Below, piece after piece: positions 1 through 64,000 of a stretch of DNA of 64,000 bases (within the stretch, counting starts at the first letter, position 1; each line of letters starts with the position of its first letter). This DNA comes from Crocinitomicaceae bacterium (GTDB lineage Bacteria > Bacteroidota > Bacteroidia > Flavobacteriales_D > Crocinitomicaceae), in contig JAGYIR010000009.1 of the NCBI GenBank assembly GCA_018402525.1, forward strand, positions 124,001 through 188,000. The letters are read 5' to 3'. The notes beneath the pieces were generated by a model that made no database searches, was not told the DNA's origin, and was given only the letters and a program-made list of their open reading frames with translations. A program made the translations under genes and the position numbers.

Positions 1-1246
1 AAAGTACATTCAACTCAGGTAACTCTATAGAACCTTGCGGTTTCATGATAATAACCGTATGATTCCACTTCTCTGTTTTAGGAACACCTGATTTGTTTTT
101 AATAGAAACTGTACCAGACAACTCCATTGTTGCTCCACCAGCTTTTACCTTAACAATACCTTGTCCATTTCCAGGATAAGTAACAACACCTTCACCATCA
201 TAACCATTAACGGTTACTTTTGGTTGATTGTCAGAATCAAATGCCGCCATCATGACTTGCAATTCGATATCATCGCCACCATTTGCAACGTTTGGTCCAT
301 ACGCCAAAGGCATAATTTTGTTAAAGCTATACTCTCCAGTAGATACTTTCGACTTGTAGTGTGCTAAAGCAAGAGCACGAGCCGATAAGATATCCTGTTG
401 CATTGAAGACAACGCAGCAATTCCGGCTACCAATGGTGAGTGATCGAATGTCATTCCAATCCAATGTACACCCTTCATATCGTGAACTTCATTACGCTCC
501 AATTTGGTTAATCCCATGTAAAGATCGATCAATACTTGACGATCTTCTTTAAGGTTAGCTTTTGAACCGTCCACCATTGCAGCAACATCTTTGTTCAGCT
601 TTGCATTGTCTGGATATTCATTAATTGCCTTCGGTGTAATGCTAAACTTTGCTTCAGAACCAGGCATTTGGTATGTACCTGCAATTTCAACAATTTTAGA
701 ACGGTAGTCGTTGTACTTTTTCCAAAGTTCCGCACCGTTACCTTTTGGATTCTTGATGTCGTCCGCGATACCCATAACATTCATAGGCTCATCGTACTTA
801 TCCATCCCTTGGACTGCTGCCAACCACATACGTGCGGGTCTAACTTTATCCGTTTTCTTCCAAAGAATGTTTGTATAATCCTTGTCCTTATAAGCTGCAG
901 TATTTTCTCCAGCCAGTTCCAAAATCTCTACTTTCAACTTGTCGATGAATGCAATCATCTCCGCAGTCTCTTTGTCAATTTTGTCCATTTGGCCAAGTAC
1001 ATACTCCAACTTTTTCTTTTTCGCCACATTATCTGGTCCCTTTGCCGCTTGGATTTCTTCTTTTACGTCACCGTAAAACCCATCTCCACGATCAACCTGA
1101 ACAATGTTTGCTTTTTGTATATTTTCCTCGATTGCTACGAAAGCATCAAGAATAGATTTAGATACATTTAAGGCCAAAAGTGCGGTAAGTACTAGGTACA
1201 TCATACCGATCATCTTTTGCCTTGGTGTTTCTTTTCCTCCTGCCAT
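1..1246 (-). CDS. gldM: GldM, type IX secretion/gliding motor shaft (partial)
   Basis: The reading frame opens at the ATG at 1246 (MAGGKETPRQKMIGMMYLVL) and runs off the window edge after about 415 residues, so the C-terminus is missing. A single N-terminal membrane helix (about residues 12-32, IGMMYLVLTALLALNVS) is followed by a long periplasmic part, as in GldM. GldM pairs with GldL in the inner-membrane proton-driven motor of the type IX secretion system and reaches across the periplasm to the GldK/GldN ring. It lies directly downstream of gldL in the usual gldKLM order; gldN would be expected next, outside the window. Confidence 0.95.
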   Translation of the reverse strand, partial: MAGGKETPRQKMIGMMYLVLTALLALNVSKSILDAFVAIEENIQKANIVQVDRGDGFYGDVKEEIQAAKGPDNVAKKKKLEYVLGQMDKIDKETAEMIAFIDKLKVEILELAGENTAAYKDKDYTNILWKKTDKVRPARMWLAAVQGMDKYDEPMNVMGIADDIKNPKGNGAELWKKYNDYRSKIVEIAGTYQMPGSEAKFSITPKAINEYPDNAKLNKDVAAMVDGSKANLKEDRQVLIDLYMGLTKLERNEVHDMKGVHWIGMTFDHSPLVAGIAALSSMQQDILSARALALAHYKSKVSTGEYSFNKIMPLAYGPNVANGGDDIELQVMMAAFDSDNQPKVTVNGYDGEGVVTYPGNGQGIVKVKAGGATMELSGTVSIKNKSGVPKTEKWNHTVIIMKPQGSIELPELNVL

Positions 1247-1317
1247 GATTAATTAAATTTAATTGGTTTACAATCTATTTAATATGAAATAACTAAATAG
1301 TAACAGTTTTACAACTA

Positions 1318-2124
1318 TTAACCTCTAGAGATTGTCATAGCTTTCAACATATTTCCATAAACTGCGTTAAGATCAGTTAAGTTCTTAGACAGCATAGACA
1401 TATTTTCTTTGTATAAACGTGTATCTTCTACAGAATCAGATAAATTCTTCATCATATCAGTCACCTGTCCTTGGAATTTTTCAGTAGCTTCTAGGTGTGC
1501 AGAAGAACCTTTCAATTGTAATTCGTAAACATTGTTTAATGCAGATAAGTTTTTAGAAACTTTTTGCATTTGCTCACCAAACGATTCTCCTTCTTTTTGA
1601 GAAGATGTCATTCCAGAGATAGATACAGATGCTCTTTCGTAAGCTTCAGACAACGCAGATACTTTCGTTGAAGCAGCTTGTAAGCTATCCACATAAGAAT
1701 CTGTTGCTGCTGCTGCAGAAGTAACCCCCTTTAACTGAGCCGCATTATCACCTAACGCTCTCATTCCATCGCCTAAACGTTCTAGCAACGCTCCATCGAT
1801 TTTTGCTTCTTCAAGCATTTTATCCAATTGGTCAGTTATTCCGTTTCCACGACCACCACTTTTAGCAATTGCATCGTGATCTAAATCATCAGAGTGACCT
1901 AATGCCAATTCTGGGTATACTAACTCCCAATTTGGATCTTCGTGAATTGGCTCAAATGCCGACATGAAGAAGATAAATGCCTCTACACCTAGTCCCGCTA
2001 CAAGCATTGGACCAGATCCTGGCCAGTGTTGAATTTTAAATAAGGCTCCTACAATTACTACAGCTGCTCCCCAACCGTATAGTTTCGCCATAAATTTTTT
2101 CCATCCTTTACTTCCTGGTTTCAT
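1318..2124 (-). CDS. gldL: GldL, type IX secretion/gliding motor membrane protein
   Basis: 268 residues. Two membrane helices lie at about residues 15-30 and 38-58, with the conserved glutamate in the second (E48 in GLGVEAFIFFMSAFEP), the residue linked to proton flow in the GldL-GldM motor. The short loop contains the conserved GALFKIQHWPGSGPML motif. The cytoplasmic tail is long and predicted helical. It is somewhat longer than the roughly 215 residues known for Flavobacterium GldL, because of the tail. It sits between gldK and gldM, probably in one operon. Confidence 0.95.
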   Translation of the reverse strand: MKPGSKGWKKFMAKLYGWGAAVVIVGALFKIQHWPGSGPMLVAGLGVEAFIFFMSAFEPIHEDPNWELVYPELALGHSDDLDHDAIAKSGGRGNGITDQLDKMLEEAKIDGALLERLGDGMRALGDNAAQLKGVTSAAAATDSYVDSLQAASTKVSALSEAYERASVSISGMTSSQKEGESFGEQMQKVSKNLSALNNVYELQLKGSSAHLEATEKFQGQVTDMMKNLSDSVEDTRLYKENMSMLSKNLTDLNAVYGNMLKAMTISRG

Positions 2125-2177
2125 AGTTTTCCTTGTTTTTTTTGGTTTAAAAATTATTTGTTTGTTTGTTGTTATTC

Positions 2178-3725
2178 TTAGCGTAGTTGAATATCGCTTC
2201 GAATTTCTTCACCTCCCTCTTTCGTGAAATCTCTACCTCCACGTCCGAGGTGTGTCATAACATTTCTGTATCCAATGTATGACTTGGCAGTATCTTGGTA
2301 CTCGAAAGTACGCGTTGAATTTCTTAAGTAATATCCAATATCTTTCCATGAACCTCCACGCAATACTTTACGCTTCATTGATGGTGGATCCCAATCCATT
2401 GCATCGTATCTGTAGTCCGAGTTCAAATCGTGCGAGAACTCATACATTGATTCGTCGTAAGCCGTTTCACACCACTCTGAAACGTTTCCAGCCATACAAT
2501 ATAATCCCCATCCATTTGGATTGTAAGAGAATACTTTTACAGTATGGAAACCTCCATCTTCAAAATATCTTCCACGCATTGGTTTAAAGTTTCCAAGGAA
2601 ACATCCCGATTCATTTCTGATGTATGGTCCACCCCATGGGTATTGAGACAATTGTAAATCTCCACGAGATGCTCTCTCCCACTCAGACTCAGTCGGTAAA
2701 CGGAAATCGTTCACAAATAAATCTCCCATAGAAATTAGCCAGCTATTTAGCAACTGTGTTCTCCACACTGAGAATGCTTTTGCTTGCACCCACGTAACAC
2801 CAACTACCGGATAATTGTCGTAAGCCGGATGCCAGAAATACATATTTGTCATTGGATCGTGGAACGAATATGTGAAATCACGCACCCAGCAAAGTGTATC
2901 TGGATAAACATTAATGATTTCATCGATGATAAAACGTTGACGGTTCGCATGACCTCTGATCGCATTGCTACCACCCTTCTTGTTTATTCCGTTACTCAAA
3001 TCCAAATCTTGACCTTGAGGCTCATCAGTAAAAGGATGTGGAGGAGTCTCAAGTTCTCTGTGCTCGTCTACCAATTTATTTCCTTGATTGTCATAACCAT
3101 TCGGCGTAATATTGATTCTACCTCTTCTTGCCGCTTCAACCAAATCAATCCAGTAGTATCTGAACATTAGTTTACGCACGTCAAACTCTCTACGCTTGTA
3201 AAAACGCTGCGGTTGAGGATAGTACATGTCTGCTAAAATTGGAACTAATTCTGGATCTGCGTAATCAAAACGTCTGTCCCAGTTCAAATTAAAGATAGTT
3301 CTATTCAACTCACGATCTGAAGGATCAAACTCTTCATAACTCAATCCACCTTCATCAAAATACAAATCTGTATAGTTAATAAAACGACTTGCATCATCAT
3401 CTTCATCTAATCCGATGTAGATTTTGTCACGAGCGATTGAATCTCTTACCCATTCCACAAACTGACGGTACTCATTGTTTGAGATTTCAGTTTGATCCAT
3501 ATAAAACGCCTGAACAGAAACTGTTTTAGCACGCGTTTGATGCAGGAATGGCATGTCGCCATCATTCTCTCCCATCTGGTAGGAACCAGCTGGAATGTAA
3601 ACCATTCCAAGAGGAATCTCAGGATGGTACACCGGTCTTCCTAACGATCCAGTTAGGTGTCCAGTTCTCGAACTACACGCTGCCAGAACTACGCTGACAA
3701 TAGCAAATAACAAAAGTTTTTTCAT
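2178..3725 (-). CDS. gldK: GldK, outer-membrane lipoprotein of type IX secretion
   Basis: 515 residues. A lipoprotein signal with lipobox LAAC (Cys17) is followed by a formylglycine-generating-enzyme/sulfatase-modifying-factor fold: MVYIPAGSYQMG near residue 42, FRLPTESEWERASRG, GNVSEWCETAYD and VLRGGSWKD near the C-terminus. In the type IX system this fold is structural: GldK (PorK) forms a periplasmic ring with GldN under the outer membrane. It is the first gene of the gldKLM run; the 114 bases upstream hold a weak -7-like box (AATATTTG on the minus strand). Confidence 0.95.
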   Translation of the reverse strand: MKKLLLFAIVSVVLAACSSRTGHLTGSLGRPVYHPEIPLGMVYIPAGSYQMGENDGDMPFLHQTRAKTVSVQAFYMDQTEISNNEYRQFVEWVRDSIARDKIYIGLDEDDDASRFINYTDLYFDEGGLSYEEFDPSDRELNRTIFNLNWDRRFDYADPELVPILADMYYPQPQRFYKRREFDVRKLMFRYYWIDLVEAARRGRINITPNGYDNQGNKLVDEHRELETPPHPFTDEPQGQDLDLSNGINKKGGSNAIRGHANRQRFIIDEIINVYPDTLCWVRDFTYSFHDPMTNMYFWHPAYDNYPVVGVTWVQAKAFSVWRTQLLNSWLISMGDLFVNDFRLPTESEWERASRGDLQLSQYPWGGPYIRNESGCFLGNFKPMRGRYFEDGGFHTVKVFSYNPNGWGLYCMAGNVSEWCETAYDESMYEFSHDLNSDYRYDAMDWDPPSMKRKVLRGGSWKDIGYYLRNSTRTFEYQDTAKSYIGYRNVMTHLGRGGRDFTKEGGEEIRSDIQLR

Positions 3726-3839
3726 TCTACCTCATTTTAATCAACCGGATACCAAATTAACAACTTACAGGATCTTAATTCTTCGATATAACGGTAGTAT
3801 AGCCGAAATGGTTACAAATATTCTAAATTAATTTAATTT

Positions 3840-4769
3840 TTACAACCATCTAGGGTGTTTTGATTTTTGAATTGGTACTGGTGGAAGATAGTAACAATAC
3901 TTAACCATAATTTCATGCGAACCTCTTGAAACCGAAGAAAGTCGATTCAAAGAAATATCGTATGAATAACCAATTGTCAAATTATTAATTGGTCTATACC
4001 CCAACATAACGGCAACCGCATCAGAAACACGGTATGTCAAACCACCGTAAGCTTTTTGATTCCAAATATATCGTGCATTAATGTCTGCAGATAACTTAAC
4101 CAAATCAGTTCTCACTAAAACATTCGTTTCAATGTCACCAGGACCAATATCTTTGAATGTCTTACCACCCATTAAGTAATAGTGTCTTGCTGTATTATAC
4201 GCACCTGGCAAAGTTGCATCACCAACAATTGATTGAGACAAGTGCGTAGACGAGACCCCCACGTAATAATCTGAAGCACCTTTAAAGTATAAACCAAAAT
4301 TTAAGTCCAAGTTAGTTGCAGAATATCCTACAGGAAGTGTAGGGTCAATAGCTGTTGTTGGTGGAACCCAATCTGGATTCATTCCGAAATTAATCATTCC
4401 TACACCCACTCCGATTCCCAACGTTCCTGCAGCACCTAGTTCAAGCGGATAAGAAACATTCAATAACAAGTTGTTTTGACGGTTAAAACCAATTGCATCG
4501 TGAAAAAAAGAAAAACCAACATTCACAGGAATATATCGCTGTAAATTTGCGGCAACATTAAGTACTGCTGAGTTTGGCGCACCATTTACCTTATCCCATT
4601 GGTTTCTGTACATCGTTGTAGCACAAATCCCCTCATCGATTCCCGTCTCACCAGGATTCAAACTCATCTTATCGTACATAAAATGTGTTATCAACTTATC
4701 CTGCTGTGCAGTCGCTACATTGCCCAAAAACACTGTAAAAAGTGACGATACCAGTAAAACTCTTTTCAT
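3840..4769 (-). CDS. PorP/SprF-family outer-membrane protein
   Basis: About 309 residues from the chosen ATG (MKRVLLVSSLFTVFLG...ATAQQ, a clear signal peptide). An upstream ATG at 4784 is possible; the longest open frame (to 4817) is unlikely because it runs into a TAACTTTG -7 box. The body has PorP/SprF features: MYDKMSLNPGETGID near the start, alternating beta-strand pattern, and FMLGYRPINNLTIGYSYDISLNRLS-type strands at the end. Members are outer-membrane beta-barrel proteins of the type IX system, often paired with secreted adhesins. Its position upstream of gldK is typical for Bacteroidota. Confidence 0.88.
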   Translation of the reverse strand: MKRVLLVSSLFTVFLGNVATAQQDKLITHFMYDKMSLNPGETGIDEGICATTMYRNQWDKVNGAPNSAVLNVAANLQRYIPVNVGFSFFHDAIGFNRQNNLLLNVSYPLELGAAGTLGIGVGVGMINFGMNPDWVPPTTAIDPTLPVGYSATNLDLNFGLYFKGASDYYVGVSSTHLSQSIVGDATLPGAYNTARHYYLMGGKTFKDIGPGDIETNVLVRTDLVKLSADINARYIWNQKAYGGLTYRVSDAVAVMLGYRPINNLTIGYSYDISLNRLSSVSRGSHEIMVKYCYYLPPVPIQKSKHPRWL

Positions 4770-4814
4770 ATAATAGTAATTCATTTTAGTCTGTTCTGTT
4801 AAAAAACCACAAAA

Positions 4815-4822
4815 CAAAGTTA
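4815..4822 (-). promoter_or_regulatory. Candidate -7 box for the PorP/SprF-like gene
   Basis: On the minus strand the sequence reads TAACTTTG, an exact match to the Bacteroidota -7 consensus TAnnTTTG. No clear -33 TTG was found at the usual distance. It places the transcript start near 4809 and argues for a start codon at 4784 or 4769. Confidence 0.5.
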
Positions 4823-4934
4823 TTCTATTAGGCGACTAAAATAGCTATTTTTATTAATAATTGAAATTTTTATTCCTCAATGTTAAAAAAAACATGGAAA
4901 CATAAAAAGAATGTTAGTTTTTAACGAGCACGGT

Positions 4935-6092
4935 CTAGCTTAATTTCTGAAGGGTTCTCCACCATAAATCTGGGATGGCACTTTTTATAGCGTTATCATA
5001 GTCCAATTTACTGCACGGAACCATGCAATGACGTTCGTATCTTTTGTTTTCTTCGTCAAGGTATTTGACTTCCAGCCACCAGCGACCGGATCGATCACTT
5101 TTGTAAAACACGAGTTCATCGGTAAAATCATCCATTTGAACATGGAATTTGGTGTACGACTTTTTACTTCCTATTGGGAAATCACCTACACGTTGGGAAA
5201 CACCATCCATGAAATACCAAATAACCTGTGCGATCAGGTTTGCAGCGGTATCATTTTGGTTGGGGTGGATATCAAATATTCCAAAACAGGACATTTTATC
5301 ACTGATTCCCGCATATTTTGCAATTTGACATATATGCTCGGCGTAAAATCCATTGGGATTCTTGTAGAAGGTTGCATCTGTCTCTGATGCTTTAATGGAA
5401 GAAAAATCAATGCTTAGCACATCCGAATTTCGCAAGAACGGTTCTGCAATTTTTGGGTCCGCTGTAAATTCACCAAGTCGACACACATCAAAATAGAGCT
5501 TTTCAAACAAGTCTAGGCTCTTTTTGTCGACAAATGGGCGCTGCACTCCAATGGTTGAGTAATTAAACAAATAACAAGGACGCTGCATCAATAAGTGGCT
5601 CACATACCCCTTTGAATTGAGGTTTTCGTTTGGATCTCCCAAATCAAACTCACTGTCTACAGCACAAATGTTAATCATGCGCTCCAAGGATTCAAAACCT
5701 CTGTAGCATGCCAAGGTTAAATCCTGTCCACCACCTATAATTACCGGAATTACTTCTGCTTTTACTAATTCTGAAACAATTTGAGCTACTGCAAAATAAG
5801 TGTCTTCAATGTTTTCACCGGGCATCACTACCCCCAAATCGTATACGTGTCGCGTCCAATTGTCACCTTTGTACAATGCGTAAAGTGCTTCTCGGAAATT
5901 ATTGTTGGATGTTGCCGCTGCATCTATATTATGCGCATTGCGATATTCTGGAACTTCAAAAATTGCGATCGCATTATTTTCAATTGTCGGGAAATTTGCT
6001 TCCGTGTGAGACTCGATGATTTCTCCTAGCGAATTTCCTTTGATTTCCGCATTGATCTGAACAGGTTGAAAATAAATTGAAATGTCCTTCAT
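4935..6092 (-). CDS. Arginase-fold protein with degenerate metal site (formimidoylglutamase-like)
   Basis: 385 residues. The middle carries arginase/ureohydrolase landmarks (VIPVIIGGGQDLTLACY, ICAVDSEFDLGD, VLSIDFSSI). Compared with the family metal ligands GGxHS, DxHxD and DxD, the first His is Gln, the middle His of DxHxD is Glu, and the second Asp of DxD is Ser, so a standard binuclear manganese site is not expected. Databases often call such Bacteroidota proteins formimidoylglutamase, but catalysis is doubtful from the sequence. It lies between the PorP/SprF-like gene and topA on the same strand; no other histidine-degradation gene is near. Confidence 0.75.
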   Translation of the reverse strand: MKDISIYFQPVQINAEIKGNSLGEIIESHTEANFPTIENNAIAIFEVPEYRNAHNIDAAATSNNNFREALYALYKGDNWTRHVYDLGVVMPGENIEDTYFAVAQIVSELVKAEVIPVIIGGGQDLTLACYRGFESLERMINICAVDSEFDLGDPNENLNSKGYVSHLLMQRPCYLFNYSTIGVQRPFVDKKSLDLFEKLYFDVCRLGEFTADPKIAEPFLRNSDVLSIDFSSIKASETDATFYKNPNGFYAEHICQIAKYAGISDKMSCFGIFDIHPNQNDTAANLIAQVIWYFMDGVSQRVGDFPIGSKKSYTKFHVQMDDFTDELVFYKSDRSGRWWLEVKYLDEENKRYERHCMVPCSKLDYDNAIKSAIPDLWWRTLQKLS

Positions 6093-6098
6093 TACTTA

Positions 6099-6133
6099 AA
6101 TTTGAGTAAAAATATTTCATTTCAACTCAAATT
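6099..6133. repeat. 9-base inverted repeat upstream of the arginase-fold gene
   Basis: AATTTGAGT (6099-6107) and ACTCAAATT (6125-6133) are perfect inverted copies 17 bases apart, just upstream of the start codon at 6092. It could be an operator or a leader hairpin; nothing identifies the binding protein. Confidence 0.4.
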
Positions 6134-6185
6134 CTACACAACAGTTAAAAACCTTTGCATAACGAACCGTTAATAACTATCAGTA

Positions 6186-8681
6186 TTACTTTTTTGCAGT
6201 ATTTTTTGCTGATGACTTCTTCTTAGCTGGCTTTTTAGCTTCAATCATCTCAAGTGTCTTCTCTAGGGTTAAATCATCAATGTTAAATGTTTTTGGCAAT
6301 TCAATCTTTAATTTCCCCTTTACGATGGTGAATCTTCCCCAACGTGCCTTTTCCACAGTGATACCTTCCTCTTCCCATTTGTAGATGATTTTATCTATAT
6401 CCTTTTGCTTTTTTGTCTCGATCAGTTCTACAATATCATTTTGAGATAGGTTATCGAAATCATATTTTTTACTAACATTGATAAAAACGTTGTTCCACTT
6501 AATAAATGGCCCAAATCGACCCGTCCCTTTTTGCACTGGAAATCCTTGATAATCAGCAATTGGAGCGTCCGCATCTTCTTTCTCTTTAATCAACTCAATT
6601 GCTCTTGCAAGGTCAACCTCACTAATATCTTCTGTTTTTGGAATAGAAACAAACACATCATTGTACTTAACGTATGGCCCAAATCTACCTTGTGCGACAA
6701 CAACCTCTACATTCTTGTATTCACCCAAGTTTTTCGGGAATTGAAATAACTCCAATGCTTCATCCAATGTAATGGAATTTATAGATTGGTTTGTTCTTAA
6801 GGATGCGAACTGAGGTTTTTCTCCATCAACTTGTTCATCACCAATTTGAATCATTGGTCCAAATTTCCCAATTCGTGCTATAATTTTCTTTCCTGTTTTT
6901 GGATGAACTCCAAGTTCTCGCTCACCTGTCGCTCTTTCCGAGTTTTCTAATGTGTCTTCAACATTTTCATGGAAAGGAGTGTAAAAGCTCTTCAGCATTT
7001 TTGTCCAGTCGAGCAGTCCCTTGGCAATTTCATCAAATTCTTTTTCAATCTTCGCTGTGAAATTATAATCCATAATATTCACGAAATGCTCAGATAAAAA
7101 TTCAGTCACCACAACCCCGATATCCGTTGGGAACAACTTGTTCTTTTCTTTTCCAGTGATTTCAGTTAATGTTTTTCGGTCAACTTTGCCTTTACTCAAT
7201 ACCCACTGATCGTAGTTCCGCTCTTCACCTTCTCTATCTGGTTTTTCTACGTATCCTCTTTTTTGAATCGTAGTAATGGTCGGTGCATATGTAGATGGAC
7301 GTCCAATTCCTAAACTCTCCAATTTCTTAACTAAAGACGCTTCCACATATCGTGAAGGTGGACGAGAAAAACGTTGTGTAATTTTGATGCCATCTGTGGA
7401 TACCGCATCTCCCCTTTCAACAGCTGGCAACAATCCATCATCCAAATCTTCGTCCTCATCTTCATCAACATTACTTTCGAGGTAAACCTTCAAAAAACCT
7501 TCAAACTTGATGACTTCTCCTTTGGCCTGAAATGTTTCATCAACACCTTTGGCATTCAACTTAATGGTCGTGCGCTCCAATTGTGCATCCGACATTTGCG
7601 AAGAAATCGCTCGTTTCCAAATTAAATCATATAAACGCTCTTGCTCACTTTCTCCTTCAATAGAATGCACTGAAAAATCAGTTGGACGAATGGCCTCGTG
7701 CGCCTCTTGAGCTCCAGTGTCTTTCGTTGTATATTTTGTGTGATTCGAAAATTCCTTTCCATAGGCGCGTTCAATTTCTTTTTGTGCACCATCCAACGCT
7801 GTGTCAGATAGATTGACAGAATCCGTTCTCATGTACGTGATATGTCCCGCCTCATACAAACGCTGAGCGACATTCATCGTTCTAGAAACAGAGAACCCTA
7901 ATTTAAGACTGGCTTCTTGTTGAAGCGTTGACGTCGTAAACGGAGCTACTGGTTTTTTCGTTGCTGGTTTCATGGTGACATCACTCACGCTGAAATCAGC
8001 ACCGTTGCATGCTGTCAATAACTTCTCTACTTCCGCTTCAGATTTTAATTGGTGAGATACTTCCGCTTTTATCTTTCCTTTTGCCGCCGAAAATAATCCA
8101 TTGACTTTATAAAACGTTTCACTGTTGAACGCTTCAATTTCCTTTTCCTTTTCAACGATTAACTTAACAGCAACCGACTGAACACGTCCTGCAGATAAAC
8201 TTGGCCGCACTTTTCGCCATAAGACAGGTGAAAGTTCAAATCCCACCAAACGATCCAATACTCTTCGTGCCTGCTGCGCATCAACAAGTTGTTTGTTTAT
8301 TTCGCGTGGTGACTCAATCGCTTTTAGAATTGCATTTTTAGTAATCTCGTTAAACGTAATTCGCTTCGTTATCTTTTTTTCAAGATTTAGCGTTTCGTAC
8401 AGGTGCCAAGAAATAGCCTCTCCCTCGCGGTCCTCATCCGTCGCTAGCCAAACTGTTTCAGCTTCCTTTACAGATTTCTTTAAATCAGCAACTACTTGTT
8501 TCTTGTCTGCCGAAACCTCATATCGTGGAGCAAAATCATTTGCAACATCTATAGCTTCTCCCTTTTTTGCCAAGTCACGAACGTGACCAAAACTAGACTT
8601 TACAACGAAATCTTTTCCTAAATATCCTTCTATCGTTTTTGCTTTGGCGGGGGACTCTACAATTACTAAATTTTTTGCCAT
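6186..8681 (-). CDS. topA: DNA topoisomerase I
   Basis: 831 residues, full length. The N-terminal Toprim domain (NLVIVESPAKAKTIEGYLG; later ATDEDREGEAISWHL) is followed by the type IA core with the active-site tyrosine in GHITYMRTDSVNLS. Four C-terminal topoisomerase repeats (RIGKFGPMIQIG, AQGRFGPYVKYND, GTGRFGPFIKWNN, ARWGRFTIVKG) replace the zinc fingers of the E. coli enzyme, as is usual in Bacteroidota. The tail is lysine-rich (KKPAKKKSSAKNTAKK). It relaxes negative supercoils. It is divergent from miaB. Confidence 0.97.
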   Translation of the reverse strand: MAKNLVIVESPAKAKTIEGYLGKDFVVKSSFGHVRDLAKKGEAIDVANDFAPRYEVSADKKQVVADLKKSVKEAETVWLATDEDREGEAISWHLYETLNLEKKITKRITFNEITKNAILKAIESPREINKQLVDAQQARRVLDRLVGFELSPVLWRKVRPSLSAGRVQSVAVKLIVEKEKEIEAFNSETFYKVNGLFSAAKGKIKAEVSHQLKSEAEVEKLLTACNGADFSVSDVTMKPATKKPVAPFTTSTLQQEASLKLGFSVSRTMNVAQRLYEAGHITYMRTDSVNLSDTALDGAQKEIERAYGKEFSNHTKYTTKDTGAQEAHEAIRPTDFSVHSIEGESEQERLYDLIWKRAISSQMSDAQLERTTIKLNAKGVDETFQAKGEVIKFEGFLKVYLESNVDEDEDEDLDDGLLPAVERGDAVSTDGIKITQRFSRPPSRYVEASLVKKLESLGIGRPSTYAPTITTIQKRGYVEKPDREGEERNYDQWVLSKGKVDRKTLTEITGKEKNKLFPTDIGVVVTEFLSEHFVNIMDYNFTAKIEKEFDEIAKGLLDWTKMLKSFYTPFHENVEDTLENSERATGERELGVHPKTGKKIIARIGKFGPMIQIGDEQVDGEKPQFASLRTNQSINSITLDEALELFQFPKNLGEYKNVEVVVAQGRFGPYVKYNDVFVSIPKTEDISEVDLARAIELIKEKEDADAPIADYQGFPVQKGTGRFGPFIKWNNVFINVSKKYDFDNLSQNDIVELIETKKQKDIDKIIYKWEEEGITVEKARWGRFTIVKGKLKIELPKTFNIDDLTLEKTLEMIEAKKPAKKKSSAKNTAKK

Positions 8682-8789
8682 AATCTTGTGTTCATCTTAC
8701 GAAATACGCTGCAAATTAAGGTGATTTAAATTCAAAACGCAATGAAAACGCAAAACAAAATTAATTTCAACCACTTACTATATATATGC

Positions 8790-8806
8790 TTTAACCTATG
8801 GTTAAA
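8790..8806. repeat. Palindrome between topA and miaB
   Basis: TTTAACC and GGTTAAA are perfect 7-base inverted arms around TAT in the 232-base divergent topA/miaB interval. Possible operator; the short loop would also allow a hairpin. Confidence 0.35.
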
Positions 8807-8845
8807 GGAAATAGCAGAATATTAAGTTTTTTTAAGACTGCCATT

Positions 8846-8875
8846 TTGACACCCTCTAGTTTTTGATTAATTTCG
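8846..8875 (+). promoter_or_regulatory. Candidate promoter of the miaB operon
   Basis: A -33 TTG (8846-8848) and a -7 box TAATTTCG (8868-8875, seven of eight to TAnnTTTG) are 19 bases apart, the usual Bacteroidota spacing. The predicted transcript start is about 8881, giving a leader of roughly 30 bases before the GTG start of miaB. Confidence 0.6.
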
Positions 8876-8913
8876 CACATTATTAGTAAGTAGTCAGCGT
8901 TAAGAGATAATTT

Positions 8914-10359
8914 GTGGAGATCAATAAGGAAATAGACGAAAGTCAACAAGGAAGTGCAACAGTAGTAAAATCTGACAAGCCATTGAACGGTAAAAAACTG
9001 TACTTGGAAAGTTATGGTTGTGCTATGAACTTTGCGGACAGTGAAGTGATCGCTTCCATTATGAATAGCGAGGGATATGCAACTACTTCTGATGTTCACG
9101 AAGCTGACATCGTACTTATTAATACGTGCTCGATCCGAGAAAATGCGGAAGATCGAATTCGAAAGCGTTTAAGTGATTTTAAGAACCGAAAAAAGAGACA
9201 GCCAGGATTAATCGTTGGTGTGCTTGGTTGTATGGCAGAGCGCTTAAAACAAAACTTACTCGAAGAAGAGAAATTAGTGGATATTGTCGCTGGACCTGAT
9301 TCTTACCGTGATCTTCCAAATCTTGTCAATGAAGTTGGTGGTGGACAGAAAGCAGTCAATGTATTGCTGTCGCGCGATGAAACATACGCCGATATTTCTC
9401 CTGTTCGCTTGGATAAAAATGGTATTTCTGGGTTTGTTTCCATTACACGTGGGTGCGATAATATGTGTTCATTTTGCGTCGTTCCATTTACACGTGGACG
9501 AGAGCGTTCTAGAAGTCCTGAAACGATCGTAAGGGAATGTCATGAATTGTTTAATGCCGGTTATCGCGAAGTAACGTTGTTAGGACAAAATGTAGACTCG
9601 TACCGCTGGAACATGACTTCAAAAGGTGAAGTGAAGGATGAAACACAAAGCACAACGAATTTTGCGCAGTTGATGGAACTCGTGGCGGCTGTTTCCCCTG
9701 ACTTGCGTGTACGCTTTTCGACTTCTCATCCGAAGGACATGACCGATGAAGTGATTGAGGTCATGGCAAAACATGATAATATTTGTCCCTATATCCACCT
9801 CCCGGTTCAATCTGGAAATACAGAAATGCTTCAACGCATGAATCGAGGTTATTCACGTGAATGGTATTTGAATCGTATTGAAGCTATTCGACGAATTATG
9901 CCTGATTGTGCGATTTCAACGGATATCATCACAGGTTTTTGCAATGAAACAGATGAGGAACATCAAGATACATTGTCGCTTATGCGTGAAGTGCAGTTCG
10001 ACTTTGCGTATATGTACAAGTATTCTGAGCGACCAAAAACATTAGCAGAAAGAAGATTTGAGGACAACGTTCCAGAAGAAGTTAAAGGTGATCGATTAAC
10101 AGAGGTGATTGATTTACAATTGTCTCATGCTCTAGCGGCAAATCAGCGTCAAATAGGTAAAACACACACGGTCTTGGTTGAAGGCCCATCAAAGCGCTCT
10201 GAAGATTTTTTCAGTGGGCGTAATGAATACAATACAAAAACTGTTTTCCCGAAAGGCGAAGCGAAGAAGGGAGATTACGTGAAAGTCAAAATTAATGAGT
10301 GTACTTCAGCGACACTGATGGGGGAAATTGTCGAAATTTTACCACCAGCAAAAAAGTAA
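8914..10359 (+). CDS. miaB: tRNA-2-methylthio-N6-dimethylallyladenosine synthase MiaB
   Basis: 481 residues from a GTG start; there is no upstream ATG and the next ATG in frame (YGCAMNF) would remove the essential N-terminus. Order: UPF0004 domain with cluster-ligand cysteines ([23 protein letters not shown]), radical-SAM CxxxCxxC ([16 protein letters not shown]), C-terminal TRAM domain ([23 protein letters not shown]). It adds the methylthio group to i6A37 of tRNAs. First gene of a plus-strand run to secG; the sigma-54 activator starts 3 bases after its stop. Confidence 0.96.
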
Positions 10360-10362
10360 GCA

Positions 10363-11613
10363 ATGGATATACAACAGGTAAAACAACGATTTGGAATTAT
10401 TGGAAATGCTCCTCTTTTAAACCGTGCGCTTGAAGTTGCCATTCAAGTCGCTCCGACTGATATTTCTGTTTTAGTAACGGGAGAAAGTGGAACTGGAAAG
10501 GAAATCATTCCACAGGTCATTCACCAACTGAGCGCTCGAAAACATGGTGAGTATATTGCTGTGAACTGTGGTGCAATTCCAGAAGGTACAATCGATTCTG
10601 AATTATTCGGTCACGAAAAAGGTTCGTTTACTGGAGCAAGTGGTAGCAGAAAGGGTTATTTTGAAGTCGCTGACGGTGGTACAATTTTTTTAGATGAAGT
10701 CGCGGAGCTTCCGATGCAGACACAAGTCCGCTTGCTCAGAGTTTTAGAAACTGGTGAATTTATTCGCGTTGGATCTTCCAAATCGATTAAAACAAACGTC
10801 CGAGTAGTCGCTGCGACCAATGAAAACATGCATCAAGCAATTTCCAGCGGTAAATTTCGAGAAGATTTATTTTATCGACTAAATACTGTTCCAATTTCAT
10901 TGCCTTCGCTTCGCGATAGGAAGGATGATGTTCATTTATTGTTTCGAAAATTTGCAAGTGATTTTGCCGATAAATACCGCATGCCGACCATTAAACTTTC
11001 AGAGGATGCTATTGAACTGTTGAACAATTATTCATGGCCTGGCAATATTCGTCAATTAAAAAATTTGGTGGAGCAAATCTCGGTGATTGAAACCTCTCGA
11101 GATATTGACGCCTTGCTTTTGAAGCACTATTTGCCAGATGAAAAATCGAATACGCCGGCAATTATTACTGAAAGTAATACGTCGATCAACGAGCGCGAAT
11201 TGATGTATAAATTCCTCTTCGACATGAAGAAGGACTTGACGGATTTGAAAAAAATTGTACTTGAAATGGTCGCTCAAAATGGAGAAATTGATTTGGACAA
11301 CGACCATACCAGTATGATCAATCGTTTTTATAGCGATGTTCAGTCCAATACCAACACCCCTAAGATTCTGCCTTCTCCAAAGCAAGAGACGGAGCATACC
11401 GTAGGAGATTATGAAGCAAAACCGAATGATAACTTGTTCGAAGATCATGAAGAAGTCGAAGAATCACTTTCACTGGAAGACCGAGAAAAGGAGTTGATAC
11501 AAAAAGCGCTGGAAAAACACAAAGGAAAACGAAAATACGCCGCTTCTGAACTTGGGATTAGCGAGCGGACATTGTATAGAAAAATAAAAGAGTATAACTT
11601 AGTCAACAAATGA
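10363..11613 (+). CDS. Sigma-54-dependent AAA+ activator without receiver domain
   Basis: 416 residues. The AAA+ domain begins almost at the N-terminus: Walker A GESGTGKE (about residue 41), sigma-54 contact loop GSFTGA, Walker B TIFLDEVAELP, and R-finger segment REDLFYRLN. A roughly 100-residue acidic linker follows, then a Fis-type helix-turn-helix (KHKGKRKYAASELGISERTLYRKIKEY) at the C-terminus. No receiver or sensing domain precedes the ATPase, so its activity must be set another way. The miaB-activator-lptE-secG arrangement is common in Bacteroidota. Its stop overlaps the lptE start by 4 bases. Confidence 0.93.
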   Translation: MDIQQVKQRFGIIGNAPLLNRALEVAIQVAPTDISVLVTGESGTGKEIIPQVIHQLSARKHGEYIAVNCGAIPEGTIDSELFGHEKGSFTGASGSRKGYFEVADGGTIFLDEVAELPMQTQVRLLRVLETGEFIRVGSSKSIKTNVRVVAATNENMHQAISSGKFREDLFYRLNTVPISLPSLRDRKDDVHLLFRKFASDFADKYRMPTIKLSEDAIELLNNYSWPGNIRQLKNLVEQISVIETSRDIDALLLKHYLPDEKSNTPAIITESNTSINERELMYKFLFDMKKDLTDLKKIVLEMVAQNGEIDLDNDHTSMINRFYSDVQSNTNTPKILPSPKQETEHTVGDYEAKPNDNLFEDHEEVEESLSLEDREKELIQKALEKHKGKRKYAASELGISERTLYRKIKEYNLVNK

Positions 11614-12119
11614 AAATCATATTCTTCATAGCGTTAAGTGTATTGTTGACCAGTTGTTGGCCTTCCAGTGTTTCATTCATGGATAAAGGTTCGATGCCTG
11701 AAGAATGGAAAAAGTTCTTTCTTACAACTTTGGATAATAACGCTCCAAATGCACCGATCAGTTATGCACCAAACCTATCTGAGGCCGTAAAAGACGGTGT
11801 CCAAAACAATACACGTTTGCTTCTAGCGAACTCCATGGAAGATTCGCAAATAGACATTGAGGGGGTGGTTAATAGTTACAGCGTAATGCCAATTGCGTTA
11901 CAAGAAGGCGACAATGCATCACAAAATAGGCTCACGATTTCGGTTCGATTTGATATTTTTATCAAAGCACCTGAGGAAGACGAAATGACTGTTACCAGCA
12001 CGCGTTTTGCAGATTACAGCGCAAACGCTGATTTAGCGACTGTGGAAGCGCAATTATTGGAAGAAATCAATACGCAGATTGTTCAGGACGTTATAAATAA
12101 ACTACTTTCGAACTGGTAA
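11610..12119 (+). CDS. lptE: LptE-like lipoprotein (LPS assembly)
   Basis: 169 residues. A short signal with a cysteine at the end (LSVLLTSC, Cys16) suggests lipidation. The body fits the Bacteroidota LptE family: GSMPEEWKKFFLTTLDNNAP, followed by NRLTISVRFDIF and a final helix EEINTQIVQDVINKLL. LptE plugs the outer-membrane LPS translocon LptD. Overlaps the upstream activator by 4 bases and the next gene by 1 base, consistent with one operon. Divergent from the proteobacterial LptE, so the name rests on family and context. Confidence 0.82.
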   Translation: MKIIFFIALSVLLTSCWPSSVSFMDKGSMPEEWKKFFLTTLDNNAPNAPISYAPNLSEAVKDGVQNNTRLLLANSMEDSQIDIEGVVNSYSVMPIALQEGDNASQNRLTISVRFDIFIKAPEEDEMTVTSTRFADYSANADLATVEAQLLEEINTQIVQDVINKLLSNW

Positions 12120-13153
12120 TGTTGAATGCAAAGGAAATAGCGGAAAGGGTTCAAAATCCTAGTTTGGTGAAAAAGGAAGATATTTCCGATTTGGAAGCTC
12201 TTTCGATCAAGCATCCCTTTACCCAAATTTATTCCATTTTATATTTGAAGGGCCTGAGTGATTGGGATGATATTCATTTTGAGGAAGAACTGAAAAAGCA
12301 TTCGTACAGAATTAATGATCGTGAACGACTGTACAAACTCATTAAAGATTTTACCGAGAAACCGTCTGAAACCAAGTCTGATTCGTTCGTTCCTGAAGCA
12401 ACTCAAGAAGAAGTTGTTATTGAAACAGTACCTCCAAAAGAGATTGAAATAGAAACACCGATTATACAACTGAATGCAGTTTTAGAGGAAGTTTCAGCTG
12501 AAGAAACACCGATTGACATTGAAGAAGTAAAACTAGAAGAAGAAATAGTACATTCTGTTGAGACAATTGAAATCGAAGAAGAAAAGGAAGAAACGGTTAT
12601 TGAAGATGAAAATCCACCAACCGTTGACCCGTTGGATGAATCGATTTTACATCATTCATTTGCTGCGAATTATCAGCTACCAGAACTTTCAGCAGAAGAA
12701 CTTGCTGCGTTAGAAGAAAAAAAGAAGTCGGTGGAAGAAAAAGATTCTGCAATTGATTTCGACTTACCTAGAGTGGAGGAAATAGAAATTGACACACGTC
12801 AGTCGTTTACATCGTGGTTAAGTGCTAATAAAAACAATGCTCCAGAAGACAGTCACGATAAAGAAACAATTGAAGCCATTGTTGGCCGATCCACTATGGT
12901 GTTTGAGGTGAATGAGTTTTTTGGAGAAGTTGAAAAACCTAAAAAAGAATTCTTTTCACCTAGTAAAAAAGCGAAGGAAAGTTTGGATGAAACTTCCATT
13001 CCCGTAAGTGAAACATTGGCGAAAATTTATGCACTTCAGGGCAATTTCCCCAAAGCAATTTACGCTTATGAGCAATTAAGTTTGAATTATCCAGAAAAAA
13101 AGATTTTCTTTGCAGTCCAAATCAAAGAATTAAAGAAAAAATTAAATACATAA
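12119..13153 (+). CDS. Acidic protein with C-terminal TPR-like helices
   Basis: 344 residues with no signal peptide or membrane segment. The first 70 residues are helical (ISDLEALSIKHPFTQIYSILYLKGLSD); residues 80-270 are very rich in Glu, Ile and Val and look disordered; the last 50 residues (SETLAKIYALQGNFPKAIYAYEQLSLNYPEKKIFFAVQIKELKKKL) form a tetratricopeptide-like hairpin. Proteins of this shape commonly sit between lptE and secG in Flavobacteriia. Function unknown; a scaffold role is only a guess. Confidence 0.8.
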   Translation: MLNAKEIAERVQNPSLVKKEDISDLEALSIKHPFTQIYSILYLKGLSDWDDIHFEEELKKHSYRINDRERLYKLIKDFTEKPSETKSDSFVPEATQEEVVIETVPPKEIEIETPIIQLNAVLEEVSAEETPIDIEEVKLEEEIVHSVETIEIEEEKEETVIEDENPPTVDPLDESILHHSFAANYQLPELSAEELAALEEKKKSVEEKDSAIDFDLPRVEEIEIDTRQSFTSWLSANKNNAPEDSHDKETIEAIVGRSTMVFEVNEFFGEVEKPKKEFFSPSKKAKESLDETSIPVSETLAKIYALQGNFPKAIYAYEQLSLNYPEKKIFFAVQIKELKKKLNT

Positions 13154-13159
13154 ATTAAC

Positions 13160-13486
13160 ATGGAAGCGTTATTCTCAATCATTATTATGATCGCAAGTAT
13201 CTTATTGGTATTTGTAGTTTTTATTCAAAATCCAAAAGGTGGTGGACTTAGTTCTGACTTTGGATCAGCGCATCAATTGGGTGGCGTTCAAAAAACAAAC
13301 GATTTTATTGATAAAGCGACATGGTCATTGGCTGGTGTTGTAGCCGTGCTAAGTATTATCCTAACGTTGAGAATGAAAAGTCCAGAACCAGTAGTTCAAG
13401 AGCCAACACAAGTTGAGCAAGGGCAAACTCCAAGTGGACAACCAGCTCAGGGTGGACAAAAAGCACCGGCTGGAAAAGGCAAATAA
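13160..13486 (+). CDS. secG: Preprotein translocase subunit SecG
   Basis: 108 residues. Two membrane helices (about residues 2-22 and 55-72) flank the conserved cytoplasmic loop QNPKGGGLSSDFGSAHQLGG. The C-terminus is a Gly/Gln/Pro-rich tail typical for the phylum. SecG assists SecYE-SecA protein export. It starts 6 bases after the TPR gene and is followed by a strong terminator, so it closes the miaB operon. Confidence 0.95.
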   Translation: MEALFSIIIMIASILLVFVVFIQNPKGGGLSSDFGSAHQLGGVQKTNDFIDKATWSLAGVVAVLSIILTLRMKSPEPVVQEPTQVEQGQTPSGQPAQGGQKAPAGKGK

Positions 13487-13505
13487 ATTGCCGTTAAGAA
13501 TATTC

Positions 13506-13541
13506 AAAATGTCAGTATGTCACACATGCTGACATTTTTTT
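13506..13541 (+). terminator. Rho-independent terminator after secG
   Basis: A 15-base stem (13506-13520 with 13524-13538, one G-T wobble) and a 3-base loop are followed by a T run. It separates the miaB-secG operon from groES. Confidence 0.85.
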
Positions 13542-13554
13542 ATGCCATATAGTG

Positions 13555-13562
13555 TAATTTTG
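13555..13562 (+). promoter_or_regulatory. Candidate -7 box for groES-groEL
   Basis: TAATTTTG matches TAnnTTTG exactly, about 75 bases before the groES start. No -33 TTG stands at the usual distance. No CIRCE element (TTAGCACTC-N9-GAGTGCTAA) was seen here, so HrcA control is not supported. Confidence 0.45.
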
Positions 13563-13636
13563 TCCAATAATTCGCAGTGGCACAAAATTGGTGTATTGGC
13601 GACCAGTATTAATCTTTAAATTAAATTTTTACAAAC

Positions 13637-13912
13637 ATGTCAACAAAATTTAAGCCTTTAGCGGATAGGGTTCTTATTGAGCCAGCTCCAGCAGAACAAA
13701 AGACTGCTAGTGGAATTATCATACCAGACTCGGCAAAGGAAAAACCTTTGAAGGGAAAAGTAATTGCAATAGGTAGTGGCAAAGCCGATGAGCCAATTAC
13801 GGTAAAAGTTGGTGATGATGTATTGTACGGTCAGTATTCGGGGACAGAAATCAAATTGGATGGAAAAACATTCTTGATTATGCGTGAATCTGATATTTAC
13901 GGGATATTTTAA
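13637..13912 (+). CDS. groES: Co-chaperonin GroES
   Basis: 91 residues, normal length. Typical features: [41 protein letters not shown] with the mobile loop, then [20 protein letters not shown] and ILIMRESDI-type ending ([13 protein letters not shown]). Forms the heptameric lid of GroEL. groEL follows after 99 bases. Confidence 0.97.
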
Positions 13913-13940
13913 TTCAAAGATTCAGCTATTCAAAGATTCA
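13912..13940. repeat. Short direct repeat between groES and groEL
   Basis: ATTCAAAGATTCA occurs twice, at 13912-13924 and 13928-13940, in the otherwise AT-rich 99-base gap. No function is evident. Confidence 0.4.
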
Positions 13941-13999
13941 ACAATTGAATTAGTTAAATGATTTGAATTCTTCAATTTCTAAATTAAAAAACTCATTAA

Positions 14000-15652
<1,653 letters not shown>

Positions 15653-15668
15653 TTGTGGCATTTCGACA

Positions 15669-15700
15669 CTTCGGCATCTCGACGAGTTCGATGACCGAAG
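15669..15700. repeat. Imperfect palindrome after groEL
   Basis: CTTCGG (15669-15674) and CCGAAG (15695-15700) enclose a partly complementary core (CATC with GATG). It lies just after the groEL stop and before the terminator; it may be a dispersed repeat or part of a 3' end structure. Confidence 0.35.
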
Positions 15701-15732
15701 CTCAGATTCCATAGGCAAAGAACAAAAAATAG

Positions 15733-15758
15733 AGAATCGACGCTTGTCGGTTCTTTTT
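15733..15758 (+). terminator. Terminator after groEL
   Basis: Stem AGAATCGAC (15733-15741) with GTCGGTTCT (15746-15754), loop GCTT, then a run of T. Confidence 0.75.
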
Positions 15759-15813
15759 CTCGGTTCTTTCTTCCTGAAGTAATTCAGATAGATGGAAACG
15801 ACACTATATAAGG

Positions 15814-15842
15814 AAACTCTCCGCGAATGCGGAGAGTTTTTT
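15814..15842. terminator. Terminator between groEL and the potassium channel gene
   Basis: An 11-base perfect stem (15814-15824 with 15829-15839), loop GAAT, flanked by T on the plus side and A on the other. It may serve both the convergent groEL and channel transcripts; it is only 12 bases past the channel stop codon. Confidence 0.75.
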
Positions 15843-15853
15843 ATTATCTATTT

Positions 15854-16663
15854 CTACCCGTTCTTCATCTCGTTACCGCATTGATTGCAGTATATAGAAC
15901 CAAAAGGATTATCGTGCTTACATTTGGAGCAAAGATTGTCGTTCTCACCATCGGGTTTATATTTGGACATTTCGACTGAGATCAACCCTGTTGGGATAGC
16001 AATGATGGCATAACCCAAAATCATCATGACTGATGCCAAAAATTTACCGATATCGGTATGAGGAGTTATATCACCAAAGCCAACTGTCGTTACCGTTACG
16101 ATTGCCCAGTATATACTTGCTGGAATTGAATCAAATCCATGTTCTCCTCCTTCAATGACATACATTAAAGTCCCTGCAATCACAATCATCATGATTACAA
16201 AAAACAAGAATACCATGATTTTGTAGTAGCTTGCCTTCAACGAATGTGCTAATGCTTGTGATTCGGAAGAAAAACGACTTAGTTTGAGTATTCTAAAAAT
16301 TCTAAGAAGTCGCAACGCACGAATTATTCTGAGCGTAGCATATGAGTAAAACATTGGGGTAAGCATTAAAAATGTGGGTAATAAAGAAACTAAGTCAATG
16401 ATTCCCCATTTGCTGGTGATGTACCTCCATGGTTTGGGATGCACCGCTATTCTTAAAATATATTCAATGGAAAACAAAACGGTGAATACCCATTCAATAA
16501 TGTATAACTCTTTACCTATAATTGCTCGCCAAGCGGGTACACTTTCTATCAGTACAGCAAAAACGGAGATTAAAATCAATACCAACAAGACCACATCGAA
16601 CTGTCTTCCAGCTCTGGTGCCGGTACCAAAAATGACGATAAATAATTTATTTTTCATTATCAA
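15854..16663 (-). CDS. Voltage-gated-type potassium channel with C-terminal zinc ribbon
   Basis: 269 residues. Six membrane segments: S4 carries regularly spaced arginines (TLRIIRALRLLRIFRILKLSRF, about residues 108-129), and the pore has the K+ filter TVTTVGFGD between S5 and S6. After S6 a short linker ends in a CxxC...CxxC zinc ribbon (CSKCKHDNPFGSIYCNQCG, residues about 246-264). Expected role: potassium-selective conductance in the inner membrane. The second ATG (MKNK, two codons in) is an equal start. The zinc ribbon could sense metal or redox state, but this is inference. Confidence 0.9.
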   Translation of the reverse strand: MIMKNKLFIVIFGTGTRAGRQFDVVLLVLILISVFAVLIESVPAWRAIIGKELYIIEWVFTVLFSIEYILRIAVHPKPWRYITSKWGIIDLVSLLPTFLMLTPMFYSYATLRIIRALRLLRIFRILKLSRFSSESQALAHSLKASYYKIMVFLFFVIMMIVIAGTLMYVIEGGEHGFDSIPASIYWAIVTVTTVGFGDITPHTDIGKFLASVMMILGYAIIAIPTGLISVEMSKYKPDGENDNLCSKCKHDNPFGSIYCNQCGNEMKNG

Positions 16664-16719
16664 CCTGATTCAAATGTATCCAAGGCAAATATAGACTTTT
16701 TAAAGGTGGTCACATAAAA

Positions 16720-16752
16720 CAAAAAAAAAGGCCACTATTTCTAGTGACCTTT
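16720..16752 (-). terminator. Terminator after the kinase/OmpA fusion gene
   Basis: On the minus strand a 10-base stem (16743-16752 with 16727-16736, one wobble) is followed by a long T run. Confidence 0.85.
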
Positions 16753-16770
16753 GATCCGTGAATAGTGGAT

Positions 16771-18516
16771 CTAAAATTTAGTAATTCTAAATTCCGTTCT
16801 TCTATTTTCTTGGTGTTCTTCCTCAGAACATTTAACTCCGTCCTTACATTTGTTTTTCAACTGCGTTTCCCCATAACCTCGGTAGGTGATACGCTCTGGG
16901 TTTGTAATCTTAGATTTAATATATTCAGACGCTGCTTTTGCTCTTTGATCAGACAATTGAAGATTCTGCTTATCACTTCCTCTTTTGAGCTTAATCCAGA
17001 TTACCTTATCCCCCCTATTCGACTTCCAAGCATGCTTGATGGAGTTTGTGAGAAGTTCATTTAAAACAAAACCTAACGCTTGGGCCTTATCAATTTCTAG
17101 TTGTCCCTCATCAATTTCTTGCTTCACCAAAATGTCCTCGCTAACGACAGACTTTATTAACACCTTGAGGTAATTTTTTATATTAATGCTTTTTAGATCG
17201 CCGTCTACATATAAATTTTGATGTGCTAATGCCAAAGAGTTTATTCTATCTCTACTATTTATGAGTGCAGCTTTTGACTTATCATCCAACGCAAAACTGG
17301 ATTGTAAATCGAGTAAACTAGAAACCACTTGCATGTTGTTTTTTACCCGATGGTGGACTTCTTTTAATAAAATTTCATTCTCTGAAATTGTATCTTGGAG
17401 GGTTGTATTTACCCTTTTTAATTTGACAAAGAAGAAGAAAATTATCGCGAGTAGAATCAATACAGCAACAATAACGAATACTAGAAGTTTTTGCGTTCTC
17501 CGTTCATGCTCAATTGTTGCTTGAGATTGTTCATTTTTGGAACGTTCTAGAGTCAACTCAGACTCCTTTCTTTCAAGTTCGAACTCACCACGGATAGAAG
17601 CCATTTTATCCGACCATTCTTGACTTCGCATGTTAATTGCGGCCAAATGGTATAGCCAGCGTGTATCAAACGCATCCTTCCATCTGCCCAACTGTTCATA
17701 GCACGATATTTTTTCATTGTACAAGGGTACCAACATTTTATACCAATCATCGTCACCCACAATGTCTAGCCCCTTATCCGCAAAATAAAGCGAAGAATCC
17801 AACAATCCAATTTTGTTGTAGCACCTACTTAAATTAAAGCAAGCATTTGGAGCATATCTGCGGTGTTTTTTATCGTCCCATAATTTTACGGCTTCTCTGT
17901 AAAAGGGAATAGCTGCCCTTGGCGAGTTTAAATGCTCCTTAATATAACCGATTTCATTTAGGGAAGTGGCAATGTGGTAATTTGACTTAGACTTTTTAGC
18001 TAACTTAAGTGCTTTATTCGAATAGCTTAATGCTTTTTCCAAATTTCCTTCGCAATGCACAATAATTGCCGCATATCGATCATAGTATGCCACGAGAGTA
18101 GTCAATTTTACATGTGCAAGATCGCTTTCCACGTTTATCGATTCTAAAATCTTGAATGCCTTATAGCACTCATCAATACTTCTTAAAAACTCAGCATATT
18201 GTATTTTTATTCGCGCTGCTAAATCAACATTTTCTATTTTCGATTGAAGTGGGAGTAGTTTATCATAAATCGCAAATACATCATCATATTTCTCGAGTAC
18301 CTTATATATATATGCCAATTTAAAATAAAGTTCACTTCGTTGTTCGATTTCACCATTTCTCAATTCAAAAAGTACTCTTTGATAAAATACAGCCGCCTCC
18401 TCATAATTGCTTTCGTTAAAGCAACTATCTGCCTTCTCCATCGCGTTTATATCCGATGACGCTAATGAGATAAGGGGCAACAATAAAAAAAGTAGTATTT
18501 GGAGATATTTTTGCAC
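16771..18516 (-). CDS. Histidine kinase truncated and fused in frame to an OmpA C-terminus
   Basis: About 581 residues from a GTG start at 18516; the longer frame to 18633 would overlap ahcY and its terminator and lacks a signal peptide. Order: signal peptide (QKYLQILLFLLLPLISLASS), TPR repeats to about residue 330, membrane helix (LLVFVIVAVLILLAIIFFFF), HisKA_2 dimerisation box LLKEVHHRVKNNMQVVSSLL, then the ATPase N box LNELLTNSIKHAW. The ATPase stops there: the DxGxG and second glycine boxes are absent. From about 16985 to the stop the protein is instead an OmpA-like tail (NLQLSDQRAKAASEYI, TYRGYGETQLKNKC, ENRRTEFRI). Probably a recombinant pseudokinase; a functional fusion is possible but unproven. 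No response regulator is adjacent. Confidence 0.8.
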   Translation of the reverse strand: MQKYLQILLFLLLPLISLASSDINAMEKADSCFNESNYEEAAVFYQRVLFELRNGEIEQRSELYFKLAYIYKVLEKYDDVFAIYDKLLPLQSKIENVDLAARIKIQYAEFLRSIDECYKAFKILESINVESDLAHVKLTTLVAYYDRYAAIIVHCEGNLEKALSYSNKALKLAKKSKSNYHIATSLNEIGYIKEHLNSPRAAIPFYREAVKLWDDKKHRRYAPNACFNLSRCYNKIGLLDSSLYFADKGLDIVGDDDWYKMLVPLYNEKISCYEQLGRWKDAFDTRWLYHLAAINMRSQEWSDKMASIRGEFELERKESELTLERSKNEQSQATIEHERRTQKLLVFVIVAVLILLAIIFFFFVKLKRVNTTLQDTISENEILLKEVHHRVKNNMQVVSSLLDLQSSFALDDKSKAALINSRDRINSLALAHQNLYVDGDLKSINIKNYLKVLIKSVVSEDILVKQEIDEGQLEIDKAQALGFVLNELLTNSIKHAWKSNRGDKVIWIKLKRGSDKQNLQLSDQRAKAASEYIKSKITNPERITYRGYGETQLKNKCKDGVKCSEEEHQENRRTEFRITKF

Positions 18517-18529
18517 GAACAAGTTTACA

Positions 18530-18565
18530 TCAAAAAAAAAAGCTATCCAATGGATAGCTTTTAAA
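18530..18565 (-). terminator. Terminator after ahcY
   Basis: On the minus strand a perfect hairpin AAAAGCTATCC-ATT-GGATAGCTTTT is followed by a T run, 20-30 bases past the ahcY stop. It lies inside the longest open frame of the next gene, which supports the internal GTG start chosen there. Confidence 0.85.
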
Positions 18566-18583
18566 AGACATAACAGGTATTTG

Positions 18584-19894
18584 TTAATATCTATAGTGTT
18601 CTGGCTTGTATGGTCCTTCAACCGATACACCAATATATTCCGCTTGATCCTTTCTAAGTTCAGTTAACTCAGCTCCAACCTTTGCAAGGTGCAACTTAGC
18701 AACTTTCTCATCCAAGTGCTTTGGCAACATGTAAACGTCATTTTCATACGCATCCGCATTTGTCCAAAGTTCAATTTGAGCCAATGTCTGGTTTGTGAAC
18801 GAATTTGACATTACAAAAGAAGGGTGACCTGTTGCACAACCAAGGTTCACCAAACGACCTTCTGCAAGAACGATGATGTCATTTCCTTTTACGTTGTACA
18901 TATCCACCTGAGGTTTAATCTCAATCTTCGTTGAACCATAATTCTTGTTCAACCAAGCCATATCTATTTCATTATCGAAGTGTCCGATGTTACAAACGAT
19001 CGTTTTATCACGCATTGCTTCAAAATGATGTCCTTGAACGATGTCCTTATTACCAGTTGTAGTGACAACGATGTCGACTTTTCCAACAACTGATTCCAGT
19101 TTACGTACTTCAAAACCATCCATCGCAGCTTGCAACGCACAAATTGGATCGATTTCCGTAACAATTACACGTGCTCCTGCTCCTTGTAACGAAGCAGCGG
19201 AACCTTTACCAACGTCACCGTAACCACACACAACAGCTACTTTTCCAGCCATCATTGTATCTGTAGCGCGACGAATTGAATCCACTAGAGATTCTTTACA
19301 TCCGTACTTGTTGTCAAATTTAGATTTAGTCACCGAATCATTTACATTGATCGCTGGCATTACTAAAGTTCCGTTTTTCTTTCTTTCGTACAAACGGTGA
19401 ACACCAGTTGTTGTTTCTTCAGAAAGCCCCTTGATATCTTTTGTCAATTCTGGGTAACGATCAAATACCATGTTGGTTAAATCTCCGCCGTCATCCAAAA
19501 TCATGTTCAATGGCTGACCATCTTTAAATGCGAACAATGTTTGCTCAATACACCAATCGAATTCTTCTTCATTCAACCCTTTCCAAGCAAAAACTGGAAT
19601 TCCTGCCGCTGCAATTGCTGCCGCTGCGTGATCTTGTGTTGAAAAAATATTACAGGATGACCAAGTAACATCTGCTCCTAAAGCAACCAATGTTTCAATC
19701 AATACTGCCGTTTGAATCGTCATGTGCAAACAACCTGCAATACGAGCACCAGCTAATGGTTTAGATGCTCCGAACTCTTCACGCAATGACATTAATCCCG
19801 GCATTTCAGCCTCTGCCAATCCAATTTCTTTTCTTCCCCATTCAGCTAGACTAATGTCTTTTACCTTATAAGCTAATTTTTCTGTTGTACTCAT
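18584..19894 (-). CDS. ahcY: Adenosylhomocysteinase
   Basis: 436 residues from [13 protein letters not shown]; the 23-codon upstream extension is rejected because the family starts here and a -7 box lies in it. Landmarks: [18 protein letters not shown]-binding [14 protein letters not shown], and the C-terminal [14 protein letters not shown]. It splits S-adenosylhomocysteine into adenosine and homocysteine using NAD, recycling the product of methyltransferases. Cytoplasmic. Confidence 0.97.
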
Positions 19895-19927
19895 ATTTGT
19901 ATTTGTGTATTTTCTTAATTTACAGTG

Positions 19928-19935
19928 CAAAACTA
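19928..19935 (-). promoter_or_regulatory. Candidate -7 box for ahcY
   Basis: The minus strand reads TAGTTTTG (exact TAnnTTTG), about 35 bases before the ahcY ATG. No convincing -33 TTG. Confidence 0.45.
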
Positions 19936-20013
19936 CGAAGTTCCTTTTGGAATTGAAAGCCATTGGGGCAAAGATTCACAAAATGACCCTTTTAAAAGGC
20001 GTGACACATAACC

Positions 20014-21036
20014 TCACAATCGTTCATTCACAAGCGCTTCCAAGCAATCTATAAAACGATCATGATCATTGGAAGATGGCACCAACTGAACCTTCTCACC
20101 GCCGACTGATGTGAAAATTTCTTGGTATTCCTCTCCAATTTCTATTACTGTCTCTAAACAGTCTGCAACAAACGCAGGACTGAAAGCCAATAATTTCTTG
20201 GCCCCCTTTCTTCCTTGCTCTTCCACCACTTTATCCGAAAATGGCATTAACCACTTTTTGTTCAATCGCGACTGGAAACAAACGGTATAATCCTCTTCCT
20301 TAATTCCTAATTTGGACGCAATCAGTCTTGTCGTTGCGTAACATGTAGCTTTGTAGCAGAATTTATTTTCATCGTTGATTTCCGTCTCACATGGTTGATC
20401 CGTGCACAAATCATCACCTTCATAGACTTTATCCACATGTCGCTCCGGCAACCCGTGATAAGAGAATAAAATGTGATCATATTCTTTCAAATCAAACGCC
20501 TTTGCACGATCTACAATAGAATCAATGTATCCTTCGGAGTCCCAAAATTGGTTCACAACGCTTACTTCTGGAATCACCCACCATTTGCTGATGATCTTCA
20601 TTGCTAAATCCATTGCAGAACCTGTTGATGCACTCGCATACTGCGGAAAAAGTGGCAATACAATGATGTGATCGTAGTTTTCTTTGCGCATTTCCTCCAA
20701 CACATCATACATCGATGGGTTTTGGTAACGCATTGCCACATGCACCTTCACATTCTTTGCTTCCCAACGTGCTTGAAGTTTGTTCTGAACATTAACCGTG
20801 TGCGTTATTAATGGTGACACTCCATTTCCGAACTCCCACAATTCTTTGTAAATCTTAGCAGATTTCGGCGCACGAAAGGGAACAATGATACCATTAACCA
20901 ATAATTTTCTCCCCAACCAAGGCAAATCGATTACCCGTGGATCATTTAAAAATTCACTTAAATAACGTCTAACATCATTCGTCTTTGGACTGTCGGGCGT
21001 ACCGAGTTGAATTAATAATACTCCTGTTCTTTTCAT
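20014..21036 (-). CDS. hemH: Ferrochelatase
   Basis: 340 residues. N-terminus GVLLIQLGTPDSPKTNDVRRYLSEFLNDPRVIDLP and the metal-binding SYHGLPERH are diagnostic; the glutamate of the active site lies in FSPAFVADCLETVIEIGEE. Inserts ferrous iron into protoporphyrin (or coproporphyrin) as the last step of heme synthesis. A cysteine pair (CTDQPC) sits after the SYHGLP motif. Single gene, 140 bases from its upstream neighbour. Confidence 0.96.
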   Translation of the reverse strand: MKRTGVLLIQLGTPDSPKTNDVRRYLSEFLNDPRVIDLPWLGRKLLVNGIIVPFRAPKSAKIYKELWEFGNGVSPLITHTVNVQNKLQARWEAKNVKVHVAMRYQNPSMYDVLEEMRKENYDHIIVLPLFPQYASASTGSAMDLAMKIISKWWVIPEVSVVNQFWDSEGYIDSIVDRAKAFDLKEYDHILFSYHGLPERHVDKVYEGDDLCTDQPCETEINDENKFCYKATCYATTRLIASKLGIKEEDYTVCFQSRLNKKWLMPFSDKVVEEQGRKGAKKLLAFSPAFVADCLETVIEIGEEYQEIFTSVGGEKVQLVPSSNDHDRFIDCLEALVNERL

Positions 21037-21068
21037 GTTAATTTAGACTTTAGGATATTAGGACTTTA

Positions 21069-21173
21069 AGATTTTAAGACTCATTCTTAGCTGAAATATT
21101 TATTTTCTTTAAATGGACTTAATCTATTCTACAATTAAGTCTTTGGTCTTATATCTTAGCGTCTTAAAATCTT
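21069..21173. repeat. AT-rich inverted repeat between hemH and the binding-protein gene
   Basis: AAGATTTTAAGAC (21069-21081) and GTCTTAAAATCTT (21161-21173) are perfect 13-base inverted copies; the surrounding bases repeat similar GACTTTA/TAAGAC words several times. The 140-base gap contains nothing else recognisable. Confidence 0.55.
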
Positions 21174-21176
21174 ACC

Positions 21177-22031
21177 TTAAAATAATTTCTCTCTCCAATT
21201 CTCCGCTTCCTCCTTTTCTAACAAACTCAATTTCACCAACGAAGAAACCGTCTTTTCAAATGCAAGTGGATATTCAATCCCTGTGTAATTCCACTCTGTT
21301 TCATTCAACCATTTTTCAACCTGACCTTGACGTAAATTGTATCTCCAGCTGATCAAATCAACGGTGTTTTCGTTCGCTTTTAATTCCTTTGCCTTTTTAC
21401 CTACAATTTCACACATTTTTTTTAAATCTTCTTTGTGTTCTTCGTAAACATCATTCCTTACGGCAATGACAAAACATGGCCAGGGTGTAACCACCTCATC
21501 AATGTAGCGACATTTTTGCTGCTCCGTAAAAGGAAATGTAGTGTATTTTTCCCACAAAAATGCTTGTGCTTCATTGTTTTCAAGCGCCCATAATCCTCCG
21601 TATACATCACCAACAACTTTAAACTTCAGTCGTTCTGGATTCCAATTTTCTCTGTTCGCAGCAACGTAACTCATCAAATGAGAACCCGATCCTTCTCTCG
21701 AAATGGCAAACGTTTGATCTTCCAACTGATCCATTGTTTCGATATCGCTATGGTAAGGTACGTGTACGCCCCAGCTTAATGGTGTGGTAACATATACCTG
21801 AATTATCTTCGCATTCAGCCCTTGCAATATCGCTCGTGTAATACCTTCAGTGAGCAAGACCGCAACGTCTAACGATTTATTTTCCAATCCACGAATCATC
21901 TGACCAGTTCCACCGCCCATATCACTCCAGTGAAGTTGAATTCCTTGCTTTTTAAACAACCCCTCTTCGATTGCCATTCGCCATGGCAAGTTGAAATGTT
22001 CGGGAACCCCACCTATTTTTAATCCTATCAT
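21177..22031 (-). CDS. NMT1/THI5-like substrate-binding-fold protein without signal peptide
   Basis: 284 residues starting directly in the fold (MIGLKIGGVPEHFNLPWRMAIEEGLFKKQGIQLHWSDMGGGTGQM). The type 2 periplasmic-binding pattern continues with SLDVAVLLTEGITRAILQG and ISREGSGSHLMSYVAA. Relatives bind pyrimidine precursors, sulfonates or nitrate for ABC importers, but here no signal peptide or lipobox is present and the neighbour is an exporter-type ABC protein. Its start overlaps the stop of that gene by 4 bases. Cytoplasmic location and ligand are unknown. Confidence 0.8.
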   Translation of the reverse strand: MIGLKIGGVPEHFNLPWRMAIEEGLFKKQGIQLHWSDMGGGTGQMIRGLENKSLDVAVLLTEGITRAILQGLNAKIIQVYVTTPLSWGVHVPYHSDIETMDQLEDQTFAISREGSGSHLMSYVAANRENWNPERLKFKVVGDVYGGLWALENNEAQAFLWEKYTTFPFTEQQKCRYIDEVVTPWPCFVIAVRNDVYEEHKEDLKKMCEIVGKKAKELKANENTVDLISWRYNLRQGQVEKWLNETEWNYTGIEYPLAFEKTVSSLVKLSLLEKEEAENWREKLF

Positions 22032-23797
22032 TCTTTAATTTCTGAAAATTGCATGTCGTACAGATTTTTGTAAAAACCGTTTTGACGTAATAATTCTTTG
22101 TGTGTTCCCATTTCCATGATTTCACCTCTATCCAATACAATAATTTTATCTGCAGTCTGAATTGTCGATAAGCGATGCGCAATCACAATCGATGTTCTTC
22201 CTTTGGTTAACTTTAGCGTTGCATTTTGAATCATTTCTTCGGATTCATTATCAACACTTGAAGTCGCCTCGTCTAAAATTAGAATATGTGGATTATACAC
22301 ATACGCACGAATAAACGATATCAACTGACGTTGACCGACAGATAAGACACCTCCTCGCTCTCCCACTTGATAATCGTAACCGCCAGGAAGGCGCTCAATA
22401 AAATCATGCACTCCTACTTCTTTGGCTGCTTCAATGACCTGCTCACGAGTGATGGACTTATCGCCAAGCGTTACATTATTGAAAATCGTGTCAGAAAATA
22501 AGAAAACATCTTGTAATACAATTGCAATATTTTTGCGTAAATAATCGAGATCAATATCTGTTAACTTCGTTTCTCCGAGCAGAATATCACCCTTCTGATA
22601 CTCATAAAACCGCCCAATTAAATTTACCATCGAACTCTTTCCAGCCCCTGTTGCTCCAACAAATGCGACAGTCTCCCCCGGTTTAATTTCTAAGTTGATA
22701 TTCTTTAAAACCCAATCTTCATCCGTATAAGCGAAATACAAATTCTCAAATTTAACCGTCTGATTAAAATCACACGATTTTACACTTCCCTTGTCTTGAA
22801 TATGCTCTTCCAAGTCAATAATATCGAAAACACGCTCGGCGCGGACTGTTCCTCTTTGTAAAATGTTGAACTTATCCGCAAGCTGTCGAATTGGTCGATA
22901 CAACATGTGGATCCAAAGTATAAACGCCAATATTTCACCAAACATCAAGCGAATATCATCGGCTGTTTTGCCCTGAACTTTTAACGCTCCCCAGACCAAA
23001 AGGCATGCAATCGACAAAGAACTTAGCAACTCGACGACTGGAAAAAAAATGGAATTTGCCCACACTGCCTTTACGTGCGCTTGTCGATGTCCTTTGTTGA
23101 TGTCCTCAAAACGTGCTGCTTCAATTTTTTCACGATTAAATAATTGCACTAGGGACATTCCTGTTAATCGCTCTTGAACAAATGTGTTGAGTTTTGTCAC
23201 TTGATCTCGTTCCAACTGAAGTGATTTCCGAATAACTCGTGCAAATATTCGCGTTGCAATTAACAACAATGGAATTGGTATCAAAGTCAACAATGTCAAC
23301 TCCCAATTCGTTGTAAACATAAGAACGATAACTATCACCAAGGAGATAAGGTCTCCAGCTATATTCATCATTCCGGAAGAAAAAACTTCCGTGATTGCTT
23401 CTAAATCTGAAACAACTCTCGTCACCAGCGCTCCGATCGGAGTTCGGTCGAAATAGCGCATTCGAAATGTTAAAATTTTCTGCATTAAGCGCTTTCTCAA
23501 GTCTCGGATAATCGACTGCGCAAACAGGTTAGAAAAATAGGAGGATAAAAACTGGAAAACACTTTCCGCGATGAGTAAACCAATGATGATTAACGTCCAA
23601 ACAAGCAACATCTGTCCGTCTTGACTTTTAATGATGTACTCATCCACCATGAACCCCACAAATTTCGGACGTATCGGTCCCAAAATAGCAAGCAAAAGTG
23701 TACAGGTAACGGCGATAAAAAACAATGTTTTATACGTTTTCCAATACGACAAGAGTCGCTTAAAAACTGCTACATTCAATTTGGATTTAGTCGCCAT
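22028..23797 (-). CDS. ABC exporter, fused membrane and ATPase domains (MsbA-like)
   Basis: 589 residues from MATKSKLNVAVFKRLLSYWK. Six membrane helices in the first 320 residues, then a nucleotide-binding domain: Walker A VGATGAGKSS, signature LSVGQRQ (Gly to Val at the third place), Walker B ILILDEATSS and H-loop VIAHRLST. Type IV exporters of this class move lipids or drugs outward as dimers. Substrate not predictable. Confidence 0.92.
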   Translation of the reverse strand: MATKSKLNVAVFKRLLSYWKTYKTLFFIAVTCTLLLAILGPIRPKFVGFMVDEYIIKSQDGQMLLVWTLIIIGLLIAESVFQFLSSYFSNLFAQSIIRDLRKRLMQKILTFRMRYFDRTPIGALVTRVVSDLEAITEVFSSGMMNIAGDLISLVIVIVLMFTTNWELTLLTLIPIPLLLIATRIFARVIRKSLQLERDQVTKLNTFVQERLTGMSLVQLFNREKIEAARFEDINKGHRQAHVKAVWANSIFFPVVELLSSLSIACLLVWGALKVQGKTADDIRLMFGEILAFILWIHMLYRPIRQLADKFNILQRGTVRAERVFDIIDLEEHIQDKGSVKSCDFNQTVKFENLYFAYTDEDWVLKNINLEIKPGETVAFVGATGAGKSSMVNLIGRFYEYQKGDILLGETKLTDIDLDYLRKNIAIVLQDVFLFSDTIFNNVTLGDKSITREQVIEAAKEVGVHDFIERLPGGYDYQVGERGGVLSVGQRQLISFIRAYVYNPHILILDEATSSVDNESEEMIQNATLKLTKGRTSIVIAHRLSTIQTADKIIVLDRGEIMEMGTHKELLRQNGFYKNLYDMQFSEIKE

Positions 23798-23920
23798 CGA
23801 AACAAAAGTAACTGAAAGATTGAAGAAACACATTCAGCCTTCTCCTTTTTTTTGAATTACAAGCCGAATCACGGAATTAAAACTAGGAAGGAATACTTTT
23901 TTTGAACAAAACCTGTGTAC

Positions 23921-23954
23921 TTGTTTCCAGTTGCGTTTATTTCTAGTAACTTTA
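23921..23954 (+). promoter_or_regulatory. Candidate promoter of upp
   Basis: TTG (23921-23923) and TAACTTTA (23947-23954, seven of eight to TAnnTTTG) are 23 bases apart, ahead of the upp ATG at 23972. The longer open frame starting at 23915 would overlap this box. Confidence 0.4.
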
Positions 23955-23971
23955 TCCTAAAGTCAAAAAAA

Positions 23972-24619
23972 ATGATTCACAACTTGTCCCAAACCAACTC
24001 GATTTTCAACACTTTCCTTGGAGAGTTAAGAGATGTTGACATTCAAAAAGACCCTATGCGCTTTCGAAGAAACCTCGAAAGGGTGTCTGAGATTTTAGGC
24101 TATGAATTATCCAAACAGCTTCATTACCAGCAAAAAGACATAGAAACTCCGCTCGGAATTGCACCAACACAGTTGTTGAAAGATCAACCAGTGTTAGCAA
24201 CAATTTTAAGGGCTGGTTTAGGCATGCATCTTGGTTTACTCAATTATTTCGACCGAGCTGACAGTGCATTTGTTTCTGCTTATAGAAAACATTCTACAGC
24301 AGAAGATTTTGAAGTTTTTGTGGAGTATATGGCCGCACCAAAAATTGATGATAAAGTACTCATTATTAGTGATCCAATGCTTGCAACGGGAAGTTCCATG
24401 GTTATGGTCTATAAAGCATTGTTAAAGCAAGGAAACCCCAGAAAGGTCTTTGTTGTTTCAGCAATTGCAGCTCCCGAAGCTCTGGAGTATCTACAAAAAC
24501 ACCTTCCGAAATCAACAGAATATTTTATCGGTGAAATTGACAAAGAATTGACAGCTCAATCGTATATAGTCCCTGGTTTAGGAGATGCTGGAGATTTAGC
24601 GTATGGAGAAAAATGCTAA
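23972..24619 (+). CDS. upp: Uracil phosphoribosyltransferase
   Basis: 215 residues from MIHNLSQTNSIFNTFLGELRD, the normal family start. PRPP-binding loop KVLIISDPMLATGSSMVM and the uracil-binding C-terminus PGLGDAGDLAYG are present. Salvages uracil to UMP. The next gene begins 3 bases after the stop. Confidence 0.95.
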   Translation: MIHNLSQTNSIFNTFLGELRDVDIQKDPMRFRRNLERVSEILGYELSKQLHYQQKDIETPLGIAPTQLLKDQPVLATILRAGLGMHLGLLNYFDRADSAFVSAYRKHSTAEDFEVFVEYMAAPKIDDKVLIISDPMLATGSSMVMVYKALLKQGNPRKVFVVSAIAAPEALEYLQKHLPKSTEYFIGEIDKELTAQSYIVPGLGDAGDLAYGEKC

Positions 24620-24622
24620 CCT

Positions 24623-25087
24623 ATGAAGTGGGGACTTTTATTTTCACTCTTCACACTATCTACATTTAAGTTCATGTTCGCTCCATTGGGTGGTCCTGGG
24701 TTGAAGTTGACCTTCTTAGAGACCTATTTGGCATGTGTGAGTGGCGCCACATTCAGCGCGGCAATTTTTTATTTCTCAGCAGAGTATTTTCTAAACAGGG
24801 CGCGCAAAAAAAGAGCAGCTTTAATAGAAAAATCATTACGAACAGGAAAAAAAATAAAGATTAAAGGAACTTTCACGCGTATGAACAAACTCATTGTACT
24901 CATCAAACGTAAGTTGGGAATTATAGGCACATGTTTTTGGGTCCCTCTTTTTCTTTCAATACCTTTAGGAAGCATTGTGACCGCTAAGTTCTACAGTAAA
25001 CACCGTAAGACGTTTCCATTGATTTGCATTGGAATTTGCCTGAATGCACTTGTAACAACATCCATTAGTTATACCATTTACGGATGA
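24623..25087 (+). CDS. Small membrane protein of unknown function
   Basis: 154 residues. Three or four membrane segments (about residues 1-18, 33-52, 98-117, 130-150) with a strongly basic loop (RARKKRAALIEKSLRTGKKIKIKGTFTR). The segment GTCFWVPLFLSIPLGSIVTAKFY recalls small inner-membrane export proteins, but I do not recognise a family with confidence. Tightly placed between upp (3 bases) and the HAD gene (4-base overlap). Confidence 0.75.
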   Translation: MKWGLLFSLFTLSTFKFMFAPLGGPGLKLTFLETYLACVSGATFSAAIFYFSAEYFLNRARKKRAALIEKSLRTGKKIKIKGTFTRMNKLIVLIKRKLGIIGTCFWVPLFLSIPLGSIVTAKFYSKHRKTFPLICIGICLNALVTTSISYTIYG

Positions 25088-25794
25088 AGCATTTGTTTTT
25101 TGATTTAGACCGAACGTTATGGGATTTTGAAAAAAATTCTGAAACTGCATTACGCATTTTGTTTGATCAACTGGAGCTTGGGGGGAAGATTCGCTCGTTT
25201 CAATTGTTTCACACAACCTATAAAAAAATAAATGCCGATTTGTGGTATCAATATGCAAAAGGGAATATCACAAAGGAGCGGTTGCGGTACGAGCGCTTTG
25301 AGAAAACCTTCTACCAATTGAATGTTGACAATTTAGAACTCGCTCAACAACTCGGAGAAGGTTATGTCGCACTCTCCCCTTATCAAACAAATTTATTTCC
25401 GAATACTGAAAAAACACTTGAAGCGTTAAAAAAAGACGGGCACGAATTGCATATTATTACCAATGGATTCAAGGAAGTTCAATTTATAAAACTTGAGAAC
25501 AGTGGAATTATCGACTATTTTGATGTCATTCTATGCTCTGAAGAAGTAGGAAAAACAAAACCCTCACCTGAAGTGTTTCAACATGCGTTACACCTGGCAA
25601 ACGCAGAAAAGAAGGAAAGTCTAATGATCGGAGATGATTATCATGCTGACATTATTGGCGCCGAACGTTTTGGGATTCAAAGCATACTCTTTGATCCAGA
25701 TCAAAAGCACCAAGACAACCGACATGATTGGAAAATAAAACGCTTGGATGAAATTCCAGAACTTATCCCATGGATTGTGAAATCCACATTTTAA
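25084..25794 (+). CDS. HAD-family nucleotidase, YjjG type
   Basis: 236 residues. HAD motif I FFDLDRTLWDF, motif II ITNG, motif III lysine in EEVGKTKPSPEVF, and motif IV GDDYHADIIGAE; a helical cap lies at about residues 15-90. Fits the noncanonical pyrimidine nucleotidase YjjG family, which dephosphorylates abnormal pyrimidine nucleotides; its position behind upp agrees with pyrimidine salvage. Converges on the next gene with overlapping stop codons. Confidence 0.9.
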   Translation: MKHLFFDLDRTLWDFEKNSETALRILFDQLELGGKIRSFQLFHTTYKKINADLWYQYAKGNITKERLRYERFEKTFYQLNVDNLELAQQLGEGYVALSPYQTNLFPNTEKTLEALKKDGHELHIITNGFKEVQFIKLENSGIIDYFDVILCSEEVGKTKPSPEVFQHALHLANAEKKESLMIGDDYHADIIGAERFGIQSILFDPDQKHQDNRHDWKIKRLDEIPELIPWIVKSTF

Positions 25795-26261
25795 GTATTC
25801 GACTTTTTGTACCTTCTTAGTTCCAGAATAATGGGGTCTTCATTCACTCCATATTGAATTTTGATTCTTAACTTCTTGCGATTCAAGCGACCAAATGCGT
25901 ATGAAATCATGGAAGGAACCGTAGATTCCAAATTGTTGAATTTCATCTTGTTTCCAATTCCTACAAAGCTATTTTTCTGAACAACGACGCTATCTCCTTG
26001 TTGACTGTTTGTTTCGAGAATGTAGACAAGCGTTTTGTTAACTCTTTTCATGACCAGACTTTCCACTTGGGTAGTGTCACCATTCTTAGAAACGCGATAG
26101 GCTGCACCTTTCAACTGATTGTTGTTTAATTCCCAAATCTCATATCCAGCACCAGATTTGTACTGCCATTTACCCACTAACTTCTTTGCCTTATTAGGCA
26201 ATTGAGAAAAGCCAGTAGCTGCTACGGCAACGATGAAAAGTATACTCACCAGTTGTTTCAT
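25791..26261 (-). CDS. Secreted DUF6265-like protein
   Basis: 156 residues with signal peptide MKQLVSILFIVAVAATGFSQ. The mature part is a small predicted beta-barrel (KLVGKWQYKSGAGYEIWELNNNQLKGAAYRV) resembling DUF6265 proteins. No catalytic motif is visible. Cell-envelope location; function unknown. Confidence 0.8.
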   Translation of the reverse strand: MKQLVSILFIVAVAATGFSQLPNKAKKLVGKWQYKSGAGYEIWELNNNQLKGAAYRVSKNGDTTQVESLVMKRVNKTLVYILETNSQQGDSVVVQKNSFVGIGNKMKFNNLESTVPSMISYAFGRLNRKKLRIKIQYGVNEDPIILELRRYKKSNT

Positions 26262-26276
26262 TACTTTCGTTTTGAT

Positions 26277-27074
26277 TTAATGCATTTCTTGTCTAAGCTT
26301 CTCATACAGCACCATTCCTGCCGCAACACTTACGTTGAGTGAAGCAATCTCTCCACGCATCGGAATTCGACAGCCAATATCAGCCAAGTTGATTAAGTCT
26401 GAAGTAATTCCGTTTTCCTCAGAACCCAGAATAACTGCTACAGCTCCTCTTAAATTTGTCTCATAAAGAGGAACGCTTGATTTTTCCGTACAAGCAACAA
26501 CTCTGACTCCACACTGCTGAATATAGAAGAGTGAATCCTTCAGGTTATCCGATTTACACACCTTGATTCTGTTCAATGCACCTGCCGACGTTTTAATTGC
26601 ATCGGACGTCACCTGCGCTGAACCCTTGGATGGAATTACAATCGCATCCACCCCTTCACATTCTGCCGTTCTTGCAATGGCACCAAAATTTCGAACATCG
26701 GTAATTCTATCCAAAACCAAAATAAATGGCTTTTTCCCCTCTTCAAGCAATCCCTCAACAATTTCCTCCACCTTAAAATATTCAATTGGTGAAACCAATG
26801 CAACAACTCCTTGGTGATTTTGATCGGTGATGCCATCCAATTTTTCAACTGGTACAAACTGTAACTGATGTTGCTCACCTTTAAGTGCTTCTTTAAGCTC
26901 AAGGAATAACTCCTTTTTCATTCCCTTTTGAATGAAAATTTTATTCAAAACTCTATTCGCTTTAATCGCTTCGATTACTGCCCTCACACCAAAAATAAAC
27001 TCATCGTCTGCGTATTTTGATTCTCTTTTGTATTCGAAGTTATTCTCTTGTCTTCGTTGGTACTTGTTCTCCAT
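26277..27074 (-). CDS. rlmB: 23S rRNA 2'-O-ribose methyltransferase, RlmB/TrmH family
   Basis: 265 residues from MENKYQRRQENN. An N-terminal substrate-binding domain (DEFIFGVRAVIEAIKANRVLNKIFIQKG) is followed by the SpoU knot: LDRITDVRNFGAIARTAE, VILGSEENGI, and ASLNVSVAAGMVLYE. Expected to methylate G2251 of 23S rRNA by analogy with RlmB. The longer frame to 27131 overlaps the osmC-like gene and is rejected. Confidence 0.92.
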   Translation of the reverse strand: MENKYQRRQENNFEYKRESKYADDEFIFGVRAVIEAIKANRVLNKIFIQKGMKKELFLELKEALKGEQHQLQFVPVEKLDGITDQNHQGVVALVSPIEYFKVEEIVEGLLEEGKKPFILVLDRITDVRNFGAIARTAECEGVDAIVIPSKGSAQVTSDAIKTSAGALNRIKVCKSDNLKDSLFYIQQCGVRVVACTEKSSVPLYETNLRGAVAVILGSEENGITSDLINLADIGCRIPMRGEIASLNVSVAAGMVLYEKLRQEMH

Positions 27075-27078
27075 TTTC

Positions 27079-27483
27079 TTAAAACTTATAGTTAAACACC
27101 ATTGCAACATTGTCGCCGAGCGTCTTGGCAACTGGACAAGCCTCCCCAGCTCTGATGATTCTCTTTTGAATATCTACTTCCCAATTATTTCCTGAAAAAT
27201 CAATTGAAATTTCGATTGTTCCTATTCTTCGTGGATTGCTTTCCATTATTTTATTCACAGATGCTATACCGTGATCAAAGCTGATGTGGTGATTGTCACA
27301 ATAAATTCCAATGATCGTAAGCATGCAAGAAGCATAAGCAGTTGCCACCAAGTCAGTTGGAGAGAACGCTTCACCTTTACCATTGTTGTCCGCTGGGGCG
27401 TCGGTAATTAACTCTAACCTTGACTTCATGTGTGTGCATTTTGTGCGCAATTCTCCTAAATATTCGACGGTGGATGTTGACAT
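27079..27483 (-). CDS. OsmC/Ohr-family protein
   Basis: 134 residues, normal length. The two redox cysteines of the family are present (ATAYASCMLTIIG and AGEACPVAKTLG). Members reduce organic hydroperoxides with a thiol partner. It lies 4 bases upstream of rlmB and is divergent from lipA. Confidence 0.92.
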   Translation of the reverse strand: MSTSTVEYLGELRTKCTHMKSRLELITDAPADNNGKGEAFSPTDLVATAYASCMLTIIGIYCDNHHISFDHGIASVNKIMESNPRRIGTIEISIDFSGNNWEVDIQKRIIRAGEACPVAKTLGDNVAMVFNYKF

Positions 27484-27546
27484 AAATGTTAGATGTTTTA
27501 ATACCTTTGTAACAGCATTGTATAACTGTTAGGTCAATTTATACAA

Positions 27547-27554
27547 CAAAAGTA
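27547..27554 (-). promoter_or_regulatory. Candidate -7 box for the osmC-like gene
   Basis: The minus strand reads TACTTTTG, an exact match to TAnnTTTG, about 65 bases before the ATG at 27483. Confidence 0.45.
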
Positions 27555-27599
27555 GCGTTTTATTTTGCGAAAGCGTGTAGATGATTTAAAAATCAGCAA

Positions 27600-28472
27600 A
27601 TGAGTGAATCGATGAACGAAGATGAACGTGTTAAAATAAAAAAGCCAAAGTGGTTGCGGGTGAAGTTGCCTACAGGAGAAAACTACAAAAAAGTTCGATC
27701 TTTGGTAGATGAGCATAAATTGCATACCATTTGTGAGAGCGGGAATTGTCCAAATATGGGAGAATGCTGGGGTGAAGGCACAGCTACTTTCATGATTTTA
27801 GGAAATATTTGTACGCGTTCTTGCGGTTTTTGTGCAGTTAAAACCGGGCGTCCTGACGACGTCGACGAATTTGAACCAGGAAAAGTCGCTCACAGTGTAA
27901 AAACAATGGGCGTGAAACATGCTGTGATTACTTCGGTAGATAGAGATGATTTAAAAGATGGTGGAGCAGGAATCTGGGTACAAACGGTTAAGGCCATTCG
28001 TCATCAATCTCCAGGGACAACCATGGAAACATTGATTCCAGATTTTGCTGGAAAATGGGAGAATTTACAACACATAATCGATGTTGCACCAGAGATTGTT
28101 AGTCACAATTTAGAAACAGTACGTAGGCTAACTAAAGAAGTCCGTATTCAAGCAAAATACGATCGCAGTTTAGAGGTGCTTTTTCGACTTAAAAAAGGTG
28201 GAATGAAAACAAAATCAGGAATCATGCTTGGGTTAGGTGAAACCGAAGATGAAGTTTTGGAAACGATGGAAGATTTACGGAGCGTTAATGTCGACATCCT
28301 TACCTTGGGTCAATACCTGCAACCTACTGCGAAACACTTGCCCATTCATGAGTTTGTGACACCCGAAAAGTTTGCCGAATTTAAAGAAAAGGGAATGCAA
28401 ATGGGGTTTAAATATGTGGAAAGTGGTCCCTTGGTTAGGTCCTCCTACCGTGCAGAAAAACATTTGTTTTAA
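27600..28472 (+). CDS. lipA: Lipoyl synthase
   Basis: 290 residues. Auxiliary cluster motif [13 protein letters not shown], radical-SAM motif [13 protein letters not shown] and the C-terminal RSSY ([12 protein letters not shown]) are all present. It inserts two sulfurs into protein-bound octanoate to give lipoate for 2-oxoacid dehydrogenases, matching the lpd gene further downstream. Confidence 0.97.
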
Positions 28473-28573
28473 TCTTAGACCTGTATATTTTTGTTAATTT
28501 ATGATGCACAATTTGTTTTAGAAAAGTTAAAACAGTTGTATATTTACACTTAAAATCTGTTATACTGTGAACG

Positions 28574-28600
28574 TTGAATTAAATATTTATTTGTATTTTG
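28574..28600 (+). promoter_or_regulatory. Possible promoter of the metalloprotease gene
   Basis: In the 264-base gap after lipA, TTG (28574-28576) stands 17 bases before TATTTTG (28594-28600), one base short of TAnnTTTG. The rest of the gap is AT-rich with no other feature seen. Confidence 0.3.
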
Positions 28601-28736
28601 CGCCACTTTAACGAACTAAAACAAGTAAAATAATATATACTAGTACTTATGAAATAAGCCATTACAACAAATGTCACCAGTATAAATGACTTTTATGGCG
28701 ATTCCATATGACCTTAAAAAAATAAAACAGAAACAT

Positions 28737-30893
28737 ATGAAAAACATAGTTACACTTTCAATTTTAACGCTTTTTACAGGCTTATCATTTGCCCAGCAAG
28801 AAGTAACGCACAAATGCGGACAGCATTGGGCTACAGAAGAAGCGTTTCGTTTGCATCCTGAATTAAGAGAAGGATATGAGGCGCATCAATTGCTTCAAAA
28901 CAGTCGACAATTCAACGAAAAAGGTGGCGAAAGCTCTTATGTAATCCCTGTTGTTTTTCACATTTTGCATGAGTATGGTACAGAAAATATTTCTGATGCG
29001 CAAGTTTACGATGCAATGGAAGTAATCAACCGTGAGTTTAATTCGGCTGACCCTGACTCAGTGGAAATTGTTCCTGAATTTGAAAATTTAATTGGTAACG
29101 GGAAAATCCAATTCAAGTTGGCTGCCAAAGATCCAATGGGGAATTGCACCAATGGTATTGAGCATATCTACACGCATGAAACCCGCATTGGAGATGGTTT
29201 CTCAAAAGTAAGCCAGTGGAACAGATCAAAGTATTTGAACATTTGGGTAGTGCGCATCGTTGGTGCTCCAGGTGCCGCAGCTTATGCAATCAAACCTGCT
29301 GGTACAGACGGTTTAGGGTATTACCTTGATGGTATTGTTTCAAACCACACTTATGTTGGTTCAATAGGAACAGCGTCACCATTTGTAGAATCAACACTAA
29401 CGCATGAAATTGGTCACTATTTAAATTTATCTCACCCATGGGGAGACAACAATGACCCTGAGGTAGTATGTGGTGATGATGGTGTTGCAGACACTCCTGA
29501 AACAGCGGGTTGGACTTCTTGTCCACTTGGAAATGCTGACAATTGTAACCCTGGGATTCAAGAAGATCTTCAAAACTACATGGATTATGCTTATTGCGAT
29601 GTTCACTTTACCCCGGGTCAAGTTGTATTTATGCACAATGCGTTGGAAGGAATTGCGGGACAACGTAATCGCCTTTGGAATGACACGACATTAATGGAAA
29701 CAGGAGTTGCAGATTTACAAATGCCCCAAGATCCAGCGAATCAATTGAGTGTACCTTTGTGTACGCCGGTTGCTGACTTTAGTGCCGATACTAAGTATGC
29801 CTGTGTGAACGAACCTGTTACCTTTGGTGATGCCTCATGGAACGCAACTATTGATACGTGGGAATGGACATTCCAAGATGGAGTTCCTGCAACTTCAAAT
29901 GCAATGAATCCAACCGTTAGTTTCTCGTCCTTTGGATATAAAACTGTAACGTTGACTGTAACGAATGCAGCAGGGTCTTCTACGGAAACTAGAACAGGTT
30001 ATATGTATATTTCGCCTGAGTGGGCTGATTTTAGTGGACCTACATCATTGGATTTAAATGGAACTACAGCACAATGGTTTATCGTAAATAACCCAGAAGA
30101 TAATCATGCTAAATTCGCTTTATCGAATGGAACGGGTTACAATAATTCACGTTCATATAAACTAGGAAACTATAAACCAAATGTTCAATTTGCTGACTTT
30201 GCAACCGATGATTATTTCTATTACGATAGACTTGGTTTGAGCACTGATGAATTAATTACGCCTTCATTTGATTTGCGTTACACGACTGGAATCACAGTTT
30301 CTTTTAAATATGCTTATGCTTCAAACGCTACTCAAATTGCTGATATTACAGAAGTATTGAGAGTTTTGGCTTCTAGAGATTGTGGAGAAACGTGGACACC
30401 AAGATTAACACTTACTGGAGCTAATCTTGTTACTGGTGGGTATGCAGGATATTCGGATTACGCACCGTCTTCTGATGCTGAATACGTTACTGCAACGTTT
30501 AACTATACGGCAACTTCACAAGATAATCAAACACGTTTTAAATTTGAATTTGTAGCGTCGGATTTATCAAGTAATTTATACATTGATGACATCATGGTGA
30601 CAGGAACGTTGAGTTTAGTTTCAGAAGAAATTGCTGATATGGACTTAAACGTTTACCCTAATCCAACAGTGAATGGAAATGCAATTAACGTATCCTACTT
30701 AGCACAGGATAACCCAGTAACTTTCACGTTGAGAGATACTCAAGGGAAAATCATTACAACGGAACGTTTAACGCATACAAATACTGAAGTAAACCACGTA
30801 TTGAACGGGACTGAAAATTTACCAGCTGCATACTACTTCCTAGAAGTTGAGTCTGGTGACTTCAAAACGACACGTAAAGTGGTTGTAATGTAA
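28737..30893 (+). CDS. Secreted M43-type zinc metalloprotease, type IX substrate
   Basis: 718 residues from MKNIVTLSILTLFTGLSFAQQ, a clear signal peptide. The catalytic part has TLTHEIGHYLNLSH (HExxHxxxxxH) and the Met-turn NYMDYAYC, as in pappalysin/cytophagalysin M43 enzymes. A PKD domain follows (WEWTFQDGVPATSNAMNPTVSF), then a jelly-roll-like region, and the last 80 residues are a type A sorting domain (NVYPNPTVNG ... KTTRKVVVM). It is expected to be exported by the type IX system whose genes open this window. Ends in a strong terminator. Confidence 0.94.
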   Translation: MKNIVTLSILTLFTGLSFAQQEVTHKCGQHWATEEAFRLHPELREGYEAHQLLQNSRQFNEKGGESSYVIPVVFHILHEYGTENISDAQVYDAMEVINREFNSADPDSVEIVPEFENLIGNGKIQFKLAAKDPMGNCTNGIEHIYTHETRIGDGFSKVSQWNRSKYLNIWVVRIVGAPGAAAYAIKPAGTDGLGYYLDGIVSNHTYVGSIGTASPFVESTLTHEIGHYLNLSHPWGDNNDPEVVCGDDGVADTPETAGWTSCPLGNADNCNPGIQEDLQNYMDYAYCDVHFTPGQVVFMHNALEGIAGQRNRLWNDTTLMETGVADLQMPQDPANQLSVPLCTPVADFSADTKYACVNEPVTFGDASWNATIDTWEWTFQDGVPATSNAMNPTVSFSSFGYKTVTLTVTNAAGSSTETRTGYMYISPEWADFSGPTSLDLNGTTAQWFIVNNPEDNHAKFALSNGTGYNNSRSYKLGNYKPNVQFADFATDDYFYYDRLGLSTDELITPSFDLRYTTGITVSFKYAYASNATQIADITEVLRVLASRDCGETWTPRLTLTGANLVTGGYAGYSDYAPSSDAEYVTATFNYTATSQDNQTRFKFEFVASDLSSNLYIDDIMVTGTLSLVSEEIADMDLNVYPNPTVNGNAINVSYLAQDNPVTFTLRDTQGKIITTERLTHTNTEVNHVLNGTENLPAAYYFLEVESGDFKTTRKVVVM

Positions 30894-30910
30894 TAATTCA
30901 TTTTTTACAG

Positions 30911-30949
30911 AAAGACCCGTCTGCATCATGTAAGCGGGTCTTTTTTTTT
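30911..30949 (+). terminator. Terminator after the metalloprotease
   Basis: Stem AAAGACCCG (30911-30919) with CGGGTCTTT (30935-30943) and a run of nine T. Confidence 0.85.
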
Positions 30950-31016
30950 GCGCAAAAATACCAGCCAACACATGGTAATCAAACTTAAATCATAAATTTG
31001 TAGTAAACTTTATAAA

Positions 31017-32420
31017 ATGAGCAACTTTGATATTGTAATTATTGGATCAGGACCTGGAGGATACGTAGCAGCCATTCGATGTGCACAACTCGGAATGAAA
31101 ACTGCTATCATAGAGAAATACAACACACTCGGCGGTACATGTTTGAATGTAGGTTGTATTCCATCAAAGGCACTATTGGATTCTTCGGAACATTTTCATA
31201 ATGCGACGCACAATTTCAAGGAACATGGAATCGACGTAAAAGACGTCAAGGCCAATATCAAACAAATGATTCATCGAAAAAATGGGGTTGTAGAACAAAC
31301 CTGTGCCGGGATCAAATTCTTGATGGATAAAAACAAAATTGAAGTATTTCACGGGCTGGGTTCACTAGTTGATAAAAATACAGTGAAAGTCACTGACGAG
31401 AAAAAGAAAGAAACACTTTTAACCGCTAAGAATATACTAATCGCCACTGGGTCAAAACCGAACTTCTTTCCTGGAATGGAACCCGATAAAAAAAGAATTA
31501 TAACCTCAACAGAAGCTTTGAGTCTTACCGAGATCCCAAAACGAATGCTTGTCATCGGAGGCGGTGTTATCGGACTTGAATTAGGTTCTGTTTATGCACG
31601 TTTGGGAGCAGAAGTAGAAGTGGTAGAGTTTGCCGACACTATCATCCCAACAATGGATGTAACCATGGCGAAGGAATTAACCCGGGTATTGAAAAAAGAA
31701 GGATTTAAATTTCATTTAAGTCACAAGGTTCAAAAGGTAACCAATACCGGAAGAGGTGTAAAACTTGTTGCACTGAATAAGAAAAATGAAGAAATCACCC
31801 TTGAAGCAGATTACTGTCTAGTCGCGGTGGGAAGAAAAGCATACACAGAAGGACTAGGATTAGAAAATGCTGGATTATCCGCTAATGAACGTGGACAAAT
31901 TGAAGTGAATGATCACCTACAAACAAGTGTTCCAAACATTTATGCCATTGGTGATGTTGTTCGTGGTCCAATGCTTGCGCATAAAGCCGAAGAAGAGGGT
32001 GTATTTGTCGCTGAGACGATTGCAGGACAGAAACCTCATTTGAACTATAATTTGATCCCTGGAGTCGTTTATACGTGGCCTGAAGTTGCTTCAGTAGGAA
32101 AAACCGAACAAGAATTAATCGCTGAAGGCAAAGATATTAAAATTGGTGCTTTCCCAATTAAAGCATTAGGTCGCGCAAGAGCGAGTATGGATATAGCAGG
32201 AACAATTAAAGTAATTGCCGATAAAGAAACGGATGAAGTGTTAGGTGTTCACATGATTTGTGCACGTGCTGCCGATTTAATTATGGAAGCGGTTACGGCT
32301 ATGGAATACCGTGCATCTGCTGAGGATATAGCACGTATTTGTCACCCGCACCCGACGTATTCAGAAGGACTGAAAGAAGCAGCTTTGGCGGCTACGGATG
32401 ATAGAGCATTACATGTTTAG
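31017..32420 (+). CDS. lpd: Dihydrolipoyl dehydrogenase
   Basis: 467 residues. FAD-binding DIVIIGSGPGGYVAAIRCAQLG, redox disulfide GGTCLNVGCIPSK, NAD-binding VIGGGVIGLELGSVYARLG, and the active-site His-Glu in HPHPTYSEGLKEA. E3 component of pyruvate and 2-oxoglutarate dehydrogenases and the glycine cleavage system. Stands alone. Confidence 0.97.
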   Translation: MSNFDIVIIGSGPGGYVAAIRCAQLGMKTAIIEKYNTLGGTCLNVGCIPSKALLDSSEHFHNATHNFKEHGIDVKDVKANIKQMIHRKNGVVEQTCAGIKFLMDKNKIEVFHGLGSLVDKNTVKVTDEKKKETLLTAKNILIATGSKPNFFPGMEPDKKRIITSTEALSLTEIPKRMLVIGGGVIGLELGSVYARLGAEVEVVEFADTIIPTMDVTMAKELTRVLKKEGFKFHLSHKVQKVTNTGRGVKLVALNKKNEEITLEADYCLVAVGRKAYTEGLGLENAGLSANERGQIEVNDHLQTSVPNIYAIGDVVRGPMLAHKAEEEGVFVAETIAGQKPHLNYNLIPGVVYTWPEVASVGKTEQELIAEGKDIKIGAFPIKALGRARASMDIAGTIKVIADKETDEVLGVHMICARAADLIMEAVTAMEYRASAEDIARICHPHPTYSEGLKEAALAATDDRALHV

Positions 32421-32447
32421 AATTTACATTCAAAATTCATATAAAAT

Positions 32448-32484
32448 AAAAAAGTGGTATTGATGAGATCAATACCACTTTTTT
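32448..32484. terminator. Bidirectional terminator between lpd and the S46 peptidase
   Basis: A perfect 17-base stem (32448-32464 with 32468-32484) and loop GAG, flanked by A and T runs, serves the two converging genes. Confidence 0.9.
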
Positions 32485-32500
32485 ATTTGAAGGTTATTCC

Positions 32501-34642
32501 CTAGTCCCTCACAACTTTCATTTCATCCACCAAGTGCTTCGCACCAGCATACACATCAATTACCCATAGCACATAGCGCATATCCACCGTAATATTTCGG
32601 CAACGTGATGCATCGAACATATAGTCACTCATTGTGCTTTCCCATGTACGGTCAAAATTAAGCCCCATAAGGTTTCCTTCTGCATCGATGACAGGCGAAC
32701 CTGAGTTCCCTCCTGTTGTGTGATTAGAACCCGTGAAACACACCCATAATTCACCATCCTGTGCATAATCACCATATTCCTTAGCAGCTGCTAATTCATG
32801 CATTCTTGGTAATAATTCATAATCAGGATTTCCAGAATTGTTTTTGGTGATGATTCCATCCAATGTTGTATGCTCTGTATACGTCATTCCATCGTGTGGT
32901 GCAGAACCTTCTAACTTACCATAGGTAATTCGTAAGGTCGAGTTCGCATCGGGCCAGTGCTGATCTTCTGGAAACATTTCCATTTTTCCTGCCACGTATG
33001 TTTTTAACAAAGCATCCATTTCAGATTTAAAAATTCTAACACCCGGCAATGTGTTTGCGACAAAATGTTCTTCTGTTTCTTTCCATAACATCATTCCCAA
33101 GTCCTTTTTCAGAAGTTTAGCCAGTGATTTACCATTGGCTTTCGACATAAATTTTTCAAATCGCGCTTGATTCGTTAGAATGGATTTAGAATAAATGATA
33201 TCCGCCAATTCTTCTGCCGATTTGCTTTTCAACAATGCCGGAACATTTTCTTTCCCTAACTGTTTCACGTACTCCTCTGTCAACAAAAGGAAAATTTGCT
33301 TGTCAGTTTCTTCATCGTAATTTTTAAAGAAACCTTTCGCTGCTTCTAGTTGTGCCTGTACTTCTTTATCCCATTCATTATTGCTGGATAACTTTTCATA
33401 ATTACTCAAAAACTTATTGATATCTCGCGCTCTTCCAAAAAGTTCTGGACCAACGTACGAATATTCAATAAACATAGAATAACCAAAGTCTGCCATGTGA
33501 TATTGCTCCACCAATGCGTTCATCTCTTGTATCACTGAACCATACTTCTTCTTCCATTCTTGATTCGAAGCAGCCATATCGTTGTATTTCTTTTCACGAT
33601 CCAGTTTTATTTGAATAGCGTCAACTGTTTTCAATCCACCTATTTGTCCAATCCATTTCTTCCAACCATTGGCAATTCTCGCCTGTTTTGAAGCATATTT
33701 GATACGTAGCAAATCAGAAGAGCGCATACTTGCATCAATCACCCCAATAGATTTATCGCGCATCTTAATTCGTGCGGGACGCTCCAAGTCCATTATGTAT
33801 TTTAAGTGTCCTGAAGTTAAATGTTGCTCTGTTGTCCCAGGAAACCCGTACACCATTGTAAACTCTCCCGGCACTCTATGTTTCATGGAAACAGGAAGAA
33901 AATGCAAAGGCGTATATGGAACATTTGATTCATCGTAGTCGTTTGGCATGTTGTTTACATCTGAATAAATTCGAAATACAGAAAAATCACCCGTATGACG
34001 TGGCCATACCCAGTTGTCTGTATCTCCTCCAAACTTGCCAATCGAATTCGGTGGTGTCCCGACCAAACGAACATCATTAAATGTTTCTTTGACGATCATA
34101 TAAAATTCATTCCCGTAGTTGAACGGTTTAATATCTGCTGTGTAGTGATTGTTCGCCATCGCATCTTGAATGAGCTGCCCGTAGTTTGCTTCCATCTTTG
34201 CCGCTTTATCCTTCTCACTTAATCCTTCTGTCCCGAATAAAATCGCAGCTGTGACATCTTGAATTCGTACAATTCGTGTCGCTGTCAATCCTGGATTTGG
34301 AAGCTCTTCTGATTTGTTCTTCGCCCAAAAACCGTATTTCAAATAATCATTCTCTAACGATGAATGCGATTGAATCTGTGAATACCCGCAATGGTGATTT
34401 GTCAACAACAATCCTTGATTTGAAACCAATTCTGCAGTACAGCCCCCTCCAAAATGTATGATTGCATCTTTTAAACTGGAATTGTTTACATCGTAAATAT
34501 CTTGCGCTGAAAGTTTCATTCCCATCGCTTGCATATCATTCTCAAAAGCTTTGATCAATGAAGGGATCAACATTCCCTCTTCTGCTGTTGATTTAAAGGC
34601 AGTTGCAACAAATATTGCTGCTAGAATTAAAATTCTTCTCAT
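32501..34642 (-). CDS. S46-family dipeptidyl peptidase, DPP11-like
   Basis: 713 residues with a signal peptide (MRRILILAAIFVATAFKSTA). The serine-protease His is in LLTNHHCGY and the nucleophile in TGGNSGSPV. The Arg 18 residues after that serine (GLNFDRTW) corresponds to Arg673 of DPP11, which gives preference for acidic P1 residues; DPP7 has Gly there. It would release dipeptides in the periplasm. The assignment to DPP11 rests on this one position. Confidence 0.9.
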   Translation of the reverse strand: MRRILILAAIFVATAFKSTAEEGMLIPSLIKAFENDMQAMGMKLSAQDIYDVNNSSLKDAIIHFGGGCTAELVSNQGLLLTNHHCGYSQIQSHSSLENDYLKYGFWAKNKSEELPNPGLTATRIVRIQDVTAAILFGTEGLSEKDKAAKMEANYGQLIQDAMANNHYTADIKPFNYGNEFYMIVKETFNDVRLVGTPPNSIGKFGGDTDNWVWPRHTGDFSVFRIYSDVNNMPNDYDESNVPYTPLHFLPVSMKHRVPGEFTMVYGFPGTTEQHLTSGHLKYIMDLERPARIKMRDKSIGVIDASMRSSDLLRIKYASKQARIANGWKKWIGQIGGLKTVDAIQIKLDREKKYNDMAASNQEWKKKYGSVIQEMNALVEQYHMADFGYSMFIEYSYVGPELFGRARDINKFLSNYEKLSSNNEWDKEVQAQLEAAKGFFKNYDEETDKQIFLLLTEEYVKQLGKENVPALLKSKSAEELADIIYSKSILTNQARFEKFMSKANGKSLAKLLKKDLGMMLWKETEEHFVANTLPGVRIFKSEMDALLKTYVAGKMEMFPEDQHWPDANSTLRITYGKLEGSAPHDGMTYTEHTTLDGIITKNNSGNPDYELLPRMHELAAAKEYGDYAQDGELWVCFTGSNHTTGGNSGSPVIDAEGNLMGLNFDRTWESTMSDYMFDASRCRNITVDMRYVLWVIDVYAGAKHLVDEMKVVRD

Positions 34643-34681
34643 TGGTTTTATTTTTGTTTTCGTTAAAGATAATGAGATTGT

Positions 34682-34689
34682 TAAATTTG
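34682..34689 (+). promoter_or_regulatory. Candidate -7 box for the membrane protein gene at 34694
   Basis: TAAATTTG matches TAnnTTTG exactly and ends 4 bases before the GTG start, so the transcript would have almost no leader. A TTG 25 bases upstream is outside the usual spacing. On the other strand TATCTTTA (34664-34671) could serve the S46 peptidase. Confidence 0.4.
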
Positions 34690-34693
34690 TAGC

Positions 34694-35341
34694 GTGAATT
34701 TACTTGATTTTATATTTAGACTTGGGGTCGTTTTTGCAATTTACGGCTTTATTTGGGGCATTTTCGAAATCGGAATACGCCTGTTAAGTGCTGGGCGAAA
34801 ACGCTCATTGGGTGAGGTGTATTTTATTAAGGCGATTAAATACATCTTTCTCGCGGATGTCACCTTCCTGTTCTGTTTTGATGGCAGTAATTCGAGCATG
34901 TACATTGTTAATCAAGTCATTTTCGCTGGGCTTATTTTACTCACGTATTTCATAGGGAAACTTCAGCAAAATCAAAATCGAACGGTTTTGTTCAAGCTTG
35001 CTGGTTCAGGATTGCCGAATATGCAACCGACTTTTAATTTAAGGGCTGAGATGTTTGTGATTATTTTGGCGCTATTGGTTTTTGCCTCGTTTTGGTTTTT
35101 TCCAGAGTATGCATCCAATCCGATATCCAAATGGTTTCATGACAGTATTTTAAACATTGAGGATACACCTATCTTTGGATTTATCTTCAAAGTGATTGGA
35201 TTCTTCTTTTTACTCTCACTGATTTTTAAAATGGTGAACGCGTTTACCTTTCTTCTTTCAGGAGGGAAAATTGGCAATACATCACGTCGTAAAAAAGAGG
35301 ACCGCGATGATCATTTTGATGATTTCGAAGAGCTTAACTAG
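34694..35341 (+). CDS. Membrane protein of unknown function
   Basis: 215 residues from a GTG start (NLLDFIFRLGVVFAIYGFIWGIFEIG). About five membrane segments (residues 6-28, 50-64, 70-88, 120-138, 160-185) and an acidic, charged tail (RRKKEDRDDHFDDFEELN). Not recognised. Its end overlaps the convergent coaE end by 8 bases. Confidence 0.75.
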   Translation: MNLLDFIFRLGVVFAIYGFIWGIFEIGIRLLSAGRKRSLGEVYFIKAIKYIFLADVTFLFCFDGSNSSMYIVNQVIFAGLILLTYFIGKLQQNQNRTVLFKLAGSGLPNMQPTFNLRAEMFVIILALLVFASFWFFPEYASNPISKWFHDSILNIEDTPIFGFIFKVIGFFFLLSLIFKMVNAFTFLLSGGKIGNTSRRKKEDRDDHFDDFEELN

Positions 35342-35915
35342 TTAATTTTTCGAGTATTTTTTCGAGTTGCACGATCAATGGTTGTACTTCATCATTGATA
35401 ATGACATAGGTCGCCAATTTCTGTTTTTCCTGATCACTCCATTGCGCTTTCATTCTTGCTTTAACTTCTTCGGATGTAACATGATCGCGTTGGATGACAC
35501 GATTTGTGCGCAATTCTTCAGGTGCTGTGACCAAAATCGTTGCATCAAATTGTTGATAAGCACCTGTTTCAAATAAAATCGCTGCTTCGTTGAATACGCA
35601 CTTAGATGTCGATGTCTCTACTAACGATGCGTACGCCTCTCTGACTTCCGGATGAATGACAGCATTGACCTCTTGTCGCAATTTATCGTCCTTGAAAATG
35701 AGTGCCGCTAGCTTTTTTCTATCGATCTTACCTTCGTGAATAATATCACTTCCAGCTAATTGAACAAGCTTTGCTTTGACCTCATGATCTGAATCAAGAA
35801 GGGACTTTGCATAGTCATCCGAGTTAAAAACAGGAAAGTCCATTGTTTCCAAGATCTTCGAAACAATACTTTTACCCGCTCCAATTCCACCCGTAATTCC
35901 GATACGTTTCGCCAC
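35334..35915 (-). CDS. coaE: Dephospho-CoA kinase
   Basis: 193 residues from a GTG start that overlaps the TAG stop of the SiaC gene (TAGTG). P-loop GITGGIGAGKS at residues 6-16, then FNSDDYAK and VIHPEVREA. Catalyses the last step of coenzyme A synthesis. Coupled to the siaB-siaC pair. Confidence 0.93.
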   Translation of the reverse strand: MAKRIGITGGIGAGKSIVSKILETMDFPVFNSDDYAKSLLDSDHEVKAKLVQLAGSDIIHEGKIDRKKLAALIFKDDKLRQEVNAVIHPEVREAYASLVETSTSKCVFNEAAILFETGAYQQFDATILVTAPEELRTNRVIQRDHVTSEEVKARMKAQWSDQEKQKLATYVIINDEVQPLIVQLEKILEKLTS

Positions 35916-36298
35916 TAAATCTCGTCGATTTCGATAATTTTAAATGGCAATTCAACGATGGCTTGGTAATCTTCACCTGCTTCAGCCATGTCTTCATCAT
36001 CGGTTTCAAAGTACCAGTTGACCCTAACACTTGTTGACTGACCGTTCATTTTTTCGAGTCTTTTAAAGAAATCCAAAATGCATTTAGAGGAAGAAGTATT
36101 GAAATACTCCAGTTTCATCTCAATAATTGTTTCTTGCTTTGGAGCCGTCTCGTACTCATTCAACCAATCCGTAATTGGTTGATAAAACTCCACTGAGTTT
36201 TCTGGAATTGATCTTCCCTTTAACTCTAAAACTCCCGTTTCTGGATCAAAATCGATCAATGGTGTTTTTGGCGAACCATCTAAGTGAAATTTTCTCAT
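35915..36298 (-). CDS. SiaC-family regulatory phosphoprotein (DUF1987)
   Basis: 127 residues. The family hallmark is YFNTSSSKCILDFFKRL (about residues 68-84), which in Pseudomonas SiaC holds the regulatory phosphothreonine; Asn-Thr-Ser is conserved here. SiaC is phosphorylated by the kinase SiaB and in Pseudomonas activates a diguanylate cyclase. The SiaB-type kinase is 18 bases upstream. No cyclase or phosphatase gene is adjacent, so the target is unknown. Confidence 0.85.
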   Translation of the reverse strand: MRKFHLDGSPKTPLIDFDPETGVLELKGRSIPENSVEFYQPITDWLNEYETAPKQETIIEMKLEYFNTSSSKCILDFFKRLEKMNGQSTSVRVNWYFETDDEDMAEAGEDYQAIVELPFKIIEIDEI

Positions 36299-36316
36299 AA
36301 CTCAAATTTAAACATT

Positions 36317-36868
36317 TTACTCTATAACTACATTTAAACAAAAGAAACTCGATTCCGTGTCTATTTTCAGAAACTCGTAATCCAGTTTTCCTTTTGATTT
36401 TCTTGCAATATCAATAAAACCAAGACCAGCGGTTCCTTTTTCGGAATGCGAATTTTTCTTGAGTTTTGATTGATACAATTCCTTTAATTCTTCAGCATTT
36501 AACTCATTAACTGTATCCAATTTATGCTTCAGCCCTTCAATTTCGTTGTTGGAAACAAAATTTCCAGTTCGAACGATAAAACTTTCATCCACGTATTTTA
36601 CCATGATAAGTGCAGATTTCTCTTGCTTACCATTGATTCGTGTCAATTGAGTCTCATCGATATGATGGTATAAATTCTGAAAACATTCGACAAGCACATT
36701 GAAAATTCTTTTGCGCTTCAATTTTACAAAGTCTATGCTTTTAACCTTCGCCTCAAGAACATGCAATATCGATGTTAAAAGTTCGGGTGTTAGCTCTCCC
36801 TTGAAAGAAAGAATCACCTTCTCATCTTCCATTTTACGGAAAAAATCATACACTTCAGACAGGGCCAT
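36317..36868 (-). CDS. SiaB-family protein kinase
   Basis: 183 residues. A small GHKL-like fold with an N box (RIFNVLVECFQNLYHHID, about residues 54-71) and a glycine-rich end (SHSEKGTAGLGFIDIARKSKG), as in SiaB kinases of stress-signalling partner switches. It is placed directly before the SiaC-like gene, its expected substrate. Confidence 0.82.
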   Translation of the reverse strand: MALSEVYDFFRKMEDEKVILSFKGELTPELLTSILHVLEAKVKSIDFVKLKRKRIFNVLVECFQNLYHHIDETQLTRINGKQEKSALIMVKYVDESFIVRTGNFVSNNEIEGLKHKLDTVNELNAEELKELYQSKLKKNSHSEKGTAGLGFIDIARKSKGKLDYEFLKIDTESSFFCLNVVIE

Positions 36869-36884
36869 AGTTAGTTAACTCAGT

Positions 36885-36892
36885 CAAATATA
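36885..36892 (-). promoter_or_regulatory. Candidate -7 box for the siaB-siaC-coaE operon
   Basis: The minus strand reads TATATTTG, an exact TAnnTTTG, 17 bases before the ATG at 36868. Confidence 0.5.
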
Positions 36893-36933
36893 CATAAATA
36901 GTCGAATAAAATAAAACACTTAAAAACTTAATG

Positions 36934-36941
36934 TAACTTTG
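36934..36941 (+). promoter_or_regulatory. Candidate -7 box for the methyltransferase gene
   Basis: TAACTTTG matches the consensus exactly and ends 6 bases before the ATG at 36948, implying a nearly leaderless transcript. No -33 TTG found. Confidence 0.45.
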
Positions 36942-36947
36942 TTGGCT

Positions 36948-37679
36948 ATGCAAAAGGAATGGTTTGAAGATTGGTTTGATACAAACTACTATCATGTGCT
37001 GTATCAAAATAGAAATGACGAGGAGGCGCGTCGCTTTATTCACAACTTAATAGACCATTTGGGTATACCAAAAGGTGTCAAGGTACTTGACTTGGCTTGT
37101 GGCAAAGGTCGACATTCGATTACGTTGAACGAACTAGGATACGATGTTTTGGGTGTAGATTTATCTCCTAACAGCATTGAAACAGCAAAAAAGCACGTTC
37201 GGGATGGACTTTCATTTGACGTGCATGATATGCGCAAACGAATTGACGGTCAAAAATTTTCAGCCATTTTCAACTTGTTTACAAGCTTTGGATACTTCAG
37301 TGATGAGGCCGATAATTTGGCTGTTTTGACATCTGCACATCAAATGCTAGAAGAGAATGGATTGTTACTGATTGATTTCATGAATGTGAAAAAAGTCATT
37401 GAGGAAATGAAGCAGGAAGAGACCAAAACACTTAGTAGCATTGATTTTCATATTTCGAAATATTGCGATAAGCAGCACATCTTTAAAGAAATAGAGTTTG
37501 AAGATCAAGGTCAGAAATTTAAGTTTACTGAACGTGTTCAGATCCTGCCCCTTTCTAAATTTGAAGCGTTACTAGAGCACGCTGAATTTAAAATTCTTCG
37601 TACTTTTGGTGACTTCAATTTGTCAAACTTTGACGAAAACGTCTCGGACCGATTGATTATTCTAGCTCGAAAAAATTAG
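36948..37679 (+). CDS. Class I SAM-dependent methyltransferase
   Basis: 243 residues from MQKEWFEDWFDTNYYHVLYQNR. SAM-binding motif I VLDLACGKGRHSITL, motif II GVDLSPNSIE, then FNLFTSFGYFSD. Small-molecule type (methyltransferase 25-like); substrate unknown. A TTG three codons upstream is less likely than this ATG. Its stop codon TAG abuts the ATG of the next gene. Confidence 0.88.
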   Translation: MQKEWFEDWFDTNYYHVLYQNRNDEEARRFIHNLIDHLGIPKGVKVLDLACGKGRHSITLNELGYDVLGVDLSPNSIETAKKHVRDGLSFDVHDMRKRIDGQKFSAIFNLFTSFGYFSDEADNLAVLTSAHQMLEENGLLLIDFMNVKKVIEEMKQEETKTLSSIDFHISKYCDKQHIFKEIEFEDQGQKFKFTERVQILPLSKFEALLEHAEFKILRTFGDFNLSNFDENVSDRLIILARKN

Positions 37680-38414
37680 ATGGAATTACTGATTTACAAC
37701 ATCACACTTATTGGTTCCGCGATTGCTGGTGGACTTATCGTAGCAACGCTAAAAAAAACAAAGAGTGATTTAATTATCAAGCTAATGCTTGCGTTTAGTG
37801 GCGGGTTTCTGCTATCCATTGCCTTTATCCATTTCATTCCAGAATTATACCACCATGCATCCATTAATGTTGGGGTGTTTATCTTAATTGGATTCCTTAT
37901 TCAATTGCTTTTAGAATTTTTCTCTGGTGGAATAGAACACGGTCATATTCACATCCATAAATTGGCCAAAATACCATTTGGTCTAGTGCTTGCCTTAAGT
38001 ATTCACTCTTTGCTAGAAGGGATTCCACTTGGAAGTCAACTTGCTGGACATGAAATTGCTACAAACCACCACCATGCGAATGACAATTCGCTTTTATTTG
38101 GAATTCTATTTCACCGTTTACCTGTGGCCATAGCACTAATGACCTTACTTTTGGGATCTGGTATTTCTTCTGCTAAAGCATGGATCGTCCTCAGTTTTTT
38201 TGCCATTACAACTTCCGTTGGCTTGTTTTTCGGCTACTTTTCCAACAACGTATTCGCCGATTTCAACTTCGATATTATTTTGGCGATCGTCGTGGGTATG
38301 TTACTGCATATTTCGACAACCATCATTTTTGAGACCAATGAAAATCACAAAGTGAACCTCGTCAAGTTTTTAACCATTCTTTTTGGGAGCGGCTTGGCCT
38401 TTTTCATGCATTAA
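37680..38414 (+). CDS. ZIP-family metal transporter
   Basis: 244 residues, eight predicted helices. The binuclear metal motifs are HSLLEGIPLG (helix 4) and HRLPVAIAL (helix 5; the usual Glu after Pro is Val). Histidine-rich loops HGHIHIH and NHHHAND could collect zinc or other divalent ions. Starts immediately after the methyltransferase stop. Converges on the polysaccharide cluster with 4 bases between. Confidence 0.9.
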   Translation: MELLIYNITLIGSAIAGGLIVATLKKTKSDLIIKLMLAFSGGFLLSIAFIHFIPELYHHASINVGVFILIGFLIQLLLEFFSGGIEHGHIHIHKLAKIPFGLVLALSIHSLLEGIPLGSQLAGHEIATNHHHANDNSLLFGILFHRLPVAIALMTLLLGSGISSAKAWIVLSFFAITTSVGLFFGYFSNNVFADFNFDIILAIVVGMLLHISTTIIFETNENHKVNLVKFLTILFGSGLAFFMH

Positions 38415-38418
38415 AGTT

Positions 38419-39009
38419 TTAACCCTTAACAATTTTCAAGAAAGTACGCCAGATAATTTTAATGTCCGCGCCTATTGTTGGGTTCGCAATGTACTTTTTA
38501 TTCAATTCAATTTTAGCTGGAAGCACTTGTTCAATGTAAACTTTTTGTGGATCATCAGCCTTTCCCAATAGTTCATTCTCATTAAAAAACTCTAACGACG
38601 CCAAATCGGTAATTCCAGGCTTGACATTCAAAATTTCGCACTGTTCTTTAGTGTATAAGTCAACATATTCCTTTACCTCAGGTCTTGGCCCAACAATGGA
38701 CATCTCACCTTTCAACACATTTATAAACTGAGGAAATTCATCGAGTTTGAATTTGCGAATAAAATATCCTGATTTGGTAATACGCGGATCTCTCATTCCG
38801 ACTGTAAGTTTTCCTTGTTTGTCGGCGTTCTTGCGCATCGTTCTGAATTTCCAGAGCGAAAATGGTTTTCCAAATCGCCCAATTCGTTCCTGAAAATAGA
38901 ACACCCCACCTTTCGATTCAAGAGCAATCCACACGGCTATCAACATTCCAAAGGGCAGAAAAACAAGCACGATTAGGATTGAAAATAAGATGTCGAAGAT
39001 TCTTTTCAC
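38419..39009 (-). CDS. Initiating sugar-phosphate transferase (PglC/WcaJ catalytic type)
   Basis: 196 residues. One N-terminal re-entrant or membrane helix (FDILFSILIVLVFLPFGMLIAV), then FRTMRKNAD, KSGYFIRKFKLDEFPQFINVLKGEMSIVGPRPE. It puts the first sugar phosphate on undecaprenyl phosphate. It is the minimal PglC-like form rather than the long WbaP form. Last gene of the cluster. Confidence 0.93.
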   Translation of the reverse strand: MKRIFDILFSILIVLVFLPFGMLIAVWIALESKGGVFYFQERIGRFGKPFSLWKFRTMRKNADKQGKLTVGMRDPRITKSGYFIRKFKLDEFPQFINVLKGEMSIVGPRPEVKEYVDLYTKEQCEILNVKPGITDLASLEFFNENELLGKADDPQKVYIEQVLPAKIELNKKYIANPTIGADIKIIWRTFLKIVKG

Positions 39010-39020
39010 TTTGAAAAAAC

Positions 39021-40226
39021 TTAATTCATAACCTTCTCCACAGCATTCTTAACCGCCTGAATCACCGTTTTAACCTGTTCATCGGTCAAATTAAAATAAA
39101 CAGGCAAAGAAATTTCGTTGGAGTACTTGTTCCATGTTTCAGGATAGTCGTCCATTTTGTATCCTCTTTTTTTGTAGGCAGTCAGAATAGGAAGTGGTTG
39201 AAAATGTACATTGACAGAAACATCCTGATCAAAAATGTGTTGCATGATTGCATCACGTTGGGGTTCCGTCGCTCCTTTGATCCGCAGCAAGTAGAGATGA
39301 TAGCACGATTCTTTTGCATCGTCTATATACTTTGGGATAATTGCCCACTCAAATTGACTTAAAGCATTTGTGTATTGTGCAAATATTTCCTTTCGGCGGT
39401 TCAAATTCTCTTGGTAACGATCTAATTCAACCAATCCAATTGCGGCTTGTAAATCCGTCATGTTGCATTTAAACCCTGGTTCTTCGACATCGTAGCGCCA
39501 GTTCCCCTTTTGGGTCTTTGCCAATGCATCTTTCGACTGTCCGTGCAAAATAAGGGTGTTGAAAACGCGGTAAATTTCCTCATGATCGTAACTTTCGGGA
39601 AGATTGAAGCAAATTGCTCCACCCTCAGCGGTTGTTAAGTTCTTTACTGCATGAAATGAAAAACAAGAAATATCCGCTAGTGATCCTGAAACTTTACCGT
39701 TCATTGTCGCTCCGAAACTGTGTGCCGCATCTGAAATTAGTAATATCCTTCCAAGCTGATTTTGCAGGTCGTTACTTCCTTTAAATTGTGATTTCGTTTC
39801 TTCAATGACCTTATAAATTTTATCGTAATCACATGGAAATCCAGCAATGTCAACTGCTATAATGGCTTTGGTTCTAGGTGATATCGCCGCGCGAACTTTC
39901 TCAGCATTGAGGTTGAAATCACTTTCGTTCAAATCCACCATTACGGGTGTCGCTCCAGCGTGAATAATGACATTCGCACTCGCACAATACGTGTAGGCGG
40001 GTAAAATCACCTCATCGCCCTCTCCTATTCCCCACCAATGCAATAAAACCTGCATTCCCATTGTCCATGAGTTGACAGCAACTGTTGTTTTACAACCACA
40101 ATACTCTGTGATTCTTTTCTCAAACAGTTTTGTTCTAGGTCCAGTAGTAATCCAACCACTTTGTAAAGCAGCTGTGACTTCATCAATTACTTTTTGGTCG
40201 ATACGGGGTGGTGAGAATGGGATCAT
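39021..40226 (-). CDS. DegT/DnrJ/EryC1 sugar aminotransferase
   Basis: 401 residues. N-terminus IPFSPPRIDQKVIDEVTAALQSGWITTGP is classic; the PLP lysine is in CFSFHAVKNLTTAEGG and the aspartate in LISDAAHSFGA. Transfers an amino group to a nucleotide-linked keto sugar, as needed for amino- or diamino-sugars in the polymer. 12 bases upstream of the sugar transferase gene. Confidence 0.93.
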   Translation of the reverse strand: MIPFSPPRIDQKVIDEVTAALQSGWITTGPRTKLFEKRITEYCGCKTTVAVNSWTMGMQVLLHWWGIGEGDEVILPAYTYCASANVIIHAGATPVMVDLNESDFNLNAEKVRAAISPRTKAIIAVDIAGFPCDYDKIYKVIEETKSQFKGSNDLQNQLGRILLISDAAHSFGATMNGKVSGSLADISCFSFHAVKNLTTAEGGAICFNLPESYDHEEIYRVFNTLILHGQSKDALAKTQKGNWRYDVEEPGFKCNMTDLQAAIGLVELDRYQENLNRRKEIFAQYTNALSQFEWAIIPKYIDDAKESCYHLYLLRIKGATEPQRDAIMQHIFDQDVSVNVHFQPLPILTAYKKRGYKMDDYPETWNKYSNEISLPVYFNLTDEQVKTVIQAVKNAVEKVMN

Positions 40227-40265
40227 TTTGATGTTTCTTTAGCTAATAGTTACGAAAGTAGTTAA

Positions 40266-41288
40266 TTATCTCGACAACTCTTTTTGCTTGTCAGATGGTT
40301 GTTGATTTAGTACGAGAAATGTCCATATCCCCTTCAAATAACCTAAACCATAGCTGATATGTAAAATTGGAAATACTTTGATCACCTCCCAAAACTTTAC
40401 GTGAACTTCAGGTTCACTTGCTTTGAGTGAAGAATGAACAGCCATTCCGATGTATATTAGGTTCGGTATTCCTAAAAATCCAGCCACAGAGATCGAAACA
40501 AATGACGTTATAATCAATAGAATCAAATAGATCACAAACAATGGTGGAACCAGTTGTCGCATGGTGGTAATAGCTTTATGTTTTTTGTTTACATAGACTT
40601 TCCAGTAACCGTATTGGAAGAATTGTTTCCAAAGACCTTTATAGCTCCCACGCACATAATACTTCAATGAAATATCATTGTTGTAAAAGATCCTTCCACC
40701 AGCATTCGTTACGCGAAAATTAAAATCATCGTCTTGATTGCGAATTAAATTTTCATCAAAGTATCCGATTTTTTCAAAAACAAACGCAGGGTACATGGGT
40801 GTTCCCACGGTATCTACAAAACCAGATTCATTTAACGTTCTGAAATTACCCAGTCCCATTCCAAATGTGGTTTGCATTGCCCTTGCGATGGTCTTTCCAA
40901 TAGCGTTCAAAAAGACATTTTCGACGCGTCCGCCAACGCACCAAATGGATTTGTCACTTTCTAATATCTCGACTGATTTAGCGATATAATTTGAATCAAT
41001 TATTTGTCGTGCCCCTACGATTTGAAAATAATCACTACCCTTTCCAGCAACTATCCCCAGATTAAATGCATATGGAGTCAGTTGTTTTTCGTTTACAACA
41101 ATGGCCAACGTCCTGTATTTGGATTTCAATTCTTCAATAACTGATAAAGTTCCATCGTCACTTTTTCCGTCGACAATAAAAACTGAAATCTCATAGTTCT
41201 CTGGTACAGAAGAATTATAAATTGCGTCAATGCACTCAAAAATATTGGCTACTTCATTTCGACATGGAACAATGACAGCAATTTTCAT
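40266..41288 (-). CDS. Family 2 glycosyltransferase with C-terminal membrane helices
   Basis: 340 residues. GT-A start IAVIVPCRNEVANIFECIDAI and metal site VDGKSDDGT, then NQDDDFNFRVTNAGG. Two or three membrane helices lie after residue 245. Similar enzymes act in exopolysaccharide synthesis (ExoA-like). Overlaps the acyltransferase gene by 4 bases. Confidence 0.9.
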   Translation of the reverse strand: MKIAVIVPCRNEVANIFECIDAIYNSSVPENYEISVFIVDGKSDDGTLSVIEELKSKYRTLAIVVNEKQLTPYAFNLGIVAGKGSDYFQIVGARQIIDSNYIAKSVEILESDKSIWCVGGRVENVFLNAIGKTIARAMQTTFGMGLGNFRTLNESGFVDTVGTPMYPAFVFEKIGYFDENLIRNQDDDFNFRVTNAGGRIFYNNDISLKYYVRGSYKGLWKQFFQYGYWKVYVNKKHKAITTMRQLVPPLFVIYLILLIITSFVSISVAGFLGIPNLIYIGMAVHSSLKASEPEVHVKFWEVIKVFPILHISYGLGYLKGIWTFLVLNQQPSDKQKELSR

Positions 41289-42199
41289 TTTTTAGAAAGT
41301 GGTTTTGCTGGATTTCCGGCAACAATAGAGGATGCATCGACATTCTTAACAACAACAGCGCCCATTCCAATTAAGGCATCGTTATCAACGACCAGTTTTT
41401 GTCGAATAGATGTAGAAGGAGAAACCCACACATTTTCACCTATTTCAACACTTCCAGCGATCATCGAATTCGCAATAATCAAGCTATTTTTCCCTATTTG
41501 AACACCATGCGCAATGTGAACCAGGTTGTCGACTTTTACATTTTCAGACAATAGTGTAGAACCCATGACCGCTTTATCGACGCACACATTATTTCCAATT
41601 TCTACATTTCTTTTTAAGTGAACGTTTCCAATATGTGGCATTAACTCGTATGCATTTTCTTCGTTCAACTCATATCCAAAACCGATTCCACCGATTGTAC
41701 AATTAGCACCTATCTTACAACCGTCTTCAATGATGGTGTCTGACTTAATCACGCTGTTTGCTCCAATTGTAACGTTTTCACCGATTGAACATCCTTTTTC
41801 AATCACCACATTTGCAGCTATATTTACTGTGTTTCGATTTATAAGAACCGATGAATCGATTTGAGCACTTGCATTAATTTCTCCATATATCGGTTGGTCA
41901 ACAAAAAATGCCTGCAACACTTTCAGAAATGCATGACGCGGATTATCGACAGGAATAAGACAAATGGATCCATTCAATGAAGTGCCTTTTTCATATCCTG
42001 CATTGCTGACAATCACAGTTCCATGAGTCAAACTTCTCAATAAATCGATGTTCTTGTCAGAACACCAACCAATAGAATGCAATCCAAATGTTGCATCAGT
42101 AATTGCTTGGGCATGTTTAATTTCTCTCTTTTCAGTTGCAGGTACGTGAGAGACTTCGAGCAATCGCAATATGTCAGTTAGCTGAATCATCTTAATCAA
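41285..42199 (-). CDS. LpxD-like hexapeptide acyltransferase
   Basis: 304 residues. An N-terminal LpxD-type nucleotide-binding domain is followed by about nine hexapeptide turns and the catalytic His in LVHIAHGVQIGKNS. LpxD itself adds 3-hydroxyacyl to UDP-acyl-glucosamine, but this gene is in a polysaccharide cluster between a deacetylase and a glycosyltransferase, so a sugar N-acyl step in the polymer is more likely. The start could also be the ATG three codons in. Confidence 0.85.
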   Translation of the reverse strand: MIKMIQLTDILRLLEVSHVPATEKREIKHAQAITDATFGLHSIGWCSDKNIDLLRSLTHGTVIVSNAGYEKGTSLNGSICLIPVDNPRHAFLKVLQAFFVDQPIYGEINASAQIDSSVLINRNTVNIAANVVIEKGCSIGENVTIGANSVIKSDTIIEDGCKIGANCTIGGIGFGYELNEENAYELMPHIGNVHLKRNVEIGNNVCVDKAVMGSTLLSENVKVDNLVHIAHGVQIGKNSLIIANSMIAGSVEIGENVWVSPSTSIRQKLVVDNDALIGMGAVVVKNVDASSIVAGNPAKPLSKK

Positions 42200-42827
42200 T
42201 TATCCATCTTACAACATTGAAAGCTTCTGCGTATTTTGTTCCAATCTGCACTCCACGCGTACGTGCAACCGACCTCAAGAAATCTTCATCTGAATAAGGT
42301 CGATGTGCCTGAGACTCATACGCTCGAAGCGCATTCACCTTTGTTTGAACATGATTTTCACTGAGATGAACAAAGCTAGAAGTCGTAAATGTCAGATTAT
42401 TCCATGGTAACTCATACGACATAATCGAAGCAAACTTAAACGCTCTTAAACCTTCTGTTGCAATTGTTGAGTGATCTTGGTGAATGTCTTGAAGATCTGG
42501 CATAAAAATGAGTTCAGGTTGAATATCTGCACGCATTTTTATTAGATCATCAAGTATTTCTTGTCTATGATAGCCAAATGTTCTAACGTCGTAATCGAAA
42601 AGAATTAAGTTCTCTGGTTTTATACCTAATATTTTTGTTGCCGCCTTGACTTCAGTGATCAAAATATCAGATGGAAACTGAGGTAATACTGACTGCTGGC
42701 ATGCCGAGAATGCTGCATAATAAACATCGTGCCCTTCTTCAATCATTTTTGCAATGGTTCCACCGCATCCAAATTCACCGTCATCGGTATGAGGTGCCAA
42801 TACTAAAACTCGTTTCTTTTGTCGCAT
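42192..42827 (-). CDS. PIG-L family sugar N-deacetylase
   Basis: 211 residues. Zinc-site motif LAPHTDDGEFGCGGTI (residues about 10-25) and DIHQDHSTIATEG. Removes an acetyl from N-acetylglucosamine-type sugars. With the overlapping LpxD-like gene it would make a deacetylate-then-reacylate pair; this pairing is inference. Confidence 0.9.
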   Translation of the reverse strand: MRQKKRVLVLAPHTDDGEFGCGGTIAKMIEEGHDVYYAAFSACQQSVLPQFPSDILITEVKAATKILGIKPENLILFDYDVRTFGYHRQEILDDLIKMRADIQPELIFMPDLQDIHQDHSTIATEGLRAFKFASIMSYELPWNNLTFTTSSFVHLSENHVQTKVNALRAYESQAHRPYSDEDFLRSVARTRGVQIGTKYAEAFNVVRWIID

Positions 42828-42931
42828 AATTTCTATTTCGAAGATATAAAGATAAAGAATATATTGTTGTTTGAGGAATGATGAAAAGCTGAAGCACCTA
42901 TAAATTCATTGAACAAATAAGAAGTGAGAAC

Positions 42932-44188
42932 TTAACTCTTGTTGGTGCCAAGTGTATTTCGCTTTTCTTGAATAATCAAAACAGAAAACAACACCAGCCA
43001 AAATGTATAGAAGACAATTCCACTTTGTCGTTGAAACATCGATTCAAAAAGGCAGTTAAATCCCAAATTAAAAGCTAACAATGTCAATAGCCAGCACTTA
43101 TATCTCAGTCCTGTAAATATTGCTGTAATCAGTATCATCAAAAGTAAAACTAAGCCCGGAATTCCTATTTCCAATGCGGTTTGTAGGTATTGGTTGTGTG
43201 GATTGTACATCTTTTTTGACATTTCTAGATGTCCAAGGCTGATTAAACGCGCCTCTAAGTGGTCGTCGACATTCCCTGTTCCAACTCCAAATGGATGTTC
43301 AGCGATCTCTTGCGCTGAAGCCGTCCACATAATCAAACGTGTTTCATTGCCGCCAATATATGTTTTGTGCGATTTCACAAACTCGGAAGGTCCCTTCAAG
43401 TATTCCGTTGCATAAAGTTTTGAAACCTCTAACTGTGTCATTACACCTGGAACAAATCGCATGACGAGAAGAACAAGAAGCGGAGCCATAATTATTGCTC
43501 CAATAAATCCCTTTGTCCCAAACTTCCGCTTCGCTAAGTAAATAGTGAAAAACCCAAGGAAGAGCATTAGAAATAGTAACCCCGCAAGTGACAAACAGAA
43601 CAACTGTATCGCTATCAAATAAACAATCAGTCCGTACCAAATCCACAATTTGCCCACTGAGCTCCTTGCCAAGATCGCTTTTATAGCAATAAGCATAGCG
43701 AAAAAAGCGTACGCCGAGAAATAAGTAGGATGGTGAATTGTTGAGAAATTAGTGCTTGTCATTCCCACAAAACTGTAGTCGGGATAGGCGCTCCATGCAA
43801 CAGTCCAAAACGAGTAGATTCCCAGCAACAAGACAGCTGCCAAAAAAACATTAAGAAAAAACTCAATTCTAATATTTTCGCGAGGAAGAAAAAGAAAAAG
43901 CACTGGAATTAAAAGAAAAGAAGCTTTGTACTCTACATACTTCAATGCAATGTCAGGATTATTTGTAAAAACTGTTCCAATCAAATAGGTAAAAAAGAAC
44001 GCGGCAATCAGAATGCTGATCTTCGAAGGTTTTACAAAAACAATCTTCTTTGAAAATAATCCAACTAATACAACGAGTACCCAAAGTACGAAGGTAAGTC
44101 CAACTAACTTTGGAAACAACACCATTGTGAGAATGACAAATGCAATTGCCATCTCAAAAACTTGGGAAAACCTTCGCTCGCGTATCAT
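42932..44188 (-). CDS. O-antigen polymerase/ligase-type membrane protein (Wzy/WaaL)
   Basis: 418 residues with about ten membrane helices. The large periplasmic loop contains GGNETRLIMWTASAQEIAEHPFGVGTGNV and HNQYLQTALEIGIPG, typical of the Wzy_C/O-antigen ligase family. Overlaps the upstream glycosyltransferase stop by 4 bases. Confidence 0.88.
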   Translation of the reverse strand: MIRERRFSQVFEMAIAFVILTMVLFPKLVGLTFVLWVLVVLVGLFSKKIVFVKPSKISILIAAFFFTYLIGTVFTNNPDIALKYVEYKASFLLIPVLFLFLPRENIRIEFFLNVFLAAVLLLGIYSFWTVAWSAYPDYSFVGMTSTNFSTIHHPTYFSAYAFFAMLIAIKAILARSSVGKLWIWYGLIVYLIAIQLFCLSLAGLLFLMLFLGFFTIYLAKRKFGTKGFIGAIIMAPLLVLLVMRFVPGVMTQLEVSKLYATEYLKGPSEFVKSHKTYIGGNETRLIMWTASAQEIAEHPFGVGTGNVDDHLEARLISLGHLEMSKKMYNPHNQYLQTALEIGIPGLVLLLMILITAIFTGLRYKCWLLTLLAFNLGFNCLFESMFQRQSGIVFYTFWLVLFSVLIIQEKRNTLGTNKS

Positions 44189-45303
44189 TGCTTTTTTGTT
44201 TTCATAAGTTCAAGATACACATTTATCATTTCTGACAAGTTCCCTTCCCATTCGTAATGCTCTTGTACCAATGCTTTCGCTTTACTCGAGCGAAGTTCAG
44301 CCTCCTTGGGTGCGTCTAAAACATGTAGCATTGCATTCTTTGCTTCCTCAATAGAATTAACATTTACCATTAGGCCAAATGTATCACTATCACGCAATAC
44401 TTCTTTAAACCCAGGTGTCTTGGTCGCAACGATATGTGAACCTGAAGCCATTGCTTCAATCAGCGAAACACCAAAGCTCTCGTTCATAGATAGCGAAACG
44501 AATAAATCTATTTTACAGTGATAATTAGGAATTTCATTCAACGGAATAAACCCTGTAAACTCGACTTTATAACTGATCCCAAGATGCGCAACTCTTCGCT
44601 TGTACTCTTCAATGTGATTGCCGCCACCAACCAAAAGTAACTTCAGATTTAGGTCTTCTCTTTCAAGTGCGACTTCGTGGAAAGCCTCAATCAAAATGTG
44701 TGTTCCATAACTCGGTGCTAAGGTCTTAACACAACCAATGACAATCTCCTTTTTGTCTCCGATTGAAGTGCGAAGGTGACAGTTAAAATCAATTGTTTTT
44801 ATGCCAAATGGGATTGTATGAACATCGGTTTGAATGTACTTTCTGACTTCTTCCGCCATCACATCACTCGTCGAACAGATAAGGTCAGTACTTCTGAGTA
44901 TTTTTTTTAGTAGAACTCTATTGAAAGCAGATTTTGTCGGAAATTCAAATACATCAGAACCCCAAACAGAAATGATAAAAGGACGGTGACCAGATAATTT
45001 CCCTAACAGTCCATAGCTGGTTGCATAGTGCGCATGTATGATGTCTGGTTTAGTTTTTTTGATACACTTTTTTAGCTGAGTTAGAGTGCCTAAATACCTC
45101 AGTTTTGAAAGCATGCCACTGCCCTTTCTATCACGTTTTGGAGCGTATCCAATTTGGAAATTATCGATTTCTGAAAACCATTCCACCTTGGGTGAAGTCA
45201 ATGAAAACAAACTCACTGATACACCCTTTTCGCACAAGCCCTTGACCCACTTTTCCGTATGTGCCGAATTTATATCAGATAATATCAAAATTTTCATTCC
45301 CAA
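44185..45303 (-). CDS. Family 4 (GT-B) glycosyltransferase
   Basis: 372 residues. N-terminal ILSDINSAHTEKWVKGL, acceptor side HAHYATSYGLLGKL, and the donor-binding ExxFGxxxxE motif NESFGVSLIEAMASG. Cytoplasmic retaining transferase acting on a lipid-linked oligosaccharide. The true start may be the ATG two codons in. Confidence 0.9.
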   Translation of the reverse strand: MGMKILILSDINSAHTEKWVKGLCEKGVSVSLFSLTSPKVEWFSEIDNFQIGYAPKRDRKGSGMLSKLRYLGTLTQLKKCIKKTKPDIIHAHYATSYGLLGKLSGHRPFIISVWGSDVFEFPTKSAFNRVLLKKILRSTDLICSTSDVMAEEVRKYIQTDVHTIPFGIKTIDFNCHLRTSIGDKKEIVIGCVKTLAPSYGTHILIEAFHEVALEREDLNLKLLLVGGGNHIEEYKRRVAHLGISYKVEFTGFIPLNEIPNYHCKIDLFVSLSMNESFGVSLIEAMASGSHIVATKTPGFKEVLRDSDTFGLMVNVNSIEEAKNAMLHVLDAPKEAELRSSKAKALVQEHYEWEGNLSEMINVYLELMKTKKQ

Positions 45304-45357
45304 AATATTCTATCTTTATGGTGAAATGGATAGCACGCCAAACAAAAATAGCAGAAA

Positions 45358-45846
45358 TTGAAAGAATTCATTCGAAATAATCGAATTACTCTACTTGGTT
45401 TGCTGATTGGAAGTGTACTTGGAATTGGCTATCACCTAACTATCCCAGTCCTTAAAAAGCATCGTGTAGTATATGAATACAAGCAACAAGACAGTTTAAG
45501 TTTAAGTCCTTGCCTACAATCAGATACTCTTTTTACTACCACAACTGGCGAGGTTCGGAATTATTATCACTCTCATGCAGATACCTTGATAGACAAAGAC
45601 ATAAAGCGTTCTGAACTCATTTTTTTTCACCAGAAACAGTTTACACGTGAGTTAGTTCAATCCACTATACTTTCTCCATTATCAGAAAATCGCACCAATG
45701 TGCTTACCGTAAAAATTGATGGTGAAAAACGGAATTCAACAGCCTTGATGACTTTTCCGTTACTTGGACTCTTACTCGGTTATTTGTTAGGATTTGGCAT
45801 TGCCAAACTTAAACCAACAAAACAAGATAGCAAAACGCCTATTTGA
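45358..45846 (+). CDS. Possible small membrane protein on the opposite strand
   Basis: 162 residues from a TTG start (KEFIRNNRITLLGLLIGSVLGIGYHLTIPVLK); no ATG is available in frame before residue 130. One helix at each end (about residues 9-28 and 133-152) with a soluble part between, and reasonable residue composition throughout. It is the only plus-strand frame in a 14-kb minus-strand cluster and its 3' end overlaps the polymerase gene by 67 bases. Not recognised. Confidence 0.5.
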   Translation: MKEFIRNNRITLLGLLIGSVLGIGYHLTIPVLKKHRVVYEYKQQDSLSLSPCLQSDTLFTTTTGEVRNYYHSHADTLIDKDIKRSELIFFHQKQFTRELVQSTILSPLSENRTNVLTVKIDGEKRNSTALMTFPLLGLLLGYLLGFGIAKLKPTKQDSKTPI

Positions 45847-46946
45847 ATATGCAAAAAGGTAAAGTTTGTAAAAGATGTCAGTACCACTAAAAAAACAATG
45901 GACAAGAGTAAACTGTTCCTCCTTAAACCCTCCTTTACAAGTACAAATTGTAAATACAACCAGCCAAGTAACCCGATTACTCCAAACTGAAGTATCAATC
46001 CCAAATACTCTGAATCGACAGAAAAGCCCAAAGTCTCAATTGGATTAGTCACCTTTCCCCTTCCGATCAGCCATTCACTCCATGAATAGTCACTTAAAAA
46101 GGTGAAATTCTCTAATCGGGTTAAAAATGAGTTGGAAACAAAGGCCTCACCAGTGAAGAGTGACCTCAAATAGGATGAGTTGATGACTACAATTAATACT
46201 ACCGAAACCGCAATTGGGAGGACAATTAAAAGTCGCTTTACATCAATTCTCTTAGCATACAGCCGCAGCACATAATAAATACCGATCAAAGTGATGATGA
46301 GCACCATGGTTCTTGACTGAGTTAAAAGCAGTAAACCTAATGCAAGAACGACAAACATCCATTTTTCTTTGATGCGCTGACCGTAAAACAAAATGAAGCA
46401 TGCCCAAATAATTGCATTGTCGTTTGGGTTTAGTTGTGTTCCAGCCAATCTATACGCTTCCGGTTCATGGTAATAGACAAAATTTGCATAGTAAGAAGGT
46501 GTATAGACATTCTGTAAAAGTTCACCCCAACCATTTGGGTTGATCGCAAGAAATAAATTGACAGCAACCAATGTTAAAAAGGCACCATCGATTACAGTGT
46601 AAAGTTTGTTATTGGAACCTAAACCCTTCGTTATAAAAAGTGAAACCAATAAAAGTACAGCGAACTTAAGAAATAAGAAATAATAGGAAATATGTGCCAA
46701 CAAATTGGTTTCACCACGAATCAATTGACTCAAAAATGCCCAACACAAAAGAAAAATAAAGGCTCCCAAAATTTGTCGCGCTAGCTTGTGTTTGTGCATC
46801 TGTTTGACAGCATAAACAAATGCGAAAACAAACAAATAATTATCAACAAAACCAAAAAAATTTCGTGTAAAGAAAAGGACTTGAAGTAAACACAAAACAA
46901 CATAGCTTAACGCTAAAATGGATAGTATCGCATCGAGACGTTTCAT
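45780..46946 (-). CDS. Second O-antigen polymerase/ligase-type membrane protein
   Basis: 388 residues, about ten membrane helices. Loop motifs AGTQLNPNDNAIIWACF and LLTQSRTMVLIITLIGIYYV resemble Wzy/EpsG-type polymerases. With the protein at 42932-44188 it gives two candidates for polymerase and ligase. 4-base overlap (ATGA) with the upstream glycosyltransferase gene. Confidence 0.83.
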   Translation of the reverse strand: MKRLDAILSILALSYVVLCLLQVLFFTRNFFGFVDNYLFVFAFVYAVKQMHKHKLARQILGAFIFLLCWAFLSQLIRGETNLLAHISYYFLFLKFAVLLLVSLFITKGLGSNNKLYTVIDGAFLTLVAVNLFLAINPNGWGELLQNVYTPSYYANFVYYHEPEAYRLAGTQLNPNDNAIIWACFILFYGQRIKEKWMFVVLALGLLLLTQSRTMVLIITLIGIYYVLRLYAKRIDVKRLLIVLPIAVSVVLIVVINSSYLRSLFTGEAFVSNSFLTRLENFTFLSDYSWSEWLIGRGKVTNPIETLGFSVDSEYLGLILQFGVIGLLGWLYLQFVLVKEGLRRNSLLLSIVFLVVLTSFTNFTFLHIQIGVLLSCFVGLSLAMPNPNK

Positions 46947-48022
46947 GCTTCAAGGGATTCTATGAGAAGGACCAATTTGGTCATTTGTTCTTTTCGTGAA
47001 AATGAATTGCAAAATTCATCGTTGGGTTCAACATACGTTGAACTCTGAATTTCGTTGATTGCAGCTAAAATACTAACTACATCATTCCTTGACCAAAAAA
47101 CATTTGGATATTCCTTCAGTTCTTCGTGCAAACTTCCCCTTTTCAAATGGTTGTTCGAAACAATCAAAATAGCTCTTTTACATCGAATATAATCGAACAA
47201 TTTGGTGGTAGACTGAAAATCTTCACCATACGTCTGAATGACTCCCACATCAGAATTGGCGATTAAATTAACCGCATCTGGATAAGCGACCAGTCCATGT
47301 TGAATAATATAAGTCGATTCTGCAATTTGATCTCCATCAGCACCGGCATAATGCAGCCTAAGTTTTGTTTTCTCTAGTGCATCTGTCAAATGCTTTGGAT
47401 TGAAATAAAACTTACCGGTATAAGATAAAACAGGACTTTTTAACTGAATCGGCTTTAGTGTCGGCCGAATCGTTTCATCAAAACCATTTTGAATGATGGC
47501 ATGAGGCTTTTTATAAAAATTGGTGATGATTTCAGCACAATAGGAATTCACCGTTACGAGCGCATCCGCATGTTTGTTAAACCTTATTTCATAAAATTGT
47601 TTGATGAGCACCTTCATCTTCGAGCTTTTGAAACCTGGATTAATGGCAAATGGATCACGATAATCTAAAACAACCTTACAGTTTAGCGTTTTCTTTAACC
47701 ATTTTGTCAATCCGAAATGCATAAACGGGGAGCCAGAAATGATAACAACATCCACTTCCAATCGTTGTCGTTCAACAAAACTCCGCACTTCCTTTTTCCA
47801 CGTAACACCCGCATCTTTGATAGGGTTAAATTTACCTGGGTTTGTCCTTTGTGGAACGATAAAAACACCTTCACCTTGTGCCTCGGTATTGGCTGTAATC
47901 ACCTGCACCGAATACTTGTCCCTCGGCAACTCTCTATACCAATAAGAAGTCCTCAGTGCACCAACGCGTCTGTCGGGAGCGAAAAAATAGGAGATGATTA
48001 GTACATTTGTCTTATTTGGCAT
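46943..48022 (-). CDS. GT-B glycosyltransferase
   Basis: 359 residues. N-terminus NVLIISYFFAPDRRVGALRTSYWYRELP and middle ALVTVNSYCAEIITNFYKKPHAIIQNGFDE are typical of family 1/4 transferases of amino-sugar polymers; the C-terminal donor site is less conserved (TKLFDYIRCKRAILIVS). Overlaps the preceding gene by 11 bases. Confidence 0.85.
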   Translation of the reverse strand: MPNKTNVLIISYFFAPDRRVGALRTSYWYRELPRDKYSVQVITANTEAQGEGVFIVPQRTNPGKFNPIKDAGVTWKKEVRSFVERQRLEVDVVIISGSPFMHFGLTKWLKKTLNCKVVLDYRDPFAINPGFKSSKMKVLIKQFYEIRFNKHADALVTVNSYCAEIITNFYKKPHAIIQNGFDETIRPTLKPIQLKSPVLSYTGKFYFNPKHLTDALEKTKLRLHYAGADGDQIAESTYIIQHGLVAYPDAVNLIANSDVGVIQTYGEDFQSTTKLFDYIRCKRAILIVSNNHLKRGSLHEELKEYPNVFWSRNDVVSILAAINEIQSSTYVEPNDEFCNSFSRKEQMTKLVLLIESLEA

Positions 48023-48930
48023 GTAGCTGACTAAATTTCTTTACTAGGTTCCCTAGAATTACTTCAGAGCTGAACTCCCTTTCTATAAATTTCATTCCCT
48101 CAACATTCACTAATTCCTCTCCATTGACAAAACACGCTTTTAACTTATCAAGTTGGGTTTGCAACGCTACATCATCTGCAGCATATTTACAGTGATTGTA
48201 TTTGTTGTTGTAAATGACCTGTTTTCCTCTCGCTAAAGATTCTAATATAAAGTTGGACAGTCCATCATGCTCAGTAAAACGAATAGCAACATGCGCTTTG
48301 ATAAAAAGTGGTGCCATATCGGTGACCCATCCCACTGGCTTCAACGTTTGCAGGTAAATTCGTATAGTCTTCTTTATCGCTTCCAGCGATGATGAATTGA
48401 ACATCTGGATTATTCTCTGCCAATTTTAGAATACTGGAAGCTCCATAAAAATCTTGACGATTCTTAGGCATGTATGTTAATACTGTCAGTTTATCTTGAG
48501 GGTTCTCCACGACTTCAAATCGTTGGTCAAATGCTGCAAAATTGACAATCTCTGCCTTCACTCCAATTTCTAAAAGTTCTTGTTGAATCCAGTCCACTTC
48601 ACAGAAATGATGTGCCCTTGTCCTATATTCTTCGACAAAATTACCTGATTTAACAGCTTCCGTAGATTTCAAGACATCTGTACCTACCCAATTCATAATC
48701 AAATGCGCCTTATTTTTCAACGCAGAATCGAACACTTTGCTTCGGGACATTGATCCATTGATGGAGAACACAATATCCGCCTTCGGGACATACCACAGCG
48801 CCTTTAGTTTGTCCCATTTATTGTAATAGGTATCCAAAAAAACGTATTGATTATTCGGATCAAATTTCGACAGTTCAGAACTTAATCGTTTGGCAAATAA
48901 TGGAAGACCGACTATTACAACTCTCATCAT
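48012..48930 (-). pseudogene. Glycosyltransferase gene broken by a single-base frameshift
   Basis: Two overlapping frames together make one protein of about 305 residues. The first (from ATG 48930: MMRVVIVGLPLFAKRL) runs to IIAGSDKEDYTNLPANV; the second continues with VGWVTDMAPLFIKAHVAIRFTEHDGLSNFILESLARG to the end at 48012. The switch lies at about 48325-48350, where one surplus base restores a continuous reading. No slippery heptamer is evident, so either a recent mutation or a sequence error is likelier than programmed frameshifting. Intact neighbours on both sides. Confidence 0.8.
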
Positions 48931-48933
48931 CAA

Positions 48934-50178
48934 CTAATTTATTCCATGCTTTTCGAATAACGAAATAACCTCTTCCAATTCATTTTTAGTAAGGGGATAA
49001 TTTGCATTGACAGGCAAATTAATCATTCTTTCGGAGACAAACTCCCCAACTGGACAAGAACCTTCTGAGTAATCATATCTGTACGAACCTTTCGGATGAA
49101 CAACGTCGTTGAACCATTGCCCAAAATGATACCCTTTTGACGCAGCTTCGGATTTTATCGCACTGATGGTTGAAAAATCTACTTTCTCATTAAAAACAAT
49201 GGGATAGCGAACCAATACTTGACTTGCACTTCCACTGCAACTTATATTCTTAAAGTGCGAAAAGGCGTTATCATACTCACTCACAATTTTTTTCTTCTGC
49301 TCGTTTGAACCTTGAATATCCTTCAGTTGATTAGGTAAAAAGCAACTAAGTTTTGGATTTAACTTTGTCGGATATTGCTCCGGAATTTCTCCATCTATTT
49401 CCTTTTGTGAAGTTCTGTATAGAAGATTCAACTTCCTTAATACGCGTTCGCCATTCACCTGGAAAAAATTTGTTTTCTTAGAGAACATCAAATTATATAC
49501 ACCTAGCGTACAGATCATTCTGAAAATATCCGCACCTTTCATCACTTTTAGCTGTTTATAGTACTCTGTGAAATTCGGCAACAGATCCTTATTGTTAATT
49601 ATCATTATTCCTCCTAAGCCAGTTGTGAGGGGCTTTGAATATTCAAGACTAAAAAAAGACACATCGCCTATCGTTCCGCAAAGTTGCCCATCGCTGGTAG
49701 TCGACCCAAAGCAATGTGCTGCATCCTCAACAATAATGACTGACGGAAATTTTTCCTTTAACTCTTTAATGTGCTCAAAAGGAATTCCAAAATTATGAGG
49801 AACAATAATCACCTTGGTTGATTCCGAAACAGCATTCAATAAAAGCGCTGGATTGATATTTAAATTTTGCTTTTCAATATCTACGTACTTGAGCCGGCAG
49901 TTAGCAAATTTAACAGCATTCGTTAGAACGACACACGTATAGCCCGCAACAATAACCTCATCGGTTTGCTTCAGCTTTAACGATTTTAAAAGTGCATAAA
50001 CGGACATTCTACCTGCGCTAAAAAAAAACAACTGAGACGGTAATACACTAAAATAATCGGCTAATAGTCGAATAGATTTCTTGGCATTTCGCATAGACTG
50101 AAACAGCATTATCTGTACCAACCCTTTTAGGTAGCCACTTTTGGAGAGCGTATTGTTGGTAAATGAAAAATGTGCCAT
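48934..50178 (-). CDS. DegT/DnrJ-like PLP aminotransferase
   Basis: 414 residues from MAHFSFTNNTLSKSGYLKGL; the longer frame overlaps the acetyltransferase gene. PLP site: IIVEDAAHCFGST and the lysine in FFSLEYSKPLTTGLGG. More distant from the family than the enzyme at 39021 (atypical N-terminus), so it may act on another sugar. Stop abuts the next gene's start region. Confidence 0.85.
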   Translation of the reverse strand: MAHFSFTNNTLSKSGYLKGLVQIMLFQSMRNAKKSIRLLADYFSVLPSQLFFFSAGRMSVYALLKSLKLKQTDEVIVAGYTCVVLTNAVKFANCRLKYVDIEKQNLNINPALLLNAVSESTKVIIVPHNFGIPFEHIKELKEKFPSVIIVEDAAHCFGSTTSDGQLCGTIGDVSFFSLEYSKPLTTGLGGIMIINNKDLLPNFTEYYKQLKVMKGADIFRMICTLGVYNLMFSKKTNFFQVNGERVLRKLNLLYRTSQKEIDGEIPEQYPTKLNPKLSCFLPNQLKDIQGSNEQKKKIVSEYDNAFSHFKNISCSGSASQVLVRYPIVFNEKVDFSTISAIKSEAASKGYHFGQWFNDVVHPKGSYRYDYSEGSCPVGEFVSERMINLPVNANYPLTKNELEEVISLFEKHGIN

Positions 50179-50185
50179 ACTTACG

Positions 50186-50710
50186 TTAAATGTCCTTGAT
50201 TCTTTTGACAGGTGATCCTCCGTACACACCATTGGATTCAAGTCGACCTTTGACGACTGAATTAGATGCAACTACCACATTACTCTCAATAACTGCTCCT
50301 GGCAATATCGTACATTGCGCACCGATAAAAACATTGTCACCAATACAAATATCATCGTCTAGATAATTCTTAGAAAAGAAATCACTGCTTCCTTCAATGT
50401 TGTTTGAATGACAGATAAAGGTGCAAAATGGACCAATTGCTACATGATTCCCTATCTGAATTTTATTCTTATCGACAAGCAAATATCCATAGGGGGCAAT
50501 ATGTGAATTTTCACCGATTACAACTCCTCCCTTTTGACTGCAATAAATACTGATGTTTTTATAGAAAATACTGTTCTTTCCAATAGTTACATTCTTAGGA
50601 TTATGAATATCAACACTTCGATGAATGTACGCTCCCTGTTCCATTGTTACGCCCTTCATCTTAAAATAAAGAACATGGAATCGTTTCTGTATTCGCTTAA
50701 TAATGCTCAT
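50186..50710 (-). CDS. Hexapeptide-repeat O-acetyltransferase
   Basis: 174 residues. Left-handed beta-helix repeats run from about residue 40 to 160 (VTIGKNSIF, VVIGENSHI, IQIGNHVAI, ICIGDNVFIGAQCTILPGAVI); the likely catalytic His is in FICHSNN. WbbJ/WcaF-type enzymes acetylate sugars in the polymer. Confidence 0.9.
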   Translation of the reverse strand: MSIIKRIQKRFHVLYFKMKGVTMEQGAYIHRSVDIHNPKNVTIGKNSIFYKNISIYCSQKGGVVIGENSHIAPYGYLLVDKNKIQIGNHVAIGPFCTFICHSNNIEGSSDFFSKNYLDDDICIGDNVFIGAQCTILPGAVIESNVVVASNSVVKGRLESNGVYGGSPVKRIKDI

Positions 50711-50711
50711 T

Positions 50712-51980
50712 CTAATCTTTTGCGTTTAACTCTTTAACAAATCCGAAAATTTTATAAATAAGAACCATAAAGTAAACTACTTGAACGCTGCTCATAATCC
50801 ACAGCGTTGTTTTTATATCAGCAGAAAACATAAAGTTAGGCAAAACCACGGATAATATCAACAGCCCAGATCCAATCATTGCTATTTTAAAGAAACTCTT
50901 CTGACGACGAATTATTAACGGTAAAGAAGATATTGGAGACGTAATAAAATTAACTAAAAACCATGGTGCCATAATTTCAGAAAACGTACCCGCACCCGTC
51001 CAGTTTTCACCGAAAACGAAGGTAAAAAGCTCCTCACCGAAAAAGAAAATTATTGAAAACGGCACTATGGATAACAGTGCCAACGTTTTTACAGCTTTCT
51101 TCATTAAAGGGAGAATGTCCTCATTGTTATTGATTTTTTCTGCCGAGCGCTGAAAAAACACCTGTCCAATTGCCAATCCAGCAAAAATCAGTGGCAGTCT
51201 CAACATTTGGTATGAATGATTGTACAAACCATAATCTTCCTTAGAGAAAAGCTGTAACAACAGCACTGCGATGAGCAGATCTCTTCCCAAATCCATCAAG
51301 GTATGAGGTAAATTTACTTTTGGAAACTCACTGTACTCTTTCGCAAGTAGAAAATTTCTTGGTGACCTAGATTTAATTCGGTACTTCTTGTTCACCCTTG
51401 AAAGGTCCAACATGAACCAAATATTGGAAACAATCAAACCTATCGTGGTTCCAATGATTAATCCGATGTAGCCAAAGTTGGACATTCCGAATGCAATCTT
51501 CGATAAATTCCCCACAAATGCATTCGAAATCTTCGCATAACTGATGCTTCGAAATTGCTTCATGCGAATGGACCAGTTCGTTCCCATGTTGTACAAGGCG
51601 GTACAAAACAATGCAACGGGAATGAGCAAGTAAAAAACCAATCTGCTCCCAAATTCTCCAGAAATAAGTGGTATCAGCAATAACAAAACAGCAAGTAAAC
51701 TTACAATTACTGTCGTTCGGATAGCGACTAAGTAAATACGGTAGGAATGAACTTCACTTTTTATGATCGGCAATGCTAATTCATAGCGAGCTGTCGCTAA
51801 GGCTCCACCAATTCCAACAATCAATGCGAAAATTCCAAGTTCAGCAGACTCCTCGGGAGTATACAATCGTGTGATTATCGGTGCGAAAACATACGCCAAT
51901 AGTTGAGCTGTCATTGTTCCCGACATCAGGACAATAATGTACTTTACAAAGTCTGACTTAACATTTAGACCTTTAATCAT
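50712..51980 (-). CDS. Oligosaccharide flippase (Wzx type)
   Basis: 422 residues, about twelve membrane helices. N-terminus YIIVLMSGTMTAQLLAYVFAPIITRLYTPEESAELGIF is typical of Wzx/MATE-like flippases. The ATG at 51980 overlaps the epimerase stop as ATGA, favouring this start over one three codons upstream. Moves the lipid-linked repeat unit to the periplasm. Confidence 0.9.
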   Translation of the reverse strand: MIKGLNVKSDFVKYIIVLMSGTMTAQLLAYVFAPIITRLYTPEESAELGIFALIVGIGGALATARYELALPIIKSEVHSYRIYLVAIRTTVIVSLLAVLLLLIPLISGEFGSRLVFYLLIPVALFCTALYNMGTNWSIRMKQFRSISYAKISNAFVGNLSKIAFGMSNFGYIGLIIGTTIGLIVSNIWFMLDLSRVNKKYRIKSRSPRNFLLAKEYSEFPKVNLPHTLMDLGRDLLIAVLLLQLFSKEDYGLYNHSYQMLRLPLIFAGLAIGQVFFQRSAEKINNNEDILPLMKKAVKTLALLSIVPFSIIFFFGEELFTFVFGENWTGAGTFSEIMAPWFLVNFITSPISSLPLIIRRQKSFFKIAMIGSGLLILSVVLPNFMFSADIKTTLWIMSSVQVVYFMVLIYKIFGFVKELNAKD

Positions 51981-52981
51981 TTTTTGCAAAACGAATCCAA
52001 ATACTCCACAATCCCTTCTTTAAAGAAATGCAAATCAGAATATTCTAATTGTTTTGTTGTATTAGTTATATCTGCAAGTGAATCACGTATGTCTCCTGGT
52101 CGATCTGGTCCGTGAACAATTTTACTACTTTCGTGATACATGTTCAATCGCACAAGATTGTTCTTGATTTCCTGCACAACATCATTCAACGAGAAATACT
52201 CACCACATGCCACGTTAAATGCTTGTCCAAACGAGTGTGGATTATCCGAAGCGAGTGCCAAAACATTCGCCTTCACCGCATTTTTGACATAGGTAAAATC
52301 GCGCGTTTGTCCACCATCGCCGTTGATGGTCAAAACCTCTCCCTTGATCATTTTATCAATAAACTTTGGGATAGCTGCGGCATACACGCCATTTGGATCT
52401 TGCTTTGGCCCAAATACGTTAAAATAGCGCAATCCAACAGTTTCAAGTCCGTGCAGTTTGTGATAAACCTTGCCGTATTCTTCGTTTAATCGCTTTGTGA
52501 CTGCATACGGGGACAACAGTTCACCTTCGTCACCAATCTTCTTGGGAGAAACGCTGCTGTCACCATAAACAGAGGATGAACTTGCATAGACAAACCGCTT
52601 GATTCCTTTCTCTTTAGTCGCATGCAACATATTTAAAAAACCAGTCGCGTTGACGTTATGTGTATTGTGAGGAAATTCAATCGAGCGTGGCACTGACCCG
52701 AGGGCGGCTTGGTGCGTAACGAGATCAATTCCTTCCAAAGCATTTAAACAATCCTCATAATTGGTGATATCACCTTCGATAAAACGAAATAACTTGTTTC
52801 CCTGAAATTCATCCAGATTTGAAATTCTACCCGTAGCTAGATTATCTAAAACTGAAACTTTGATGGAATGACCTAGTAAAAACCCGACGATATTCGAGCC
52901 AATAAACCCAGCACCTCCTGTCACCAAAACGTGCTTTCCCTCTAAATGTTTAACAGCGTTATCTAAGCTATTATTTGGCAT
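51977..52981 (-). CDS. NAD-dependent UDP-sugar epimerase (WbpP-like)
   Basis: 334 residues, extended SDR. NAD site [15 protein letters not shown], Ser in [11 protein letters not shown] and YxxxK in [40 protein letters not shown] resembles UDP-N-acetylglucosamine 4-epimerases (WbpP/TviC). Its start lies inside the last codons of rny (11-base overlap), tying the polysaccharide cluster to the rny transcript. Confidence 0.9.
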
Positions 52982-54500
52982 AGTTTACAGCTCTTTTTTC
53001 ACGAATGAGCGTTACTTTTACTTGTCCCGGATACGTCATTTCCGTTTGAATACGTTGTGAGATTTCAAAAGACAATTCATCTGCTCTCGCATCGCTTACG
53101 GTATCACTTTCCACCAATACTCTCAATTCTCTACCCGCTTGGATAGCATACGCTGTATTCACACCGTCATAACCTAAGGCTAAGTTCTCTAAATCTTTGA
53201 TGCGTTTGATGTACGACTCAACAATCTCGCGACGTGCTCCTGGACGTGCTCCTGAAATCGCATCACACACCTGAACGATTGGTGAGATCAATGTTGTCAT
53301 TTCCACCTCGTCGTGGTGAGCACCAATTGCATTACATACATCTGGTTTCTCTCCAAACTTCTCAGCGAGTTTCATTCCTAAGACAGCGTGCGGCAATTCT
53401 GGCTCTTCATCTGGCACTTTACCGATATCGTGTAACAGACCTGCTCTTTTCGCTAATTTAACGTTCAATCCAAGCTCTGCCGCCATGATCGCACATAGGT
53501 TAGCGACTTCTCTCGAGTGTTGCAATAAGTTTTGCCCGTAAGATGAACGGTACTTCATTCGACCTACCATTCTTGTCAGTTCAGCATGTAAACCATGAAT
53601 TCCTAAATCTATACATGTTCTACGACCTGTCTCTGCAATTTCTTCTTCAAGTTGTTTACGTGTTTTTGCAACCACCTCTTCAATTCTTGCTGGGTGAATT
53701 CGACCATCAGAAACCAATTGGTGCAATGCCAATCGAGCGATTTCTCTTCTTACTGGATCAAAGCACGATAAAATAATCGCCTCAGGTGTGTCATCTACGA
53801 TGATCTCCACTCCTGTTGCTGCTTCAAGTGCACGGATATTTCTTCCTTCACGCCCAATGATTCTACCTTTTACTTCGTCAGATTCAATGTTGAACACCGA
53901 AACAGAATTTTCAACCGCCTGCTCCGTTGCGACACGTTGAATGGTTTGAATCACAATTTTTCGTGCTTCACGGTTCGCGTTTAATTTCGCTTCTTCAACA
54001 ATTTCGTTGATGTGTGACATCGCCGATGTTCTTGCTTCGTCTTTTAATGAATCAACCAATGATTTCTTCGCATCCTCAGCAGACATTCCACTGATCTTAG
54101 ATAATTCAGCAACCGTTTTTTGGTGCATTTTCTCTAATTCTTGTTGCTTACTTTCGTACGCATTGATCTTTCCGTCTAAAATCGACTGGTTCTTTTCAAA
54201 TTGTTTTTCTTGACGATTTGCGTCCTCAATTTTCTTGGTCAATGCTGTTTCCTTGCTACGGATTCTATCCTCAGCCGATTGTAACTTGCGCTCACGGTCT
54301 TTTATTTTTGACTCGTGTTCCTCTTTTAATTTTAAAAATGTTTCCTTGGCTTGAAGAAGTTTGTCCTTTTTCAGATTCTCTCCATCTCGCTCTGCGTCTT
54401 TTAGCACCTTCTCTGCTTTTGACTTTAACAAAACACTCTGAACAATAAAAGCGCCAACTGCTCCTGCAATGACACCTATTATTCCAATTATTACATTCAT
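52971..54500 (-). CDS. rny: Ribonuclease Y
   Basis: 509 residues. N-terminal membrane helix, a long coiled coil (about residues 30-140), KH domain [26 protein letters not shown], and HD domain [20 protein letters not shown] with HDIGK. Endonuclease that starts mRNA decay at the membrane. Expected length for the family. Downstream of zapA. Confidence 0.97.
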
Positions 54501-54579
54501 ACTTCTACGTTTTAACTATAAACTACTCACCCGAAGTTGAACTGAATGAAAAAATGAAAGGTATAATAGAATAAAGTGT

Positions 54580-54861
54580 TTAGTCCAAATCGTCGGACAA
54601 GGACTTCAAGTTGTTTTCAATCTCCTTCAATACCGAATCGTCGATCCCTTCCGATTTTCCAGAATTAGGTTTCGAAGCCAGTTGTAATGCAGTCATTGCT
54701 AATAAATCCTGCATATCCTTTACGGCATAATTATCTTGAAGTAACTTGATTGCCTTGTTGATGTCAGCTGCGGCTTTTTGAACACGTTGCTCCTCGCTCT
54801 CATCAACTGAAAGTGGATATGTTCTACCGGCTACAACAACTTTTAAAGACAACTTAGCCAT
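54580..54861 (-). CDS. zapA: Cell division protein ZapA
   Basis: 93 residues. LKVVVAGRTYPLSVDESEEQRVQKAAADINKAIKLL and the coiled-coil helix MQDLLAMTALQLA fit ZapA, which bundles FtsZ filaments. Placement before rny is usual in Bacteroidota. The upstream coiled-coil gene ends 3 bases before its start. Confidence 0.93.
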   Translation of the reverse strand: MAKLSLKVVVAGRTYPLSVDESEEQRVQKAAADINKAIKLLQDNYAVKDMQDLLAMTALQLASKPNSGKSEGIDDSVLKEIENNLKSLSDDLD

Positions 54862-54864
54862 GCT

Positions 54865-55188
54865 TTATTTTTTTAACTGCCCGATGCAGTATTCTATTTC
54901 TTTCACCAATTCATCAATCTGCTCATCTGAAATACTCATTTCATTCGAACCATCAACGTCTTGTCCCTTTGTCGCACCAATTTCAGATTTCAAATCACTG
55001 ATTTTCGATTCAAGCTTTTCAACTTCATTCGATTTTGAAGTTAACTGTTCTTTCAGTTGAGCGATCTCATTCTGAAACGACTCGTTCTTTGCTTGTTCAA
55101 CCGATAACTGATCTTTCATACGAGTGACTTTCTCTCCTATGGTTTTAATCAACGTGTTAATTCGATCTGTCATTGTTTCGACTTTCAT
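54865..55188 (-). CDS. Short coiled-coil protein upstream of zapA
   Basis: 107 residues from MKVETMTDRINTLIKTIG; an ATG five codons later is an equal start. Residues 15-75 form a continuous heptad coiled coil (NESFQNEIAQLKEQLTSKSNEVEKLESKISDLKSE shape). The end (SISDEQIDELVKEIEYCIGQLKK) is amphipathic. Similar genes before zapA in Bacteroidota are ZapB-like in shape, but a division role is inference. Confidence 0.8.
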   Translation of the reverse strand: MKVETMTDRINTLIKTIGEKVTRMKDQLSVEQAKNESFQNEIAQLKEQLTSKSNEVEKLESKISDLKSEIGATKGQDVDGSNEMSISDEQIDELVKEIEYCIGQLKK

Positions 55189-55236
55189 ACAAAAATAGCA
55201 TAGTAATAGACACCCACAATATTTTTGGTGCATTTG

Positions 55237-55267
55237 TTGCAGATAATTTATCAAAAACATACTTTTG
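55237..55267 (+). promoter_or_regulatory. Promoter of the M23 peptidase gene
   Basis: TTG (55237-55239), a 20-base spacer and TACTTTTG (55260-55267) give a full Bacteroidota promoter. The predicted transcript start falls at about 55273, on the ATG (55272), so the mRNA is almost leaderless. Confidence 0.65.
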
Positions 55268-55272
55268 ATAAA
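55247..55272. repeat. 10-base inverted repeat over the M23 promoter and start codon
   Basis: TTTATCAAAA (55247-55256) and TTTTGATAAA (55263-55272) are perfect inverted copies 6 bases apart. They cover the -7 box and touch the ATG. On the minus strand the same palindrome supplies TATGTTTT, a possible -7 box for the zapA-rny side. Confidence 0.55.
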
Positions 55273-56967
55273 TGTATAAATCCCTTCTTTTCTTCGTTTT
55301 AATTGCTTCCTTTTTCAACCAATTATTCGCACAAAACAACGCGAAATTCGACTATCACCCGCCACTAAAAATTCCGCTCATCCTCTCTGCAAATTTCGGT
55401 GAACTTCGTCCAAATCACTTCCACATGGGACTGGATTTTAAAACAAATGGCAAAGAAGGATACAATCTTTACGCCATCGAGGAAGGGTTCGTTTCTCGCA
55501 TAAAAGTGTCGACTTTTGGGTATGGAAAGGTGATTTACATTGATCATCCAAACGGTGTGACGAGCGTTTATGCGCACTGCAGCGAATTCAAAGGTGAAAT
55601 TGATTCCATCGTTAGACTCACTCAAGAAAAAGAACAGAATTTTGAAGTTGAAATCTTTCCGAAGAAAAATGAAATCCGCGTAACGAAAGGTCAAGTAATT
55701 GGTATTTCAGGAAATTCTGGAGGTTCCAACGGCTCCTCACTTGCACTTTGAACTACGCGATACAAAAACCGAACATGCATTGAACCCCTTACTTTATGGA
55801 TTCGATATGCCCGACACAAAAGCTCCTGAAATTCGCGGTGTGAAACTATATAGTTTAACGAAAGAAGGTTACCGCTATCCCAATAAATCCGTGACAAAAA
55901 CGGCAGCCTTAGGTGCAAATGGGTACTATATCGGAGAAAATAAAATCGTAGTTCCAGCAAGCTATTTAACGCCTTCTGGTGGACTTGGACTCGCTTTTGA
56001 TGTGATCGACCGCTTAGACGGAGCAAGTAACCAGTGTGGACTGTTTGGAGCCGTGCTCATTATTAATAACGATACAATTTTTGGTCAACGCACTGAACGA
56101 ATTCCGTTTGAATCAACACGCTTTGTCAACTGCCACAAGGATTACGAAGAATATTCGCAGCGAAGCAGGAAGAAGTACCACAAATCGTTTAGAACACAAG
56201 AAAATGATTTACCGATTTATACCATCGATGGATTGGGTGTATTCAATGCAAAACCGGGAGATGAACTTGACGTGCGCTACATTGCTTTTGATCCGAAAGG
56301 GAATACTTCGGAACTAAAATTTAAAATTGTTATTAGCGCTGGAACGACAAGTAGTCAGGATGCCGTTTATCCATCGACTGAAAGTCTACAACCGATGGAA
56401 ACTAGACGTGTCCAAGGTAAAACGACTACAGTAGATTTTGGCATTACGACGGTGTACGAGCCGATGAAAGTGAACGCGGCAAACATTGATCGTTCAATTG
56501 GAGATGCGGAAGCACCCGTGAATAAATCGTATTTGATTAAAATTAAGTCGAATGCTCCAAAAGACGGAAAGCATTATTTAGAGATGATTACCGCGAAAGG
56601 AAAGAAAAGAGCACTTGATTTAACCTACGACGACAGCACGTTTTATTGCACTTCAAAGTATTTCGGAAGCTATTCCCTTAAACGTGATGAAACGGGACCT
56701 TCCGTTGTACCGTATGGTTTTTCTAGTAGCACAACGATCACTTCAGCGAGCACCTTAAAATGGAAGATTTCTGATAGTCAAATAGGTATTGCTGACTACG
56801 ATTTATTTATCGATGGGGAATGGAAGTTACTCGATTACGACTACAAATCTGGTTTGATTACATATAACAGAGACGCATCGGTTGTCGGAACAAAAGAACT
56901 ATTGCTATTGGTCAAAGACGGCTGTGGGAATGTCACAGAATGGAAGAGTACATTGGAGTTTAAGTAG
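55272..56967 (+). pseudogene. M23 metallopeptidase gene with a frameshift inside the active site
   Basis: Two frames together encode about 565 residues. The first (55272-55751) has a signal peptide, LSANFGELRPNHFHMGLDF (the HxxxD zinc motif) and GYGKVIYIDHPNGVTSVYAHC. It then reads GISGNSGGSN and leaves the family; the second frame (to 56967) continues with TAPHLHFELRDT, the second zinc motif, and a long C-terminal beta domain. One surplus A in TCCAACGGCT (55728 or 55729) explains the break: without it the text reads GNSGGSTAPHLHFE. LytM-type enzymes cut peptidoglycan peptides. Mutation or sequence error; as given, no active enzyme is made. Confidence 0.88.
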
Positions 56968-56975
56968 TTTGGGGT
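56959..56975 (+). repeat. Left copy of a 17-base direct repeat at the M23 gene end
   Basis: TTTAAGTAGTTTGGGGT includes the last codons and TAG stop of the M23 gene. The identical sequence recurs at 61087-61103, 4,128 bases away. Candidate attachment-site repeat bounding the accessory block. Confidence 0.6.
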
Positions 56976-57054
56976 CTAACGGTTAGTATAAGAGCTGTAG
57001 CGGATTTAAATGCACTTACTTTTCGAATAGCAAGATACTTAATTAAATACAAAA

Positions 57055-57107
57055 ACGGTTTGAGTATTCACCCAAACCGCTATTGCTTTTATACATTGTT
57101 GTATGCC
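57055..57107. repeat. Hairpin and inverted end motif left of the accessory block
   Basis: CGGTTTG (57056-57062) and CAAACCG (57073-57079) form a hairpin; ATTGTTGTATGCC (57095-57107) recurs inverted as GGCATACAACAAT at 60895-60907, at the other end of the block. The 154-base gap 56968-57121 holds no gene. Confidence 0.5.
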
Positions 57108-57121
57108 GTTTTCTTTATCGT

Positions 57122-57505
57122 TTATAGATTCATTCCCGATAAAGAAGGCTTTCTTAGCATTGTGCCTATATAAAAAAGCGTAGTTACCATAATACCCGGT
57201 AGTGGAAAATCACCGCCTACTACTTCGGCTACAATTATTCCACCTCCAAAAGAAGCCAATAAGAAAAATCCGATATTGCTTGTTTTAGGTATCCAATAAA
57301 GAGTCAAAGCAGATAATTCTATTAAGCCTATTAGAAGCATTTTATCGCCCCAATTAGTAATCTTACTCATATTTTCGAGCATTCCTTCATTGCCGATTAC
57401 TTTCATAATACCTGCCATTAATATCATTAATGACGGAATCACAGAAAGTATGTAACCTACTATTTTCCTTGTTTTGCTAATTTGCGTTTCGTGTAATGTG
57501 TTCAT
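57122..57505 (-). CDS. DoxX-like membrane protein
   Basis: 127 residues, four membrane helices (about residues 11-31, 52-70, 75-95, 100-115). LSVIPSLMILMAGIMKVIG and WGDKMLLIGLIELSALTLYWIPKTSNIGFFLLASFGGGIIVAEVVGG match DoxX/DUF4395-like small proteins often linked to oxidative-stress genes. The upstream gap carries a perfect FNR-type palindrome and a -7 box, so it is probably controlled by the Crp/Fnr gene of the same block. Confidence 0.85.
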   Translation of the reverse strand: MNTLHETQISKTRKIVGYILSVIPSLMILMAGIMKVIGNEGMLENMSKITNWGDKMLLIGLIELSALTLYWIPKTSNIGFFLLASFGGGIIVAEVVGGDFPLPGIMVTTLFYIGTMLRKPSLSGMNL

Positions 57506-57534
57506 TTTTTTTCGATTTAGTTAAATAATAGTTG

Positions 57535-57542
57535 CAAAATTG
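57535..57542 (-). promoter_or_regulatory. Candidate -7 box for the DoxX-like gene
   Basis: The minus strand reads CAATTTTG, seven of eight to TAnnTTTG, followed by CAAC. It lies about 30 bases before the ATG and 36.5 bases from the centre of the FNR-type site. Confidence 0.45.
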
Positions 57543-57556
57543 TTGCTTTCTAAAAT

Positions 57557-57582
57557 GTTGTGCATTGATGTACATCAAGAAA
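57557..57582 (-). promoter_or_regulatory. FNR-type operator upstream of the DoxX-like gene
   Basis: TTGATGTACATCAA (57565-57578) is a perfect palindrome and an exact match to the FNR consensus TTGAT-N4-ATCAA. It sits within a 26-base segment that is repeated base for base at 60366-60391. Its centre is about 43 bases upstream of the predicted transcript start, the class II activator position. Confidence 0.7.
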
Positions 57583-57602
57583 TAGAAAGGTGTTTTATTC
57601 CA

Positions 57603-58388
57603 TTATTTTATGTTGAAAGTGAAGGTGCTATTTTCTCGCTGCTCTTTAAAATCTCCTAACTTATGGTCAAATACTTGATACATAGAATTAGTAGCAATAT
57701 CTTCTAAGTTGTTGCTGACTTCAATTCTATATCCTCCTTTCTTCCAATTTTTTTGAGGTTCAAAAAACCATTGCTGTTCGTTTCGTTTCAATGAGATTTT
57801 GCCTTCAACTATGTTGCCTTTATAGGTTATCCTAATGAAGGTTTGGGCAGAAATATGGTCTATATTATCATTGAAATTAATAATAAATGGTTGTTTGCTT
57901 TTTCTCTTTGGAACATTATAATGCCATAATTCAACTTTTGGTGGAATGCTATCTTCTTTTACCGCTACAAAAGTTTTTGAAAAAGACGTTGTCAATTTTT
58001 GGTCATTAAAATCTAATAAAAGGCTATCAACCGTAAGCGTGTATTGTATTCCTTCATCAAATGCTCTCCCCATTAATTTATTTGCTAACAACCCTGTTTT
58101 TACTCTGCCTGGGTCTATAATTAGGGTAACCTTTGTGCGGTTTTCGTTCCACAATTCATATTGATTTTCATAAAATATACCTGTTATGTTCTCGCCTTTT
58201 TTGTTGGTAAGTTTTATATGTTTTAGAATATACATTTCTTGCATTGGTTTGGAAAACTCTATATAAAACCGAGTAAGATTTAGTGGAATAGAATCTGTTG
58301 TTGGATAAATAGCAAGCACTTGCGGTTTAACTTCTTGTGAAAAAGCAAAAATCGGAAGTGATAAAAGAATTATTAATAAATATTTCAT
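57603..58388 (-). CDS. Secreted Ig-like domain protein
   Basis: 261 residues from MKYLLIILLSLPIFAFSQ, a signal peptide. The first domain (PQVLAIYPTTDSIPLNLTRFYIEFSKPMQ) is of the Big_5/SbsA Ig-like type; a second similar beta domain follows from about residue 145 (DSIPPKVELWHYNVPKRKSKQPFIINF). No enzyme motif. Part of the accessory block; 10 bases before the start of this gene lies the stop of the FMN reductase gene, so they may share a transcript. Confidence 0.8.
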   Translation of the reverse strand: MKYLLIILLSLPIFAFSQEVKPQVLAIYPTTDSIPLNLTRFYIEFSKPMQEMYILKHIKLTNKKGENITGIFYENQYELWNENRTKVTLIIDPGRVKTGLLANKLMGRAFDEGIQYTLTVDSLLLDFNDQKLTTSFSKTFVAVKEDSIPPKVELWHYNVPKRKSKQPFIINFNDNIDHISAQTFIRITYKGNIVEGKISLKRNEQQWFFEPQKNWKKGGYRIEVSNNLEDIATNSMYQVFDHKLGDFKEQRENSTFTFNIK

Positions 58389-58413
58389 TCTGAGACCAAT
58401 CAAGATTTAAAAT

Positions 58414-58956
58414 TTATTTTAGAAATTCTGTTTTTATCTTTTCAATTTTATCTTTCAAATCAATAGCAAATTCCGTATTCGTTATTCCCGTTTCATCGTT
58501 GAAATTTTGATAGAAACTAGGTAATGAAAAAGTATCAATAACATTGGCTCCGAAAAATGGAAGTGTAGTTTTTGCTAAATTTAATACTGATGCTCCACCT
58601 CTTGCACCTGGCGATGTTGCCATTAAGAATGTGGGCTTATTGCCCCAAAATTCTTTACGGTCTTTGATTAGTGAAATCCAATCAAAAATATTTTTAAAAG
58701 CAACTGTATATGCACCATTATTTTCGGCAAGTGAAATAATAAGCAAATCGCTTTCATCTATTTTCTTTGCAAAATTCATAGCTTGTTGGGGCATACCGTT
58801 TTTTGCCAATTTATCTACACCGAATAAAGGCATTTCATAATCATTCAAATCAAGAATTTCTATGGTATGCTCTTTAAAAAACTTAGTGCTATAAATTGCT
58901 AATTTTTTGTTGATTGAGGTAGAACTATTACTACCTCCAAATGCTAATATTTTCAT
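58414..58956 (-). CDS. NADPH-dependent FMN reductase
   Basis: 180 residues, flavodoxin-like. FMN-binding ILAFGGSNSSTSINKKLAIYS at the start, YEMPLFGVDKLAKNG, and LIISLAENNGAYTVAFKNIFDW. Family members reduce FMN, quinones or chromate. In the accessory block. A CTGTTTTG box (minus strand, 59005-59012) stands 49 bases upstream, but no FNR-type palindrome was seen there. Confidence 0.9.
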   Translation of the reverse strand: MKILAFGGSNSSTSINKKLAIYSTKFFKEHTIEILDLNDYEMPLFGVDKLAKNGMPQQAMNFAKKIDESDLLIISLAENNGAYTVAFKNIFDWISLIKDRKEFWGNKPTFLMATSPGARGGASVLNLAKTTLPFFGANVIDTFSLPSFYQNFNDETGITNTEFAIDLKDKIEKIKTEFLK

Positions 58957-59000
58957 TTTTATTAATTTTATTGATATTGTTAATCTTGAGTTTTAAGACT

Positions 59001-59063
59001 GTTGCAAAACAGCAAGCACATTTTTAAGGTTTTCAGAACACCTTGATTTGACAATTTTGCAAC
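59001..59063. repeat. GTTGCAAAA / TTTTGCAAC inverted pair
   Basis: GTTGCAAAA (59001-59009) and TTTTGCAAC (59055-59063) are inverted copies in the gap between two genes of the block. The same nine bases occur at 57531 and inverted at 61034. Some copies coincide with -7 boxes. Confidence 0.4.
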
Positions 59064-59073
59064 GGTTTTCTTT

Positions 59074-60306
59074 TTATTCCTTTATAAACTTAGTTCTGCC
59101 TATATCCTGAATAATAAAATTTTGAAAATCTTTTGATTGAAGTTGTTGTCCTTCGTAGATATAACTTGGATGGTCGTATTCAGAAGCAAACTCATCTAAT
59201 CTTAAATACACATTTTTCAAATAAGAAATTAATTCCAAACTTCCATTGTCAGGGTTTCTTTTAATCGTTGTGATATGATAATCGTCTTGGTCGTCCAATT
59301 GCAATAAATTGGTAAGCGGTAATGTAGTTCGGGCTGTTCCTGCTTCTCCAAGACCTACGTATCCAATAGGTTCAGATTTGTTACTTTCTTTGATATCATT
59401 TAGGTTTATAAATTGGGCAGATTTGTTTTTATTAGAAAGAACAATGCCTTCATAAGGCACCTTATCCATACCTGCCGATTTGAATTTTATAATATCTATT
59501 GGCGTATTGCCGTAACCCATTTCGGCAATGGTTTTACCTACAATATGTGCTCCGTCTTTTAAGTCTTTTACAGGTATTAATACTAATGGTGTACAAGTGT
59601 ATGCCGCCAAAATATAATCTCCATCTTCTAACGTAACAAAAGTCAAGGTTTGAATGGGTGCCCGAGTTTCCATTTGTCCGTGAACTGCGTGAAAAATTTC
59701 TACCGAAGTAGTGCTTACTTTTGAATCGTTAAATGGGAAATCTACCATACGTAATGCGGAAGAAAATTCAGCATTCGACATACCACTTATATAGACTTTC
59801 CCATTGTGTAAATCAATATCCGTGAAAGTAAAACTTCGCATTGGTGTTTTATCCCAATATTTGAAGTCAGAAGTAGGAGCATCAGTTAGTTTAACTTCTG
59901 TGTGTGTTGTTTTTTCTAAATCAAATTTTCTAACTTCTCCCGATTGGTTAACAATCACAATTTGAGATAAATAGCCCGATTTTGTTTTGGTGTCAAAAGC
60001 AATATATGCTTCTTTGTTGGCAGGATTTATTGCCATATCTCTTACCAAAATATCCAACGGACTTATTTTGGCGAAAGTGGCGATTTTTTGGCTCAAATCG
60101 TGAATGTTATATCCCTGTTGAGCCGAAGCGTTTTCGGAGCTTGCTATTGTGTAAGCATACAAAGTTGCAGATTTACTGTCGCCAACAAATAATGTTTTGG
60201 CGTCTCCAAACTTAATAACGTTAACTGCTTGTGGTGTGCTTGCAAAAGCCATAAAGCCTGACATTACCAATGACAGTGCTGTTATAATTCTAAATTGTAC
60301 TTTCAT
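59074..60306 (-). CDS. Secreted protein, probably a beta-propeller
   Basis: 410 residues with signal peptide MKVQFRIITALSLVMSGFMAFA. Repeating strands such as NVIKFGDAKTLFVGDSKSATLYAYTI, VRDMAINPANKEAYIAFDT, FTDIDLHNGKVYISGMSN and ETRAPIQTLTFVTLEDGDYILAAYTCTPLVLIPV have the spacing of propeller blades. No catalytic residues recognised. Its promoter carries the second FNR-type palindrome. Confidence 0.75.
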   Translation of the reverse strand: MKVQFRIITALSLVMSGFMAFASTPQAVNVIKFGDAKTLFVGDSKSATLYAYTIASSENASAQQGYNIHDLSQKIATFAKISPLDILVRDMAINPANKEAYIAFDTKTKSGYLSQIVIVNQSGEVRKFDLEKTTHTEVKLTDAPTSDFKYWDKTPMRSFTFTDIDLHNGKVYISGMSNAEFSSALRMVDFPFNDSKVSTTSVEIFHAVHGQMETRAPIQTLTFVTLEDGDYILAAYTCTPLVLIPVKDLKDGAHIVGKTIAEMGYGNTPIDIIKFKSAGMDKVPYEGIVLSNKNKSAQFINLNDIKESNKSEPIGYVGLGEAGTARTTLPLTNLLQLDDQDDYHITTIKRNPDNGSLELISYLKNVYLRLDEFASEYDHPSYIYEGQQLQSKDFQNFIIQDIGRTKFIKE

Positions 60307-60343
60307 TTTTATTCTTTTTTAAATTAAATCATTATTGATCGTG

Positions 60344-60351
60344 CAAAGATG
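60344..60351 (-). promoter_or_regulatory. Candidate -7 box for the beta-propeller gene
   Basis: The minus strand reads CATCTTTG, seven of eight to TAnnTTTG, again exactly 36.5 bases from the centre of the FNR-type site. Confidence 0.45.
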
Positions 60352-60365
60352 AAGTGTTTAAAAAA

Positions 60366-60391
60366 GTTGTGCATTGATGTACATCAAGAAA
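60366..60391 (-). promoter_or_regulatory. FNR-type operator upstream of the beta-propeller gene
   Basis: Second exact copy of the 26-base segment, with TTGATGTACATCAA at 60374-60387. It lies between the Crp/Fnr gene end (60403) and the -7 box of the downstream gene. Confidence 0.7.
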
Positions 60392-60402
60392 CGAAAAGCA
60401 AT

Positions 60403-60936
60403 CTATTTTCTAAGAGAAATCTCTTTTCGAACTCGGCTCAACGCTTCTGGAGTAATGCCTAAATATGAAGCTATCATTCTTTGTGGTACTCTTTGAATAA
60501 TAGATGGATAAGTCGTAATAAAATGTTCATAGCGTTCAAGAGCGACTGAACTCATCAACATTACGATACGCTTTTGTAGTACTTTTAATCTTTTGGCTAA
60601 TTTCAGAGGGTCATTTGCCAAAGTATCAAAATCTTTTTCTATTTGGATTATGATAGAATCCTCCAAACAGTCAATAAACAAATCACAAGGTTCATCATTT
60701 GGAGTAGCATCAGCAATTACCCAATTTTCGGGAGCGAACTGATAGATATGTTCTTTTCCTTTTTTGTCGATGGAATAACTGCGTAACAAACCTGACTCCA
60801 CTTGAAAGAACTTCGTATTCAAGTCGCCTGCCCTTTGTAAAATTTGTCCCTTTTTTACTGTTATTCTTTTCAAGTTAGTTTGGTTTTTTTTAATGGCATA
60901 CAACAATTGGCTAAAGACTATAGCGTTTAGCCCCAT
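60403..60936 (-). CDS. Crp/Fnr-family transcription regulator
   Basis: 177 residues. Cyclic-nucleotide-binding-type barrel (ITVKKGQILQRAGDLNTKFFQVESGLLRSYSIDKKGKEHIYQF) followed by a long dimer helix and a C-terminal helix-turn-helix (QRMIASYLGITPEALSRVRKEISLRK). No N-terminal cysteine cluster, so it is not an oxygen-sensing FNR of the E. coli kind. The first codons lie in the block-end repeat, so the true start may be further in. It is the probable reader of the two FNR-type sites. Confidence 0.88.
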   Translation of the reverse strand: MGLNAIVFSQLLYAIKKNQTNLKRITVKKGQILQRAGDLNTKFFQVESGLLRSYSIDKKGKEHIYQFAPENWVIADATPNDEPCDLFIDCLEDSIIIQIEKDFDTLANDPLKLAKRLKVLQKRIVMLMSSVALERYEHFITTYPSIIQRVPQRMIASYLGITPEALSRVRKEISLRK

Positions 60937-61189
60937 TATACATTTTGCGTTCTAAAGTACTGAAAATCTTATTAAATAACTCAAAAACCATTCGATAATA
61001 ACCATTTGTAAACGGTTGCAGGTCGAATCGTATTTTTGCAACAATCCATCCTGAAATTTCTTCGTAGATGGAAAAAATCAATTGAATTTAAGTAGTTTGG
61101 GGTTGTGAAAACTGGTGGGTGGCGGCTAAGCTAAGAAACGTTACCATCCCGAAGGGCGGTTATGTTTTCTTCGGTTTTGTTATAGACGT
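60895..61189. other. Right end of the accessory block, no gene
   Basis: Contains GGCATACAACAAT (60895-60907, inverted relative to 57095-57107), an inverted pair GGCTAAA/TTTAGCC (60909-60932) that overlaps the Crp/Fnr start, TTTTGCAAC (61034-61042) and the right direct repeat. No open frame of note and no RNA gene recognised. Confidence 0.5.
61087..61103 (+). repeat. Right copy of the 17-base direct repeat
   Basis: TTTAAGTAGTTTGGGGT, identical to 56959-56975. The 25 bases before the repeat end at AAG (61068-61092) also resemble the M23 gene end (18 of 25 equal) and read WKKSIEFK-stop, against WKSTLEFK-stop in the M23 protein. Confidence 0.6.
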
Positions 61190-62005
61190 TTACTTTAGTT
61201 TCTTCATTGTGTTGTTAGCTAATAATGATTTCATTTGACTAATTGCAACTTTATTTAATTGTATCAGTCTTTCATTTTGAGATAAGCCTTGTTGAATAAT
61301 CAAAGCATTTATACTTTCCATATTACTTAAAACAACCAACTGTTCCAAAGTTGCAGAGTCTCTCAAGTTTCCTTTTTTATCAGGATTAACTTCTCTCCAT
61401 TCTTTTGCGGTAATGCCAAAAAGAGCAACATTTAACAAATCAGCTTCACTTGAATATACGAAACCAGCCTGTTGTTTACTGATTTCTTTTGGTATTAAGT
61501 TTTCTTTAATTGAATCAGTTTGTATCTGATAATTTACTTTAGCTAAAGTTCTTTGTAAATTCCATTCTAATTTTAAGTGGTTGTTTTCTTCATTCTTTAA
61601 ACGCTGAAACTCTTTAATTAGATAAATTTTGAATTTCGGGCTAATCCACATTCCAAATTCAAAAGCAATGTCTGGATGAGCATAAGTTCCACCATATCTT
61701 CCAGCTGTAGCTTTTAGACCTATGGCATTCGTCTTTTCAACCCAATCTTTAACGCTTAGTTTATAACTATTTAAACCTGCCTGACTTCTAATTGTGGCGA
61801 ATTCGCCATAATTAAAATTTGGATTATAAACATTCTCCCAAATACCTAAATATTCTACGGTATTTCGATTTCGTAACCAATCAGAAATGAAAAAATCTCC
61901 ATCTTTGGCTTTTAACATATCAGTTAATGAAATATATTCCTGATCGTTTTCAAGTATGATTGTGATATCCCTTCCTTCAACTGATATTTTTTTATTTTTT
62001 GCCAT
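61190..62005 (-). CDS. KilA-N domain protein
   Basis: 271 residues. The KilA-N domain occupies about residues 10-130 (TDMLKAKDGDFFISDWLRNRNTVEYLGIWE, RYGGTYAHPDIAFEFGMWISPKFKIYLIKEFQRLK). The C-terminal part is helical (DSATLEQLVVLSNMESINALIIQQGLSQNERLIQLN). KilA-N is a DNA-binding domain of phages and mobile elements, and such stand-alone genes are common in Bacteroidota genomes. It is flanked by imperfect inverted repeats. Function unknown. Confidence 0.9.
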   Translation of the reverse strand: MAKNKKISVEGRDITIILENDQEYISLTDMLKAKDGDFFISDWLRNRNTVEYLGIWENVYNPNFNYGEFATIRSQAGLNSYKLSVKDWVEKTNAIGLKATAGRYGGTYAHPDIAFEFGMWISPKFKIYLIKEFQRLKNEENNHLKLEWNLQRTLAKVNYQIQTDSIKENLIPKEISKQQAGFVYSSEADLLNVALFGITAKEWREVNPDKKGNLRDSATLEQLVVLSNMESINALIIQQGLSQNERLIQLNKVAISQMKSLLANNTMKKLK

Positions 62006-62302
62006 AATGTTTGAAGTAAAGTTAAAAAAAAGGAAGAATTACTGGATTCAAAATCCATGTTTATTCTCCAAATTTTCAACCCACTACTTAAATCGGAATA
62101 GTATATTATTGACAATAAATTCAATCATAATTGGACTTTATTTATGATTGTCAATTAGCCGTAAACTGAGATTAAATAAGAAACAACAAAACGTTATAAT
62201 CACGATTATTCTCATAGAATCAAACTAGCCAAGCTTTATAAAGAGAGAAGTAAGATAATACCAGATTCCAACCTCAATATTTATTACAGTACTACTGTTA
62301 GT
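62006..62302. other. Gap of about 300 bases, with one inverted repeat arm
   Basis: AT-rich. TTTTCAACCCACTACTTAAA (62073-62092) is, apart from two small gaps, the inverse of 61087-61111 on the other side of the KilA-N gene. CAATCATAAT and ATGATTGTCAATTA (about 62122-62157) form a weak palindrome. No gene seen. Confidence 0.45.
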
Positions 62303-62614
62303 CTACGCTTCAGTAGTCGGTGTTCCAAAGTTCATTGGTGGCATCGGAGGGACATCTCCATTCTCAATTACTCCAAACGTTTGTTCAAACTTTTGTATGT
62401 TTTCGCGCATGGCATTCATAAGACGCTTTGCATTTTGTGGCGTCATAATGACACGTGAACGCACTTTTCCTTTTGGCATTCCAGGCATCATTTGAATGAA
62501 ATCACATACAAACTCTGATGGCGAATGCGTAATGATCGCAAGATTGGTATACACTCCTACTGAAATGTCTTCTGAAAGCTCAATATTCACCTGATTCTCG
62601 TTTTTCTTTTCCAT
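62303..62614 (-). CDS. DUF3467 protein
   Basis: 103 residues. NIELSEDISVGVYTNLAIITHSPSEFVCDFIQMMPGMPKGKVRSRVIMTPQNAKRLM-type sequence is typical of DUF3467. A small cytoplasmic protein commonly encoded right after rpoC in Bacteroidota. Function unknown. Separated from rpoC by a terminator, so it may have its own promoter. Confidence 0.92.
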   Translation of the reverse strand: MEKKNENQVNIELSEDISVGVYTNLAIITHSPSEFVCDFIQMMPGMPKGKVRSRVIMTPQNAKRLMNAMRENIQKFEQTFGVIENGDVPPMPPMNFGTPTTEA

Positions 62615-62706
62615 ACTTCAATTCTACTTACCGTTTGAATTGCTAATATAAGCAAACTGGATGAAAGAATGCATCTGTCTAAACGATTCGCATTGAAAAT
62701 CTAGGA

Positions 62707-62743
62707 CAAAAAAAATAGGGACTTACCAGTGGCAAATCCCTAT
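62707..62743 (-). terminator. Terminator after rpoC
   Basis: On the minus strand a 13-base stem (62731-62743 with 62715-62727, two wobbles), 3-base loop, and a run of about eight T. Confidence 0.85.
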
Positions 62744-62763
62744 CTCTATTATTTCTATTGAAA

Positions 62764-64000
62764 TTATTCTACTTCTGTCACTTCTACCGTTTCCTCCATG
62801 TCAGCTTTTGAGCCAACTAGCATTCTTTGGTATTCACGGATTCCTGTACCTGCAGGGATTAAGTGTCCAACAATTACGTTTTCTTTCAATCCAAGTAAGT
62901 GATCTTCTTTACCAGAAATCGCAGCTTCGTTCAATACTTTCGTTGTTTCCTGGAAGGAAGCAGCCGAAATAAACGATTGCGTTTGAAGCGATGCTCTAGT
63001 AATACCTTGTAACAACGGTGTAGAAGTTGCAGGAACTGCATCTCTCGATTCAACAAGTTTCTTGTCAGCACGTTTCAATTGAGAATTTTCGTCTCTTAAT
63101 CTTCGCGCAGAAACAATTTGACCTGGTTTTAAAGCATCTGAATCGCCTGCATCGATAACAACTTTCATTCCGTAGATCGAGTTGTTTTCTTCGCTGATGT
63201 CTGCTTTATGCACCGATTGACCTTCTAAGAATTTAGTATCTCCAGAATCAACAATTTGTGCTTTCAACATCATTTGACGAACGATTACCTCAAAGTGCTT
63301 ATCGTTGATCTTCACCCCTTGTAAACGATATACCTCTTGTACTTCATTTACGATGTACTCTTGTACTTTGGTTGGTCCTTCAATGTTCAAGATGTCGTTT
63401 GGTGTAATTGCACCAACAGACAACGGTTGACCGGCTCTTACGAAATCATTCTCTTGTACAAGAATGTGTTTCGATAATGGCACCAAGTATTTACGTACTT
63501 CACCTGTTTTAGAAGTGATTTGAATTTCACGGTTACCACGTTTGATTTTACCGTATTCCGCCACACCATCAATTTCAGAAACAACTGCTGGATTCGAAGG
63601 ATTACGTGCTTCAAACAGCTCAGTAATACGTGGAAGACCACCCGTGATATCCCCAGACTTACCAGCCTTACGAGGAATTTTTACAAGGATCTCACCACCT
63701 TCAATTTTATCTCCTTCTCCAATCGAAATGTGTGCATCAACAGGTAAACTGTATTCTCTCAACACTTCTTTTGTTTTTGGATCGATGATATGAATTGCAG
63801 GGTTCTTTTTCTTATCACGAGATTCAGTAATTACTTTTTCAGTAAATCCTGTTTGCTCATCTACTTCTTCACGGTATGTAATTCCTTCCGTAACACTGTC
63901 AAATACAACAGTACCTTTTACTTCAGAAATAATTACCGCGTTGTATGGATCCCACTTACAAATCACATCGCCTTTAGCAATTTTAGAATTGTTGGTTGCA
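62764..64000 (-). CDS. rpoC: RNA polymerase beta' subunit (3' end only)
   Basis: The frame continues beyond 63966 to the window edge ([19 protein letters not shown]), so about 411 C-terminal residues are present. Landmarks: [92 protein letters not shown]. These are beta' conserved regions G and H. The acidic tail ends [11 protein letters not shown]. Core enzyme of transcription. Confidence 0.97.

Follow-up and report, generated by a model that had tools for sequence, protein, structure and literature searches.

Both halves of the fused gene and their limits

How did a bacterial gene come to encode a membrane sensor kinase that ends in part of an OmpA domain, and is the product likely to work? 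The gene lies in the window, by which we mean the whole 64,000-nucleotide stretch analysed (C5:124001-188000), from a draft Crocinitomicaceae genome referred to here as G000 (3.16 Mb, 19 contigs, 98.3% complete, 1.46% contamination). Its open reading frame occupies 16771..18516 on the minus strand, starts at a GTG and encodes 581 amino acids before its stop, with no internal stop; the ORF list also starts this frame further upstream, at a TTG at 18633. The frame has a single full match in its own genome, at both the protein and the DNA level.

The kinase-derived part (16979..18516, minus strand) was delimited by identity to a kinase on contig C5 of G019, a genome of the same genus, by the end of the DNA match and by Pfam. 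It comprises a signal/TPR sensor, a membrane helix, HisKA_2 and the start of an HATPase domain up to the N box. Pfam places TPR_12 at residues 143-212 and the HisKA_2 box at residues 386-458 (1.4e-22, 80 bits), and the membrane helix was recognised from a reading of the sequence and from a long helix in an AlphaFold model. The remaining kinase boxes, HHRVKNN and NELLTNS, are unchanged. The protein does not hold a complete HATPase_c domain with its G1 and G2 glycine boxes: the match spans profile positions 3-48 of 111 only, at 15.4 bits, below the cut-off of 26.4, and the boxes DNGIG and GITLI of the G019 kinase are missing from the alignment. Since these ATP-lid glycine boxes are gone, no phosphorylation would be expected of the product.

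The tail (16771..16980, minus strand) corresponds, by protein and DNA matches to G019 contig C35, to approximately the last 70 residues and the stop of a PorE-like gene with PD40, CarboxypepD_reg and OmpA domains. Here too the fold is incomplete. The OmpA match covers profile positions 42-93 of 98 only (28.7 bits, above the cut-off of 27.2), and a whole fold with its TDSRG loop is absent. The aspartate of this loop is the diaminopimelate ligand in OmpA domains. Of the HTDSRG stretch present in G019, G020 and G016, the part ahead of the R has been cut off: the TD is gone, while the RG and the later R of QRA are kept. Given the membrane helix, the tail, which sits C-terminal to the kinase domain, would lie on the cytoplasmic side. 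Because of this predicted location and because the first half of the fold is missing, the tail is not expected to bind peptidoglycan.

In an AlphaFold model of the fusion, rough because its alignment is thin (7 sequences), the TPRs are well modelled and residues 515-581 have pLDDT below 50. The model of the intact G019 kinase, also rough (4 sequences), completes the ATPase sheet at residues 451-575, with block means of 55-85.

The preliminary description of this gene, as a kinase-OmpA chimera that has lost its ATP-lid glycine boxes and whose OmpA part lacks its own start and first half, agrees with these results. Its tail of 64 or so residues is indeed an OmpA C-terminal end but is about 70 residues long (512-581). 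The objection that a cell-wall-binding fold makes no topological sense on a cytoplasmic domain stands, as does the remark that the product may be a pseudokinase.

The junction lies around codons 511-514 (K-R-G-S; 16975..16986, minus strand), as placed by alignment to the parents and by DNA matches. When window DNA was compared with G019 by BLAST, kinase homology stopped at 16979 and OmpA homology covered 16772-16980, an overlap of 2 bases. At this point the sequence of the fusion is IKLK-RGSDK, against IKLKKGEKD in the G019 kinase and TDSRGSDK in the G019 OmpA protein; codon R512, at the start of RGSDK, occupies 16981-16983, inside the range of about 16966-16985 first proposed for the switch. 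Judging from these sequences, the microhomology open to a deletion is likely to have been at most a few bases.

Two terminator-like hairpins flank the gene on the minus strand. One follows it (16727..16752), and a hairpin with a T run, read by eye, also follows the G019 ompA. The other (18538..18562) lies between the fused gene and its upstream neighbour and is identical over its 25 bases in G019.

Intact parents of both halves in relatives

G019 carries both parts as separate full-length genes, on two contigs. The C5 kinase is 65% identical in amino acids to fused residues 4-527, and residues 537-607 of the C35 OmpA protein are 82% identical to fused residues 511-581 (77% at the DNA level). 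The kinase gene (L111:8330-10057) encodes the full ATPase end, DNGIG and GITLI included, and a Response_reg-LytTR gene comes after it; the HATPase_c match of the kinase extends over 3-97 of 111 positions but, at 25.6 bits, is itself just under the cut-off. The OmpA gene (L112:7994-9817) encodes a PD40-CarboxypepD_reg-OmpA protein, with OmpA positions 3-92 of 98 matched at 62.5 bits, and comes after genes for a CHU_C protein and a PorP/SprF protein.

We also considered a donor within the genome itself. This was ruled out: the best OmpA tail in G000 is 57% identical, and non-self DNA matches are at most 69 bases long. Kinase-domain relatives make up most of the 79 loci found in a scan of genome contigs, the top match having 30% identity over residues 67-496.

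The window order is ahcY, the fused gene (kinase head, OmpA tail), a K+ channel gene and groEL. The upstream flank is an S-adenosylhomocysteinase-like gene (18584..19963, minus strand), which we take to be ahcY; it is 94% identical to the gene that also precedes the kinase on G019 C5. Downstream lies a presumed K+ channel gene (15854..16663, minus strand) with a TVGFGD filter in its sequence, 78% identical to the G019 C35 gene beyond ompA. Window genes to the right of the ORF (ahcY, hemH, an ABC transporter and onward) have their counterparts on G019 C5 as far as the kinase itself, and those to the left (the K+ channel gene, groEL, groES and onward) correspond to G019 C35, beginning at the OmpA gene and continuing outwards; the names hemH, ABC transporter, groEL and groES are likewise our assumption. 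Between ompA and the K+ channel gene, G019 has an ORF that is presumably DnaJ-like (L112:9898-10692), missing from the window and from G020.

In G020 both intact parents are linked on one contig, C55, on the same strand and in the same order: ahcY, kinase, LytTR regulator, giant HYR adhesins, a CHU_C-type protein, PorP/SprF, PD40/OmpA, K+ channel and groEL (bases 89001-89999 unread). The kinase is at 99354-101093 and ompA at 60356-62179, both on the minus strand, and the two junction-equivalent points are 38,974 bases apart. The corresponding distance in G019 is at least 42,688 bases if C5 and C35 are adjacent, the contig break falling inside the adhesins. The estimate of about 39 kb for the lost segment comes from G020 alone. 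Behind the two-component pair, giant HYR-repeat proteins stand in a row with open frames of about 2,500-4,400 residues (L113, L117 and L118 of G020; L111, L119, L120 and L112 of G019).

G016 has a kinase and adhesins at the locus, but the nearest OmpA homologue in this genome sits on a different contig, so the layout of the island varies. The kinases of G020 and G016 share only 32% identity with the fused protein; the case for their orthology therefore draws on their place behind ahcY no less than on sequence.

A deletion of about 39 kb as the most likely origin

We conclude that the fused ORF is very probably the scar of one deletion of about 39 kb between two genes that were not neighbours. 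An earlier proposal that a deletion had joined the kinase gene to an ompA-type gene is upheld by the comparison of relatives, except that the two genes were not adjacent: in G020 about 39 kb separates them, and they form the two edges of an adhesin island. In the ancestor, such an island would have stood between ahcY and the K+ channel gene, all on one strand. It would have held a membrane sensor kinase (TPR-TM-HisKA_2-HATPase) with its LytTR response regulator, followed by several giant surface proteins with HYR repeats, a CHU_C-tailed protein, a PorP/SprF barrel and a PorE-like OmpA protein. The deletion would have run from about kinase codon 511 (fusion numbering) to about OmpA codon 537 (G019 numbering), keeping the frame by chance and removing regulator, adhesins and anchor together.

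If so, the lost genes should be missing from G000. We limited the search of this genome to the LytTR regulator, PorP, the first 536 residues of the OmpA protein and HYR domains, four parts of an island that also includes a 656-aa CHU_C protein and small ORFs. No orthologue-level match was found for any of the four. The best match of the regulator was 32% identical and that of PorP 34%, with a shorter one at 36%. Apart from the tail, the long matches of the G019 OmpA protein were 34% and 40% identical; its partial matches reached 40% at the most, except for 71 residues at 44%. HYR domains numbered 0 in G000, and the same search tallied 50, 52 and 50 in G019, G020 and G016, which served as positive controls. 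The OmpA 5' part, response regulator, PorP and HYR genes are thus absent from the assembled genome at the level of orthologues.

The preliminary description also asked whether the join could belong to the assembly and not to the organism. An assembly or binning artefact would mean that the island is present, that its repeats went unassembled and that its flanks were wrongly joined. The 19-contig draft state of G000 is compatible with this, as is the nature of the lost region, which consists of giant repeat genes among which the G019 assembly breaks. However, a collapse would be expected within repeats, not within two unrelated genes. Around the junction the G019 kinase and ompA parents have 15 of 60 nucleotides in common, and their longest common word within 40 nucleotides is 5, so in G019 there is no repeat at these points to mislead an assembler. 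In addition, the window contains no N, the HYR count in the assembly is zero, and across the join the flanks keep the strand and the order that they have in G020. We therefore regard an artefact as improbable.

What we observe is that the parents are separate genes, that a relative shows their order on one strand and the distance between them, and that the searched parts of the lost segment have no orthologue-level match in G000. The fused ORF is most likely a recent, non-functional deletion scar carried by the living genome.

Spread and age of the fused gene

The deletion scar reading raises the question of how widespread and how old the join is. A junction peptide (window residues 443-581) was searched against 34 genomes of the genus (E<=1e-12) and 299 of the order (E<=1e-20), two sets that overlap. 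The fused frame was found in 1/34 and 1/299, both times in G000 itself; the search in related genomes that the preliminary description had called for thus leaves an accidental origin unrefuted. Two genus matches crossed the junction position, G006 C223 (42% over query positions 13-138) and G047 C301 (51% over 58-138). Both were rejected as further fusions: they are ordinary OmpA proteins, with Pfam OmpA positions 1-90 and 33-90 of 98, with alignment to the G019 OmpA protein continuing far beyond the junction on its upstream side and no match to the G019 kinase. Among the literature matches listed, no title concerned this kinase-OmpA fusion.

Synonymous sites are saturated between G000 and G019; in place of dN/dS, we compared differences by codon position and made a relative-rate count. 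In the kinase part, unique residues in the fused versus the intact G019 lineage numbered 21 versus 23 with G020 as outgroup, 22 versus 28 with G016, and 4 versus 4 where both agree. The HisKA_2 box has no unique changes at sites where both outgroups agree. The tail has 4 versus 2 unique changes at 50 sites (both outgroups) and 5 versus 4 at 71 (G020), too few to mean anything. The fused gene shows no sign of decay. Because change is similar on the fused and intact lineages, the deletion is probably young compared with the split between G000 and G019; that the sensor part is still under constraint is less likely. Under a deletion origin the sensor half would look intact only because the event was recent.

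The open frame and the unchanged kinase boxes would also be expected under retained function, a point against the scar reading. A pseudokinase whose TPR sensor and dimerising HisKA_2 are under selection with a new tail fits the open frame and a rate of change no faster than in the intact G019 lineage, but equal rates are likewise expected after a recent deletion, our searches of G000 gave neither an orthologue of the cognate regulator nor a HYR adhesin, the AlphaFold model gives the tail no folded structure and neither the 34 genus nor the 299 order genomes (overlapping sets) include a second carrier, all of which makes this very improbable.

Comparison with known systems

Chimeric gene remnants made by deletion are a known kind in bacteria. 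The fused gene resembles them in being an in-frame join of same-strand genes once far apart, with everything between them gone, and differs only in the particular genes. This is probably an ordinary, clearly resolved in-frame deletion scar without function.

The kinase part is like the HisKA_2 membrane sensor kinases that work with LytTR regulators in Bacteroidota, having a TPR sensor, membrane helix, HisKA_2 and N box, and its intact G019 orthologue precedes a Response_reg-LytTR gene. In contrast to these kinases, the fused gene is without ATP-lid glycine boxes and regulator and carries an OmpA remnant. The tail corresponds to the C-terminus of a PD40-CarboxypepD_reg-OmpA protein, as in the PorE-like proteins of the type IX secretion system found beside PorP/SprF, and the G019 orthologue adjoins PorP/SprF and a CHU_C protein. 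Unlike those proteins, it holds the last 70 of about 607 residues only, with no beta-propeller, first OmpA half or export signal of its own. Complexes of PorE, PorP and type B CTD proteins have been described (PMC9143113), and the OmpA/PorP/CHU_C set of G019 resembles the sets described there.

A variable adhesin locus between ahcY and the K+ channel gene

We sought ahcY in 34 genomes of the genus and read 30 loci, the window's own included, and then 18 further stretches. A K+ channel match comes directly after the ahcY match in 9 genomes, with no kinase or OmpA match between; the gaps are approximately 70-260 bases in eight and 923 in G046. Seven genomes (G007, G048, G021, G043, G045, G011 and G006) have 1.4-15.6 kb between the two genes, and the G019 HYR adhesin query matched in 4. 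Matches to this query stop about 70 bases short of the K+ channel gene in G016, and in G004 and G018 they are followed by the contig end. The K+ channel gene is not in the stretch read in G017, G008, G023, G040, G010, G012, G009 and G013; the contig end was reached in G041 (L169), and G003, G005 and G047 were left out of further reading. These data indicate that the interval (L143-L190) is a variable adhesin locus, nearly empty in nine genomes and filled with different, often adhesin-like cargo in others of the genus.

In G020, a 75-bp direct copy of the ahcY 3' end, 94.7% identical, lies between ompA and the K+ channel gene (L114:8248-8322 versus L113:11132-12442), as if an island had inserted at the ahcY 3' end. 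No second copy was seen in the 18 further stretches, and G020 is the one genome in which we observed it. Because the interval is nearly empty or differently filled across the genus and because of this copy, we raise, as a speculative and rather unlikely reading, that the ahcY 3' end serves as a hot spot where mobile islands encoding regulated, giant type IX-secreted adhesins integrate in this genus, and that the fused gene records a recent island loss.

Annotation of the fused protein as a sensor kinase carrying a cell-wall domain should be avoided; the gene would instead mark a genome that lost a whole adhesin locus and its own two-component pair. For surface variation in Bacteroidota, the more useful lead is this chromosomal interval, in which the giant surface-protein genes present vary between genomes of one genus. 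In one of these genomes, G010, ahcY itself matches in three pieces (86-89% identity; frames 1, 3 and 1) with extra bases between them (L193:550-2112; G010:C10:34800-37300), as if small insertions or sequencing errors interrupt the gene.
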